From Diploptera punctata (taxonomy: Eukaryota; Arthropoda; Insecta; Blattodea; Blaberidae), in contig JASPKZ010007430.1 in assembly GCA_030220185.1 (NCBI GenBank), positions 124,001 through 188,000 of the forward strand: DNA of 64,000 bases, read 5' to 3'. Positions within the stretch are counted from its first letter, which is position 1, and each line of letters starts with the position of its first letter. The notes under the pieces were generated by a model. The model was not told the DNA's origin and did no database searches. It saw only the letters and a list, made by a program, of their open reading frames with translations. Shown one piece after another: positions 1-64,000 of this stretch. The position numbers were made by a program, and so were the translations under genes.

Positions 1-494
1 AACAAATACAATGTACTTTTAGTACATCAAAATCTATGCCCTATTTTTATGATAATTTAGTTATACAATAACTACACATCAAAATGAAAAGAATGGGGCT
101 TAAAGGAATAGTGTATGGAATGAATTTGAAAAGCAATACTTTACTCAAAACATGTTAAAAACTATGGTGGTGGTTGTAATGCATATATTTTTACTGAAGC
201 TACAATATATCATCATCATCATCACTTCAAGGTTCAGAAGAATCTCCTGTTTCGGCCTATATTAACTTAAATGGACTCTTTACAACGCTTAAAAAAAGAA
301 TAAATTCATAATAAACCTCAAGACTATAAAAAGCATTGATATGGAATGCAAAATTTAAAAACTTTTCCCTCCTATTATCTTTTCTGATAATTTATTGAGC
401 ATGATACCCGCATTTTAGGAGATACTTTCAGGTGAATTCCATGGTAACTAATGTAACATTTGCAAAAATTTTAAATCTTATATTTAATTTTTTT
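1..494. other. AT-rich non-coding stretch
   Basis: No convincing reading frame, RNA gene or transposon end is visible. The sequence is AT-rich with short ATC/ATG repeats near 210-225. Confidence 0.5.
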
Positions 495-895
495 TAAGCT
501 AATCAAGTTTCTTGAGTCTAGAAACATCTAACCTCAATTTAATGTTGATTTGTTCTCAAACATATTCAGATATAATCTTCTATATCATCTTCAGTTTGCC
601 CAGACTGATGAGTTTTATGTTGTGAACCCTGGATGTCGATATCAGCTCCCTCTTCCAGCTGGCTGAAGAACCTCCAAACTAGGTCACATTCAGCAGGAAT
701 TTTGGAATTCATAATTCTATTTTTGTTCTTTTTCCATTTGGGAAAAAATTCACATTCAGAAGAACAAAAATAGAGTTATGAATTTCGAAATTCCTGCTGA
801 ATGTGACTTAGTTTGGAGGTTCTTCAGCCAGCCGGAAGAGGGAGCTGATATCAACATCCAGGGTCCACAACATAAAACTCATCAGTCTGGGCAAG

Positions 896-932
896 CTGAA
901 GATGATATAGAAGATTATATCGAAACATGTTT
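896..932 (+). ncRNA. Hammerhead ribozyme motif in PLE-B tail
   Basis: CTGAAGA at 896-902 is followed by a 6-bp stem II (GATATA/TATATC, loop 910-915), GAAAC at 922-926, then AT and GTT. Core and stem II match the hammerhead consensus. I find no convincing stem I, so activity is doubtful. The mirrored minus-strand copy near 565-600 has lost the GAAAC box. Confidence 0.5.
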
Positions 933-967
933 GAGAACAAATCAACATTAAATTGAGGTAAGATGTT

Positions 968-1272
968 GTTGTTGTTTTCTAATGGCGAGATTTGACGCTT
1001 CAGTCATTTTATCTCTGGCTTCCCAGCACAAGCGAACAAGGTCCTTAGAGTGTTGTGCAGTTGGATTTAAAGCTGGACAGACTAGAAGGTGGTGTTTGTC
1101 CATGATCAGGTCCAGGTCTTTGCATATGACACATCTGTCGGATTGGAAAACGTGTATTCTGTGGAGGTGGTGAGCCAGGCAGTCGTGTCCTGACATCAGT
1201 CTGAATTTTGTTACTGCTTCCTTGCGGCCTTTATATTTTATTTCTGTGTATAGCTCATCAATTTTTTCCCAT
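968..1272 (-). mobile_element. 3' end of a LINE, zinc-finger C-terminus
   Basis: A minus-strand frame encodes the C-terminal zinc-binding region common in insect LINE ORF2 proteins. It has the spacing C-x2-C ... H-x-L-x2-C, visible as CVICKD then HHLLVCP. The 3' end is an (AAC)n tail at 965-980. The fragment is flanked by a 13-bp duplication (GAGGTAAGATGTT) at 955-967 and 1273-1285, so it was inserted by target-primed reverse transcription into the PLE-B palindrome after that element had settled. Confidence 0.75.
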
Positions 1273-1340
1273 GAGGTAAGATGTTTCTAGACTCAAAAAA
1301 ACTTGATTAAAAAAAACCTCAAATCATTACTTCCTAAAAT

Positions 1341-1908
1341 AAACCATTAGATACAACAACTTAGATATAGTACTATCTGTAATATAAAGAAAGATGCAGC
1401 TTTCTTTGATCAATATTATAATTAATGTTTTTATTTCAGATCTGATATTAACTTTAAAAAAAGATAAAAACATGAAAAAATCAGGAGAATAAAACAATCT
1501 CTTAAGCGATGTTTTTATTATTAATTTAACACTTCTCACTTAAGGATATATTTTTCTCTTCAAATATAATCTCTTAAGTTTTCAAGTACAGTGAAGCCTA
1601 CATAATATGGGCTCATTTATTATGCAATCCCATATTATATACACTTTTCTTTTAATCTCGACATTCCCTATATGAAATCATATGAAATTCATTGTTAATA
1701 AGTTCAACATTCCATTTAAATTGAGATGCCTAAATAGCTTATTGGATTAGAGCAATGGTATGGAAAACCAGAGACTTGGATTCAAATCTCAGTTTAGATG
1801 TAAATTTTCTCTTCAAATATAATTGTTCAACTTGTTCTATTTTAAAACTACCGATCTTTATGTTAGCATACTCTTCTGTTCTGACTTCTGAACAACTATA
1901 ATTATTAT
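1341..1908. other. AT-rich non-coding stretch
   Basis: No gene is seen apart from the tRNA-like fragment at 1738-1832. Confidence 0.4.
1738..1832 (+). repeat. tRNA-like SINE fragment (SINE-F type tail)
   Basis: A degraded tRNA-like head with a B-box-like GGATTCAAATC near 1777 is followed by the tail TTTTCTCTTCAAATATAAT. The same tail recurs at 15.3, 23.5 and 31.2 kb. Confidence 0.5.
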
Positions 1909-2017
1909 TTGAGTTTGTATTCTTTAACATTCTTACCTCATATGTTTATTCTGTTTGATTATCGTTTCAAAGCTATTGCTCCATCTTCAGCTTGTTCACA
2001 AACAGTTTGTGAACAAG

Positions 2018-2053
2018 CTGAAGATGGAGCAATAGCTTTGAAACGATCGTTCA
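2018..2053 (+). ncRNA. Hammerhead-like motif
   Basis: CTGAAGA at 2018-2024 is followed by a short stem II (AGC/GCT plus G-T pairs), GAAAC at 2040-2044, and CGATCG as a self-complementary stem III. A mirror copy lies on the minus strand of the left arm. Stem I is limited to one base pair, so this may be inactive. Confidence 0.4.
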
Positions 2054-2097
2054 ACAGAATACACATATGAGGTAAGAATGTTAAAGAATACAAACTC

Positions 2098-2452
2098 CGA
2101 TTGATTCCGATTGAGGGTCTTTCCACTTTTTCAGCGGTTGCCCTTTTACCAGCCGGCTGCTGGCCCTTCACATCCACATGTGTCAATCACAGAGGTAGAT
2201 GATCAACAGCCAGTGTAGGGGTGACATGTGGTTAGCATGTCGAGTCCCCCAGCCGTTATAGCTGGTTCCTCAACCTGGAGCCGCTACTTATTGTAGCTAC
2301 CCAATTGCCTCACGATGCTGGGTGGGCACCGGTCCCATACTGGCCGAAATACCATGAGAAAATTTCTTCCCCCATCGAGACTCGAACCAGCGCAAGTCCC
2401 ATAGCTCTACGCCAAGGCTTCCTACCTTAACCGCTCGGCTATGGCGCGGGAC
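2098..2452 (-). mobile_element. SINE-A, tRNA-derived, full-length copy
   Basis: On the minus strand it starts with a tRNA-like head (A box TAGCCGAGCGGTTAAGG, B box GGTTCGAGTCTCG). A body ending near the CACATGTGGATGTGAAGG block follows. The flanking duplication AATACAAACTC is at 2087-2097 and 2453-2463. The head is closest in style to a tRNA with a Leu/Ser-like D arm, but I cannot fix the parent tRNA. Confidence 0.8.
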
Positions 2453-2617
2453 AATACAAACTCAAATATTAAATTAAACCTCATAATGTAACTTCCTAAT
2501 TATTTTAAAATTATAATTATTTTTTATTTGAAATTCTACAAAAATGTTTGTTAACAATATTATCTGAAAATCATTAAAATATAATGGAAGAATATTAAGT
2601 ATTGTAAAGAATAGTTA

Positions 2618-2919
2618 AAGGTAAAGTGATCCCACTACAGGCCTCAAGAGGCCCTTGGGGTTGTAGGAGGTTAAGGCTCCCACTTTTTCTTGACAATCGG
2701 CACTTGATGTCAGCCGGGTTGTCAGCCCTGCGTGACGGCCGCCTTTACCCCAGAACAAGCGTCTGGTACTCATTTCAGTTAGAGGCTGAGTCGACCCCAG
2801 GGCCATAGTGCCGCCAGAAGGTTTGGGTCAGTTTAAAAATCCTGACCCCACCGGGACTCGAACCCTCGACCTTCCGACTTGTAGCGCAGTGCCTTAACCA
2901 CTACGCTACGGCGTGCCCC
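2618..2919 (-). mobile_element. SINE-B, tRNA-derived, with 16-bp target duplication
   Basis: On the minus strand the head contains an A-box-like TAGCGTAGTGGTTAAGG and B box GGTTCGAGTCCCGG. A GC-rich body of about 220 bp follows. The 16-bp duplication TTGTAAAGAATAGTTA at 2602-2617 and 2920-2935 brackets it exactly. Open frames here are by-products of the GC-rich body. Confidence 0.85.
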
Positions 2920-3129
2920 TTGTAAAGAATAGTTACATTCAAAATTAATAATACTTTATTAACACAAAAACTGTATTTCTTTTCTCAAAGCAAAGGCTTT
3001 TAACGGTTGTTTTTCCAACAAGCTCCTGAATTATTGGGATATTTTATACAGTATTTACAACATTATTATAATGTATTTATAAAATTTTACAACGTCATGG
3101 TAATAATATTTAATAAAGTAACGTATGAA

Positions 3130-3347
3130 TAAATTTAAATGTTTCATATCTCACCTCATATCCAGTCTTCTAACTAGACTGCAGTTTCAAAGCCTTGGCA
3201 GCTTCATCTTCAGTCAACGAGAAATTACTGAAGTTGAAGCTGCCAAGGCTTTGAAACTGCAGTCTAATTAGAAGACTGGATATGAGGTGATGTATGAAGC
3301 ATTTTAATTTAATCTTAAATTAAATCTCATAGTGATTTTTTCCTGTA
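3130..3347. mobile_element. Palindromic hammerhead element
   Basis: Inverted arms run from about 3150 to 3218 and 3222 to 3290 and start and end with TCACCTCATAT and ATATGAGGTGA. The shared leader (minus strand) lies at about 3326-3347. Both arms carry hammerhead motifs: the left arm has an intact core, the right arm an intact stem I. Confidence 0.7.
3172..3216 (-). ncRNA. Hammerhead ribozyme motif
   Basis: On the minus strand CTGAAGA (3207-3213), a 5-bp stem II (3201-3205 with 3189-3193, one G-T pair), GAAAC (184-188 of the 3.1 kb line), TGCA and GTC follow one another. The plus-strand mirror at 3223-3268 has a 5-bp stem I (AATTA/TAATT) but a mutated ninth core base. The two arms together point to an ancestor with a complete ribozyme. 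Confidence 0.6.
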
Positions 3348-3810
3348 AAAGTTCAATTCAAAGTAACGCATAAGTACATTATGCTTCATTTGAAGTTTAA
3401 CACTGTTTATGTTTCATCTGTCCCTCACTCTATCTAAGGCTGCAGCATTATGTCTATGTAGGTCAGATACAGAAGATTTCTGTGTCTGATTATACACATT
3501 TCATCATATTTTAAATTATTATATCCAATGAACTAAAGATCTCAACAACCTAAACTTAAAATCAATTAAATGTATATTTGTTGTTTTTTTTCCTAGAATT
3601 ATAACATAAACTGAGTTAGATTTTATTCTGAAAATGTTTTAGATTTTATTCCAAAAATGATTTTAAGTCTTCTTCAGAATTGTGAAAGAAACTTTCCACA
3701 TCTCAAATATTTGTCTGATTAGGTGCAATGTTTAGAATTGATTCACTTCAATTTATCACATGACCACATATAGTTATTTACATTATAAGGATTGAAAATG
3801 AGGTTTATAT
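3348..3810. other. AT-rich non-coding stretch
   Basis: I see no gene or recognisable element here. Confidence 0.4.
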
Positions 3811-3822
3811 TTGAGTTGATAT

Positions 3823-4569
3823 CAATGGTAAAGAGAAAAATTTTTGCCTGAACCGGGAATCGAACCCCGAACCTTTAGCTTTCCATGCTAATGCTCAGAC
3901 CACTGAGCTAATCCAGGCTTCATTCCCATCCAAGCAGAAATCCTTCCTTTACCTTTACTCTACTGGTCCTACATTCAATTGCAATGAATCATCATTCGTA
4001 AATACACAATGAATGGCTTCCACCTGAAGAAGACATGAAGGGACTCCACACAGCTATAGCATTATTTATTAAATTAATATTGAGAAGCTAAAGCTATTAC
4101 TATGATAGAATTAAGTAAATTAATAAACACAATTAAATTATAAATTACTCTTTACCATTGATTTACAATAATTTAATTGTGTTTATTAATTTACTTATTT
4201 CTATCATAGTAATAGCTTTAGCTTCTCAATATTAATTTAATAAATAATGCTACAGCTGTGTGGAGTCCCTTCATGTCTTCTTCAGGTGGAAGCCATTCAT
4301 TGTGTATTTGTGAATGATGATTCATTGCAATTGAATGTAGGACCAGTAGAGTGAGGTAAAGGAAGGATTTCTGCTTGGATGGGAATGAAGCCTGGATTAG
4401 CTCAGTAGTCTGAGCATTAGCACGGAAAGCTAAAGGTTCGGGGTTCGATTTCCGGTTCAGGCAAAAATTTTTCTCTTTACCATTGATTTACAATAATTTA
4501 ATTGCGTTTATTAATTTACTTATTTCTATCATAGTAATAGCTTTAGCTTCTCAATATTAATTTAATAAA
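3823..4569. mobile_element. tRNA-headed foldback element
   Basis: Two inverted arms of about 310 bp (about 3825-4140 and 4165-4485) each contain a tRNA-like sequence with A and B boxes. The left one (minus strand, about 3849-3921) folds with a 7-bp acceptor stem, D arm and a 5-bp anticodon stem around an ATGGAAA loop. The T stem has one mismatch. After the right arm, the AT-rich inner sequence is repeated once more to the end. A 12-bp duplication (TTGAGTTGATAT) at 3811-3822 and 4570-4581 brackets the unit, so it inserted as a single element. The lack of a long variable arm despite a GGA anticodon position argues against a functional tRNA-Ser. Confidence 0.75.
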
Positions 4570-5067
4570 TTGAGTTGATATGTTTCAAATTTTGAAACAA
4601 ATTTGTAAAACTTTCAATTGTATGTATAATTTAACCCTGGTGAAGTGGAAGAGAAGATCTTACGGTCTTAACTCCATCAGGTAAAATCTTATATATAAAA
4701 ATTAATGTTTATTTGTTTGTATATTTGTTTGTTTGTACTTTATGCGCGGCCATACCGTTGATCCGATTGTGATGAGGTTTTTTGCAAAATGTTTAGCAGA
4801 TTCCCGGGATGAACATAGGCTATAAGAGAGTTGTGATACTCAACTCCTACACCCTTAAAAATCGCCCTTTGTAGTGGAAAACGTGAAAAAAGTAGCTCTT
4901 TGGATGCTTAAATGGCTTATGCTGCCTAAACCATACGAAATACACAAAATTAATGTACACAGAATTGAATATCTCAAAAAGCTCTACAAAAAAGTCCGCA
5001 ACAGCATATGATTATCTCTTACGGATAAGTCACAATAACCATTTTTGTCTTTCATTGATACCAAGAG

Positions 5068-5160
5068 TCTCGTGCCGTAGCCAAGTGGTTAAGGCAAGAA
5101 GTCTTGGCGCAGAACTATGGGACTTACGCTGGTTCGAGTCTCTACGGGGGGAAAAATTTT
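5068..5160 (+). repeat. SINE-A head carried inside the Helitron
   Basis: A tRNA-like head (A box AGCCAAGTGGTTAAGG, B box GGTTCGAGTCTC) is followed by the AAAATTTTTCTTATGGAAT block of SINE-A. Both Helitron copies carry it at the same place, so it entered the Helitron before the two copies separated. Confidence 0.7.
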
Positions 5161-5462
5161 TCTTATGGAATGTCGGCTAGTATGGGTCAGAAATGAACTC
5201 TATCTGGGGGAAAAAAAAAAACTGTTTTTACTCACTCTCATCAATTTATCTTTTTTTTTCACTCTAATATAATTGTTATATGACGGTTCTTAGCTTATCT
5301 GCAAAGGAGGGCACAATTCTCATGTTCATGACTATGTGACGTCATCATTCACACTTCTTGAGCCACAACAGAAGGCTGTAAGAGGTTTTCTTGCGAACTT
5401 ATTTAATAATAATGTTGAGTGATTCCGGGTTCTGTGGCCGTGGTCCATAGTTGGTGTTGATA

Positions 5463-5503
5463 CCAGACGTTTCGCCCTCAACTGCGGAGGGCATCTTCAG
5501 TGG
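5463..5503 (-). ncRNA. Hammerhead ribozyme of PLE-A
   Basis: On the minus strand: stem I CCA/TGG, core CTGAAGA (5494-5500), 6-bp stem II (GCCCTC/GAGGGC), GAAAC (5469-5473), then GTC. All conserved core positions are present. Stem III is reduced to ACGT, which cannot close in one molecule but can pair between two copies. This is the minimal type-I form described for Penelope-like elements. Confidence 0.8.
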
Positions 5504-5665
5504 CGAGTGCTTCTAGGCGTGTTTCCTGGTCGGAAGATCTACTTAGAGTGAACGCTGCGGGTGTTGTATTGATACTAGTGGTGGGAGCAGGGTGAGCGGG
5601 CGTGGCTCTTGCTGATTGGCTAATGGTCGTCTCCTTGTTGTCCCTAGTGTTGATGCATTTATTTT

Positions 5666-6732
5666 CTAGTGTACGTAGTACCAGGCCTTAGACAGTTTAA
5701 TACCTTCCTCTTTTCTGTTAATATTTTCCTTATGCTTGTGTATTTCTATAGCCTCTCGATATAATCTAGGGAAATAATAGGAAGTTGTGGCTAAAACTTG
5801 TGTATCATCGAATAGAATCTGGTGTCCATTCATAATGGCATGTTCTGCTACAGCCGATTTATCCATTTCTCCTTGTCTGCAGTTTCTTTTGTGTTCTGAT
5901 AAACGGGTGGCTATACTTCTTTTTGTGGTCCCTATGTATGGTTTACCACACGAACAAGGAAGTCGATATACGCCGCAAGTGGAGAGAGGTGGCCGAGGAT
6001 CCTTAGCTGAGCGAAGGCAGTCTTCTATTTTTCTTGTAGGTCTGTAAACTGTTCTTATGTTGTATTTTCGTAGGAGTTTTCCGATACGATCTGTGACTCT
6101 TTGTACATATGGTAAGTAGGCTATGCTGGTTGAGGGTGTGTTATCCATTCTGACGTGCTGTCTTCGTGGATGTATGGTTTGTCTTATTTCCTTGGATGTG
6201 TAGCCATTTTTCTGGAAACAATTGAACAGATGGTGTTGTTCTTGTTTAAGGTGTTGTGGTTGGCATAACTTAGTCGCTCTGTCGAACAGTGTCTTAATGA
6301 CACCTCGCTTTTGTCTTGGATGGTGGTTAGAGTCTTTGTGCAGATATCGGTCTGTGTGTGTAGGTTTTCTGTAAACTGTATGTTGAATTTCCCCATTGCC
6401 AGTCCTTATTATTTGAACATCCAGGAAAGGAAGTCTTCCATTATCTTCTTTTTCCATAGTGAACTGTATTTTGTGTGTTGTCTGCTGTTAAGGTGTTGAA
6501 GGAAACGTTCCAATTCTTCACTGCCATGTCTCCATACTACGAATGTGTCATCAACATAGCGAAACCAATGTTCTGGAGACTTGGGAGCTGTTTTTAGTGC
6601 TTCTGTTTCGAATTTCTCCATGAAAAAATTCGCTACTACTGGGCTTAGAGGACTGCCCATGGCTACTCCGTCGGTCTGTTCATAGTAGCTGTTGTTCCAT
6701 TGGAAGTAAGTAGTAGTTAGTACATGCCTGCA
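5666..6732 (-). pseudogene. Penelope-type reverse transcriptase/GIY-YIG endonuclease, partial
   Basis: Upstream, the frame shows the RT signatures MGSPLSPVVANFFME and RYVDDTFVVW (the YVDD catalytic box, near 6560-6575). About 60 residues later comes LPFLDVQI, then a thumb/linker region, and then a GIY-YIG domain with CGVYRLPCSCGKPYIGTTKR, H and N residues typical of the PLE endonuclease. The frame ends at 5666. A frameshift separates the RT part (6409-6660) from the rest (5666-6457) near an A run around 6450. The N-terminal half, including the first catalytic aspartate region, is missing. The family copies its RNA into a nick made by the GIY-YIG nuclease. This copy cannot be active. Confidence 0.9.
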
Positions 6733-6862
6733 TTCAATTATTTAATAATATCTAATTATGTCCTAAAATCTGAATTTTATGGTAAAAAAGTAACATTTTT
6801 TTCGTCCGCCCATGACATGAGAATTGAACGTTCGGGCAGGACAACATGCCGGGTACGCTAGT

Positions 6863-7470
6863 AAATAAATAAATAAATGAATACTGAAAAAAAAATCATT
6901 CCATTGTGCACAATTTTATTTCATATTACGTCAAACTTCATTATTTGTAATAAATTGATATTAACATGTACTGTAAACAACCTATTCAACAACTGATACA
7001 AAATGACACTCCTAATTTTGCTCATAATGTCCTTGCTCATATGGAATGTTAGGACTGTATTAAGATAACATACAAATAATAACATATTACGATGCGAGGT
7101 TGGGAAGTGGTTTTTTACAGAAGCGAAGGAATGTTTAAAAACCAAGAGATAGTGAAAACACTTGAAGATTCTATATAGTACAAATGACAATCTACAGTAA
7201 TTCGAAGAAAAAATGTAAAAAAAAGTTTACAAATTACACTGAGCAACAAAAAAGAAACTTTTTTTTGTCTCAGAAAGAAAAATATGTGAATCTGATAGTA
7301 TTTTTTCTCCTGAATTCAAATATGATATCGGTTTTTCTCCATCACGCGAGATTTCCGAGAGACAGGCATTTATAATTTCAAACACTTTAATATTTTCTAC
7401 ATTCGTAACTACACAATATTCGAACATTCGGACTCACCTAGAAAATAAGAAATGATAATTTTCTGCTATA
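6863..7470. other. AT-rich non-coding stretch
   Basis: There is an (AAAT)n run at about 6864-6882. The short open frames at 6921-7427 show no domain or codon signal that I trust. Confidence 0.4.
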
Positions 7471-7473
7471 TTT

Positions 7474-7608
7474 CGCCTGTGGAGCAACCCTCTTGATGGT
7501 CCAACAATCAGCCAGCATATTAGGATTCCATTTGCCTTGATATCTGTTTCCATAGCTGAAATCTCCTGTTGGAAGTGTTCCCCGTGATCATCGCTCACTT
7601 TTTACAAT
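7474..7608 (-). pseudogene. Fragment of a repetitive arthropod protein (DDHGE/YQGKWNPNML motif)
   Basis: On the minus strand one frame reads SDDHGEHFQQEISAMET. The next frame, shifted by one base, reads RYQGKWNPNMLADCWTIKR and continues toward AKYS. From memory, this motif pair recurs in many uncharacterised, repetitive arthropod genes of unknown function. Only about 45 residues survive, with a frameshift in the middle. It is probably a piece carried by or copied by a transposon. Confidence 0.6.
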
Positions 7609-7734
7609 GGACAAATTGACAAAAAATGTTTATTAAAAAATAATTATTTAAATCTATTAATTGAAATTGAAATAAAAAAACTGTGGATGATGGAGAAATT
7701 CCGAATACATATTTTAAAACACGATAAAAACTGC

Positions 7735-8010
7735 ATTAAGTACAACTATTGGTAGACAGATTTTAGAAAAGAAATGGGAATATAATGGTACTGTACATCA
7801 ACTATATGTAGACTTCAAAAAAGCATATGATTCAATTAAGAGGGAGAAGTTATATAGTATCCTGCTGGAGTTCGGAATTCCTAAAAAGTTAGTTAGACTT
7901 ATACGAATGTGTCTAAATGGCACAAAGAGTAGGGTGCGTGTAGGCAAACAGTTTTCAGACACTTTTGAAATCCAGAATGGGTTGAAGCAAGGAGATGCAC
8001 TATCTCATTA
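7735..8010 (+). pseudogene. LINE reverse-transcriptase fragment
   Basis: The frame encodes LST-TIGRQILEKKWEY, then LYVDFKKAYDSI, and then IQNGLKQGDALS. The F-x-K-A-Y-D-S box is the first RT catalytic motif and G-L-K-Q-G-D is motif B. The fragment is cut off before the FADD/YADD box. The style is that of the non-LTR reverse transcriptases common in insects; the clade is unresolved. Confidence 0.75.
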
Positions 8011-8590
8011 GCGAAATATCGAAGGCCTGGGATAGAAAAGTTTTAATTTTACTGTGTAACGTGCATGTAAATTGGCAGAGATTAATTAAATAAAATAATT
8101 CAAATAATTAGTGATTGTCTGTTCCCACGCAATTCTCCTTCCGAACCCGTTATAGATAGGAGTCTCAGCGCTCACCCTGAAACAGGAACCGACTAGCTAC
8201 CGAGGAAGGGCAAGTAACAATTTACAGTAAAATCAAAGTGAAACCCTAGTGACATTTAACAGCCACTCCAAAATACTGCCCCACAGTATAGTTATTTAGG
8301 TTGGCAACCCTAAAATGTCGGAAGTTGAACTTTCAATCATGGTCGCCATTGCTGTAAGTACAACAAAATGCACTATCGTGCAAAAAACTAATATATTCAA
8401 AAATATATGCCAACAAAAATTAATCATTGCATAAATGTGTAAACAACCATTTGCATTATTACTACTTGTACCAATGAAAAAAATTGATGGTAATTTCAGT
8501 CAGTACCGACAAAATGAAATGCAATTTTATTTTTATTATAGATGTTTTAACACCAATGTCACATCATGATATACGTTTTAATCATACTAT
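8011..8590. other. Unassigned non-coding stretch
   Basis: There is no clear frame or repeat end. A short GC-richer block around 8120-8220 matches nothing I recognise. Confidence 0.3.
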
Positions 8591-8599
8591 GAAATGATG

Positions 8600-8760
8600 A
8601 TTATGACGAAGTGGATCCAGTAATGAAATTCCAATCCAGCATTTGCCTTGATGACTAAGGAAAACCAGGAAGAAACTTCAGTCAGGTAGGTGGGTACCAG
8701 ATTTTCAACCTGGGACCTCCCAAATATGAGTCTCATATTCTACCTCTTGAGTTAATTTGT
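8600..8760 (-). repeat. SINE-D fragment, tRNA-derived
   Basis: The block GCATTTGCCTTGATGACTAA and AGGAAAACCAGGAAGAAAC resembles a SINE body widespread in insects. A degraded minus-strand tRNA-like region follows, with TTTTCAACCTGGGACCTCCC as the reverse of a B box. No target duplication was found. Confidence 0.45.
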
Positions 8761-8929
8761 TTCATAAATACAAATTGTGTCATAACTGTTAAAATACATT
8801 TTTGTAATACGAAATTACTTATAATTGTTTAGCCTTAAAATTAAATATGTGATGATATGAAGTTATTACTTGTGTCCAATAATTAACCTTGCTTGTTTAT
8901 ATGTATAGTATTAATTAATTAGACTTTTT

Positions 8930-9290
8930 AGAATTAACACTATGAGGTATTTGATGTTATATTTTAAAGTAACACTTTCCAGAATATTACATAATTTTAG
9001 CATAGAGTCAGAGATCCAGGCTTCGAGCATTAATTTTTCTTTCTAAAATATAACTGTGAGGTATTATTTAATTAAGTAAAATTTTATCACCTCATCTCAT
9101 CATCTTCTTCTCCTTAAACCATTTTGGGACCTCCTTCGGTTCCATCCTCAGTATTTTCACGACCATTCTCATGTCGTCTTGAAGAGCCACCACCAGCAGG
9201 ATGGAACCGAAGAAAGTCCCGAAACTGGTCTAAGAAGAAGAAGAATATGAGGTGAGGTGATAAAATTTTACTCAAATAAGCTTGCCATAT
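8930..9290. mobile_element. Palindromic hammerhead element
   Basis: A leader-like ATTAACACTATGAGGTAT lies at 8933-8951. Inverted arms follow at about 9088-9155 and 9198-9258, bordered by TTATCACCTCAT and ATGAGGTGATAA. A tRNA-like fragment with a SINE-F tail sits at 9000-9055. Confidence 0.6.
9115..9153 (-). ncRNA. Hammerhead-like motif, decayed
   Basis: The minus strand has core CTGAGGA (9145-9151) and a 6-bp stem II with one mismatch, but AAAAT where GAAAC is expected. The plus-strand mirror near 9222-9232 keeps GAAAC-TG-GTC but has lost the CTGANGA core. The two arms complement each other's losses. Confidence 0.4.
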
Positions 9291-10080
9291 TTTTTCATAT
9301 GTTGGCAAATGTTGCATCCCTACTGTAATATTCCATTTTTATATTTTTTTTATAAAATTGTGAAGTACTGAAATGAGACATAGTATGAAATAATTTACTT
9401 TTAAATACCTTACACAAATAAAATGTACTACCGGTATTCAATTAAGTGTTAACAATGTAAGTTCATGAAAAAAGAGGGAGAACTTTAAAAAAAAGAATAT
9501 TCCGATATTTAAATGCTCTAAATCACTCAACCTATTTACACATACGTACATACATACATACTTTTTAAAAGATAAATTGTAATGCAGAACACTAATCTGT
9601 TTGTGCAAAATGGTAGACCATATCCATCAGTCACAACACATTTTACCTCAGGAGTATATTTTATTCCTCTTCCGAAGAAGTCGAAGACGTTGAGGAGGCA
9701 GGCATGCTGCTGAACCAGTTCTCTCTTGCTCCATGAAGAGAAGACGCTGGTGTCCCATGCAATGGTGTTGATCTATCAATATACAAACCATTGAAAACTC
9801 TATTATAACAAATTTTAGACTTTTCCCTCCAACTATAGAGCAGTCTACCTATTCTCTATGAAAGTGGGTCCCCCTGAAATCAAACCCAGATACCTCCGAT
9901 TCTATATGTCGGTGTGCAGCCCACTACACCATTTGAGATACGGTAATAAATACCAACATTTCCACTTATACGATTCTCTTACATCCGAAGGCAAATAGCT
10001 AGAGCTTATTAAGAACACCATCAGACGACTTCTATTCAAAATATTTTTAACGAGAATATTCATTACATTAATATAATAAA
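9291..10080. other. AT-rich non-coding stretch
   Basis: No gene is seen. CATA/TACA repeats occur near 9540-9560. GAAGAAGTCGAAGACG near 9670 is low-complexity. Confidence 0.35.
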
Positions 10081-10132
10081 TTTGGGAATTTTTACATTAT
10101 GAGGTTTTCATTACATTGTTGGTGTTTGTATT

Positions 10133-10620
10133 GTGTCTAGAATGGTGTAGTGGGCTGCAAACCAATGTACAGGGTCAGAGGTCCAGGGTTCAATTCCCAA
10201 TTCAGACGTTAATTTTTCTTTTCAAAAATAAATTTGTCCATGACTGGAACATCAAAATCTAAATACTAAATTATTCAAAAAATTCTCATTCGTCAAATCT
10301 ACTAGACAGACCTCATTTAATTCTTGATCCACCACATATATCTGCTGTAGCTTACTGGTCATGACTATTTGGATGTGTGTCTAGAATGGTGTAGTGGATT
10401 GCAAACCAATGTACAGGGTCAGAGGTCCAGGGTTCGATTCCCAATTCAGACGTTAATTTTTCTTTTCAAAAATAAATTTGTCCATGACTGGAACATCAAA
10501 ATCTAAATACTAAATTATTCAAAAAATTCTCATTCGTCAAATCTACTAGACAGACCTCATTTAATTCTTGATCCACCACATATATCTGCTGTAGCTTACT
10601 GGTCATGACTATTTGGATGA
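10133..10620 (+). repeat. Tandem duplication of a 244-bp SINE-bearing unit
   Basis: Two near-identical 244-bp units run in tandem. Each begins with a tRNA-like SINE (A-box-like GGTGTAGTGG, B box GGGTTCRATTCCC) and the tail TTTTTCTTTTCAAAAATAAA, followed by the same AT-rich sequence. The leader TTACATTATGAGGTTTTCAT lies just upstream at 10092-10111. Confidence 0.85.
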
Positions 10621-10974
10621 ACATCTACACAGAAATTGCATAAAAATTGTTATTGTATTCTCAAAAAGAGGAAATTGATATGAATCCACTATGAAACACT
10701 TCATAAAAAATAAACACATTATATCTAAATATATTACAAATATATGCTTAGCACTAAAAGGATTAAGGACTTTAAAATCCAGACAATTCTTTTATGGTAG
10801 TACAACAATATCCTTGTATTTTGGGTAACTTTGTACCAAGCAGTTTTATTCTGGATATTTGTTACACCTACACCAGGGCCTAACTGCCATAATAATAAAA
10901 TTCTATAAAAACAGATGAAGCATATACACAAGATACTTCTTTATTATACCAAAAGATAGGGAATAAATAATCAT
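10621..10974. other. AT-rich non-coding stretch
   Basis: I see no gene or element end here. Confidence 0.35.
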
Positions 10975-10977
10975 TGT

Positions 10978-11165
10978 TTTGATGATCTTGAAGAAGATTT
11001 TCGGGCTGTAGGCTGAGGTCGTGAGGCTTGTAGTTCCCCGACGTTTCGCCAGAGACTACGTCTGGCATCCTCAAGGGTTGTCTTGAGACAACCTACAGCC
11101 CGAAAATCTTCTTCAAGATCATCATAGCAACTCCGGCCGTGAAAGTCTACGTGAATACAAATCAT
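10978..11165 (-). mobile_element. Penelope-like tail (PLE-C) in inverted arrangement
   Basis: A 30-bp inverted repeat (10983-11013 and 11091-11127, containing GAAGAAGATTTTCGGGCTGT and its reverse complement) encloses a hammerhead region. Just outside lies CGTGAAAGTCTACGTGAAT, which I associate with a widespread insect PLE 3' end. No protein-coding part remains. Confidence 0.6.
11036..11077 (-). ncRNA. Hammerhead ribozyme of PLE-C
   Basis: On the minus strand: stem I CCC/GGG, core TTGAGGA (C to T at its first base), perfect 6-bp stem II (GCCAGA/TCTGGC), GAAAC (11043-11047), then GTC with a two-base-pair stem III. The single C3 change probably lowers activity. Confidence 0.7.
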
Positions 11166-11167
11166 TG

Positions 11168-11405
11168 TTTATTTTTTATTATTTCACTCACCTCATACTT
11201 CATAATTCATAGCAGACCCAGGGTTTCTTCACATATTTTGTGACATTTTCAATGCTGTGTCACAAGTTGTGAACATGACACAGCATTGAAAATGTCACAA
11301 AATATGTGAAGAAACCCTGGGTCTGCTATGAATTATGAAGTATGAGGTGAGTGAAATAATAAAAAATAAACAATATTAAAAAACCTCATAGTGTTATTTC
11401 CTATC
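11168..11405. mobile_element. Palindromic hammerhead element, nearly perfect
   Basis: The arms at about 11163-11265 and 11271-11372 are almost identical inverted copies about 100 bp long, with inner borders ACCTCATACTTC and GAAGTATGAGGT. The leader (minus strand) sits at about 11384-11405. Such high arm identity suggests recent insertion or arm homogenisation. Confidence 0.75.
11283..11326 (+). ncRNA. Hammerhead-like motif with three paired stems
   Basis: Stem I GCA/TGC, stem II TCAC/GTGA, stem III ACC/GGT, GAAAC (11311-11315) and GTC are all present. The CTGANGA box reads TTGAAAA, two transitions from consensus. The fold is kept and the catalytic box decayed. Confidence 0.5.
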
Positions 11406-13130
11406 TACATAACTTAATAAATAATCACCCTTAATATGCTGATTGAAGTCTCAATCAAAATACACGTAAGTGTTTTATAAATAAAAAACTAGGGTAAAAA
11501 TTATAATAAAATAGCTTAGGAATGATTTCACATCAATATATTTTTCAGTCTATGAGGACACACTTACGAAATCTTATATAATATCACAAATAACTTTGTT
11601 AGTTTCAACCTAATGGGACACTCTTACGAAAACTTATATAACCCAAACACATTAGGATAAGTAGTTGAAAACATCTTATATAATATGGCCCTGATAGAAC
11701 TAGGAATATTACAAAAGATTGGGTAAGAAAATAGGGTTTCCATTAGTTTTTGGGAATGGTGAAAGGTAGAGATAATGATATAAAAAGCGGGGTTTTTGGT
11801 AGAAAAAGTCAGAATGGGCTGAAGGGCCTACGGGTCCTCCAGGTGGCAGCGGCAGCTCTACATGGGTAAGATGTATTTTTTCTATACTATTATCTCTCTA
11901 AAAAGTTCATGGTTTTTTAAATGGTCATTTTCAAACATAAATTTAATTAAAGGACCAAATGGTCCAGAGAACTTAGAATAATTTTATTGATTGCATGAAA
12001 TTAAGAAGACCTAAGGGTCAAATAACTTAGAATAATAACCAAAGTTGATTGTTTTCTCACTCTTTGAGTTTTATCAAGTTTTTAGTCTTTTCGGCGCTTT
12101 TCAATATGGCGCTTTTAGCTGGTTTTAATAAGTTGTTTTATGTTTTTGGTTTTAATATTTCTTTATGTTTTGTTTTATTTAAATAAATAGTGTTAATATT
12201 TGGTTTAATGTGTTTATATGTGAGGTTCTCCCACCCAAAACCAAGACCAACCGCTCGGGCCAAAGATCTCTTAAAACATAAAGATTCTTTTTACGCTACG
12301 TTACGGCTGGGCTTAACTTCCACTGTAACAATATTATTTATATATTTAAAAATATTCATTGAATACAGCAGTTTGATAGCAATATTAAGATAAATCAGTG
12401 TGATACAGCATATGCAAAATCACATCAATTTTTTATGTAGATAGAATTCAATAAAACTTATGGGACACTTGCCCATCACTGGGTGTACATTTTAAATTAC
12501 ACTTACGTTTTCCTCATTCTGCAGGCTCCACATTAATCATGTAGAACAATGTTTTTGCATTAATTACAGAAATTGTATCATAAAACCCAAGCAAAACATA
12601 CAATGTATATGGGTATCTCGCATATCTTATATATATCTTGCATATAGATGGAATTGCATTTTCTGAATTGTGACATCACGGAAATGCTCAGGCACTTTTG
12701 TTTGCACTCAAAAGTCACTTTTTTTTAAAAAATTCAATTAAATTAAAACTTTTCACCCACCTCTTTTAATTGTAATAGCAATTGCACTGATATATAATTT
12801 ACTTAATTTTTGTAATTGTATGAAACCCCATTAATTTATTTCATTTTCTTTTATTTATTATTGTCCTAATATTCTTACACACCACTGATCTTACTACTGC
12901 TTGGAAATCTTCATCAATTTCGTTAGAATTTCAATATATCTTCCAGTAGTTTGTATTGTATCTTATTTTTAAATTGATAACAAATGAAGAAAATGTAACA
13001 TGATTCAACTAAAACTATGTTTAAACTTTCCATATTGAGGGTTTAACTGTAATCTCCATTTAAGAGTTAAACCAATTTGGAAAAAGTCAATTCAAGTTTA
13101 AACTAAGAAATAATCTAGGATCAATTATAT
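11406..13130. other. AT-rich stretch without recognised genes
   Basis: Direct repeats of CTTACGAAA...CTTATATAA occur at about 11565-11690. A short GC-richer patch at 11815-11865 and a frame at 12190-12393 match no family I know. Confidence 0.35.
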
Positions 13131-13345
13131 TATTTTTGGTCTGGATATCTTACCTCAATATTAATGTTGATTTGTTCTTGGACATGCTTCAAAACAATTC
13201 TGTTTTATCGTCAGCTTTCCCGTCTGGGAAAGCTGACGATAAAACAGAATTGTTTTGAAACATGTCCAAGAACAAATCAACATTAATATTGAGGTAAGAT
13301 GTCCAGACCAAAAATAATATAATTAAAATAACCTCAAAATATAAC
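13130..13345. mobile_element. Palindromic hammerhead element of PLE-B type
   Basis: Arms 13147-13223 and 13226-13302 are near-perfect inverted repeats beginning CTTACCTCAATATTAATG. The minus-strand leader follows at about 13329-13350. The arm is the same PLE-B 3' terminus found next to the GIY-YIG copy downstream. Confidence 0.75.
13233..13266 (+). ncRNA. Hammerhead-like motif
   Basis: CTGACGA (13233-13239), 6-bp stem II AAAACA/TGTTTT with loop GAAT, GAAAC (13257-13261), AT, and GTC. Core and stem II are perfect. Stem I closes with one G-C pair only. Confidence 0.5.
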
Positions 13346-13480
13346 TTCCTAAAATTAAATATTAATCTAGGATCAATCTCAAAATATTTTATTTTAGGAA
13401 GTAATATTTTGAGGTTCTTTTAATTATATTATTTTGAGTCCGTTTATCTTACCTCAATATTAATGTTGATTTGTTCTTGA

Positions 13481-13512
13481 ACATGTTTCGATTGGATATC
13501 AATCATCTTCAG
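13481..13512 (-). ncRNA. Hammerhead-like motif of PLE-B
   Basis: On the minus strand CTGAAGA (13506-13512), 5-bp stem II GATTG/CAATC, GAAAC (13485-13489), AT, then GTTC. The inverted partner near 14044-14085 has lost GAAAC. Confidence 0.5.
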
Positions 13513-13599
13513 CATATTGCCCAGGCTGGTTGGATTTATGTTGTAAACCCTGGATGTCAATGTCAGCTCCCTCCTGTGGTTCGCCAAAGAACCTCCAAA

Positions 13600-13984
13600 C
13601 GAGGTCATGTTCCGTCATTATTTCGAAATTCATAACTCTGTTTTTGCTTTTCTGAATAAAGATTTTTCCCAAATAGCTCTTTTGTATTTTCTAACTGTTT
13701 TAATAATTTAGTGTCCGAATTTATATTATGTTTTCAGACCAAACATGAGCAGCAACTGCAGATTTTTCTATTTCCCCATTTTTAATATTTCTTATGTGTC
13801 CTTTGGTTCTAATTTGTAGGTTTCTTTTTGTTTTCCTATATATATATCTTTTCACAATGCGTACATTCAATTTGATATATTCCTGATTTTTTATTTTTAT
13901 CAGTTTTTTTTCATTTTTGTTGATTTTAATTAGTTTATTTAAGCTGTGGTTATTTTTCAGTGCTAATTTGATATGGCCAACCAC
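13600..13984 (-). pseudogene. PLE-B GIY-YIG endonuclease fragment
   Basis: The minus-strand frame shows an YIYRKTKRNLQIRTKGHIRN stretch and EKSAVAAHVWSE, which are the GIY-YIG core and its conserved EKSAVAEH extension. It runs on in shifted frames to DLVWRFF. It lacks the reverse transcriptase and the canonical first GIY. The copy at 21200-21610 aligns with it. Confidence 0.75.
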
Positions 13985-14140
13985 AGGAGGGAGCTGTCAT
14001 CGACATCCAGGGTTACAACATAAATCCAACCAGTCTGGGCAATATGCTGATGATGATTGATATCCACAAAACATGTTCAAGAACAAATCAACATTAATAC
14101 TGAGGTAAGATAAACAGACTCAAAATATTAAAATTCATCG

Positions 14141-14184
14141 GAGAACATATTGTTTAAACAATATGTTCTCCGATGAATTTTAAT
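14141..14184. repeat. Perfect 44-bp palindrome
   Basis: AAAATTCATCGGAGAACATA is followed without spacer by its mirror arm, centred on GTTTAAAC. It sits at the junction next to the PLE-B copy. Confidence 0.85.
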
Positions 14185-14289
14185 GATTATACCTCATAAT
14201 GTTTACTTCCCAACATTAATTTAATATAAAATAATCTAGGATCAATCTCAAAAGTGTAACCCTGTGTGGAAAAAATAGCCTTTCAAGTA

Positions 14290-14525
14290 AATCTGGAATC
14301 ATTTTACCTTATAAATTGTTGTGTTCTATTTGAACATGTTTCTATACACCATGCTTACAATCAGTCTGAAAAAGCTGATGATAGTATGAATGGCATATCG
14401 AAACAAGTTCAAATAGAACACAACAATTTATGAGGTAAGATGATTCCGGATTAACTTTATTTAAGAACAACCTTATAATATTTAAATTAAGATTTAAATT
14501 GAACCTCATAGCGGTTTGTTCCTAT
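14290..14525. mobile_element. Palindromic hammerhead element
   Basis: The outer arms at about 14303-14340 and 14403-14440 are inverted repeats ending in TTACCTTATAAATTG and CAATTTATGAGGTAA. The minus-strand leader is at about 14503-14525. The interior is less symmetrical than in sister elements. Confidence 0.65.
14375..14410 (+). ncRNA. Hammerhead-like motif with canonical CTGATGA
   Basis: CTGATGA (14375-14381) is followed by a TATG/CATA stem II, GAAAC (14400-14404), AA and GTTC. Stem I is poor. Confidence 0.45.
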
Positions 14526-14697
14526 AAAAGTTCAAAGAACCTATAATTTATTAATGGCCTTTCAAGGTTTAAACTATGGATAACTGATATAGTTATTGGG
14601 AATTGTAGCATAGATATCTTGATACCATAACTTAAAATAAAAAAAAAAAAAATCTTGTTCCAGGATGTAGTTAGCAACCTGAGGAAAGTGTGCATGC

Positions 14698-14698
14698 A

Positions 14699-14734
<36 letters not shown>
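14698..14734. repeat. (TA)n microsatellite
   Basis: About 17 TA units adjoin the left end of the TIR element. A second run lies at 15672-15706 at its right end. Confidence 0.9.
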
Positions 14735-14737
<3 letters not shown>

Positions 14738-15237
14738 TATTACCTAGCTTCTATGTTCCCACATTTAACATTTTCCCACCTTTTACAACATTCTTTAAAG
14801 GTTTCTTCAGTTTCCCTATATTCATAATGTATTAAAAACCCTGATTATACTTTTCTGCAATTTTATTTTCCCACTATTTATGTCACATCATGTCAATCTT
14901 CAGCATTAAAAATCTAACATATTTGATTATCTCACTTTTGTACAATCGATATATGGCAGAACAACTTTATTGAGCCAAGGAAGCTGGCTTCTAAACAATT
15001 GATAAAGAGCAAAGGAAAGTCATGAAGCTGGCTTTTGTACAATCAATAAAGGGCAGAGCATGTTCATGGAGCCAACAAAGCTGGCTCAGACCTTTCAAAC
15101 ATTTCTGAAATTCAAAATGTGTACTGCAAAAGAAAATTAATTTAATGTCTCAATAAAGAATCATAGTGCTGCTTGCTGCACCTCTCCTTGTTATTTATTT
15201 TTGAAATAGAGAAAGTAAAAGAAAGTAATTTTATATT

Positions 15238-15334
15238 TGAAGAGAAAAATTTTCGCCTAGACTGAGACTCGAACCCGGGACCTTGGCTTTCCGGGCCAAG
15301 TGCACTTGGCAAAAATTTTTCTCTTCAAATATAA
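15238..15334. repeat. SINE-F foldback remnant
   Basis: TTATATTTGAAGAGAAAAAT at the left is mirrored at the right. Between them lies a minus-strand tRNA-like segment with B box GGTTCGAGTCTC. Confidence 0.65.
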
Positions 15335-15404
15335 TTTATCCTTCAATGAGAAGTGTTAAATTAATAATAAAATTGTCAAGTAATTTTATGTTTACATTGA
15401 ACTA

Positions 15405-15515
15405 TTATAGGAATATCACTATGAGGTTTAATTTAATTTTACACCTCACCTCATTCTTCTAAATAAATAAAATACAGAATATGAGGTGAGGTGTAAAGAA
15501 TTTTATTTTAAATTA
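15405..15515. repeat. Collapsed palindromic element
   Basis: It has the leader ATCACTATGAGGTTTAATTT, then CACCTCACCTCATTCT and its mirror AGAATATGAGGTGAGGTG, with only a short centre. The hammerhead part is gone. Confidence 0.6.
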
Positions 15516-15668
15516 AAAGAAGCATTACATTATTCAGCCAATATTTATTTTGCATATTTTATAATGGTTGCAGAATATAGGGGTTAACATTTTTTAGCTC
15601 CTCCTCATTTCCCATAGTTTACACCACTTTCCATCCGGTCCCTTGAAAAGTGTAAAAGAGGGGTAATA

Positions 15669-15708
<40 letters not shown>

Positions 15709-15715
15709 TTCTAAG

Positions 15716-15910
15716 AGCTCTGCCGGCAATAGCTTAGGTACTGGTACGGCAGACAAAAAGAGACACCCTGGTCCTCCAAGTTGGGGGTTGAGCGAGAGGC
15801 TGATAAACTCACCCCATAAAAACTTACATTGTTGAAAATCCTCAAACTAAGCAAGCTGGACTGAATGGAGGCGCAAAAAAGGGGCAATCAAGGCCTGTAA
15901 TGGGCTGTAG
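15716..15910 (+). repeat. LINE 5' region fragment
   Basis: The GC-richer block around CCTGGTCCTCCAAGTTGGGG and AACTCACCCCATAAAAA resembles the 5' leader of LINE copies common in insects. No coding frame is kept. The assignment rests on memory of similar repeats. Confidence 0.45.
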
Positions 15911-16545
15911 CACCAAACATGATGACACATATAAACACACATACAGAAAGTATGTGAAATATTTTTAAAAATAATTAGATGTGGAGATGTAAGTAATCTA
16001 AAAAATGTGATATAAACATTAATAATAAATAGAATGGTGCACGATGTGCATTTGCTGTTGTCTCAGTAGCTATCTTTGTCCTCTTGGATTCCACCAAGAT
16101 AGAGGATCCAAAATTTAAGTTAACATTTGTAATGTAATGCAAGTTTACCTAATGACATAATTAATATAAACTGATACAGTCAAGTTAACAATGTAGTTAT
16201 CTGAATATTAATTGCTGAAATCATGTGTTCAAAAATCACATGACTTAATGATGTTGGATGTAGTAACAGATTATGTTGGTAAATATCGCAAAAAGATAAT
16301 CAAAACAATTTGTAACCTATGGCCCTTTGTAACATACATAATCAAGAAGACATTTGCACTACAATAGCCTAGTTATTTACAAAAACTATTAATAGTTCTA
16401 TTTCTTTGTAATCCATACTCTTGTATTTTTAAGATAAATGAATTATTAATATTGTATTGTAAGCCCATGTTTTCTCTTTACAGAGATTTAGGCACTCTCC
16501 TCCTACAGGGAAGAATTTGAACCATACTAATTTAGTTACACTTGT
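15911..16545. other. AT-rich non-coding stretch
   Basis: I see no gene. It lies downstream of the 3' end of the DGCR2-like gene, whose polyadenylation site or final small exon could be here. Confidence 0.35.
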
Positions 16546-16549
16546 TTTC

Positions 16550-16855
16550 GTATAGATGTCACTTTTGAGTGGTCCGTGGTCAGCGTTCCGCCTCATACTG
16601 ACATCTAGGAAACCAAGATAGTACTAGGACGGAAAAATTTGGTAAATTTTGCTTAGATGCCTTTTCATTCAGGCTTAAGGATTTTTTACGAGCCTGAAAA
16701 TCTTCAGACTCGGGACCCACGGCTAAAGTCCCTCCTGGAGCACTTGCTCCATGGATTTTTCTGTCCTAAAAATCCATCGGCCCCGGCCAGGTTTGAACCT
16801 GCGACCCTCGGGACCAGAGGCAAGGAGCATAACCACTAGTCCACTGCGGCCGATG
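16550..16855 (-). mobile_element. SINE-C, tRNA-derived
   Basis: The minus-strand head has A-box-like CAGTGGACTAGTGGTTATG and B box GGTTCAAACC. The body includes AAGTCCCTCC and CAGACTCGTAAA-like blocks. Sister copies are at 32940-33250 (minus) and 62415-62720 (plus). Confidence 0.8.
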
Positions 16856-16893
16856 TGAATTATTAATGATAATGAAAATAATTATGCACTAAC

Positions 16894-17977
16894 CTGAGAC
16901 GTCTTGTGTGCGTTGGCAGTGTAAGTGATGTTCGATAATATCCCTGTTCCTCAGTATCATAATCCTGAGGTCGCCGATGAAGTGTCATAGTTTCCTGTGG
17001 CGAGGTAATGTTTGGCTCTTGATCCAAATAATATCTTGATCCATGTGTACTTTTACAGTTCTCACATTCGCTTCGATAATCATCATTATCATCGGGAGGA
17101 AGAGGAGGGGGGAGACATTGATAAGAGCAACTACACGCAGAACTGTCTAATGAATTCTTATTCAGATCATTGAGTTTTGGATTGCTAAGTCTTGTGGTGT
17201 CTTGTTTAGCCACAGCACCTTCTGAGACGGACACAGATTGCAAGGATGGGTTAGTATCGCCATTTGGAACTTCCGGTGGTGGAATATTTACACAAGTTTT
17301 ACTCTTACCAGGGACGGCAGTTACACTGGGATTGAAACATTCAACTGGTGACAAAGAAGAAGGAGGACCAATGAGAACATCTTCATAAAATGCATCAGAA
17401 CGAATCGCAGCAACAGCTCCTTCTTCCTCTGCTGTCATTGGCAGAGGCGAAGGTATGTCCATTATCCTTGAAGAACGTCTGGATTCGACTGGTGGTATAG
17501 ATTCTAAAACAATGTCAGCTGATCTCGATCTAGAAGGTTCTGTTGCTTCTGCCGAACGGTGTTCCCTTCCCAGAGTAGAACTTGTAGGTTCAATGCGGAA
17601 ACTTCCACTAGTAGCCAAATTGATAGGAATAGTCCTATGTCCAGTACCAGTGTTCATCAATGTAGCACTTCCACTCCCCCCACCGCCACTAACATTATTC
17701 GATGAAGCTACAGCAGCAGCCAAAGCTGCTTCTGCACGTGCAGCAGCTACAGCTTCTTCGTAAGGAGGTGGAGCTTCACCACGAGGAAAATAATTGCCTG
17801 GGGGTTTCCATAATGGATAATGTGCAGGAGGTTCCTCATAATGAAATTCTATATGATGATCCTGGCTACCTGCTCCCAGGTATCCCATACTGCCTGGTAA
17901 GTAGGCCAAGCTCCCAGCTATGTAACCAATACTACCAAGACTTCGTTCATCTTCACTCAACTGACGATTCTGTCGAC
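16894..17977 (-). CDS. DGCR2: DGCR2/IDD-like membrane protein, cytoplasmic exon
   Basis: This exon opens after TTGTTGCAG and encodes about 361 residues of the intracellular tail. It starts RQNRQLSEDERS and continues through GSIGYIAGS, an EFHYEEPPAHYP block and a PPxY motif (EAPPPYEEA, about residue 85 of the exon). An alanine-rich run and a serine-rich, low-complexity remainder follow. The entry phase (one base from the previous exon) matches the 205-bp exon at 25747-25951. A good donor, CTCAG then GTTAGT, ends the exon at 16894 in phase 2. If unspliced, the frame stops at 16863-16865 after ten more codons. PPxY motifs bind WW domains of Nedd4-type ligases in this and similar proteins. The final exon, if one exists, was not located. 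The open frame above 17977 is intron read-through. Confidence 0.8.
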
Positions 17978-18870
17978 CTGCAACAACATTAGTTATTTGC
18001 TTTACAAGAATTGAAAATGAGGTTTCATGCTTAGGCCAGAATTTCACAACAAATTCATAAAATAATGTCAATCTTTGCAACAAACATAATTGTATTTCAT
18101 ACTAGGTTGAATTTAATTATGTGAATAAGCAAATAAAAATATTAATAGGCACTGCTAATGATGATAGAAAAACATGCTCGTTACTTAGCCATCCCTCTGC
18201 AGAAGCTGTTGTAAGGAGGAAAACTTGGATGAAAATATATTAAAAAAACATAATGAAGCGATGGGAAAATTAATAAGCACATCCTAATAAATACAAGAAA
18301 AATAGTAGCAGTAATTTCGTCCATGGAAAACAGCAAATGATACAAAATGAGTTAACGAGAAGGTTATGTTAGCACATTAGATTTAGTAAGCATTATAGTT
18401 TTGCAGTTTGAATTTTAATTTATGTATACATATTTCGGTTGCTGAGAAATGATCCAAGCAGATAATTTTTTTTTAGATTCTATAAGCTGAAAGTAACTAG
18501 CGTGTGACTTCCAACAGTTGACAAAGCAGCATTTCATTGATTCATGTGATGGACAATGTTAATTGCATAATAAATATAAACCTGATACAGGCCTAAAATA
18601 TTTTATAATTTTCTAGTGTTTTATTCTAAAATTTTCAAATAATAAAGCATTACAAATTAATTTACTTTTTATATAATTTATATCACATATGTTTCTTAAT
18701 GTGATGCATTGTTGGACTGCCTTTTGAATTTCACAGATGCCAGCATGAATTGGGATTTTGCCTTGATATGGTAGGGAAGAATTTGTGAGCTGTCAACTCA
18801 TGAATGAGAGTCTGCAGAGAACTTTGTTCTGGAGACTTCGACTCAGTGCCAAGAATGTTCTCTACCCTTG
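17978..18870. other. Intron of the DGCR2-like gene, no element recognised
   Basis: AT-rich intronic sequence without a convincing transposon or RNA gene. Confidence 0.4.
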
Positions 18871-18874
18871 CATA

Positions 18875-19933
18875 TCTTATATATAAAAATTAATGTTTGT
18901 TTGTTTGTTTGTATGTTTGTTTGTACTTTATGTGTGGCCATACCGTTGATCCGATTGTGATGGGGTTTTTTTGCAAAATGTTCAGGAGATTCCCAGGATG
19001 AACATAGGCTACAAGAGAGTTGTAACTCCTACATGCTTAAAAATCGCCCTTTGTAGTGGAAAACGTGAAAAAAGTAGCTCTTTGGACGCTTAAATGGCTT
19101 ACGCTGCCTAAACCATAAGAAATACACAAAATTAATGTACACAGAATTGAATATCTCAAAAAGCTCTACAAAAAAGTCTGTAACAGCATATGTTTATCTC
19201 TTATGGATAACTCACAAAAACCATTTTTGTCTTTCATTGATACCAAGAGTTCCTTATCTCTTACAGATAACTCACAATAACCATTTTTGTCTTTCATTGA
19301 TACCAAGAGTCTCGCGCCATAGCCGAGTGGTTAAGGCAAGAAGTCTTGGCGCAGAACTAGGGGACTTACGCTGGTTCTAGTCTCTACGGGGGAAGAAATT
19401 TTTCTCATGGAATGTCGACAAAAAAAAAAACTGTTTTGACTCACTCTCATCAATTTATCTTTTTTTTTTCACTCTAATATAATTGTTATATGACGGTTCT
19501 TAACTTATCTGCAAAGGAGGGTACAATTTAGAAGTGGAGGTTTACTTGAAATCCAAAATTAAAAACTCCTGTATATCAAGTGGACCGATTTGGATGGTTT
19601 TTTTTTTCTGTGTGTTTGAGTGGGTCCCTGAATGGTTTTGATTCACAATTGGACTTGGTAGGTGGCGCGGCGATTGGGTTATAATTTTTTTTATGTCAGA
19701 TGCGTTGTCATCTGCATTATCGTTATGTTCCGACATAACTATGTGACGTCATCATTCACACTATCTTGAGCCACAACAGAAGGCTGTAAGAGGTTTTCTT
19801 ACGAACGTATTTAATAATATCTAATTATGACCTAATTGCTGAATTTTATGGTAAAAAAAAGTAACATATTTTTATCGTCCGCCCATGACATGAGAATTGA
19901 ACGTTCGGGCAGGACATCTGCCGGGTATGCTAG
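18875..19933 (+). mobile_element. Non-autonomous Helitron in intron
   Basis: It begins TCTTATATATAAAAATTAAT and ends GCTAG before T. The body matches the copy at 4687, including the SINE-A head at 19312-19400. It has a roughly 200-bp block (19530-19735) not present in the other copy and a local duplication around 19195-19300. No Rep/helicase is encoded. Confidence 0.75.
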
Positions 19934-20029
19934 TGTGTATATATGTATATACATATATATAAGCAATTACGAGGGTCGGAGGAACCAGTCAAGATCAGAT
20001 AGTGAACTAGTGAAATGATTTCAAGAGGG

Positions 20030-20520
20030 AAGACAAGAAGAAAATCTAAGTGTACCGAGAGTGAGTAAAAAGAACAGACAATCAGATAAATTGTGAAGCA
20101 GGAAACTTTATTAGTAGTAAGAAAAGAGGAGAAAAGATTAAGAATATCTGAGAATAGCTATTTGGAAAATTTTTGGACAAAAGAGACATGGACAGACAGG
20201 CGAACAAAAAAGACTACATAACAGTGAACTACGTGATCTTTATGAAACCAGATATAATAAGAACAGTTAAGTCTCATAGACTTTAATGTACAGGACATGT
20301 GGCACAAATGAGGAATGAAAGATGGGCATGAAAACTCGTAGGAAAATCAGAGGGAAAGCACCCAGTAGGTTGGCCAATGAGGTCAGAGAATAACATTAAC
20401 CATGTTTTGAGGAAAGTAAATTATACAGGGGATGATTGGAAAACAAAAAGCTCAGGATAGGGATGTATGGAGACTTTATGTATGCACAGCCATGAACCTA
20501 CAGGTTTGATAGTGCAAGTG
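20030..20520 (+). pseudogene. LINE 3' end, frame-broken
   Basis: Broken frames read LRDLYETR, then a GHVAQM-like segment, GKHPVGWP and a final W(R)...AMNL. This is the usual C-terminus of many insect LINE ORF2 proteins. It is intronic and multiply interrupted. Confidence 0.55.
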
Positions 20521-20850
20521 AATTAGTTAAAAATAACTCGAATGGTATCTCTCTATTCCAAAAGTAATAGGACGGATTCAAGGCATTTAAAAAAAGAACC
20601 GGAACATCATCCACCTGCATCCTGCCCCATCTCAAGTCCTAATAGTAACTAAATTCTTATTTACACTTTCATTTCAAGCCTGCTACATACTACATACTTG
20701 TGTTTGGAGTTAAGCTGCTGAGTTCGGTCACGGTGAAATTCCAAAAAGATGACTTACTATTTTGTTATTTGTAGGTCCACTATCTCACTTACCTCAGTAA
20801 ATAACGCTGCGAGAGGTTATAAGCACAATATAAACTAAATTAGTATGTAC
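20521..20850. other. Intron sequence, nothing recognised
   Basis: I see no gene or clear repeat. Confidence 0.35.
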
Positions 20851-20852
20851 TC

Positions 20853-21740
20853 AAGGGTGACATGTGAATTTCCTATATTTTTTCATAGGTGGTTCTTCTT
20901 TTTCAAGAGTACTTCTGTTTATAATTTTTTTTTATACTTTTCTATCCTTTTATGAACCATTTTTTCATCAAACCCGTTTTCTCTTGCTATTTTGATTATG
21001 TGTTTTTTCTCATGGCAAGAGAAAAAGGGTTTGATGAAAAAAATGGTAAATAAAAGGATAGAAAAGTATAAAAAACAAAAAATGATAAACAGAAGTACTC
21101 TTGAAAAAAATAGATCCACCTATGAAAAAATATAGGAAATTCACATATCACCCTTGGGTACATAATAAATTCCAAAAGATATTTGAGAAGTTTAATATTA
21201 AATTAGCACCGAAAAATAACTACAGTTTAAATAAACTAATAAAAACCAACAAAAATAAAAAAACTGATAAAAATAAAAAAGTCAGAAATATATCAAATTG
21301 AATGCATGGGTTGTGAAAAGATATAAATAGGAAAAACAAAAAGAAACCAAAAAATTAGAACCAAAGAACGCATAAGAAATGTTAAAAATGGGGAAATAGA
21401 AAAATCTGCAGTTGCTGCTCATGTTTGGTCTGAAAAACATAATATAAATTCAGACACTAAATTATTAAAACAGTTAGAAAATACAAAAGAGCTGATTATT
21501 TAGGAAAAAATTTATATTCAGAAGAACAAAAACAGAGTTATGAATTTTGATATACCAATGGAGCGTGACCTTGTTTGGAGGTTCTTTGGCCAACCAAAGG
21601 ATGGAGCTGACATCGACATCCAGGTTGTGCAACATAATGCAACATAAATAAAACCAGTCTGGACAAGCTGACGATAAAACAATTGTTTTGAAACATGTTC
21701 AAGAACAAATCAACATTAATATTGAGGTAAGATGATCAGA
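20853..21740 (+). mobile_element. PLE-B copy with inverted 5' segment
   Basis: Inverted arms at about 20855-21003 and 21010-21160 begin the element. The plus strand then carries GIY-YIG debris (KIQIGKTKRN-like, EKSAVAAHVWSE near 21400-21435) and DLVWRFF near 21570. A hammerhead-like motif and the terminus ATTGAGGTAAGATG end it. Several stops break the frame. Confidence 0.75.
21668..21699 (+). ncRNA. Hammerhead-like motif of PLE-B
   Basis: CTGACGA (21668-21674), stem II AAAACA/TGTTTT around a minimal loop, GAAAC (21690-21694), AT, GTTC. Stem I is not evident. Confidence 0.5.
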
Positions 21741-22028
21741 CCAAAAATAATATAATTAAAATGTATTGTATTTTTTTTTAATCTCAATATATCTTTTTCT
21801 ACATGATTTACACCCTATAGAATGTAATGTTGCTCCTGCATAGCTTTATACTCTCTATAACAGCATAAACACACTTACTACATACCAGATTCCAATTTTT
21901 TTTTGTCATAATAGGGAATTGTAAACAAAATTAGAGGTTGAACTATTATAGGAAATATTACTATGAGGTTTAATTAAAAAATTACAATAAAATTCTTTCC
22001 ACCTCATTTCATATTCTATCTTCTAATT

Positions 22029-22714
22029 ACAGCAAACTTCCGATTATCCGTGCATGTATTATCCGGTTTACGATTTATCCAGGCATGACTCCTTTTTACT
22101 GTATTTTTTAAAAATACTGTATTTTGTATTGTTATGAAAAAATTCTTTATTTTTAAACATGCTACTATGAACTGCGCTTAGAAACTTGCACAATAGAGTA
22201 ACCTTCACTCACAACCCTCTCCCCTGATGCATTTAACGGTACCAACCAACATTCTGAGAATACAATACAATTTCGGAAATTTCTATTGTGGAGTCAGTCA
22301 AAGTTTGTTGTTACAGATTGAAACCATGGATATGATGTGGCAGTGGGTTTATCGCTGGTTACTAGTATGGTCATCGGTGGTTACTAGTGTGGATATCAGT
22401 GGTTACTAGTGTAATTGTCGTTGGTTATGGCAGCCATTTTGAATAACTCGTAACCAGAGTTGTCATGATCCGGAGATCACTTTTTTTTTCATATTTCCAA
22501 GTAAAATAAAGTAATGATAATTACGACTCTCACCTAAATACATTTAATATAACATTTTATGAATATTTGTTGCATTTAAGTAGTGTTAAAGTGGGTAAAT
22601 ACATTTTAGATCAACTTCCACAGCGCCGAATAACTTAATTGGGTTATCCGTGTTTTTCGATTTTCCATGCATATCTCAGTCCCAATTAACACAGATAATT
22701 GGGAGTTTGCTGTA
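22029..22714. mobile_element. Pogo/Tigger-style MITE
   Basis: Terminal inverted repeats of about 24 bp (CAGCAAACTTCCGATTATCC at left, its imperfect mirror ending GGGAGTTTGCTG at right) lie within a TA duplication. The CGATTATCCG core is typical of pogo-group transposons. No transposase is present. Confidence 0.75.
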
Positions 22715-22752
22715 GACTGGTTTCTTAACCTTAGTGGTTACATCTTCAGTAG
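22712..22752 (-). ncRNA. Hammerhead ribozyme motif next to MITE junction
   Basis: On the minus strand: CTGAAGA (22743-22749), stem II TAACC/GGTTA, GAAAC (22720-22724), CA, GTC (22715-22717), then TA. The MITE begins two bases past the predicted cleavage position. The mirror copy near 22828-22870 keeps CTGAAGA and a 6-bp stem II but not GAAAC. Confidence 0.55.
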
Positions 22753-23029
22753 TTACACAACAGATATTCTGTCATCCAGGGTCACCAACATATGGAATAA
22801 GAAGCAGTGTTCCTAGATGACAGAATATCGGTCGTGTAACTACTGAAGATGTAACCACTAAGGTTACGACCGATGTTCTGTCATCCAGGGTCATCAACAT
22901 GTGAAGTAAGAAGCAGTGCTCCTGGATAACTCTTCTTCTTCCCCCCCCCCCCAGCCGAATTAAATGGTTTCGTTGCTTGTAGATAATGTCAAAAGAATAC
23001 TGCAAAAATGAAAAAGAAGATAAAAAAAC

Positions 23030-24660
23030 AATAACTATATTCAGATAATGAAAAAGGAGAGAATTTCAAACAGATAAGATTACATTTGATGAACTTCAAG
23101 AATCCTTAAAAGAAACCAAAAATAGAAAAGCAGCTGGTCCTGAACAGATAAATATGGAGCTTTTAAAATATGGCAGAACATTTTTGCATTGGAGAATATT
23201 GCATTTATATAATGAATGTTGGGCAAACTATAGAATACCAGAAAGTTGGAATATAACTGAAGTCATATCGTAGTTTAAAAAAGGAGATAGAAGAGAATGT
23301 AAAAATCATAGAAGAATTAGCCTACTTAAATCAATTTATAAAATCTATGCAAGGGTTATAAATAAAATACTTAAAATAATAGCAGAAGTAATACTAGAAG
23401 AACAACAAAGTGGTTTTAGAATGGGACGATCAACAACAAATGGATAATGTATTATATTTGAAGAGAAAAATTTTTGCCTAACCGAGACTCGAACCTAGGA
23501 TCTTTGGCTTTCCAGGCCAAATGTTCTACCAATGAGCTACCAAGGCAAGTTGCGATCCAGATGCAAATTTTTCTCCTATATGCATTGATAATTTAATCAT
23601 ATTACAGCAAATATTTGAAAAAAGGAGAGAACATAACCTATAGATGCATGTTGCTTTTATTGATTTTGAAGTGTTTTCGATCGTGTTGACAGAGATAAGT
23701 TATGGAAAATTATGGAAATACATGGCTACCCCACAAAATTAATTTATGTGATAAAAAGTTTGTATGTAAAATCTCAAGTTATAATAAATATAGGCACATT
23801 AAAGACCAAAGCTATTTTAATAAATAGAGGTGTAAGACAAGGATGCAGTTTATCACCTACTCGTTTTAATTTATATATTAATGACATCCAAAATTGGAAA
23901 AGAAATGTTAACATATGTATAAGAATCCATTTTAAAAAATTAAACGTTTTAATGTATGCTGATGATGGGGTTATTATTCAAGAAAATTAAAATAATTTGT
24001 AGTACTCTTTACATCAATTAAATCAGTTATGCCAAGAATATAATTTATAAAGTATCAAAAGAAAAAACAAAAATAATGGCATTTTGGGGAAATGAACATA
24101 TAAGATCAAAAATCATAATAGACAATAAACCTCTGGAACAAGTAACAATTTTAATTATTTGGGTTGTAATTTTACTATCGACACAAAAACTGGATAAAGA
24201 GACATACATTTGAAACTGTCGGAAATTTCAAATGATATATGGAACTATACAAAAAAGCATTAAAGAACAAAACACGAAGAGATACTAGATTGTAGTTTTA
24301 TAAAACATTGGCAGTTCCTGCATTACTTTATGGGAGTGAAACTTGAGTAATGACCAAAAAATTACAAAGTAGAATACAAAGCGTAGAAATGAACTTCCTT
24401 AGAAGAACAAAAGGCTGCACAAGATTGGATCGGATAAAGAATGAAGATATAAGAACATAGTTAAATATATATCAACTGAATGATAAAATCATAGAATATA
24501 GAGATAAATAGTTTAGACATGTAGACAGAATGAATGTAATAAGATTACAAGCCATGAGGTTCAAGAAATGTAGGAAGGCCAGTGAAAAGATGGACAGAAC
24601 AACTGTGAGGTGGAACAGGCAATTTGCCTAGCCCATGAAGTGAAGAAGAAGAAGATAATG
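23030..24660 (+). pseudogene. LINE ORF2, reverse-transcriptase region, degenerate
   Basis: Fragments in order are NRKAAGPEQINMELLKYG, an RISLLKSIYKIYARVI block, EEQQSGFRMGRST, then (after a SINE insertion) VFDRVDRDKLW. They are followed by GVRQGCSLSP with FNLYIND, and MYADDGVIIQ, the catalytic box at about 23950. The 3' part ends with RTKGCTRLDRIKNEDIRT and a (GAA)n tail near 24650. Many stops and shifts show an old copy. The 23712-23990 stretch is the longest intact piece. The clade is not resolved; it differs from the Jockey copy at 51-56 kb. Confidence 0.8.
23454..23600 (-). mobile_element. SINE-F inserted in the LINE
   Basis: The minus-strand tRNA-like head (23478-23548) has A box TAGCTCATTGGTAGAAC, a 5-bp anticodon stem with loop CTGGAAA and B box GGTTCGAGTCTC. 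The tail TTTTTCTCTTCAAATATAAT lies on the low-coordinate side. It interrupts the LINE RT frame. Confidence 0.75.
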
Positions 24661-25140
24661 TCCTGATTTTTTTGTTTCTCCAGTAGGCAACCCTACAGCA
24701 GATTAAACTCTGTCTCTCTATACAAGATATCACTTTATTTATAAGTCTGAATACTATCCATTTCTGCAGTTTTGCTACACTATCATTACACTCAAAAGCA
24801 AATTGTCGTGTCATTTTTAAACAGGCTAAAAACATTTCTGTGAAGTGGAAGCAGCATTCAGACAACTGGATTGAACACCTGTTTTCCTTTCAGTTCTGCA
24901 AAATTCTTGGAAAAAAGTTTTACAAACCTAAAACAAAGATGTCATTATCCACTGAGGATTATTAAGTATTTGACTACTGGTAATAAATCATACTGCAGAA
25001 ATGCTCAATGCAGGTTGTCATAAAATAGACTATATATTTATTTTAACTTTTAAAATAAAAATTCAACTGAAATTGATATTCTACTTTCATCGGGGGCGCA
25101 ATTTCCTATATGTTACGTCCGAATTCAGGATATATCAAAA
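24661..25140. other. Intron sequence, nothing recognised
   Basis: The short minus-strand frame at 24545-24865 overlaps the LINE tail and shows no domain. Confidence 0.35.
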
Positions 25141-25615
25141 CTTCATAAATTAATTAGGGGAAATAACATTATGAGGTTTTTTAATTTATGTTGAGTTGTT
25201 TTTGACTCACCTCATACTTCTTAACTCCCTTGCAGACCCGGGTTTATTCACTGCATTTGTGACATTCTCAATGCTGTATCACGTTCACAACTGACGTCCA
25301 ACGGCCTCCTCTCCTGCAGACTGATCTCTGCGCCGTTAATAATTAATAAAAACTGAGTCGTAAAATTGAAAAAGAAGTTAAACTTTTAAAACACTTGGAA
25401 AAATCCTTTGATTTGATAGTTTAGGAAAAGATATACATTCAGAATAACAAATAGAGATCCATGAATTTTGAAATTCCCAGCGAACAAGTTTATATCTCAA
25501 AAGTTCATCAAATCAACACCAGATGGCAACAGCTTTGGTCATGGCTGAGGATAGGAAGGATGCCTCCAGAAACCGCAGTTCTGTTCTTGAAGGACACAAA
25601 ATATGAGGTGATATA
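25140..25615. mobile_element. Palindromic-type element, arms diverged
   Basis: The leader GGAAATAACATTATGAGGTT is at 25159-25178 and the border CACCTCATACTTCTTAACTC at 25208. The minus strand near 25230-25290 keeps ATAAAC, CCGG and GTC in hammerhead order but a mutated core. The right side ends AATATGAGGTGATATAGGAC. Confidence 0.55.
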
Positions 25616-25746
25616 GGACTCAGTTTTTATTAATTATTAATATCAAAACTTGTTAAATTAGGTTTTTACTGTACTCTTGCAACTTACTTTAAGTGAGATT
25701 CAATTTCTCACAAATATGGCAGATAATACTAAAACATAGCTATTAC

Positions 25747-25951
25747 CTCTTATTTTCCGCTGTCTAAGACGATGAATAAGAAAGAAAAGAAGGGATAGAG
25801 ATAAAATTGCAGTCACAGCACTTGCAATGAGCCTCAATCCTAAATCAGTGTTACTATCTGGACCAATTCCATCGGACGATGTTTTTGGTAAGGTGTCATC
25901 TAGGCAAATGAATTCACAGCAAGAGTTGCCCACACGGAATGATTTGCAATC
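25747..25951 (-). CDS. DGCR2: DGCR2/IDD-like membrane protein, VWC end and transmembrane exon
   Basis: The exon follows TTTCACAG and starts DCKSFRVGNSCCEF, the closing cysteine cluster of a von Willebrand C domain. After a short Ser/Thr/Asp-rich stalk comes one hydrophobic helix (about residues 33-56, LRLIASAVTAILSLSLLFFL). A basic RLRQRK stop-transfer segment ends the exon. It is 205 bp and enters in phase 0. It leaves in phase 1 at GAG then GTAATA, matching the acceptor at 17977. The orientation fits a type I membrane protein with its PPxY tail in the cytosol. Confidence 0.85.
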
Positions 25952-26086
25952 CTGTGAAATATAAGTAATGAATTAATTATCTATACAAAATCAGTGAAAT
26001 ACAAAATATGAATTTATCATGATTCTTCATATATTACATTTTAAAACATCCAACACATTCTGAAGTTGTAAATATCAACACTTTAA

Positions 26087-28698
26087 CCCTTCGTGGGCAA
26101 AAACCCATATATGGTCAGCCTATCTATTCCCTCGTGGGTGGAAACCCATGGGTAGCAAAAATACATCCTACTTTGCCGTCAGTTCTGGTCCACATAGTTC
26201 CACATATTTTTCAAGAGATGCCAGGAGAATGTTTTTTCTACCATTCTGAGTGGGGAATTCCATTTTTAATTCAGTTAGAAATATTTTCTTGTGAGGTAAG
26301 CAGTGGAGTTCTTGGGTACCACGTCATTACATATTACGGTGGTTCATTAATAACATATTTATCCTGGTTTTTTTTTTCAGTAAAATGAGTTTCAGAATTG
26401 TAATTTAGTAACAGTAAAGGGGATTCTTACAAAATATCATCAAGTAGTGAAAGTGAATGCGAGAGTAACATAAGTGAAACCTCTGACAATTGTACACCTA
26501 GCTGGGTAGAGGTGAGTAATTTAGATCCTGGTCCAACTTCTAATATTCCAATATATAAAATTCAGCAGGGGCCAGTATTAACATCTCACTTTTATCAGGA
26601 TACCAATCCAGTGGAATATTTTCACTTTTTTTTTTGACAATGAAATTTTTGACATAATAACAAAGAAAACTTGCATTCAAGGGGAAACAAACAAACAAAA
26701 TTCAACACCCTTGATTAAAACAACTAGAATTGCATCATGGTCTCCCCCAAAACTTTCCAATATAAAAGTGTTTCTCGGCATGGTGATCAACATAGGGCTT
26801 CACCCCACCCTTGATATCAAGGACTACTTTTCCAGAAGTGGGTAGACAATTTTCCCTTTTTTTGGTAATGTTTTCCCAGGAGACGAATTTCTCCTCTTGT
26901 TTTGGATTCAACATTTTGCCCATGCTGAAGGTAACAAAAAGTTAGCTACAGAGGAATTGATATAGGGTGTTTTGGAAAAAATAAGGTCCAAGTATTCTCT
27001 CTTCTACTCACCAGGACCTTCCATACCTGCCAATGAAAGCACAATCAGCTTCAAGGATAGAGTGAAATTCAAAGTCTACAACCCAAATACCAAATAAACC
27101 AGCAAAATTTGGAATGAAAGTGTTTTCCCTCTCAGACAGTTCCAATGGATACCTGTATAATTTCCAGCCCTATATGGGAAAAACTCAATCAGAATCTGAT
27201 CTCCTCAAAATCACCCAAGTTGTCGAGGACCTGACCTCACGCCTCCTAACAGATCTTACAAATCCACCTCAGGTTTCCATATTTATACTGACAGAAATTA
27301 GCAGATGTATTATGGAAGATGAATATGGTCACAATAGGTACAGTCCTGAGCAATAGGAAAAATATACCAGATTCCCTAAAGTCAAATAAAATAAAAAAGA
27401 TAAAGAAGGGGAATGTAATTAGTTTTATAAAAGAAGAAAAACTAGCTCTCACATGGGGAGATAAAAGAACTGTATCTCTTCTGAGTACATATCATAAAGG
27501 GGACAAAAATGAAATGACAACAGTACCTTCAAAGTATCCTAATCAACCTGCAACAATGAAACCAAATTTAGTCCTGGACTACACCAAGCACATGGGTGGA
27601 GTTGATAGGACAGATAATTAGATTGCACAGCTCCAGTTTTGTAGACCACTCATAAATGGTATAGGATTTTTTTTTTTTTTTGGATCTTGGAGGTGTCTAT
27701 TGTAAATTCATATTTGTTGTACACCATTGAACCTAAATGGATACACAAAAAATACAGAAAAGCACTTGTCACATCTCTGATTTCTGAACTCATGAGTACC
27801 CGTAAAACCCCAGTAAGTCTGATAAGGGTCACACATCACAAGGTCAAACACTGCAAAGATTAGATGGCTTATCGCATTTCATGGGAAGAACTCCAAAAGG
27901 TTCTTGGGTAAATCCCTGTGTTGTATGCAGAACAAAAAGTGAGAAGAAAAAAAAATGTATTTATGTGAAACTTGTGTGTCAAAACGTGCTCTACATCCAG
28001 ATGTATGTTTCCAAATTTATCATACAGAAGAGAATTTTTAGGAACAAAACAAACTCTCCAATATCTCTTTACATTATTCATAGAAAAGTAAGAAACCATC
28101 AATAGACCCGTAACAGTTATGAAAAACTTTTTCTTATCTACATGCACTATTTACATTTTTTTTATTGCAGATGAGCCATGTAGGACTACGCAAAGTACTT
28201 AGAGGTGTTTCCTTTGAGCCCAAATTTCTTTCATTATTTTGCTATGAGCTTGTTTTCTATCATCTGTCCAAGTTGTTTCAGTTTTTTTCTTCGGTTTGTC
28301 CTCTTGGTCAACTTGCCACTTATTCACCTATTTACATTATTATTATTATTATTATTATTATTACTGGTATTATTTACTCATATTGCTATTATTATTATGA
28401 GTATTTTGTGAAGGAACTTTTCATACAATAACTTACTAATACAGAGTGATCAAAAGTTTACAGTTAAACAGGTCAGTGAGACTTATGCCATTTTTGCAGT
28501 GACATTATATACGTAAAATAATAAAACGTCGTTTTGAAGCACATCAGTGATGAATATCAATAAAAAGCAAGGTATATGTTGTTTTTATATGTAAATGCAC
28601 AATTTAAGTAGCATTTATTAACATTGTATGAAATTAATAATTTTCAAAATTTACCTTTTGTCCTTGGCCAAAAAAAAAAAATTGTCGCCCGAGAACAG
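26087..28698 (+). mobile_element. piggyBac element in the large intron
   Basis: TTAA lies at both ends (26083-26086 and 28699-28702). The termini CCCTTCGTGGGCAAAAA and (minus strand) CTGTTCTCGGGCGACAA are related inverted repeats. It contains one broken transposase gene. Confidence 0.8.
26400..28055 (+). pseudogene. piggyBac transposase, broken
   Basis: An acidic N-terminal part near 26440-26530 leads on. Then FGMKVFSLSDSSNGYLYNFQ (27100-27165) represents the second catalytic-region strand of the DDE fold. Next come an LSTYH stretch and KPNLVLDYTKHMGGVDRTDN near 27620, which contains the last catalytic aspartate. The cysteine-rich C-terminal domain shows CVVCRTKSEKKKK, YLCETC and a final CF(x)YHTEEN near 28040. 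At least five frameshifts and a stop after DN break the frame. A minus-strand block at 26735-26923 lies where the coding middle should be and may include an inverted segment. Confidence 0.75.
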
Positions 28699-28784
28699 TT
28701 AATACATTTTATTCTCAAAATTGATAAGAAATAACAATATGAAATATTTCATCAAAGAAATTTAAGTGGATATTATACACATCA

Positions 28785-29415
28785 CCTCATAGTTTACTCT
28801 CTTACCTGGAACATGTTTCAAAGGACATTTCCACCATGTTCAGCAAAAAACCAACTGTTGAGATGATCATGGTAAGTCTTCTATTTTTCTCTCTATCGTG
28901 GTGTAGAGACAAATGTCATAATCAAATCCTTCTCCCTGGGAACTTCAAACTTCATTATTTTGTCTCTATTTTTCTTCTCCCATACTGCGAAATCTATTGT
29001 TCTTTCCAGTTGCCTCAGCAAGTTTCACCTCTTCTCAAATTCTGTGATTTTTTTATCCATACATGAGCAGATACTTCCAATTTTTTATTTCTCCATATTT
29101 TATATTTCTAAGGTGATCCTTCAAATGGAGAAATTGGAAAATCAGCAGTAGCTCCACATATGTGTACAGAAAATCACAGTATTGAAGAGTGGTCAAAATT
29201 GCTGAAAAGATGTACATGAAATACATGGAGACAAAGAAATGAATTTTGAAATTCCTGGGAATAATTATTTCATTGTGAGGTTCATCTGTCCAACATTAAA
29301 GGGAGAGATTATACAAGACTTTCAATAGCATCTCAAAATTCAATTTTTCACTAAAAATGGAGGATATCTCCTATGAAACATGTTCTAGATGAGAGAGCAA
29401 ATATGAGTTGAGGTG
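28785..29415. mobile_element. Palindromic-type PLE-related element, diverged
   Basis: CACCTCATAG with TCTTACCTGGAACATGTTTC at the left is mirrored by GAAACATGTTCTAGATGAGA and GAGTTGAGGTG at the right. The interior carries NGEIGKSAVAPHM-like residues at 29120-29165, the PLE EKSAVAAH signature, and an EIPGNNYFIV(R)FI block. Confidence 0.6.
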
Positions 29416-29480
29416 TATAATATCCAATTCAATTTCATTAACTTTAATACAATTTTGTAAGAATATCTGTACAACTAAAT

Positions 29481-30539
29481 CATCGTTTCCCAACCTGTGG
29501 TTCACGAACCCCCAGGGGGTTCACAAAATATTTCAAGGGGTTTGCCAAAACTTTTCCGTAATGGCGGGTTTCAAGGTTTGCCTATTATTGTTTGCTTCAT
29601 TTCTGCAGCTTTGTCATAATAATAATGAAAATAACTGGATTTGCATTCCCTTTGAAGAGTCAACAACTTCAGAATTAACATTAAGCGTAAATGAAAAAGA
29701 GCAACTTCTCGAAATTTTCATTGATTTTCAGTTACAAAAAGGTTATAAATCTTTGTCATGAACTGGTTTTTGGTTAAAGTTTAAAGGAGTTCCCGTTGTT
29801 AGCAAAATAAAGCCATAACAGCTTTATTACCCTTTTCATCCACATATTTATGCAAAAAGATGTTTTCTTCATTTAAAAAATAAATACAAAAAACAGACTT
29901 TGTGCTGAAAGTCATTAAAGACTTTATTTATACCCAAGCCACCATATCTCCGGCTCTGAAGTTTAGGTTAAACAAAGGGTAAAGGGAGAATTTGCCCTCT
30001 ACTGCCAATAAGGATATGGTTGTATTGGGAGTAGATGTCTGCCACAACCAATCACTGCTCGATGCAGCTATAGTGTGCTAGTAAGGTTTGAAATTGCCGA
30101 GATGTTGTCAGCTGTATGTCTGCTAACCGCATACATAAAGCGGCCACTTCCACTGAATATCCATATCGGCAATACTGTCGTGAAAATGTCAAGGCCGGAG
30201 AATCAGTGGCTGCAGTATAACTTCTGTGGTACCTGATTTCAAAGCTCTTTGCCATGGAAAGCAGGTGCAACCTTCTCCCTGAATTCCAAGAAAGAGGTGA
30301 GTAATCACAATAAAAATTTGTATTTATTATTGCAACTAGGCCTATACAGTGTGTAACTTTTAAGCTGTAACTAGAATAACTTCAAGTTTTACCCTTAAGC
30401 GTTAATTTATGGTTATTAAACTTTTTGCTTGGAATTAAATTTTATGCATGTCTACAGTTTGTATATTTAAAAGTCAGTGGTTCACCAACTCAGATCGTTG
30501 TAGAAGGGGTTTGCAGTCAAAAAAGGTTGGGAACCGCTG
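29481..30539 (+). mobile_element. hAT element with 8-bp target duplication
   Basis: The ends CATCGTTTCCCAACCT and (minus strand) CAGCGGTTCCCAACCT form inverted repeats. Flanks AACTAAAT (29473-29480) and AACTAGAT (30540-30547) are an 8-bp duplication with one change, the hAT hallmark. Confidence 0.85.
29560..29960 (+). pseudogene. hAT transposase C-terminal fragment (ZBED5/FAM200-like)
   Basis: The frame shows WICIPFEESTTSELTLSVNE, KEQLLEIFIDFQLQ, then (after a stop) a FWLKFKGVPVVSK segment and KKQTLC. This order matches the C-terminal dimerisation region of hAT transposases related to ZBED5/FAM200. Stops and the loss of the N-terminal part make it inactive. Confidence 0.7.
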
Positions 30540-30547
30540 AACTAGAT

Positions 30548-30789
30548 CATAAAAGGGACATTTTATAAGTTTATTAAATTAGGCACTCATTTCATTCATG
30601 CCCTAAAACCAATAAAAAACATATAATTTTACTTATTAGTTGCATAGGACTAAAATAAGCTTTTAATATCGTCATGAAACGAGAAGTGTATGTCAGAAAA
30701 AATTATTGAAAATAATGGATATATGATTGAAACTGTCTCAAAAGTAATTTTTTATTGTTATGACCATGAAACATGAAATAAGATATCAT
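30548..30789. other. Intron sequence, nothing recognised
   Basis: AT-rich, no element seen. Confidence 0.3.
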
Positions 30790-31085
30790 GCCTTGAGCTA
30801 TGGAACTTGTACTGGTTTGGGTCCCAAGGGAAATAAATTTTCTCATGGAATTTTGGCCAATATGAAAACGGTGCCCACTCAAGCATCGTGAGGAATTTGG
30901 GTAGCTACAATAAGTAGCAGCTCCAGATTGAAAAAGCCAGCCACAACTGTTGTTGGACTTGACATTGCTGATCATATGTCACTCCACACTGGGTGGATGA
31001 TCATTCACCTCTGCGGTTAACACATGTAGATATGAGGCCTGCAGTCAGCTGGTAAGCCAAGGACCTTGCAGGCATGTCACACATG
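30790..31085 (+). mobile_element. SINE-A, 5'-truncated
   Basis: It matches SINE-A from the AACTTGTACTGGTTTGGGTC B-box region through the TTTTCTCATGGAATTTTGGC and GCATCGTGAGG blocks to CACATGTAGATATGAGGC. The tRNA A box is missing. Confidence 0.7.
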
Positions 31086-31159
31086 GAGTTGAGTTAGTGC
31101 TAATAAAGCCACATAAACTAAATAGTGTTTGATGCTTTTATTATGCATTTCATACATCT

Positions 31160-31262
31160 CAATGACGGATAAATTATATTTGAATAGAAAAATTATATGC
31201 TCAGACTGTCCTGAGTTCAAACCCCAGTCTGAGCATATAATTTTTCTCTTCGAATATAAATA
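31160..31262. repeat. SINE-F foldback remnant
   Basis: The arms ATGCTCAGACTG and CAGTCTGAGCAT, each extended by AAAAATTATA or its mirror and TATATTTGAATAG-like tails, surround GAGTTCAAACCC. It is a near-perfect hairpin. Confidence 0.7.
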
Positions 31263-31439
31263 TATGGTAACACATAGCAAACTGACATTCTATTTCCTTT
31301 TCAGTTATAAAGAAAATACAGGTCATTTAATCTGATTTTAACTGTGTTCAAATTTTAAAACAAGAAATGTAAAATTATAAATAAAACAAACAAAATTTCA
31401 GTATAATTTGGCTTGATATTTTCTTTTATTAACTAATTT

Positions 31440-31960
31440 CATAAAAGCACAAAGATTATGTTGGTTTGGTTATGTAAAGAAAAAATGTTTAAAAAATGTT
31501 CCAGTGAGAATCTTTAACAATTGGAGCCCAAGGCAGATCTAAAATTAAATGGGAGGATGATAAGAACTAGACAATGTAGTAAAATTTTCACACGGAAAAC
31601 ATTTAATAATGGCTATCGACACAAATACATGACCCGATCTATGATCTGACACTGTAGAAATGCAAGATGAATGGCAATGGAGGAATTCATCTTGGAAAAA
31701 CAACTCCACCTTATCAATGAAGACAGTGGAATTAAGACCTATAAGTTAAATAGATGTAGACAATCTATAGAGATCTATATAGAATAGTCTAGTTTTACAA
31801 TAAATATAGGCAAGATTGATATAAGACGGTCAATAAGAGTTATTTTGTAATAAACAATTATATATATTAAGATTAATTGGCATGTAGTATTACATAATGT
31901 AATGGAGCATGCATACAATAAAGATATGTAAAAAAAATGGGAGGATGATCTCTTATACTA
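31440..31960 (+). repeat. LINE 3' end fragment
   Basis: LCWFGYVKKKC-like and GGSKIKWEDD-like readings around 31460-31560, and a second GGGAGGATGA at 31938, resemble the 3' end of the LINE family seen at 63.6 kb. Frames are broken throughout. Confidence 0.45.
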
Positions 31961-31964
31961 CTAT

Positions 31965-32842
31965 ACTATAATGTTGAGCCTTGGCTCACCTTTGTTATTA
32001 GAAGTAATCATACTAGACCAATAATTAAGACAATCATGGTTCACGGAATCAGTCTGAGGCACGGTGTCGTGAGTTATATTATGGCCAGTCGTAACCTAAA
32101 TCAGAAAAATTACCCCTAAAAGCAATAAATTGAAACCTCAAAGGAGGTGTGTTGTTTGTACTAAACATGGGAGAAGAAAGACATCTGTTTATTGTTGCAA
32201 GGAATGTGATGTAGGTCTGTGTATTGAAGAGTGTTTCGAGCTGTATCACACAAAGCTAAGGTAATGTGATTTTTTATTTCTAAAATTAGTAGTACTAAAA
32301 TAAGAGAAAATTATTTTTGTGGTCTATGTAGTTGTAAATAACTGCTGTAGAATTTTTATACGAATACAAGCAATAATTCAGATTCTAAGTATAAACATTG
32401 CTAGTGCTTTGACACAAGATTGAGCTTGAGTTCACTCTTCTCAATATTCATTCTGATTTTGGTTATATCAGCTGCTTTTGTATATACAAGTTACAGATGA
32501 ATCAGCACTATGCCACACAATATATTTAGTGTCTCACAGAAAGAAACAGGTATGTCCAATGTGAGCAAATCAAATTATTTAGTAAAAATGTGTATCATGA
32601 GAGAGAAAATCAAATTTCAACAAATTTTTTAAATAGTTTATAAAGGCTACTGAACTCCATACGGTATGTATTAAATTTCGCATTCATTTCTGAGCTAACA
32701 AGTAAAAATTTCATTCAAATCCATCGATATTTAAAAAAGTTATGATCGTTTATATAAATCAGTGTTCTAGGAATACTAAAATGTTAAAATGGCCTCCGTC
32801 CATGCAGGAGGAAAGCAAGTAAAAGGGTGCGTCACTGACGGG
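31965..32842 (+). mobile_element. piggyBac fragment, 3' part
   Basis: It ends with a terminal repeat that on the minus strand reads CCCGTCAGTGACGCACCC next to TTAA (32843-32846). The 5' end is lost. It is inserted in a PLE-related element whose terminus continues at 32845-32912. Confidence 0.6.
32125..32272 (+). pseudogene. piggyBac C-terminal cysteine-rich domain
   Basis: The frame reads RRCVVCTKHGRRKTSVYCCK, then ECDVGLCIEECFELYHTKL and a stop. The C-x2-C ... C-x2-C ... C-x3-CF-x2-YHT pattern is the zinc-binding tail of piggyBac transposases. The catalytic part is absent. Confidence 0.75.
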
Positions 32843-32844
32843 TT

Positions 32845-32912
32845 AATATTGAGGTAAGATGTTCAGACTAAAAATAATATAAAACCTCTTAATGTTACTT
32901 CCTATTGTATTT
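32845..32912 (-). repeat. PLE-type terminus and leader remnant
   Basis: TTAATATTGAGGTAAGATG is followed by AAACCTCTTAATGTTACTTC, the terminus and leader (minus strand) shared with the PLE-B elements at 13.1-14.1 kb. Confidence 0.65.
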
Positions 32913-32939
32913 TAAAATACTAGACCAAGTTAAGCATAT

Positions 32940-33250
32940 TTGTCCACAGATGTCATGAATGGTATACGGTCAACATACTGACCCAATGAGACATCTCGCA
33001 GGCAACCAAGGTATTATTAGGATGAGGTCGATAAATTTTGCTTAGAGGCCTTTTTATTCAGGCTTAAGAATCTTTTACGAGTCTGAAAATCTTCAGATTC
33101 AGGATCCATGGCTTAAAGTCCCTCCCGAAGGACTTACTCTTTGGATTTTCCATCCTAAAAAATTACATTGACCCCGGCCGGGTTTGAACCCACAAACCTT
33201 GGGACCAGAGGCAAGGAGCAAAACCACTAGTCCACCACAGCTGACTGATC
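32940..33250 (-). mobile_element. SINE-C, tRNA-derived
   Basis: It has the same body as the 16.6 kb copy (TTTTGCTTAGAGGCC, AGACTTTAAGCC mirror). The degraded minus-strand head around 33170-33250 keeps a GGTTTGAACC box mirror and a CTAGTGGTTTTG A box. Confidence 0.75.
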
Positions 33251-33375
33251 TCTTACAAGACTTGAACTTAGCTATGTTCATGATAAGAAGCATTGGAAAG
33301 AAATCATTGAGAAGGCCAAAGTATTCAACTAAATGAAGCTATAGTGCCTAAAAAAAAAGAATGGAACTCTTCAAT
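33251..33375 (+). repeat. LINE 3' tail fragment
   Basis: The frame near 33280 reads KKHWKEIIEKAKVFN and stops. This is the W(R)-x2-EKAK-FN ending of the LINE family seen at 63.8 kb. Confidence 0.5.
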
Positions 33376-33394
33376 TTCCATTCACTTAACTGAA

Positions 33395-33615
33395 GTCTGT
33401 TGTATTAGCTGAGGTGGTAATATGCCTCCACAGTAGTGGGTCCAAGTTTGATACACAGCATTCATGGGCATGGTCAGAAATTTTAATTGTAAAATTTTCA
33501 ATCTCAGGACTAGGAATAACGATAGTATACACATATACACATGTGGATGTGAAGGGCCAGCAGCCGGCTGGTAAAAGGGCAACCGCTGAAAAGTGAAAGA
33601 CCCTCAATCGGATAC
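33395..33615 (+). mobile_element. SINE with SINE-A tail
   Basis: A divergent tRNA-like head (AGCTGAGGTGGTAATATGCC, GTCCAAGTTTGAT) is joined to the CACATGTGGATGTGAAGGGC tail shared with SINE-A at 2.1 kb, including AACCGCTGAAAAGTG and CCCTCAATCGG. Different heads on one tail suggest related SINE subfamilies. Confidence 0.6.
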
Positions 33616-34500
33616 AATTTTTAATTGCAATATTGTATAACAGATGCTTGGATTATATTCCAAATCTCTCAAAAGTTATATCGAAAAGAAATGTGGTATT
33701 TTTTATAGTGATTCAATGATGGATGGGAGTCATTCCATATCAAGTCAACGAGGCCATATCACCCTCCACTTCCGATTTTGATGGAACTTCAAATTTTTTA
33801 TCTTCTCACACAGTTATGAAAGTATACCAAATTTTATCTCTATCTCAACTGGTTTCTGTTGTATAGGACTTTAAAATATTAGTAAAATAGCCAGTTGTGC
33901 CATTTTGAACCTCCGAAAAGAACTTGTACTTTCAATGATATATATTTGTATCTTTGACATTTACAGTGTTTATTAGTAAGAATTTTCAACTGACATGTGT
34001 ATAAACCTTGTATAAAAGTTATATATGGATTATTAGTAAGAGGGTTTATGTTTATTTGTTTCATAAAAAAATATTTTTAAAAGTTTTTAAAATCTTTTCA
34101 GCACGAAAATGGTGTTTTACAAAAAAATTCATATCTCAAAGAGGCAAAGTCATAACCAAGTCAATTTTTTAAAATTAATCTAAAACATATTTCCTATTTT
34201 AACAAACAACAAAATACTTGGCATTGTATTTTCTTCATTATATAAAAATATTTTTAATTAAACTATTATTTTACTATCGATAGGTCTACCCTTGAGTTTT
34301 ATAGGTACCACATAATAAATTAAACAACACATAGCTACAAATTTGCTTTAAAATATAGAATAATAATTATACGAAAAACAATTATTTAATAGGCCTGTTA
34401 AAAAATCAACATATTAATTGGTAAAATAAGTAGATTAAGTAAATTTAGTTCACTTAAAATATAACTGAAATCAAGAATTATGAGAGAATAAAACGAGTTT
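33616..34500. other. AT-rich region upstream of an unknown repetitive gene
   Basis: The block GTCATTCCATATCAAGTCAA near 33730 looks like part of the same repeat as the gene that follows. No frame is convincing. Confidence 0.35.
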
Positions 34501-34521
34501 AATGGTGAGACATGTTAGAAC

Positions 34522-35500
34522 ATGAAAAAGATAAGTCTGGCTCCATGTGTTCTCGTTTTAGTAGACTTGAGTGAAAACTGCACTTATGTTATTCAACACG
34601 AAATGCAATGTTTCCACTGGACACAAAATAGCTGCTCTCTAAATCTAGTGGTAATTTATACTTGTAATGTGCAAGGAAAGGATCTAATTGTATCAAGTTT
34701 GTGCGTAATCTCAGATGATTTGAAACAAGATGTGGGTTTTGTTTATGAAACCCAAAGAATTGTTGCAAAGTTTTTAAATGACAGGTTTTCCCATGTTCAA
34801 ACTGTGCATGATTTCAGTGATGATTGTGCTGGGCAGTACAAGAACTGTTAAGAACTTCATAAATCTGTGTCACCATTAAAGCGATTCCAACTTAAAGGAT
34901 GGTCTTTTTTTGCCACAAGCCACAGTAAATCTCCATGTGATCAGTGAAATGTCTTCTAACAACGGAAAGTTTGCAGCATGGTCCTGGCAATACAATCACT
35001 AATGTAGATAAAGTTTTGGAGTTTTGCGAATCCAAAGTAGAGAAGATTTTTTTTTCCTGTGAAGAAAGAAAGTTTACCCATGTGCAGACAATTAGAATTC
35101 CATTTCCCATAAAAGAAAACAGTACCTAGTACTCGCAGTTTTCATTGTTTTTCTTCATTGTCAGAAAATGAAATAGGTACAAAAAGGATAAATTCTGATT
35201 TTCAAATTATAGTTTGATATTTAACATTTATGGAAAACAAAAATCTTTCTAAGCAAGTGACTATGGCGCAAATTTGTACAAACTCCTATGTCTTGTGTCT
35301 ATGACAACCATTGGTTTTATGGTCTTGTACTTTCAAAAAATTAAGAAGAGCATGATGTGCAAATCAAGTTTATGCATCTGTTTGGTCCATCTAAAACATT
35401 TTACTGGCCATATCAGAAAGATGATATTTGTTTTGACCCATTAACAGAACATTTTAAGTATTGTGGACCCTCCCACAACTAAAGGCTCAAGAAGGGTATA
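34522..35500 (+). pseudogene. Unrecognised repetitive protein, frame-broken
   Basis: A 109-codon frame (34522-34851) ends SDDCAGQYKNC. Continuing in shifted frames come WSFFATSHSKSPCDQ (about 34903-34950), a CLLTTESLQHGPGNTITNVD segment with LEFCESKVEKIFF (34944-35080), and near 35300-35470 YDNHWFYGLVL, then FMHLFGPSKTFYWPYQKDDI. I have a memory of this motif series (SDGCAGQYKN, FFATSHGKSPCD, HPHGPSxSFYWP) in many uncharacterised, multicopy arthropod proteins. Its function is unknown to me and the copy number suggests a mobile origin. At least three frame breaks make this copy non-functional. It lies in the large DGCR2-like intron, on the opposite strand. Confidence 0.6.
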
Positions 35501-35841
35501 TTACTTTAATAACAAAGATATGAACACTGCAAATAAAAAATTCAACCACCTAATGGAACAAACAAAGAATTAGTAATGAAGGACTTGAAAAATAGAAAAC
35601 AATTTTTATGATAAGTTGTAAAATTATTATGCTTCTCTTGACTTTAATTTGACAATGAAATATTGTACCAAATGCATACTATTTCTAAAATATATTTTTT
35701 TACAGGAAATGTAATTTTATGGATTTTTAATGCAATTTTATTCACGAGCAAGTTCCTTCACAAAATTGCAATACTACATGCTAATTGGTTTCATAATACA
35801 CTATTTTAAATCTTATTTTACTATATATATACACACAATAG

Positions 35842-36185
35842 TCCACCGCTGTGGTCTCGAGGTAGCATGCTGCTTTGACACGCAGCGGGCCCGGGTTCGA
35901 TCCCCGGTCGGGGCAGTTTTTCTGGGTGAGGTTTTTCCTCACCTGTAAGACAAATGGTCCCCGAAATCATATGGCCATCATCATCATCATCCTTCTCATT
36001 ACCATCATCATCATCAACATCATCCTTCTCATTATCATCATCATCATCATCATCATCCTTCACCGGTGTGGAAAGCAACGGGAAGCTACCACACCTTAAA
36101 TTCCCTAGAAAAGCTGCAAGCATATTATGAAAATGCCATGATTGCAGTGAAGGACCTGCCTTCAGGCAGGATTACTATGGATGGA
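35842..36185 (+). mobile_element. SINE-E, tRNA-derived
   Basis: The head CCACCGCTGTGGTCTCGAGG with B box GGGTTCGATCCCCGG leads into a GTGAGGTTTTTCCTCACCTG hairpin, a (CAT)n stretch and the end block GACCTGCCTTCAGGCAGGAT. Copies lie at 40018 (plus), 44222 (minus) and 60245 (plus). The parent tRNA is not fixed. Confidence 0.85.
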
Positions 36186-36374
36186 TATACACAATATTGA
36201 CGGAGCCTATTCTATGTTGATTTACTTGCATGCAATGAACTGTTATTTGTGTCCTTGAAATAGTTTTCTGTCTGTTTTCATTTTGGTTACTTGGTGCATC
36301 CATGTTAATAGTATGTATTTTATATTCAATGAGAAGTGTTAAATTAATAATAAAATCGTCAGTATGTATTTTGT

Positions 36375-36584
36375 TTATATTTCATTATGGTAGCTTGCAA
36401 GATAGTGATTTTCGCATATAATTTCATTCTGGTTATATTTATTATAATTTACACAATTAATGCACTTGTACTGATTTGGAAATGCATTACATTCCTTCAT
36501 ACTATGTTCCCCCGAACAAAGTGGAGAACATAGAGAACCGATAGAGGCGCCTCTCTGTGTTAATTTTTTACAATTTAACGCCAT
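36375..36584 (-). pseudogene. Zinc-knuckle peptide, probably LINE ORF1 remnant
   Basis: The minus-strand frame has CSGEHSMKEC, then YKCINC and ENHYLASYHNE. The C-x4-H-x4-C and C-x2-C spacing resembles the zinc knuckles of LINE ORF1 proteins. The piece is 69 codons without flanking support. Confidence 0.4.
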
Positions 36585-36589
36585 CTAAA

Positions 36590-37009
36590 TTTGACCGGGA
36601 CATAATATCAAACAGGCCACGCTGCCTCAGTCACGGTGGCTCAGTTGCATGAAGAGTATCCTATCCACTCCCGTCCATTTAAAACTAAAATTGAAAGCTC
36701 AACACAAGCAATGCTATTTTATAAACAATTTTCGCATGTTTTAATTCTTGCTCTTCTCAGAAAAAAAATTACAAGGAATCTGCCAACTTTTCAGATGTCT
36801 TTAACTATAAATTATTTTCAGTTTTTTTTTTTCAGAAATCATTAAAAAAGTTAACTAAAATAATTTATATTATTTCCTAAGCATTTATTAAAAACGTAGA
36901 TGAACATAGTAGATAAAGTAAATCACTAATTATTAGGAAGTCATTGAAAAAATTATACAACAAAAACATTGACAAATTTTTTGTAATTCTTTTTCAAAAG
37001 AAATAACAA
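36590..37009. other. Intron sequence, nothing recognised
   Basis: AT-rich; the 69-codon plus frame shows no domain. Confidence 0.3.
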
Positions 37010-37013
37010 TTAA

Positions 37014-38002
37014 CCTTTTGACCGCCGAGTTTCCCTTTTGCCAGCTGGACTGTGGGTGCCAGGTTTTTTAAATTTAAAGTACTACGCCATACTATATAAT
37101 ATTAATGTATATAAAGTAAAATTAACTATCTACATGCCATGCTAAATTGAATTTAAACTCACTATTATACATTTATTTGATGGTTAGACGGTGTTGCTTC
37201 CACTCGTAAAGATCCCAGGTTCGAATTCAGCACGGCGTCTTTATTGGAATTTGTTATCACTATCACTAAACATTTTTCCTATTGAATAATTTTGATGGCA
37301 TTATCACTAAACACTTATAATATTAAAATTGTTGAACATTTTTTATGGTCCTGGGTTCGAATCAATTCCTGTCAAACAGCTGTTTTATGCCACGTGTTTC
37401 GTCTGGCGCGACACTCCCACCACTGTCACTCACACCCAGTTCATTTAGGTCTACATTACTTGCTTTACTATTTATTGGCTTAGATTGTAATAATATTCTC
37501 TTAGAAACAGGACTAGTATCACATTCGTCAAACGAGTAACCATTTGATGACCTGTTACTGTCACTCTCGTCTTCTGAAAAACTGACACAATAAACTCGCG
37601 TATTGTATTTTCGTCAACTTTGAGATATGAATCACTGTGTTTCACAGCACCACCTACCCCTTGGCAGGTATCTTTTCAACTAAAAATAAAATAAATAAAG
37701 AGAAAATCCTGAAATTGCAACATTTCATAGCAAAAAAAAAAGGCCTTGTAACATGAATATACACCCTCCTTTAGAAAATCCATTTACAACTAGCCTGTAC
37801 CGTTATTCTGTAAGGGATGTGCAAACTATTGCTAAGAAAGGATGTACAAACACAGAACGAAAAATAATTTTAGTTTATTAAAGTAAAAACTTCAGGAAAA
37901 AAATATTTAAAATAATAAGATTGAAAACCGGAGCCTGCCGGGCGTGGCGTACAGCTGTACACACACTTTCACCGGCGCACGCCAGGCATGGCGTTCAAAA
38001 GG
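37014..38002 (-). mobile_element. piggyBac-type deletion derivative
   Basis: TTAA lies at both ends (37010-37013, 38003-38006). The termini CCTTTTGACCGCCGAG and (minus strand) CCTTTTGAACGCCATG are inverted repeats. The minus strand around 37430-37600 encodes an acidic Ser/Asp-rich stretch (FSEDESDSNRSSNGYSFDE), as in piggyBac N-termini. A tRNA-like SINE-F fragment sits at 37170-37250. The catalytic domain is missing. Confidence 0.75.
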
Positions 38003-38006
38003 TTAA

Positions 38007-39064
38007 AAATGCAAAATTATTTACAAAGTAACATTTCTTGTGTCATTTCTATTAGGAAGTATCAAACAGGATCTGGATAACGTATATGCTATGGCAGTAC
38101 CGTTGGACGAGCCTGGTGTAATGAGTAGTAATATGCTCTTTTGTGTTTTAAGAAAAAGTAATTTAAGTACTGGCATAATAAAAAATAAACAAATTATTTA
38201 TAGATAATGAACATTTAAAAATACCTTAAGTTTAGAAGAATCCTAACTGAAACGTATGCATCATTTCTCTAATCTGAACGTTTTTATCATGTTTATATGT
38301 GAATGTGCGCATATTAACTCTTAACCAGACTTGTCACGATTAGTTTGTTTTTAAAAACGAAATAACACTAATTTGATTTTATAACAACACTAATTCATTT
38401 ATTGTTTTGAATTAATATTAATATTTCACAAAAAATTTTATACATTTTATGATCACTATAGGAAGTACATTATTCAAGAGAAATAGAATTTTCTCAATGA
38501 AATTACTGTAAACACTTAAGTCACATACATAGTTCAAGATTCAATAATTCTACAGTACACATAATTATTTTTTTATGTAACAATATAGTCTATTTGCACA
38601 TTTAGTTATTATTGCCTGATAAGCCTTCCGAATCCATTAATGGAATCACTTACCTTTACTTTTTACTTAGGGAATCTAACAGTTCATTATAGAAGAAATT
38701 CAATGTATATTCTCCATAATGCAATAGACTGAGAATGCCATTGGCCTACCAGCCAACTGTTGTCCCAACATCTACATGTGAGAAGAAACCAAACAGTTTG
38801 ACTATTTTAGTCTTAAACATTTTTTTTAATTTTCACATTATTACCAAGAAATCACTGAATAGTCAAAGGTCAGGTCAAATTATTTTTGATAAAAGACTCA
38901 GTTGTCTGAACAGTTAGGTTCTCTAAGTAATTACCATCACTTCATATTAAGATTTTTTGCACATATTAAATAAGTATAGAGGTGCAGAAAGTTCTCAACA
39001 AGATAGATGTAACAATGAATTCAAATTTATGTAACACAATATTAACATAATTAATTTGTTTATA
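38007..39064. other. AT-rich intron sequence
   Basis: Only a short SINE-A tail remnant (minus strand) at 38738-38790 is recognisable. Confidence 0.4.
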
Positions 39065-39325
39065 TATTAAATTTGGGAATTTTTAACATTATGAGGTTCA
39101 ATTAATAAGAATTAAATGAATTGTGGTTTCTTCTTACCTCATACTTCTATTTTTTTTAAACAAAGCACTGCAGTATCGGCGACCCATTGTCATCATCGTC
39201 AGCTGAGTCGTGAAAACAGCTGACAATGACGACAATGGATCGCCGATACTGCAGTGCTGTGTTTAAAAAACATAGAAGTATGAGGTAAGAAGAAATCACA
39301 ATTCATTTAATTCTTAATAATTAAT
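39065..39325. mobile_element. Palindromic element, hammerhead-like
   Basis: The leader TTAACATTATGAGGTTCAAT is at 39085-39104. Arms at about 39105-39205 and 39215-39320 mirror each other through CTTACCTCATACTTCTA. The minus strand of the left arm has CTGACGA, GATAC, TGCA and GTG in hammerhead order, so the catalytic boxes are partly lost. Confidence 0.7.
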
Positions 39326-40010
39326 TTGTTTTTTCTAAATCATGAGCACATTTCTGTATAGTCCATAATGTACTGGTATGTTCTTGCAATAAATTTTTTG
39401 TTAATGTTCTTGAAGGAGAACCTCATTGCACCTACTGTAGAGTCTGGAAAAAAAAAATTGTATATGACAACTTTTAAAATACCCCAAAATTGCCTGCACA
39501 ATTGTGTCAATTGTGCTCTTATGTTTTGTTTTAAATAATATTAGTATTTTAAAGTTTTTGTAACAATTATTCTAATTCTCTTCTTTACAAATCTTAATTA
39601 TCTATTTATTTCCAATTGATTTTAGAGTCATGTTGTTTTTCAAGCAATAATGATGTTTCAATGCAGCCAAATAAAATTCCAAAGTTCCTATAATAATTTC
39701 CATTGCAGCTAACATATAACTTTTAAGTTTCAATTTTCTATACTATATATTGATGGTGGGCAATGAAAACATTGTAACTCCATGTTGGTAAATTTTACAG
39801 GAAAACAAATAACTGTTTTAAATAATTATGAAAATTGATAAGCAATAGTTCCCAAATATTTTACTACAGAATATAAGTCACGTTATTAATAAATTTGTAG
39901 CCCGTGTTCCCAACAGATTATGCATCACAAATTTCTGTGTTGGCAAATGGAGTTAGATGATTTTCAATGATTGATGGAGTTATGAGGTTTTCATTGCCTA
40001 CTGTTGATAT
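39326..40010. other. AT-rich intron sequence
   Basis: A lone leader-like GGAGTTATGAGGTTTTCAT at 39973-39991 abuts the following SINE. Nothing else is seen. Confidence 0.4.
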
Positions 40011-40017
40011 GATCAGT

Positions 40018-40340
40018 CCATCGCTGTGGTCTCAAGGTAGCGTGCTGCCTTGTCATGCAGCGGGCCCGGGTTAGATTCCCGGTCAGGACAGGCTTCTGGG
40101 TGAGTTTTTTTCGGGGTTTTACCTCACCTGTAAGACAAATGTCAGGAAGCTTAGAGCTCAACAGTCCCCGAAAATCATCCGGCCATCATCCTTATCATTA
40201 TCATCATCCTTTACCAGTGTGGAAAGCAACGGGAAGCTACCATACCTATAATTCTTCAGTAAAGCTGCAAAGCATAGCATGTAAATGCTATGAATGCAGT
40301 GAAAGATCTGCCCTCGGGCAGAATTTCTATGGATGAATAT
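40018..40340 (+). mobile_element. SINE-E, tRNA-derived
   Basis: It has the same head, GGTTTTACCTCACCTGTAAG hairpin and CTGCCCTCGGGCAG end as other SINE-E copies. A TAGATTCCC change weakens the B box. Confidence 0.85.
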
Positions 40341-40599
40341 ATGATGAAACTCCTACGTACGACAAAACTAAGGTTAGAGTGATTATTTGTATTTCAGCTA
40401 GTTTTTATGTTTAAGACTTCAATATTGGGGCATTTCTTCTGTAGGCCTAGTTGGTAATGAGCTGTTGACTGTATCATGTGTTTCTAAATTGTATCCACTT
40501 TTATTTAGTGGTGCATGAAGTCTACTTTGGATTTAGAAAATTTTCTTTGTCACATAATGAAAACTTTATCCTTAAATTCAGAAAAAACTGTAGATTAAC

Positions 40600-41520
40600 G
40601 TAACCAATGCATTTTCTAAGTTCTACAGAATAATAGTGTGCATGCACAGATGCTTATGGAACCACATATCTGTGAAATATTAATAATCATCTTCGCAATT
40701 AATTTCCATACATTTTATTAAAAATGGATGCATACTAACTTGCTCCAACATCTGACCAAATAAATTGCACATATAGTAATTAATATACTCTGATCTACTT
40801 TGATGTACACTAACTTGTCAAATTGGAACCTTACAAAACAAAATGGATGAACATCAATTTCTTAAAATATGTTTTGGAATTAATGGCGAATGTTGGTCAT
40901 ATCTATTTCACATATATGTGAAGTTACATGGTAGAGTTACATTGTGCAATTGCATGTACTGTGCATACTAAAGTTCTACACTGTATTCTTGTAATTCTGT
41001 TGTACTATGTACTTCTGCCTTTATTAACATTTTGTACTATTTAAACTTTTTACGATACTTATAACATTTTTTTACAATTAGGCCTATTAAATATTTATTT
41101 ATGTACGCAATGATTTCTGCAAAGTTCTACAGAACCACAGTGTGCATGTGCAAGATGTGCAAATGCTTAATGTAATGTCCACAAGATATTTGTGAAATCA
41201 CTGTTACCAACATTCGCAATTAATTTCACATCATATTTCAAGAATTTATCTTCATTTTGTTAGGTTAGTATTAGAGTTAGTAAGTGTTTACATCATTTAT
41301 TAAATAATATTTTTATTTTTGTTACGAAGAGAAAAGTTAGTATACATCCATTTCTAATAATCATTTGGGAATTTATTGCATCGTATCAATTTCCCAGCTG
41401 TAGTGCCATCTAGCGACAACTCTATAAATGTGTGCACAGCTTTCCCATGCACACTGTTATTCTGTAGGTCAATTTATTATGGAAATCAAACTAAAGTTTT
41501 TTCTTAGATTATATTACGCT
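40600..41520 (+). repeat. Dispersed repeat R, copy 1
   Basis: It shares with 43.6-44.1, 47.8-48.4 and 50.3-51.1 kb the series TTATTAACATTTTGTACTAT, TTATAACATTT, GGGAATTTATTGCA, GCCATCTAGCG and a final TATTCTGTAGGTCAA-like end. There is no coding frame. I cannot class it. Confidence 0.5.
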
Positions 41521-42640
41521 AAGCATGTAAAGTGGAGGTAGTAGCACATATTCATAATACACTTTATTTACTTACCTACAATTTTATACTTCTTCAGTTA
41601 TTTGCATGCCACTTCCCAATCACTGCCATAAGAAGTTACGCCCATAAGGTTTGATCCTGACAGCCTGATTTATTCTGTAAAAGAAATATTGAGTAATCAG
41701 TACACATTAAAATATTATAGGTTAGAGATAAATGTGAGCCATTGATTATAGTTTCTCTAAAGTATGGTATTCTATTTAAACATAAGCATGAAAATGTCAT
41801 GACGTAAACCAATGCACCACACATACCATTTTACATAATTAATGTATCATAGTTTTTATTTCAAAGCACTTTTTTAAAAAGTAAACCATATAACCTATTT
41901 CAGAAAAAAGAAACCATATATGCAATCATTGACTTACCTTCCATTATGTATATTCTTCGGCTTCACTTTCTGCATCAAATTGTAGTAAATTATAATTTAG
42001 GAATTAACTTCGATGCAGTAAAAATATAACTTTATTCAATTTTAATTTTCTCTCCATCGTAAGAGAATTACGTTAATTAACTTCATTAATCCAATTTTCA
42101 ATCGTCCAATCAGAAATTCAAATTTATTTTAATAATCCAATAAGAATATTAGAGTTCAAGCATAGAGGAAGTAATTCCTCTATGGCTTAGAGTTGACTAC
42201 AGTGCCATCTGAAGATGACCAGGGTACTAGCGGCCAAAAAATTATGTAAAATCTCCCTATAAAGTTTCATTAGGCTGGTGGAGAAGTTAGAAGATCGGTA
42301 ATCCCGTGCTCTGTGGTTATATCGGCAATAGTTGAAACATCTGTTAACACTGATATAATCCTCTATATTACAGATTTGCCAATCAATTTTAAGTTTTGTG
42401 TTCAGGATATTTTTTCTCATCTCAGAACCTACTCAGACAAAAAAAAAACAGATCTGGCCCAAATTCTATACATCTGAGACCATGATAATCCGAATATGGA
42501 TGAAAACAAATCAAGATCTATGTCATTTCTTGAACTCTTTACCAATCATAGATACCACCACGAAGTGTGTAAAGTGAAAATGTATCACGACCCAAATGAA
42601 ACATGTGTTTGTGAACTGTGGTAACAATCCTGTGATAACT
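41521..42640. other. AT-rich intron sequence
   Basis: No gene or element end is recognised. The short minus frames at 41636 and 42187 show no domain. Confidence 0.35.
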
Positions 42641-42644
42641 ACAA

Positions 42645-43370
42645 AGTGTCCCAAATTGATGTATACACTCTTTTGAAACGTTATTTCTCAGCAACAAAAT
42701 GAGACAGAAATACAATTTTTGTTGTATATGATCCACAAGGCACTACTGGAAAAGCATAGCAACATGTTCATCGATCTTCATGTCTTTATAAACAATGGTG
42801 GCAAGATTATCATTCGATGAACATAAGTGGATACTGAAGTATTATTGGGAAGTGGAGAATGTTGTTGAAGTGCAACAACATTGGATGGTAGAATTCGGTA
42901 CACCACCACCACCAAGGGTATCAATAACAAGAATCCAAGACAAGTTTGAAGACGATGGAACGGTGACTGCATGAATGCAAAAGTACTCTCGTTATCAGTT
43001 GAACGTCTTTCTTCCACACCAACCTTTCAACACATCTTGCACCGTTCAATCGTCTTCAAACTTGTCTCAGATTCTTGTTATTGTTACCCTTGTTGGTGGT
43101 GGTGTCTCAAATTCAACCATCCAACGTCGTTGCATTTCAACAACATTCTCCACTTTCAAATAACACTTCAGTATCTACTTACATTCATCGAATGATAATC
43201 TCGCCCCATTGTTGTTTATAAAGATGTGAAGATTGATGAACATGTTGCTATGCTTTTCCATTGCCTTGTGGATCATACACAACAAAAATTGTATTTCTGT
43301 CTCATTTCGTTGCTGAGAAATAATGTTTCAAAGAGTGTATACATCAATTTGGGACACTCTGTATATGCAA
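42645..43370. mobile_element. Mariner-type foldback element
   Basis: Two inverted arms (about 42645-42975 and 43035-43370) each begin with a terminal repeat containing GTGTCCCAAATTGATGTATA. Each arm encodes the N-terminal DNA-binding region of an insect mariner-like transposase: ARLSFDEHKWILKYYWEVEN and TPPPPRVSITRIQDKFEDDG on the plus strand, and a broken copy on the minus strand. Residues RRSTDNEST just past the helix-turn-helix are seen at the centre. The catalytic domain is absent. The element is two 5' ends joined head to head. Confidence 0.75.
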
Positions 43371-43599
43371 AAAAAAAACAAACCAGGTGTTTGACAGACC
43401 TATAAACTTGCAAAGTTTGTGCATTTTTCTTTAAAAATTTGCAAAGAAAAATTTATGGAAGAAGAAACCAGTACTTCTGCCTGTTAACACCATGTAAGAA
43501 GCGGAAGTATAATAAACCTGTGACAAAATTTTGACCCTCTCCAAGAAGAAACCATTCAACATCACATTTATAAATATTGTACAAGAAAAGGGCTCAATA

Positions 43600-44060
43600 T
43601 AGATTAGTTCTCACTATGTACATCATGCAATATTCATATGACACTATTGCACTATTTACTTCTTCCATTTCTACTAACATTTTCTATTATTTTAACATTT
43701 TCTAACAATTTTTTAAAATATCATCAACAGATGTCAGTCCAGTATGACCAACCTTCACAATAAGAAATTGCACTACTAATTTTTTATTTTGTTTGGTTAA
43801 GAAGGCATAAGTTAGTGTAGACCAAATTAGTTTGTAGTTTATTGTAATAATATGTAAATGAATTACTTTATTAGGTTATGACAAAAAATATGTGTTAATG
43901 TACATCCCTGTTTAATAGCACGTTTGGGAATTTATTGCGAAGGTTAGTAATACCAACTGCATAGAACGTCCTGCCATCTATAGAGCAAGTTCATAACTTT
44001 TGCGCATGTGCACTACTATTCTGCAGTACTTAGAAAAATTCATAAAGAGACTTAAACTAT
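43600..44060 (+). repeat. Dispersed repeat R, copy 2
   Basis: It aligns with copy 1 over TTTCTATTATTTTAACATTT, GTTTGGGAATTTATTGCGAA, CTGCCATCTATAGAGCAAG and GCACTACTATTCTGCAG. Confidence 0.5.
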
Positions 44061-44221
44061 GTTTTCCCCTTTAAAATAGTTAGTTTCTCATAAAAGTGTG
44101 AACCATTTCTATGGTTCTTCATTCTCATTAAGGTGTATCTCTGATTTCATTGGCATAACTTCATAAAATTTAATGGAGATGACAGACATTATAGCTCTGT
44201 GATGTATATTTTTGAGAAATA

Positions 44222-44550
44222 TTCATCCATAGTAATTCTGCCCAAGGGCAAGTCTTTCACTGCGATAATAGCATTTTCATGCTATGCTTTGCACCTTTAC
44301 TAGGGAATTATAGGTGTGGTAGCTTCCCGTTGCTTTCCACACCAGTGAAGGATGATGATGATGATGATAAGGATGATAGTGATGGCCGGATGATTTTCGG
44401 AGACCGTTGGGCCCTAAGCATTCTGACATTTGTCTAACAGGTGAGGAAAAACCCCGAAAAAACCTCACCCAGGAGCCTGTCCCTACCGGAAATTGAACCC
44501 GGGCCCGCTGCGTGACAAGGCAGCATACTACCTCGAGACCACAGCGGCAG
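44222..44550 (-). mobile_element. SINE-E, tRNA-derived
   Basis: A minus-strand copy with head GCCGCTGTGGTCTCGAGG near 44550, B box GGTTCAATTTCCGG, the TGAGGTTTTTTCGGGG hairpin and the CTTGCCCTTGGGCAG end. Confidence 0.85.
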
Positions 44551-44639
44551 AAATATATGAGGGGTAAATTAAAAAAAAAAAGTAGTTTAGCTAGACGAAA
44601 CATATGTTAATGCAAGATATTATCATAAAAGGATGAGCT

Positions 44640-45310
44640 GATAAAACATCCACAGGTTCAATGCCAACAAACTAGATAAGGATGGGAGGTTAATTATACG
44701 TCATGTAGGAACAAATAAAAGGTTTGTGCCAAACTGTTTGCTTTTATTTCCACAAAAAACTAGAGATTACCATGAGGAAATGGACAGTATTCATTTTAGA
44801 AACTGGTTCAAGGAATCTCTGTTATCAAATATTAAAAAAATGCAGTTATTGTGATGGATAACATCCCAAATTATTCCATAATCATCAATAAACCACCTAC
44901 TACAGCATCCCAGAAATAAGAAATTAGTGAATGGTTACAAAATCATAATAATCAGGTACTTGTACAAGAAACCATCCAACCTAAATTTGACGATTTAAAG
45001 AGGGCAAAATTGAAGGAAATATTTAAATGAACATCTACAACCAGGAGATTGGATGGACCAACAAAATTGGCTATTAGGAATCAGACAATGTCAAAGACAT
45101 TAATCAACCGATGATCTATCTATAAAATAGATGAAATTACTAAAATTCATAGACATGAGGTAATTCCCATTCCATTTTATCATTGCCACTTCAATGCTAA
45201 TGAATTGAATTGGGCACAATTAAAGGCATATGTGACCTCATTCACCCACCAAAGTTCAGGGACATTTCATTAATGGTGTAAATAATATTAAAAGAGAAAA
45301 CTTGGAGAAC
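44640..45310 (+). pseudogene. Tc1/mariner-superfamily DDE transposase remnant
   Basis: Readings include MDSIHFRNWFKESLLSNIKK (44790-44850), AVIVMDNIPNYS (the second catalytic D with following N, about 44850), KPPTTASQK, and IPFYHCHFNANELNWAQLKA (45165-45225), which corresponds to the NPIELxWAxxK third catalytic block. Stops and shifts break it. Terminal repeats were not found. Confidence 0.65.
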
Positions 45311-45466
45311 TTAGTAAAACATACTAAATCTGTCATTGAGAGGCATGGAAACAAGAAGTCATTTTAAAAGAGGTAATTGAACATGTGATTGTGTCATTAG
45401 GTAAAGAGAGTTCTAATGTTAAAAGATTCCGGGCTATGTGGCCATGGTCTATAGCTGGTATTTCTT

Positions 45467-45507
45467 CCAGACGTTTCTCCCTCGACTGCAGAGGGTATCT
45501 TCAGTGG
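45467..45507 (-). ncRNA. Hammerhead ribozyme of PLE-A, left arm
   Basis: Stem I CCA/TGG, CTGAAGA (45498-45504), stem II CCCTC/GAGGG, GAAAC (45473-45477) and GTC. All core bases are conserved; stem III is the minimal ACGT. Confidence 0.75.
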
Positions 45508-45709
45508 CGAGTGCTTCTAGGTGATGCTACCTTGTAGTAGACTCGGCTGTAAGTGATCTGCAGAATGTTGTACACCTATATTTATACTTGTGCTGACATC
45601 TGGATAGCTGGGCGCAGTCGTAGACTTTATCATCAAACTGGCTTCTGATTGATTCGGCACGGTCTCCTTGTTATTGATTAGTTTGAACCATCTATTGCCT
45701 AATGTGTCA

Positions 45710-46358
45710 TTCCAGGCTTTAGCTAGTTTAATTCCTTCATCTTTCCTGTTGAAATTGTCCTTGTGTTTGTAGATTTCTATGGTCTCTCTGTATAATCTAG
45801 GGAAATAATATGGTTAATTAATTTTAACTTTGAATAAATAATATGGTGTTGTGGCTAAAACCTGTGTTTAGTCGTACAGAATCTGATGTCCGTTTTCAGT
45901 AATGAAGTGTTCTGCTACGGCCGATTTTTCCATTTGTCCTAGTCTGCAGTTCTTTCTGTGTTCAGTCAAACGGGTGGCTATGCTTCTTTTTGTGGTTCCT
46001 ATGTATGATCTTCCACAGGAACATGGAAGCTGGTATATGCCACAAGTTGAGAGTGGTGGTCGAGGATCCTTTGCTGAGCGAAGGTACTTTTCTATTTTCC
46101 TTGTAGGTCTATAAATGGTTTTAATAGTATGCTTTTGTAGGACCTTTCCAATACAGTCCGTGACTGTTTGTATATATGGCAAGAAAGCTGTGCTGACTGT
46201 GGATGTATTGTCCGTTCTGCATTGTTGGGATTCATGGATTGTTTTATTTGCTTAGATGTATAACCATTTTTCCTGAAACAGTTGAAAAGATGGTGCTGCT
46301 CTTGGTTAAGATGTTGTGGTTGGCATAACTTCTTCACTCTGTCAAACAGTGTCTTCAT
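45710..46358 (-). pseudogene. PLE-A GIY-YIG region, left arm
   Basis: The minus strand reads KTLFDRVKKLCQPQHLNQEQ, then (shifted frame) YRPTRKIEKYLRSAKDPRPP, CGIYQLPCSCGRSYIGTTKR with the GIY-YIG pair, and EKSAVAEHF with GHQI. A frameshift near 46180 and a break near 45870 interrupt it. It lacks any reverse-transcriptase part. Confidence 0.85.
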
Positions 46359-46432
46359 GATGCCTCGTTTTTGTCTAGGATGGTGATTAGAATTCTTATG
46401 TAGATACCAGTCCGTGTGTGTGTGGGTTTTCT

Positions 46433-46990
46433 GTATCTACATAAGAATTCTAATCACTATCCTAGACAAAAACAAGGTGTCATAAAGACACTGTTTGACA
46501 GAGCGAAGAAGTTATGCCAACCACAACATCTTAACCAAGAGCAGCGCCATCTTTTCAACTGTTTCAGGAAAAGTGGTTATACATTTAAGGAAATAAAACA
46601 ATCCATGAATCCACAACAACGCAGAATGGACAATACATCCACAGTCGGCACAGCTTTCTTGCCATATATACAAAGAGTTACGGACCGTATCAGAAATGTA
46701 CTACAAAAACATAATATTAAAACCATTTATAGACCTACAAGGAAAATAGAAAATTACCTTCGCTCAGCAAAGGATCCTAGACCACCACTCTCCACTTGCG
46801 GCAGAACACTTCATTACTGAAAACGGACAACAGATTCTGCACGACGAAACACAGGTTTTAGCCACACCATATTATTTCCCTAGATTATACAGAGAGGCCA
46901 TAGAAATCTACAAACACAAGGACAATTTCAACAGGAAAGATGAAGGAATTAAACTAGCTAAAGCCTGGTATGACACATTAGACAATAGAT
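46433..46990 (+). pseudogene. PLE-A GIY-YIG region, right arm, domain deleted
   Basis: The frame 46416-46820 reads KTLFDRAKKLCQPQHLNQEQ and YRPTRKIENYLRSAKDPRPP. It then jumps from LSTCG directly to the segment after EKSAVAEH, so the endonuclease core is missing. The remaining tail continues as PYYFPRLYREAIEIYKHKDN. Confidence 0.8.
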
Positions 46991-47171
46991 GGTTCAAACT
47001 AATCAATAACAAGGAGACTGTGCCGAACCAATCAGAAGCCAGCTTGATGATGGAGTCTACAACTGCGCCCAGCTATCCAGATGTCAGCACGAGTATAAAT
47101 ACAGGTATACAACATTCTGCAGATCACTTAAGCCAAGTCTACTACAAGGCAACATCACCTAGAAGCACTTG

Positions 47172-47212
47172 CCATTGAAGATGTCCTCTGCAGTTGAGGG
47201 TGAAACGTCTGG
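47172..47212 (+). ncRNA. Hammerhead motif of PLE-A, right arm
   Basis: It matches the left arm except that the core reads TTGAAGA (first base changed) and stem II uses two G-T pairs. Probably inactive. Confidence 0.6.
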
Positions 47213-47265
47213 AAGAAATACCAGTTATAGACCACAGCCATATAGCCCGGAATCTTTTAACATTA

Positions 47266-47830
47266 TGATTACCGGCCATGAAAGCCTGCATTCCACAAAA
47301 GAGAGTTCTAGTTCAGATTTGTAAAATAACACTGGCAGTAAAAATGAAAATGATTTGGATGTAGTGCCATTGCACTGATAGTGAATAAGAGGACGTCTGG
47401 CAATGATATGATCTACACACCAGGTGGGAGCAGAAATGTCAATCACTTTCTTGCATCTCATGCACTATAACCTAAATAACCTAATTTAACCTACTTAATA
47501 TAATCCAACCTACTTAATCTAACATAACCTACCTAATCTATTGTAACCTAAATAAATATGTTGGCAATTGGCTGTAGCAGAAACTCGAATAATTATGTTG
47601 GCAACTTTTGATATAGTTTGTATCACTAGTGGCCCATTGCAAGATTTGTGGGTGTTCAACTATCTAGATTAGCCATAATTGGAATTTAACCTGCATTTTG
47701 CAGTTGTACAATGAGAACTTTAGATTTTTATCAGAATGTGTCATAATGAAACAGTTCACATTCAGGTAATCAAATTATCACCTACTTTTTTCTAATTTTC
47801 ATAAGTGTATGCCAACATAAAAAAAACAGG
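47266..47830. repeat. CCTAA/CCTAC-rich low-complexity tract and flanks
   Basis: At 47467-47556 degenerate AACCTAA, AACCTAC and TAACCTA words recur. They recall the insect telomere unit TTAGG but are too irregular for a telomeric array. The rest is AT-rich without genes. Confidence 0.5.
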
Positions 47831-47831
47831 G

Positions 47832-48440
47832 CTCAACTGCACTTCTACTAGCGCTTGATGATTCAGTTATATTGTTGTAAACTATAGCTCTTCTTCTGTA
47901 TTTACTAACATTATTTAGTATTTTAAACTTTTTGGCTCAACAGCACTTCTACTGGTGCTTGATTTTTCAGTTATATTGTTGTAAACTACAGCTCTTCTTC
48001 TGTATTTACTAACGTTATTTAATATTTTAAACTTTTTCAAACAATGTTTATAACATTATTAGACAATTTTGAAGTACAATATTATGACACTGTTAGACAA
48101 TATTGTGATGTTAACTGCTATTTTCTCCACAGAGTATATTACTTAGTCTATGATTTTTCTATTGCTGTTTTGGGTTATCGTTGGTTGGATCAACATTAGG
48201 GAGTGATAAGTAAGTGTACACTATTTTAATAAATGTTTGGTAATTTTAATATTATTACTATATTTTTTTAACATAGATTTGGGGATTTATTGCATATATT
48301 GGTCTTTTAAATTTCATAGCGACGGATAGTAATCGAGGATGATAATCGATATGTGGGTTATCGCTGGCTATATAAACTCTGGCGCATGCGCACTGTTGTT
48401 CTATAGGACTTAGAAAATATTTCACGCTAGTTTAAGTGCA
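47832..48440 (+). repeat. Dispersed repeat R, copy 3
   Basis: It begins with a tandem pair of about 103 bp (CTCAACTGCACTTCTACTAG at 47832, CTCAACAGCACTTCTACTGG at 47935). It continues through GGGTTATCGTTGGTTGGATC and ends at GCGCACTGTTGTTCTATAGG, 70 bp before the VWC exon of the DGCR2-like gene. Confidence 0.6.
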
Positions 48441-48510
48441 GTTTTTCCAAAAACAGAGGCAAATACAAATTATATTGCTACCCCAATTATAAAAAATCTA
48501 CGTTACTTAC

Positions 48511-48664
48511 TTTGCGGTGGTGAACACAATACAGCTTTACACCACTTTGGGTTTTCCGTTATCACAGACACACAAAGTGCACGTATCTGGACCAGGGACA
48601 TAATGCAAACCTGGTGCTATGGTTCGGCCATGAAGATCCGTACACTCCCCAGATCCATCTACGG
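48511..48664 (-). CDS. DGCR2: DGCR2/IDD-like membrane protein, VWC exon
   Basis: After a polypyrimidine tract and TTTAG the exon encodes VDGSGECTDLHGRTIAPG, then a YVPGPDTCTLCVCDNGKPK stretch with the CxxCxC core of a von Willebrand C domain. Beyond KPK the annotated frame hits VV and a stop. Shifted by one base, the next codons read WCKAVLCSPPQ, exactly the expected continuation into DCKSF of the next exon. A second extra base lies at the donor, CAAA then GTAAGT. Removing one A from each AAA run would give a 152-bp exon in phase with both neighbours. Either the assembly has two homopolymer errors or this allele is broken. The VWC domain lies outside the cell. Confidence 0.75.
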
Positions 48665-48806
48665 CTAAAAAAAAACATAATATAACAATGTAAATTACCA
48701 TCTGTAACTTCCAATTTAAGTGTACATTAAAGACTGTTCGCTGCTTTAAGCAAAACAAACACGGCCAAATTTGCCCTACATTCACTATAATGTTGCAAAA
48801 TTATAC

Positions 48807-48858
48807 CTGAGACACTCAATGAGTAGGAAACGCCAAGAAGAAAAAGTCTAACATGCAT
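48807..48858 (-). CDS. DGCR2: DGCR2/IDD-like membrane protein, signal-peptide exon
   Basis: The ATG at 48858 starts MHVRLFLLGVSYSLSVS, a short hydrophobic signal peptide. The donor TCAG then GTATAA at 48807 leaves one base that completes an Ala codon with the next exon across a 142-bp intron. An in-frame ATG 23 codons upstream (48927) would add a polar stretch and is less likely. The model passes from the signal peptide directly to the VWC domain, so the LDL-receptor and C-type lectin domains of vertebrate DGCR2 are not encoded here. Confidence 0.7.
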
Positions 48859-48927
48859 CTTTACATCCTGTTTCGCCGCCGTGCCTTTTAAAAATTCATT
48901 GTCACAAAATGAAAAAACCTTTGACAT

Positions 48928-49495
48928 ATAACATTTTACTAAAACACAACATTACTTCAACTGACACCGGAAGTTGCAGTTGAAAATGATCGATTAGTAA
49001 ACAAGACCACTTTCAACAATATTCCTGGGCAAATAACGGTATCTCATAAAGAAAACTAGCTATCAATCACTACGAATGTGAATAATAGCTGATTCATAAA
49101 CATAGAGAACGAATTCATAGATTCTTAACCATAGAGGCTATTAACTAGCGATAACCCACGAAATGTCTATTTTCAGCAGTGATAAACCCCCCCCCCATGA
49201 GTTATCGCTGGTCGAGTCCGTTAGGAGGAAGCAATTATGAAGTCGTTCCTCTGGGCTTTAGCTGGTTCCTCTTTGTGATTCGTAGTTACGCGCCATCTAA
49301 CAGAATTTAAACTATTAGCATATGCGCATAGTTAGAAAAGTGAGAAAATATTTTTATAAAGAACGCGAATATTTAATAATATAGTTTCCGTTACTGTTAA
49401 TGAAATAATAAGAATAGAAAATCATCCCACCCAAAAACTAAAATTTGTTGGAGAAATAAAAAACAGGTTTTAACGAATACATTATCCTGTGCCCA
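48928..49495. other. Region upstream of the DGCR2-like gene
   Basis: It should contain the promoter, but no TATA box or initiator stands out. The block GGTCGAGTCCGTTAGGAGGA at 49213 recurs near 61.81 and 63.87 kb and is part of an unclassified repeat. Confidence 0.35.
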
Positions 49496-49502
49496 ATATT
49501 AA

Positions 49503-50300
49503 CCCATTCAATTCGTATGACGTGACGTTCACGCGCGCTCTAGTTAGGCCCAGTCTTCGAATGACGTGACATTCACGTCAAGCCCACGAGCTCATATATT
49601 TTGCAATAACTTCCAAACTACCCCATAGATGTCTAATATGTTAGCTTTGCTAGGTTCCTGAGAGAAAGCATGTTGGACGACCTGCTTTTTTTGTAAGAAT
49701 TCGTAAAATTAGAAGCTGTCTGTTTGTTGGAAATATACAGAAGAAATTTGTAGTGCTAAGTCTTTGAAATGGCGTCTAAGGGGGTGTGTGGTGATGATTG
49801 TGACAGGATTCTGAGTTTACTAGAGAGTTTTGTCCTCGAAACATTAGACAGAACACCGACAGGAAAGCTGAGGAGGGTAAAAGGGAAAAGACCTAGGGAA
49901 TAAATAAAAAAAAACACGACTTCGCCTGAAGTACCAGGATGCAAGGCGTTGACTTGCAAGACCAGATCACTGCCCTTTTCCCTATAATGCGTTGCACTGT
50001 AAAAAGGATACAGAAAATTATTTTTCTATTTGCTGCACATATTTATGTTTAACTCTTTTGTGGTCTACAATAATTTCATAGATAGCAAGACAGCACATTC
50101 GACCTTCAGAATAGGTGTCGCCAAGCAGTTATTGGAGACAATTCAGCTGCCATCCTACAATGTGAGAGCCCCCCAATATCAAGCCCCTTCATGTAGGTTT
50201 TCACAATGCGAACATATTCTAATTTTGGACTATATGTTAGATAATTGTAAAACACGTGATTCCATTTCCGATATCCAAAGAATAATATTTGAGTTATAAT
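49503..50300 (+). mobile_element. piggyBac deletion derivative
   Basis: It begins CCCATTCAATTCGTATGACG after TTAA (49499-49502), with subterminal repeats of ATGACGTGACRTTCACG. The plus strand keeps FMFNSFVVYNNF, then FRIGVAKQLLETIQLPSYN (about 50035-50160), which matches the C-terminal part of piggyBac transposases. A 35-codon N-terminal frame starts at 49769 (MASKGVCGDD). The catalytic centre is deleted. The right terminus is not clear. Confidence 0.6.
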
Positions 50301-50326
50301 AACACTTTAAACACGTCTGGGACAAC

Positions 50327-51129
50327 TGCACTTCTACATACGCTTCATTTTTGTTAGTTTATTATTGTAAACTATAGCTCTTCTTCTGTATTTACTAACA
50401 TTTTTCAATATTTTTAACTTTTCAAACAATTTTTATAACATTATTAGACAATTTTGAAGTATTTATTTAAATACGCAAATCACAATATTATGACACTATT
50501 AGATAATATTGTTGTGTTAACTGCTATTTTCTCCACAGAGAATATTACTTAGTCTATGATTTTTCTATCGCTGTTTTGGGTTATCGCTGGTTGGATCAGC
50601 GTTAGGAAGTGATAAGTAAGTGTACACCCATTTTTAATAAACATTTACTTACTTACTTACTCAATAGCACTATCGAACCCGTAGGTTCATGGCCGCGCGG
50701 ACATAAGCTCTCCATACATCCCTATCCTGAGAACCATGTCCGCATTTCTTGACGGTTGTATTTTTACGGTGAAAGTTCGTCACTCTTTCGCCAAAGGTAC
50801 TTTTTTCGTCTGGCTTATCACCTTCGACCAGTCCGGCATGGGTAACCCTATCGGCAGCAATGCTACCGCCGGCATAGCTCTCAGGATCATTTAAGCACGC
50901 AAGCCACTCCACCACGACAAGGTAAAGATACCATGGAGGGTTAATAAACATTTGGTAATTCTAATATTATTGATATAATTTTTTAACATAGATTTGAGGA
51001 TTTATTGCAAATATTGGTGATTTAAATTTCATAGCGACGGGTAGTAATCGAGTATGATAATCGATATGTGGTTCGATTGTGGGTTATCGCTGGCTATATA
51101 AACTCTGGCGTATGCGCACTGTTGTTCTA
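50327..51129 (+). repeat. Dispersed repeat R, copy 4 (interrupted)
   Basis: It aligns with copy 3 throughout and is split by the element at 50647-50940 and by the Jockey LINE. It resumes at 56225 (CTGTTGTTCTATAGGAC) and fades after about 56290. Confidence 0.65.
50647..50940 (-). mobile_element. Internally deleted LINE derivative with 13-bp duplication
   Basis: On the minus strand it opens with a 5' leader (CCTTGTCGTGGTGGAGTGGC, GAGAGCTATGCCGGCGG). It jumps to the 3' coding end (SQDRDVWRAYVRAAMNLRV and stop) and finishes with a (TAAG)n tail. The duplication TTAATAAACATTT at 50634-50646 and 50941-50953 shows that it was mobilised in this short form. Confidence 0.8.
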
Positions 51130-51377
51130 CAGTGATTGTGACAGTCTTTTTTAAGTGTTGTGCAGTGTGCTTTCGCGAATAAGAGTGCGAAGTCCCCAAA
51201 ATATTGTGGGCCTATAGTGGCCATCCAAAAGAGAAACCACCGCTGTGTGTGCAGTGTTCGGCTTAGCTGATAATTCGATATAATTAGTGTATCTGTGCTA
51301 GTGCAAGTGCCTTTTAACATGCTGGTAAGTCGTGTACTTACCTTCTAGTAATTAAGTTAATTGAACTAAGTCTTGCA

Positions 51378-53248
51378 ATGGCAAGCAGCATGTCTCATAA
51401 TAATAATTTGCATGATTTAATGATGGATGTGGTAGAGGAAAACCAAAAATCATACGAAATCTGGGCGGAGGTACTCAGGGAATTTGAGGAACTTATAGAT
51501 AGGGCCAATCTTAATGAGAATTCACCTCACTTACAAACAGCCTCTGAAATACGAGGACAAATTATAATCATAATGTCCTGGATACCTTCCCCAAATTCGC
51601 TGGTTCCTCACTGGCTGAAGACATTGCCCTGCAGTGCATGAATCAAATAGATGAGTTACAAGTGGCAACACGTGACCTGAGCTACTATTTAGAGACTGAC
51701 TAGTATAGTTCAGGATACGTTTAAAGAAATTCAGGATGAATGTCTAAGTAAAAAAGGAAAAGACAAGAAAATCAAAAGACCTTCCGTCTAGTAACGAAAC
51801 AAAGAAATCCGCGGAGAATTCAAAAGACTTTCCGTCTCTTAGCGAAAGTAAACATACACAGAAAAGGAAAAATACACAGAAATTGAGAGAATCCAAAATG
51901 CCACGGCAAACAACAGCCAGCGAGGACACTCTTCAGCTCGAGTTGTTCAACAAATTTGCAATTCTGGCTAATGAAGAGATGAACTCGGTTTCCTCTACTC
52001 GCAGTGTGCCAGGTAAGGGAAAGCCAGCTCAGAAGCAAAGTAAGGTGAGTGACAAAGAAATCAAAAGAGAAACCATCCACAGACATAAATACACAAAGAA
52101 CAGAAAACCAATTACAGACAATGCATATGGACAATGGTCCATCCACCAAGGAGAAACCATCCACATGCAATTCACAAACAGCTAACTCACACGAAGAGTC
52201 ACCAGTACCTGGGCCTTCAAATACTAATACAAATGTCAATTCTAATTCCAAAAGAGGTCCTAGGCCACCTCCAATTACACTGATAGGCCATACCGACCTT
52301 GTTAAAATATACAAATCACTGAAAGCACTTATATCAAATGGCATCAAAGTAGTGAACACTAAGGAAGGTCTCAGGTACTACACCACCACAGAGTTCGAAG
52401 TTTCTCTATGCTACACCACAACCAAAGAAGATCATAGTACTGTAACGCGATACTTTGACTCTATTAGAAGGCAATATTATACCTTCCAATATAAAACGGA
52501 TCAACCTCTGAGGGTAATGCTGAAAAGGCTTCCCTCCAATGTCGATACCGACGACATAAAAAGTGAACTCATGGAACTAGAATATGAAGTTCACAGTGTC
52601 AAACAGATATCCAAAAAAAAAAAATGAAGATAAAACCGTCCACAGATTTCCTTTATACGCAATCGAACTCACAAATAACGAAAAATCAAAACAGATGTAT
52701 CATCTTGATAAACTGTACAGTACAGTGATCTCCTTTGAACCATACCGTCCTCGCTCTGGCCTCAAGTAATGCTTCCAGTTCCAGAAATTCAACCACACTT
52801 TTGCTGGTTGTAAACTTACACCCAAATGTGTTATATGTGCAAAAGAACACAGCCATAAGAATTGTCCAATTCGGGAAGAAGCACGCCCCGATTCCTCCCT
52901 ACTAAAGTGTGCTAATTGTGGAGAAATAGGTCATCCTGCTTCATACAGGAAATGCCCCAAGTATAAGGAGGCCAATCAGGCATACCTGAGAAGCAGGCAA
53001 CCCAAACAGGAAAAAACTACAACTGCAGGCACCTTTAATTCCCATAAAATCAATCCAACAACTGCACGCACCTTTAATTCCCATAAAATCAATCCATAAT
53101 TGCTTCGGCCCAAGCACAAGGAAGCACAATGGCTACACCCAACCTGCAAACTCTGGCACACAGCATGGCCCCCATGCTGAATGCTATTAAAAACCCAATG
53201 GAACGTATGATGTTCCTAACACAAATGTTATGTTTCAGCGATGTATAA
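51378..53248 (+). pseudogene. Jockey ORF1 (gag-like, zinc knuckles)
   Basis: It starts MASSMSHNNNLHDLMMDVVE with an N-terminal coiled-coil-like segment. After several frame changes comes a basic, Ser/Pro-rich middle and a GPRPPPITLIGHTD to YYTF(Q)YKT region (52260-52500) typical of the Jockey ORF1 RNA-binding fold. Three zinc knuckles follow near 52770-52975 (C-x2-C-x4-H-x4-C; the last two visible as CVICAKEHSHKNC and CANCGEIGHPASYRKC). The stop overlaps the ORF2 start, a Jockey arrangement that allows reinitiation. Breaks lie near 51585, 51880 and the A run at 52613-52623. Confidence 0.8.
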
Positions 53249-55889
53249 ACACGTTGAGGGACACTTTCTTCATGTCATGGCATTTAATGCCAACGGAATT
53301 GGCTCTCAGATCCATGAACTGGACATTGTACTTCATACACACATTGACATACTCCTAATCAGCGAGACGCATCTGAAACCAAAGGATAAATTCCGACTCC
53401 CTGATTATTACATATATCGCACAGACCGCATTAATGGACCCCTTGGTGGTACAGCAATCTGTATTAAAAAGTCCATCTCACATAGACACATTTCTGTCCC
53501 AGGGCTACATTTCATTGAAGCCACTGGCATTATTCTTCCTATAGCACAACACTTAAACATATTCATAGCTTCAATATACAAATCACCACTCAGACCATTC
53601 ACGCGACATGACATGCGCATCCTTACATCGTTCTCGCCCCGGTACCTACTGGCAGGCGATTTCAATGCTAAGCATCGCGCGTGGAACTGTCGAGTACACA
53701 ACGCTTCTGGTATGGTTTTACAAACCTTCTGTAACAACCATAACATAGAAATTTCAGTACCAAGGGAACACACCTTCTTTCGTAACACACAGCAAGGCCT
53801 ATGCTCCGATATCCTGGATATTGCACTATCCAAAAATATCGACATCTCTCCACAAATAGACACATTACCTGGTGAGCTCAACTCAGATCATGTCCCCATC
53901 ACCTTTAAACTCACCACTAGGTTCTTACTTCAGCCCCCATTCCGGCCTCACACAACGAATACAGACTGGAATCAATATTCAAGACTCCTTTCGCAGTGGA
54001 TTAATCCTCGCCTGAGAATCAACTCCACTGAAGAACTGGAGACTTCCATAAATGACTTCCAGGCTTCTATTCAAACCGCACTTGACACAGCCACGCAACA
54101 ACGCTACAAGTCCTACACAAACAGATCAGACTCTTCTTGACCTCCTGGACCATAAGCGGAGAGCCCTCAAACAGTAGAGACTCTATGGAGCACCTCAAAC
54201 AAAGCAGGAGTACAATTGCTTTGCCCGACTGGTCAAAGAACGACTTGCAAGATCACAAAATTACGCAATGGGAAAATTCCCTGGCTAACTTTAATGCTAA
54301 AAAGTCCCCACCTTGGGAGATTATAAAAAGAATAAAGTCAAACCGCGGACCTTCTAAACCGACTGCAATTCAGAATAATGGAACTTGGGCTTATCATCCT
54401 TACGATCAAGCACAAGTTCTCGCGGAAAATCTTGCAGACCGATTCAGACCACAAGAGCTAACGACGCCAGTTCACGAAGCTGAAGTCAATGGCAGAGTAG
54501 ACACCGTTCTAGCTGCTCCCATCCCTAATGAAAGACCCAATATCCACCTAGCTGACCTACGCTCTCATGTCCAAGCTCTTCGCACTACAAGTGCACCAGG
54601 ACATGCTCGTATCAGTAACCAAGCCATAAAGCATCTACCGCGCAAAGCGCTACTTCGACTCCTTACCATATTTAAATCCTGCATACAACTTAACCATTTC
54701 CCTGCAGCTTGGAAGATGGCTAAAGTTATTGTATTACCGAAACCAGGTAAAAATCGAAACAATCCAGACAATTTGCGTCCAATAAGCCTCCTGCCAGTTC
54801 TAGGAAAAATCCTAGAAAAACTTATTTTGGCAAGACTCAAAATTGAAGTTACAAACAAGGAATTAATTCCTAACCACCAATTAGGATTTAGAAATTCACA
54901 CAGCACACCGCTGCAACTGGCCAGGCTTATAGACCAAATTGTCACTGGTTTCAACGCCAAGCGTAGTACATTAGTAGTCTTCCTTGACATTGAGAAAGCG
55001 TTTGGCACAACTTGGATAAACGGATTGATATACAAGCTAATACAATTCCAAATTAATCCAAATTTAGTCAAAATTATCTCCACTTATCTGAGAAATAGAA
55101 CTTTCTACGTCTCAGTAAATGGCAGCAAATCTGACATGAAGTCACTGGTGGAAGTTCCACAAGGAGCTGTCCTCTCACCCTTATTGTACTCACTATATGT
55201 CTCGGACCTTCCTTCACCTCCATCAATCCAAATAGCCTCCTTTGCTGATGACACTTGTCTCTTCATGCAATCCAAACTCAAATCCATTCCTCACAGACTT
55301 GCAACGTTCCAGCGAGCAATAAACATCATATATGAATGGTTTTGTTCCTGGAACATTAAACTTAATGCAAACAAAACACAAGTCGTCCTGTTCGCCAAAT
55401 CAAACTTTCCCTGTCCAATTCAGCTCACTATGGGTGTGCAACTCCTACCAGTACAAATATCTAGGCCTAATATTGGATAAAAGATTCACACTAAGAGCTC
55501 ATATCGACTACATCACTTTTAAAGATCCGTTTTTCAAGTCGCCGTCTCTGTCCCGAAGGATCAAGGTCACTCTATATGTGGCCGTGATCCGTAGTATGCT
55601 ATTGTACGGCTGCGAATCTCTGAGTATCCTTGCGAAATGTCACAAAAAGAAACTTCAGATATTACAGAACAAATGTCTCAAAATTATACTTTCGGCACCG
55701 CGTTACACAAGGATAACGGAGATGCACGAGGTCACGAAGGTACCACATATTGATATTATCATAACTGAAAGGGCTACAACCATGCTCCGAAATATAAATG
55801 ATCATGGGAATCCTATAGTACGCAATGTAGGACACCTTCCACAATGGCGTACTACACATAGAAACATATTCGACACATTAAACCACCCA
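53241..55889 (+). pseudogene. Jockey ORF2: APE endonuclease and reverse transcriptase
   Basis: The endonuclease domain (53241-53925) shows FNANGIGSQIHEL, LLISETHLKP (catalytic E), IASIYKSPLR, LLAGDFNAKHRAW (D and N) and LNSDHVPITF (SDH). The reverse transcriptase shows AKVIVLPKPGKN, LRPISLLPVLGKILEKL, GFRNSHSTPLQL, VFLDIEKAFGTTW (first aspartate), VPQGAVLSPLLYSLY and ASFADDTCLF (catalytic FADD near 55240). A C-terminal part contains YKYLGLILDKRF and ends at 55889. The frame shifts at about 54137 and again at about 55470. Apart from these two breaks it is well preserved. Confidence 0.9.
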
Positions 55890-56190
55890 TAGTATTCAGC
55901 ATGAAATAACCAAAATCAGAGAGGTCAGCGCAGATTGGCGTGGCTCAATCCGGTCCTGAAAGTTATCAGCGACACGGTTTCCGATGCCCCAATCAAGCGA
56001 GATCTATCTGCCTTGGAATCAAATATCCACATTATATCAATAGCACATGCTAAAATAGAATCAATCCCCATAAAACCGCCGTATAGGCTAGGGCAAAACA
56101 GCGAAACCCAATACACACCTATGCGAATTCGCCGTCAAGGGACAAACAACAGTCCCAGAAAAAGGCACACTGGACAGCACCAATAGCTGT

Positions 56191-56224
56191 CAACAACTGA
56201 CTGACTGACTGACTGACTGACTGA
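56191..56224 (+). repeat. (CTGA)n LINE tail
   Basis: About eight CTGA units form the 3' end of the Jockey element. Confidence 0.95.
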
Positions 56225-56290
56225 CTGTTGTTCTATAGGACTTTTTACGCAAGTTCAAGTGCAGATTTTCCCACGTTTGTCTTCAATTTA

Positions 56291-57480
56291 AAAGCTGACA
56301 GAAATAATTTCACACTAATAAAAAATAAATTCATACTAACTTCAGATGTTTTTTGTTAAGCGTTAGTTATTAGTGAGATCATATTTTGGTTAGGTTTTAA
56401 TATCGCACATATTTCAAATATTTCAGTTTTTCTTCACACCAATTAATGCATTCTGTGGAATCTAGATAATATCAAATAAGGTTTATAAAAACATTACATT
56501 CTAAAGGTGGCTAAGGCATGATTGTATAGATCCGAAGATCCAAGGTTCTAGTTTCGCCGAAATCCATAATAAGTACTAATGCAATTTATAATATGTAGTG
56601 AAGTAGTTTGGATTGCATAGAATTGTAGAAGTAGAATTGAGATAGATATGGAATAGAAAATAGGATAAAGGACAAAGAGAAGAAAGGAAGACAGGAGGAG
56701 ATAAAGAGAGAGAGAGACATCTAGTATCAAAGAATAGTTTTTTTTCCACCAATGAACTAGTTAAATGATCGAGAATGATGAACTAATCCAGTTATAGTTA
56801 ATTTATTATTTAATCATTCATACAACGTTTCTTGGTAATTACCTAAAAAAATTCTGCTTGTCGACAAAAACTAGCACTAGCACCTGAAAATATGGAGAAA
56901 TATATTGTCGGTTACTGTGTTTCATGCCATGATAAATTTTAGTGCAGTACCTAATCTGATGGAACATTGTATATAGGACCTCTGTATGCAATTTGTGTAA
57001 AATAATGTTTTCACCTTTTTACTTACATAAAAGCATTTTAAAAACTTGTAATCGTTTGGGAGAATGATGAAATTCAAGTTTCCGCCATTAGAATAAACAA
57101 AACATTGTTAACATATCTTTTAATAAACATATTTGATATACTGTACTACATACAATTTTAGGTCTCTGCTTACAGGTGATGAAAGTCAGTTTTTACGCTT
57201 CGTGGCTTAATTATGCTTAACTATTTTTCTGTTAAAAACCTAAACCAACAAATTTTGGGTCGCGAACCTTAAGTTCTTACGGAATTCGATTAATAGCCTC
57301 AACAAACTCCAGAGGCACGGTCTATGCCAACAACTAAATCTAAACATATACCCGCATATACCTTGATCTATGCATATACAAGTTTCTCTATGGCATATAC
57401 TACAGACAGGCACTCGCAAATATCGATTTTAAGGTACAAACCTAAAAATCGAACCCAAAAATGAAATAGAAAAGTTTATG
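56291..57480. other. AT-rich stretch
   Basis: A degraded tRNA-like SINE piece (AGGTGGCTAAGGCATGATTG ... AAGGTTCTAGTTTCGCC) lies at 56504-56562 and a (GA)-rich tract at 56670-56720. Nothing else is recognised. Confidence 0.4.
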
Positions 57481-57604
57481 TAGTGACATCTAGGCCCTGC
57501 CATCCACCCCTTGGGATACCTCGGTCGTCATGACCATACTCCCAAGTCCTAGTTCTAGTCCTCCCTAATCTAAATCTCGCGTCCACGTTCAAGTCTCACG
57601 GTCC

Positions 57605-57637
57605 TATAAAACCAACACTCCAGGGAGAGAGTGTTGG
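57605..57637 (+). promoter_or_regulatory. TATA-like box and 9-bp hairpin before the GC-rich array
   Basis: CCTATAAAACC is followed at once by a perfect 9-bp stem CCAACACTC/GAGTGTTGG (57612-57620, 57629-57637; loop CAGGGAGA). The position, just upstream of the array, is suggestive, but a promoter function is a guess. Confidence 0.3.
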
Positions 57638-57654
57638 AGTTTTGCAGTTCTTGG

Positions 57655-58905
57655 GCAATTGATGAGCTACATAGTACATCAGGTCGCTCAATCCTGACGA
57701 CCCCACAGTTGGTCCACGGGCTCCATGAGCCTAGCCGGGAGGACTGCTGTCGCAGATCCACCGACCATTCCCCTGTTCTTGCCTCCAGGGACGTGTCCTG
57801 CAGCCGTTGTGAGACCGGCTAGGGCTACAAGCCCAACAGTGTGAGACTTTTAGTACATCCAGGTGCTCATCTCCTGGCGACCCCACAGTTTGTCGACGGG
57901 CCCGTAGGCCGAGCCAGGAACCAGTACAGTTGCTCCCCTCTGCACTGGTCCGAGCCGAGCCCTGGTGTGCCCCCAGGGACGCCTTCTGCTGCTGTTGTGG
58001 GCCAGCACGGAGCTCGCAAGCTCCAACAGATGAGCAAATAGTACGACAAGGCGCTCAACTCTTGCCTACCCCACTAATGGTTCACGAGTCACTTGGACTT
58101 AACCGGGAGGACTGTCTAGCAGATCCACCGATCTTTCCCCCAGTGCACCAGCTGGGGACGTGTTTGGTTGCTGAAGTGGGTCCAGCCTGAAGCTTTTAGT
58201 ACATCAGGTCGCTCAACTCCTGACGACCTCACAGATTGTCCTTGGGTCACTCGGTTCCAGAGTCGGCGCTAAGTCTCCGACGACAAAAGACCGCGCTTCC
58301 TCCTTTCCCGAGCTTATTGACCTGGTGGTAATTCCCAGCATTACGCCCGGTATTGTCCCATCCAGCCCGTTCGCAAGACTAAGCCTAGTCGGTGTAGCTG
58401 CTGTGAGGCAGCCCACTGAGCAATGTAGGCATCCAGGGTGCTCATCTCCCATGGTGCCCCCACAGATGGTCTCAGGTTCAATGAACCAAGAGAGAAGGAG
58501 CGCCAGATCCCCTACTCTCCCACCGCCACGCCAACAGGGGCACATGCCCCCGCTGTGGGCCGGGATAGTTCAGGCTTGACAGCAGGCCCCTATAACCAAT
58601 ACAAATTTTACTGCTGACCCCACTCATGGTCCGCGAGTCCATCGGACTTGGAAGGGAGGACTGACTAGCAGATCCACCGACCTTTTCCCCCACTACGCCA
58701 CCGAGGGGACGCGTTTTGCTGCTGGAGTGGGCGCAGCACGAGCTAAATAGTACGTCAGGTCGCTCGAGTCCTGACGACCCCACAAATGGCCCGCGGGTCC
58801 GGTCCGGACCTAGCCGGGAGGAATGCAAGCAAACCACCGACCGTTCCCCTATCCGCCGCCCGGGGACGCGCCCTGTTGCTGTTGTGAGCACAGCTGGGGC
58901 CCGAT
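57655..58905 (+). repeat. GC-rich tandem array with covarying hairpins
   Basis: About seven diverged units of 150-225 bp start near 57673, 57851, 58039, 58197, 58423, 58593 and 58748. The consensus has TAGTACRTCAGG, GACGACCCCACAG, GCCGGGAGGACTG, GCAGATCCACCGACC, GGGGACG and TGYTGTTGTGGGC blocks. Most units can form four small hairpins (P1-P4). P2 stems are GGGCTC/GAGCCT (57718), GGCC/GGCC (57899), GAGTC/GACTT (58086), GGTTC/GAACC (58475), GAGTCC/GGACTT (58635) and GGGTCC/GGACCT (58795), in matching places with different sequences. P1, P3 and P4 vary likewise. Several open frames cross it on both strands but none persists across units. I know no family with this design. The composition contrasts sharply with the AT-rich surroundings. 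Confidence 0.75.
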
Positions 58906-59140
58906 AAACGGACCCCCAGGGAGTTTATGTAGACAATATAGTAATGGAATTATACGATAGCTATCATGTATTACACATCCAAGTTCACGGGCGGAGGGGA
59001 AGAGTTTTAGCGCTAGTGTCGCCGATCTACTGAATCTGTGGAAGGGATGTAGGAGAAAACTGTACATCCAATCACGCATTGAAAATTTTCAACTTCTAAT
59101 GTGGGGGAGAATCTCTGAAGACGTGTGAAAGTTCTTAACA
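58906..59140. other. Flank of the GC-rich array
   Basis: The array ends at GACCCCCAGGGAG. Ordinary sequence without genes follows. Confidence 0.35.
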
Positions 59141-59450
59141 TGGTTGTCAAATTAGTCATTTAATCATGGAATGCTCAAGCGGTCGGATTATTTAAAATCA
59201 CAGTATTTGTCGTCTCTCTGTTACCAGCCTCACAATAAATCACAAGTGGCAACATGTAATGAGAAGGACAAGGAAGGGACAGCTCATTCCTAGACGTAAC
59301 CCCAAAAGTAACAGGATTGTCAAGTTAGTCATTCTGCCACTAACCGTGCAGAACGACGGATCATTAAAATGCATAGTATTTGTCAGCTCTCTACCTGCCA
59401 ATCAAATAACATAATACAAAGGACAGGAAGTGGCAACATAGTAAGGAATA
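59141..59450 (+). repeat. Diverged direct repeat pair, about 130 bp
   Basis: TTGTCAAATTAGTCATT to AAGTGGCAACATGTAATGAG (59141-59260) recurs as TTGTCAAGTTAGTCATT to AAGTGGCAACATAGTAAGGA (59316-59450). No coding content. Confidence 0.6.
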
Positions 59451-60232
59451 GAAAGAGAAAGACAGTTTGTTAGTTAACATATTTTCCGCCTGCACAAAAC
59501 ACTTGGATGGGTAATAAGTATGGCGTACTAGATGACAACAGTGGAAAACTGTAAGAGTATTACTTGAAAAGTCCTTATAATAAATAGTTATATGAAATTC
59601 AATTCTTTTACTCACTCTATTAAACAATACATTAAAAATGAAAAATGTGAGCTAAATTAGTATAATATGCACGTTTTATTTATTATAATCTACCACTAAC
59701 TTTAACGATTATTATTGGTTTTTACTGCCATCTTTGTATGAGAATTGAACCATCAAGGATCAATTGCGCAGGCCTGGAAGCCAACCGTCAAGCTGTAGTT
59801 CAGGTTTCTCTATGGTAGTTCAGTAGTAGTGATTTAGATGGAGTTGTGGCAATTGTAAAAAATTAATATTATAATAGTAGGGAACGCGCACAAGTGTTGT
59901 AAATAATTTAACATTGTGAACAGGGGATGCCGACCCATATGGAAGACAAGCGGCTACGTCGAGTCCAGCGAAAACCCACTAAAGAGATTGCCGGCGATAA
60001 GGTTAAACGGTGATGCCTAGACTCCAGAGATCTCAAGCGATTGGCAGAAAGAACTAACAAATTACAGATTGCTTCTTGGTCTCGCTAGCTAGGTCTATAA
60101 CGATAAGTAATCACAAGTAAAATATTTTTCCCGAAGTATTTATTAATGAAAATAACATCTCACGCCATATTTGTGTTGTTTTTAGACTGATTTCGGTAAA
60201 ATCATTACACCATTGCCAGTTTTTATTCTATC
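59451..60232. other. Non-coding stretch
   Basis: The block AGCGATTGGCAGAAAGAACT near 60037 recurs as AGCGATTGACAGAAAGAACT at 61752, marking an unclassified repeat. No gene is seen. Confidence 0.4.
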
Positions 60233-60244
60233 ATTGTTCTTTTG

Positions 60245-60575
60245 CCACCGCTGTGGTCTCGAGGCAGCGTGCTGCCTTGTCACGCAGCGGGCCCGGGTTC
60301 GATCCCCGGTCGGGGCAGTTTTTCTGGGTGAGGTTTTTATCGGGGTTTTTCCTCACCTGTAAGACAAATGTCAGGAAAACTTTAAGGCCCAAACGGTCCC
60401 CGAAATCATATGACCATCATCCTTATCATTATCATCATCATCCTTCACCGGTGTGGAAAGCAACAGGAAGCTACCACACCTACACAATTACCTAGTAAAC
60501 CTGCAAGCATAGCATGAAAATGCTATGATTGCAGTGAAGGACCTGCCTTCGGGCAGAATTACTATGGATGGATGG
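60245..60575 (+). mobile_element. SINE-E, full-length, with 12-bp duplication
   Basis: The best-preserved SINE-E copy has B box GGTTCGATCCCCGG, the GAGGTTTTTATCGGGG hairpin, (CAT)n and the CTGCCTTCGGGCAG end. The duplication ATTGTTCTTTTG is at 60233-60244 and 60576-60587. Confidence 0.9.
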
Positions 60576-60800
60576 ATTGTTCTTTTGTGGTGATTCAATG
60601 TTTCCTTCAATGATAGGACAATGGTCAAGCAAAAATTGATAATGGAATAATAATTTCTCCCAAACCGTTCTAAAAAATATATAAGGATGGGGTGAGATGT
60701 TATTTTTATTAATACTTCATTTGAAGTTTTCAATTTTCAAGATCCATTAACTTATGATTTTAACCAATGTTAGGAATATATTCCTTACATCAGAAAAACA

Positions 60801-61500
60801 GTGACGAGTCCTATTACTTGTAATTATTATCATCATCATCCGGTATCATGGCAGCTGCCGCAGTCTTCCGGAAACCAAACTCTATTCCTCTCTGTCTATC
60901 CATTGATCTTCCTCCAATCCTCTGATATTCATAGCCGCTTGTACCCCTTCTATCCAAGTTTTCTTTGGCCTTCCTCTCTTCCTCCTTTCCATTGGGATCC
61001 ATTCCATAACAATTTTAGGCAATCTTTGCTCTGGCATTCTTATAACATGGCCATACCTCTGTAATATTTTCTTTTCTATAATGTCTATGATGTCCGGTTC
61101 CTCTTGTACATCCATAATATTCCTTATTTCTGTATTTTGTATTCTATCCATTCTAGATTTTCCAGTTAATCTTAAAACATCCATTTTTTGTACTTAAAAT
61201 TATTTTCATTTGCCAAACTTCAGCACCGTATGTTAAAATACTCTGAATTATGGTTTGATATATTTGTAATTTTCTATTTCTTGTAATATTCTTGCTCCAC
61301 CAAACAGAGTAGCATTTATTGCTTGTTTTGTTTGTTCGATTCTATTTTTAATTTTCACTGTGTTATCACCTGAATGGTCTAATTTTGTTCCTAAATAAGT
61401 GCATTCAATACTAGGTTTTAATTCTTCTCCATTGTTGAAAATTATATTTTCCATTTCTTCTATATTACAAACAAAAAATGGTTGCTTCAACCTACATATA
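60801..61500 (-). pseudogene. LINE ORF2 C-terminus
   Basis: The minus strand encodes ECTYLGTKLDHSGD (61248-61490). It then encodes LTGKSRMDRIQNTEIRN, ILQRYGHVIRMPEQRLPKIV and KRGRPKKTWIEGVQAAMN (60882-61184), ending in a (GAT)n tail near 60825-60842. This is the region after the reverse transcriptase of another LINE family. A frame break near 61190-61250 separates the two parts. Confidence 0.75.
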
Positions 61501-62410
61501 TTTTAAAATGTGCATCCAATATAATAAAATAAAATATACAGTTTTTTTATAATATTAAATAGAAATAAATACATATAAATGATTCAAAACTAATATTACG
61601 AACATGAATTTAAACAAACGTTAAAAAAATTATAAGTTTTTATTAAAAGTAAGAGGAAACCGATTTATTTCATATAATAACAAATATTTAACTTAGCAAG
61701 TCTGTTGACTACACTTAAAGTAGACGAAATTACCTGCGACCGCAGCGTTCCAAGCGATTGACAGAAAGAACTAGATCTGGCATCAAGTAATTCCATATGC
61801 GTCGGTACCCCCTGGTCGAGTCCGTTAGGAGGAAGGAATTATGAAGTCGCCATTTAGCAGAGTATTTAAACCAGAGATAAATATTTCTGCCAGCTGGTAG
61901 TATGTTTGGAATTGTTGAAAAACATAAATAAACACTCTGAGATTCTAAACCAACTGATTATAAAACACATTTTATGACTCGTCTCATTCTTTCCATATTT
62001 ATGGAGTTGATAGGAATGCACATGACTTCAAGTCACTAAGTAACTTTCAAAAATGGAACCCACTTTTGTACAGATGATCCTTCTAAAGCATTCATCCTGA
62101 TTCAGATTTGTGAAGAAGGAAAATCAAAAGGGCTTATTTCACAACTATTAATTATTCCATCAACTATCAGAATGTCAAGAGCCAAAAGAATGATGTGTCA
62201 AATCTGCTAGAAAATAAGTTGAAAGGATAAAAAAAATTAAAGTTACTTTATTAGTGCTTTGGATATGCCAACTTTCTATGGCAGGGAGAATGATGATTGT
62301 GATTATGTGGAGAAAAAGGGTGATTGGGCAGATTGTAATGGATATCGATTCCTCTGTGAACATGCTATCTAATAAATTATTAGAATATTTAATTTTACAT
62401 TATGTAGATC
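61501..62410. other. AT-rich non-coding stretch
   Basis: The block CTGGTCGAGTCCGTTAGGAG at 61810 is shared with 49.21 kb. No gene is recognised; the short frames at 62175-62436 are unsupported. Confidence 0.35.
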
Positions 62411-62414
62411 AAAT

Positions 62415-62720
62415 TGTGTCAGCTGTGGTGGTCTAGTGATTATGTTCCTTGCCTTTAATCCTGAGGGTTGCAGGTTCAACACAGCTAGGATTGATGGATT
62501 TCTTAGAATGGAAAAAATCCAAGCAAAAAGTCCTCTGGGAGGGACTTTAAGCCATGGGTCCCGAGTCTGGATATTTTCAGACTCGTAAAAGAACTTTTAA
62601 GTCTGAAAATGAAGCCTCTAAACAAAAGTTACCAACCTTATCATCCTAGTAATACCTTAGTTATCTACTAGATGTCTCTTTGGGTCAGTATGTTAACCAT
62701 ATCCCATTCATGACATATGT
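62415..62720 (+). mobile_element. SINE-C, tRNA-derived
   Basis: Plus-strand head CTGTGGTGGTCTAGTGATTA and B-box-like GGTTCAACACAG. The body has GGGAGGGACTTTAAGCCATG, TCAGACTCGTAAAAG and the CTAGTAATACCTTAG end. Confidence 0.8.
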
Positions 62721-63590
62721 AGGAAAGTATAATAAAATTTGTGTGGTTAAGAAACTTTCTGCTGGGAAAGCACTCATGCCCCTATAGTGGGATGAACGGG
62801 ATAGTAGTTGTAGTTCAAATTGTATTAATTATTCTGTGATATGTTTTTAAGTGAAAGTTTGACTAGATATATCACTAGGACTCGTAGCATATTGTTGAGT
62901 CATAAGGTAATAATTTTAGGTAGAATGTTCACTCTTGTTCTTTGATGGCTCATGTTGTAAGTCAAGTATCTTGTATAAAAATACACATAAGCCAATTTTA
63001 GTGGCAAAACAGAATCTTTAATTTGAATAGTATTAAATACTTTGTAGAGTGAATTTTTCTTCTTTCAAATTTATTAACTTATCTATGCATTCATTTAACT
63101 ATTGTATTACCAAATTATAATTATTATTAATTTCTGTGCAGGCCTATTTTTATATAAATTACTGGTGGTTATTCAATCAACTTGTTTTTCAAAGAAAGTG
63201 TGTGTAAAGCAATTATTTTCACCATTAATACAATCATTTTAATTTGTAAATGGACCAAACCATATTAAGTCCACAATTTTTGCCCAAATGTTGAGTAACC
63301 CAATTTTAAAGTGATTTAATCCATTTTATAATTGGATTCAGGATATAAAGATCCATGATTTTCATTTTTAGAATAGCTCTCATAGTTTAGGAGTAGATCA
63401 TTTTTTTTCTTTCCTGTAAAATTTTGCTATTTGGATATGCAAATATGATCCTCATATATATCCCAATTATGGAAATGTACCCTCTGCAAATTTTGAAATG
63501 CAATTTTACAATTCTTTCATTCCAAAAAGAATAATGTGTATATATTTATTATTGATATGGGTGTTGGGACTCTATTCTGAATATAAGGTA
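62721..63590. other. AT-rich non-coding stretch
   Basis: I see no gene or element end here. Confidence 0.35.
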
Positions 63591-63599
63591 TCTTACTCC

Positions 63600-63855
63600 G
63601 TTTGTTTTCCTTCTTCTATATAAGATCACTCAGAAATGGTTGGCTGGGACATTTAATAGGAATGGATAATACAGAGATTGGTTAAGAAACTCTATAAATG
63701 GAAACCTATAGGAGGGAGAGCAGTTGGAAGATCAAAGATAAGATGGGAGGATGACACAATGAACAATCTAAAGAAAATGAAAGTGACTAACTTGAATAAA
63801 GCAAAACAGATTGGCATGGAGGCACATTGTTGAGAAGGCCAAAACCTTCACCTTT
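63600..63855 (+). pseudogene. LINE 3' end
   Basis: Broken frames read WLGHLIGMDNTEI, ETYRREGSWKI and KIRWEDD-like, with W(R)HIVEKAK near the end. This is the C-terminal stretch of a non-LTR ORF2 also seen at 31.5 and 33.3 kb. Confidence 0.55.
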
Positions 63856-64000
63856 GAAGTTGTCGTGCCTACAAGCGGCTAGGTCGAGTCCTTTAGGAGG
63901 AAGGGATTACTCTATGAGGAGGATTTCTAATAGCAAGCTATCTGGCATGAAAAGTTAGAACTATATCTGTACAGCTGTTTCATGTGTATATTTTATATAG
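63856..64000. repeat. Unclassified repeat block at window end
   Basis: GCTAGGTCGAGTCCTTTAGG at 63878 resembles the blocks at 49.21 and 61.81 kb. Confidence 0.4.

Follow-up and report, generated by a model that had tools for sequence, protein, structure and literature searches.

The insertion and its surroundings

The window analysed here is a stretch of 64,000 nucleotides of contig JASPKZ010007430.1 from the 3.12-Gb assembly of the blaberid cockroach Diploptera punctata. Its strongest GC-rich segment (57493-58923, score 184; the runner-up scores 35) corresponds to a full-length non-coding retroposon of about 1436 bp at 57486-58921 on the minus strand, with the 5' end of the RNA near 58921 and the 3' end near 57486. 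These limits are drawn from the ends common to 20 fetched copies and from a left end that is fixed and a right end that is variable in 72. The initial annotation had placed a tandem array at 57655..58905. Seven diverged tandem units are indeed present at 57664-58905, but they are the body of a 1.44-kb dispersed non-coding retroposon and not a local array of non-coding RNA, and the feature in its full extent is longer, with a target-site duplication of 11 bp on its two sides (left copy AGTTTATGTAG at 57473-57483, right copy at 58922-58932). This duplication is the sole word of at least 8 bases common to the flanks scanned; words of at least 11 bases were in common in 14 of 2000 random site pairs.

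Read along the minus-strand RNA, the element begins with a predicted 5'-terminal hairpin (58894-58919). The modules follow in the order U7 (58740-58905, delimited by alignment A2 and the consensus fold), U6 (58590-58739), in which hairpin P1 is lost, U5 (58421-58589), U4 (58189-58424), which carries an insertion of some 65 nt and is the longest, U3 (58030-58188), U2 (57843-58029) and U1 (57664-57842). The RNA closes with a 3' tail of about 178 nt (57486-57663), for which sequence and fold indicate a strong predicted hairpin, a terminal UGU and no poly-A run. The seven units measure 150-236 bases each and are 70-78% identical over the longer stretches aligned by BLAST; Tandem Repeats Finder did not report them.

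No conserved protein, which would have spoken against the structured-RNA reading of the initial annotation, was found in the frames tested. The longest stop-to-stop frame of the element has 148 aa and lacks a homologue up to an E-value of 1, and none of the 7 frames tested matched Pfam, so that a coding repeat was rejected. A known RNA family was likewise rejected, only sub-threshold chance matches being obtained: searching Rfam for a head of the tRNA, 7SL or 5S type gave nothing in the element (E up to 10) or in four relatives (E up to 5), and neither a hammerhead nor any other Rfam ribozyme matched the element or its relatives. A pair of RNA polymerase III A and B boxes is absent, the minus strand having one A-box-like site and no B box, and the plus strand one B-box-like site and no A box. 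An origin from phage or bacteria was also discarded, since the sole matches, one in Pseudonocardia and one of 18 bases that does not extend, are due to chance.

Several other features were noted in the window. Upstream of the retroposon, a jockey/X-element-like LINE with endonuclease and reverse-transcriptase domains lies on the plus strand at 53241-55892; an (ACTG)8 run at 56196-56227 may be its tail, and its end is unlike that of the retroposon. On the minus strand, a 263-aa frame at 5666-6457 looks by eye like the terminal part of a GIY-YIG-type Penelope-like element, and a 406-aa frame at 16863-18083, with a PPPY motif and in a GC-richer stretch, is possibly a host-gene exon; neither has a Pfam match. 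A 244-bp unit found twice at 98% identity (10125-10619) looks like a duplicated tRNA-type SINE, and four tRNA-like Rfam matches in the window lie away from it. COX1 from the assembly shows 98% identity to blaberid cockroaches such as Macropanesthia, Geoscapheus, Rhabdoblatta and Gromphadorhina. The assembly as a whole contains 98 matches to COX1, many of which are short fragments; since these retain mitochondrial TGA codons, their sequences suggest many nuclear copies of mitochondrial DNA.

Genomic copies, their ends and the strand of the RNA

A search of the cockroach's own genome with the element gave 40 scored matches of 95-100% identity, the window copy among them, and 37 of the 40 cover nearly the whole query. 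A 17-mer close to the left end has 2824 exact matches in the assembly and a 24-mer close to the right end has 1126, against 0 for either reversed control; other loci, on which the reading of the initial annotation depended, are thus abundant. All 72 places read for the left-end 17-mer are copies of the retroposon; they were taken in list order and not at random from 100 listed places (of the 2824 in total), 28 being left out. With identical sequences entered once, the copies diverge from their majority by about 2-13% and an older relative (L052) by 23%, and the family therefore likely combines a long history with recent activity. At four places (L062, L063, L052 and L025) copies of the element stand head to tail or directly adjoin an older copy, and both copies in L062 have an identical target word.

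In all 20 fetched copies the similarity to the window has its left limit at 57482-57487 and its right limit at 58918-58927. A common word of at least 9 bases was found at the ends of 19 of the 21 sites, the window included, although one of the 19 (L017) is out of place. Counting only full copies with a duplication of at least 9 bp near the end, and identical left flanks once, we obtained 42 copies with target-site duplications of 9-20 bp, of which 26 measure 14-15 bp. A DNA transposon was rejected in view of this variable length and of the two inverted pairs in the sequence, neither of which joins the ends of the element; the ends were also compared by eye.

The two ends differ in how they are preserved. 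The left end is retained in 71 of the 72 copies; the right end is full in 34, which terminate at 58916-58921, and is lost at scattered points in 38. Internal rearrangement, and not truncation, accounts for at least two of these 38, L065 and one of the copies in L063 (the second). Because this sample was picked by a left-end word, the place lists of both ends were compared reciprocally over contigs C1-C44: 36 of the 42 right-end places have a left-end partner, versus 36 of 99 the other way. A duplication of 10-15 bp is present at the cut in nine of the 38 copies without the right end (L037, L044, L054, L064, L075, L083, L084, L089 and L090), but the other 29 have none of at least 9 bp there, which counts against our main reading.

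A fixed left end together with a variable right end amounts to 5' truncation, and the RNA intermediate is therefore read as the minus strand. Target-primed reverse transcription of such an RNA, with its 3' end near 57486, explains the pattern of ends. Targets reading ACA, which is complementary to the terminal UGU of the RNA, are in excess and were found at 20 of the 42 sites. Some targets are recurrent. Five copies (L051, L059, L079, L087 and L095) share an insertion point in one interspersed repeat, with the target AGTGG T/C TTTACTTCCC before ACA or TCA; two of them are full length and three are cut at different points, and L043 and L044 lie close by. Two further targets recur in three copies each (L013/L089/L096 and L015/L019/L071). 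These cases look like repeated insertion at hot sites, while some may be duplicated segments.

The minus strand is most likely also the strand that folds. The stems had initially been read on the plus strand; besides the truncation pattern, the consensus fold is stronger on the minus strand (z -5.9 to -7.2) than on the plus strand (z -3.8 to -5.3) in identical alignments. It is very unlikely that the folded and retrotransposed RNA is instead the plus strand: its consensus fold is significant as well and some wobbles are compatible with the plus strand only, but the variable end would then become the 3' end, the opposite of LINE-type copying, and the match of ACA to UGU sits at the 3' end of the minus strand. 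Overall wobble counts (30 G-U against 6 A-C on the minus strand, 24 against 4 on the plus strand, each in the strand's own consensus) do not settle the matter, because each strand's own consensus fold favours itself.

In three features, variable-length duplications, a fixed 3' end with 5' truncation and the lack of an encoded protein, the element agrees with a non-autonomous non-LTR retroposon, and its reverse transcriptase was likely borrowed from another element. Since two defining features of SINEs, the polymerase III boxes and a head derived from a known small RNA, were looked for and did not appear, we do not file the element as a SINE. Among the 72 places read, all of them the retroposon, there is no LINE that shares the tail 17-mer. 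Two very short copies were considered as partner LINEs and rejected by eye: no reverse-transcriptase frame was recognised alongside L034, and L055 appears inside the frame of another LINE. An unlikely alternative would make the sequence the 3' untranslated region of an autonomous LINE, with 58921 a strong stop of reverse transcriptase and not a true 5' end. The LINE-like truncation and duplications would agree with this, as would the strong hairpin predicted exactly at the 5' end; against it, 34 of the 72 copies end at 58916-58921 and, among the 20 fetched copies, none continues past 58927 in common with the window.

A fold shared by the seven modules

Every pair of arms that the initial annotation listed for hairpins P1, P2 and P4 was found in the sequence. 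Its P4 arms for U3 (GGTTG/CAGCC) do not line up with those of the other units, the stem in register being GCTG/CAGC, and its claim that loops and linkers are better conserved than stems is unsupported overall, mean column identity being 65.5% in the 70 paired columns versus 52.0% in the 84 unpaired ones.

The shared fold of the units is above chance. The units were aligned on sequence alone, in sets of seven, six or five, and the consensus energy was put to 20 tests, 10 for either strand; in none of them did any of the 200 column-shuffled alignments reach it. These shuffles preserve the gap pattern and coarse conservation. The minus-strand alignment A2 has 35 consensus pairs in six helices. 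Sixteen of the 35 pairs are altered on both sides and 86.3% of 240 cells hold standard pairs; the shuffles give 7.7 and 77.3%, and none of 500 came as high in either respect. When the partners are slid by one to three columns, pairing falls to 37-54%; this control is biased towards a structure built from its own alignment, as is the case here. The covariation that had been proposed from the stems alone thus survives column shuffles, which preserve relatedness. The count of further pair types is a weaker line of evidence. On the minus strand it stands out for seven units (0 of 200 shuffles as high); it shows no excess there for five units (29 and 31 of 200 as high), nor on the plus strand for fewer units (up to 91 of 200). 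Because single units are not unusually stable (z -1.75 to +0.79 versus dinucleotide shuffles), the evidence for the fold is covariation and not stability.

These tests contradict the idea of an ordinary GC-rich satellite, or of a decayed coding repeat, whose stems arose by chance. The units are tandem and GC-rich, as this idea would have it, but the seven-unit array recurs in dispersed form with the hallmarks of insertion, none of the 7 frames matches Pfam and no column shuffle reached the energy of the fold, so that we assign it next to no probability.

In all seven modules the P4 hairpin, its arms read by eye and checked, consists of standard pairs only. It lies at 57802-57820 in U1 and in the other modules at 57990-58007, 58170-58186, 58397-58412, 58549-58564, 58717-58738 and 58878-58894, always on the minus strand. 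The P4 loop is complementary to a strand that begins about 90-170 nt off in the same module, again in seven of seven; this strand occupies 57701-57708 in U1 and starts at 57881, 58069, 58227, 58458, 58618 and 58778 in the others (minus strand). Loop and partner strand form helix 1 of A2, in which 93.9% of cells are paired and which also covaries: the A-T pair that five modules have at one position is T-A in U3 and U6; the next position has four pair types across six of the seven modules on the plus strand and pairs in four of seven on the minus strand; and at another position the C-A mismatch of U1 and U7 on the plus strand becomes a G-U pair on the minus strand. Since P4 and the loop helix cannot both nest, the prediction is either a pseudoknot or a module that switches between two folds.

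Pairing is also kept among genomic copies. Over 55 sequences and 201 pairs, 76 cells are changed on both sides and still paired, the null averaging 7.2 and never reaching 76 in 500 trials; 8 double-changed cells are broken, and one-sided breaks number 224, versus 300 in the null. The 76 cells largely reflect a few events inherited by many copies. We therefore give distinct changes at Watson-Crick pairs separately: pairing on the minus strand is kept in 13 of the 21 that are shared by at least four copies, versus 33 of the 119 that are private to one copy (Fisher p 0.0044; changes found in 2 or 3 copies excluded). The oldest copy alone has a modest excess (5 versus 1.9, with 16 of 500 shuffles as high). 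Private changes are those expected from decay after insertion, and shared changes most likely passed through active copies. The comparison of copies suggests that selection in the active lineage has acted on the modules as folded RNA.

Of the initial annotation, the view of a repeated structured RNA is borne out by covariation in the seven units and the 55 genomic copies; the local multi-unit non-coding RNA and the single-strand DNA are not. The former would survive in modified form if the modules belonged to a host multi-unit non-coding RNA gene and the dispersed copies were its pseudogenes. Modules that covary without a coding frame would suit such a gene. We nevertheless regard it as highly improbable: thousands of copies have the same two ends, the copy in the window is an insertion with its own duplication, and the shared changes that retain pairing in many copies of different ages point to selection in the lineage that spreads.

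A putative mechanism and relation to known systems

The best explanation, which we consider very probable, is that the array makes up the body of a non-coding retroposon of 1.44 kb, present in thousands of copies, with a minus-strand RNA that is predicted to consist of seven pseudoknotted modules and a 3' tail and that is likely copied by a LINE reverse transcriptase in trans. The transcript would fold into the seven modules and the tail of about 178 nt with its strong hairpin. A LINE protein might recognise the tail and nick the target, leaving a primer that ends in ACA and could anneal to the UGU end of the RNA, and copying would then proceed toward the 5' end of the RNA, often halting early. 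The modules may be retained as folded RNA by helping transcription, stability, transport or capture; most likely they would act as protein-binding or RNA-protecting units, and of these we favour a putative role in protein docking.

More tentatively, the element might represent a new class of retroposon, a kilobase RNA free of protein and of promoter boxes, with seven fixed but diverged pseudoknotted domains. In that case the domains, and not just the tail, would be kept by selection in the active lineage, for example as a seven-fold docking platform that captures the LINE machine or a host protein. In the open-licence literature we recognised no description of such an element. The usual picture of a non-coding retroposon is a promoter head joined to a LINE-capturing tail; here most of the RNA is made up of seven related, predicted folded domains, in which pairing is kept more often by inherited than by private changes. 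The retroposon may serve as a natural experiment, run in thousands of copies, on which RNA structure a parasite needs to travel, and its modules provide a ready set of homologous RNA domains for studies of structure and binding.

The SVA retroposons of apes are composite and non-coding, have a GC-rich tandem part and are moved in trans by a LINE. The cockroach element resembles them in its composite, non-coding make-up and its GC-rich tandem part, and it is likely moved in trans by a LINE as well. Unlike SVA, no Alu-like part and no poly-A tail were seen in it, the number of modules is fixed in the full copies read, and the modules are mutually diverged with a conserved fold.

Within the same insect order, the SINEs of Blattodea (Sbg1-Sbg9 of Blattella, and Talua-Talud of termites, which are named in the same source) are described as carrying a tRNA head, A and B boxes and a tail of poly-A or short repeats, and Sbg9 as being dimeric (PMC9191728). 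They are non-coding retroposons with target-site duplications, as is the present element; set against these descriptions, it differs in lacking an A/B-box pair and any tRNA or other Rfam match, in its seven modules and in its length of 1.44 kb. Metazoan retrozymes are non-autonomous non-LTR elements whose repeated units carry RNA structure (PMC7229834). The retroposon shares this property and differs from them in having no match to a hammerhead or other Rfam ribozyme. The 3' tails of stringent-type LINEs are recognised via a stem-loop (PMC4176376). Unlike such tails, that of the retroposon was seen with no LINE among the 72 places read; like them, it is a fixed 3' tail without poly-A and with predicted hairpins, and it could be the handle by which a reverse transcriptase takes hold of the RNA.
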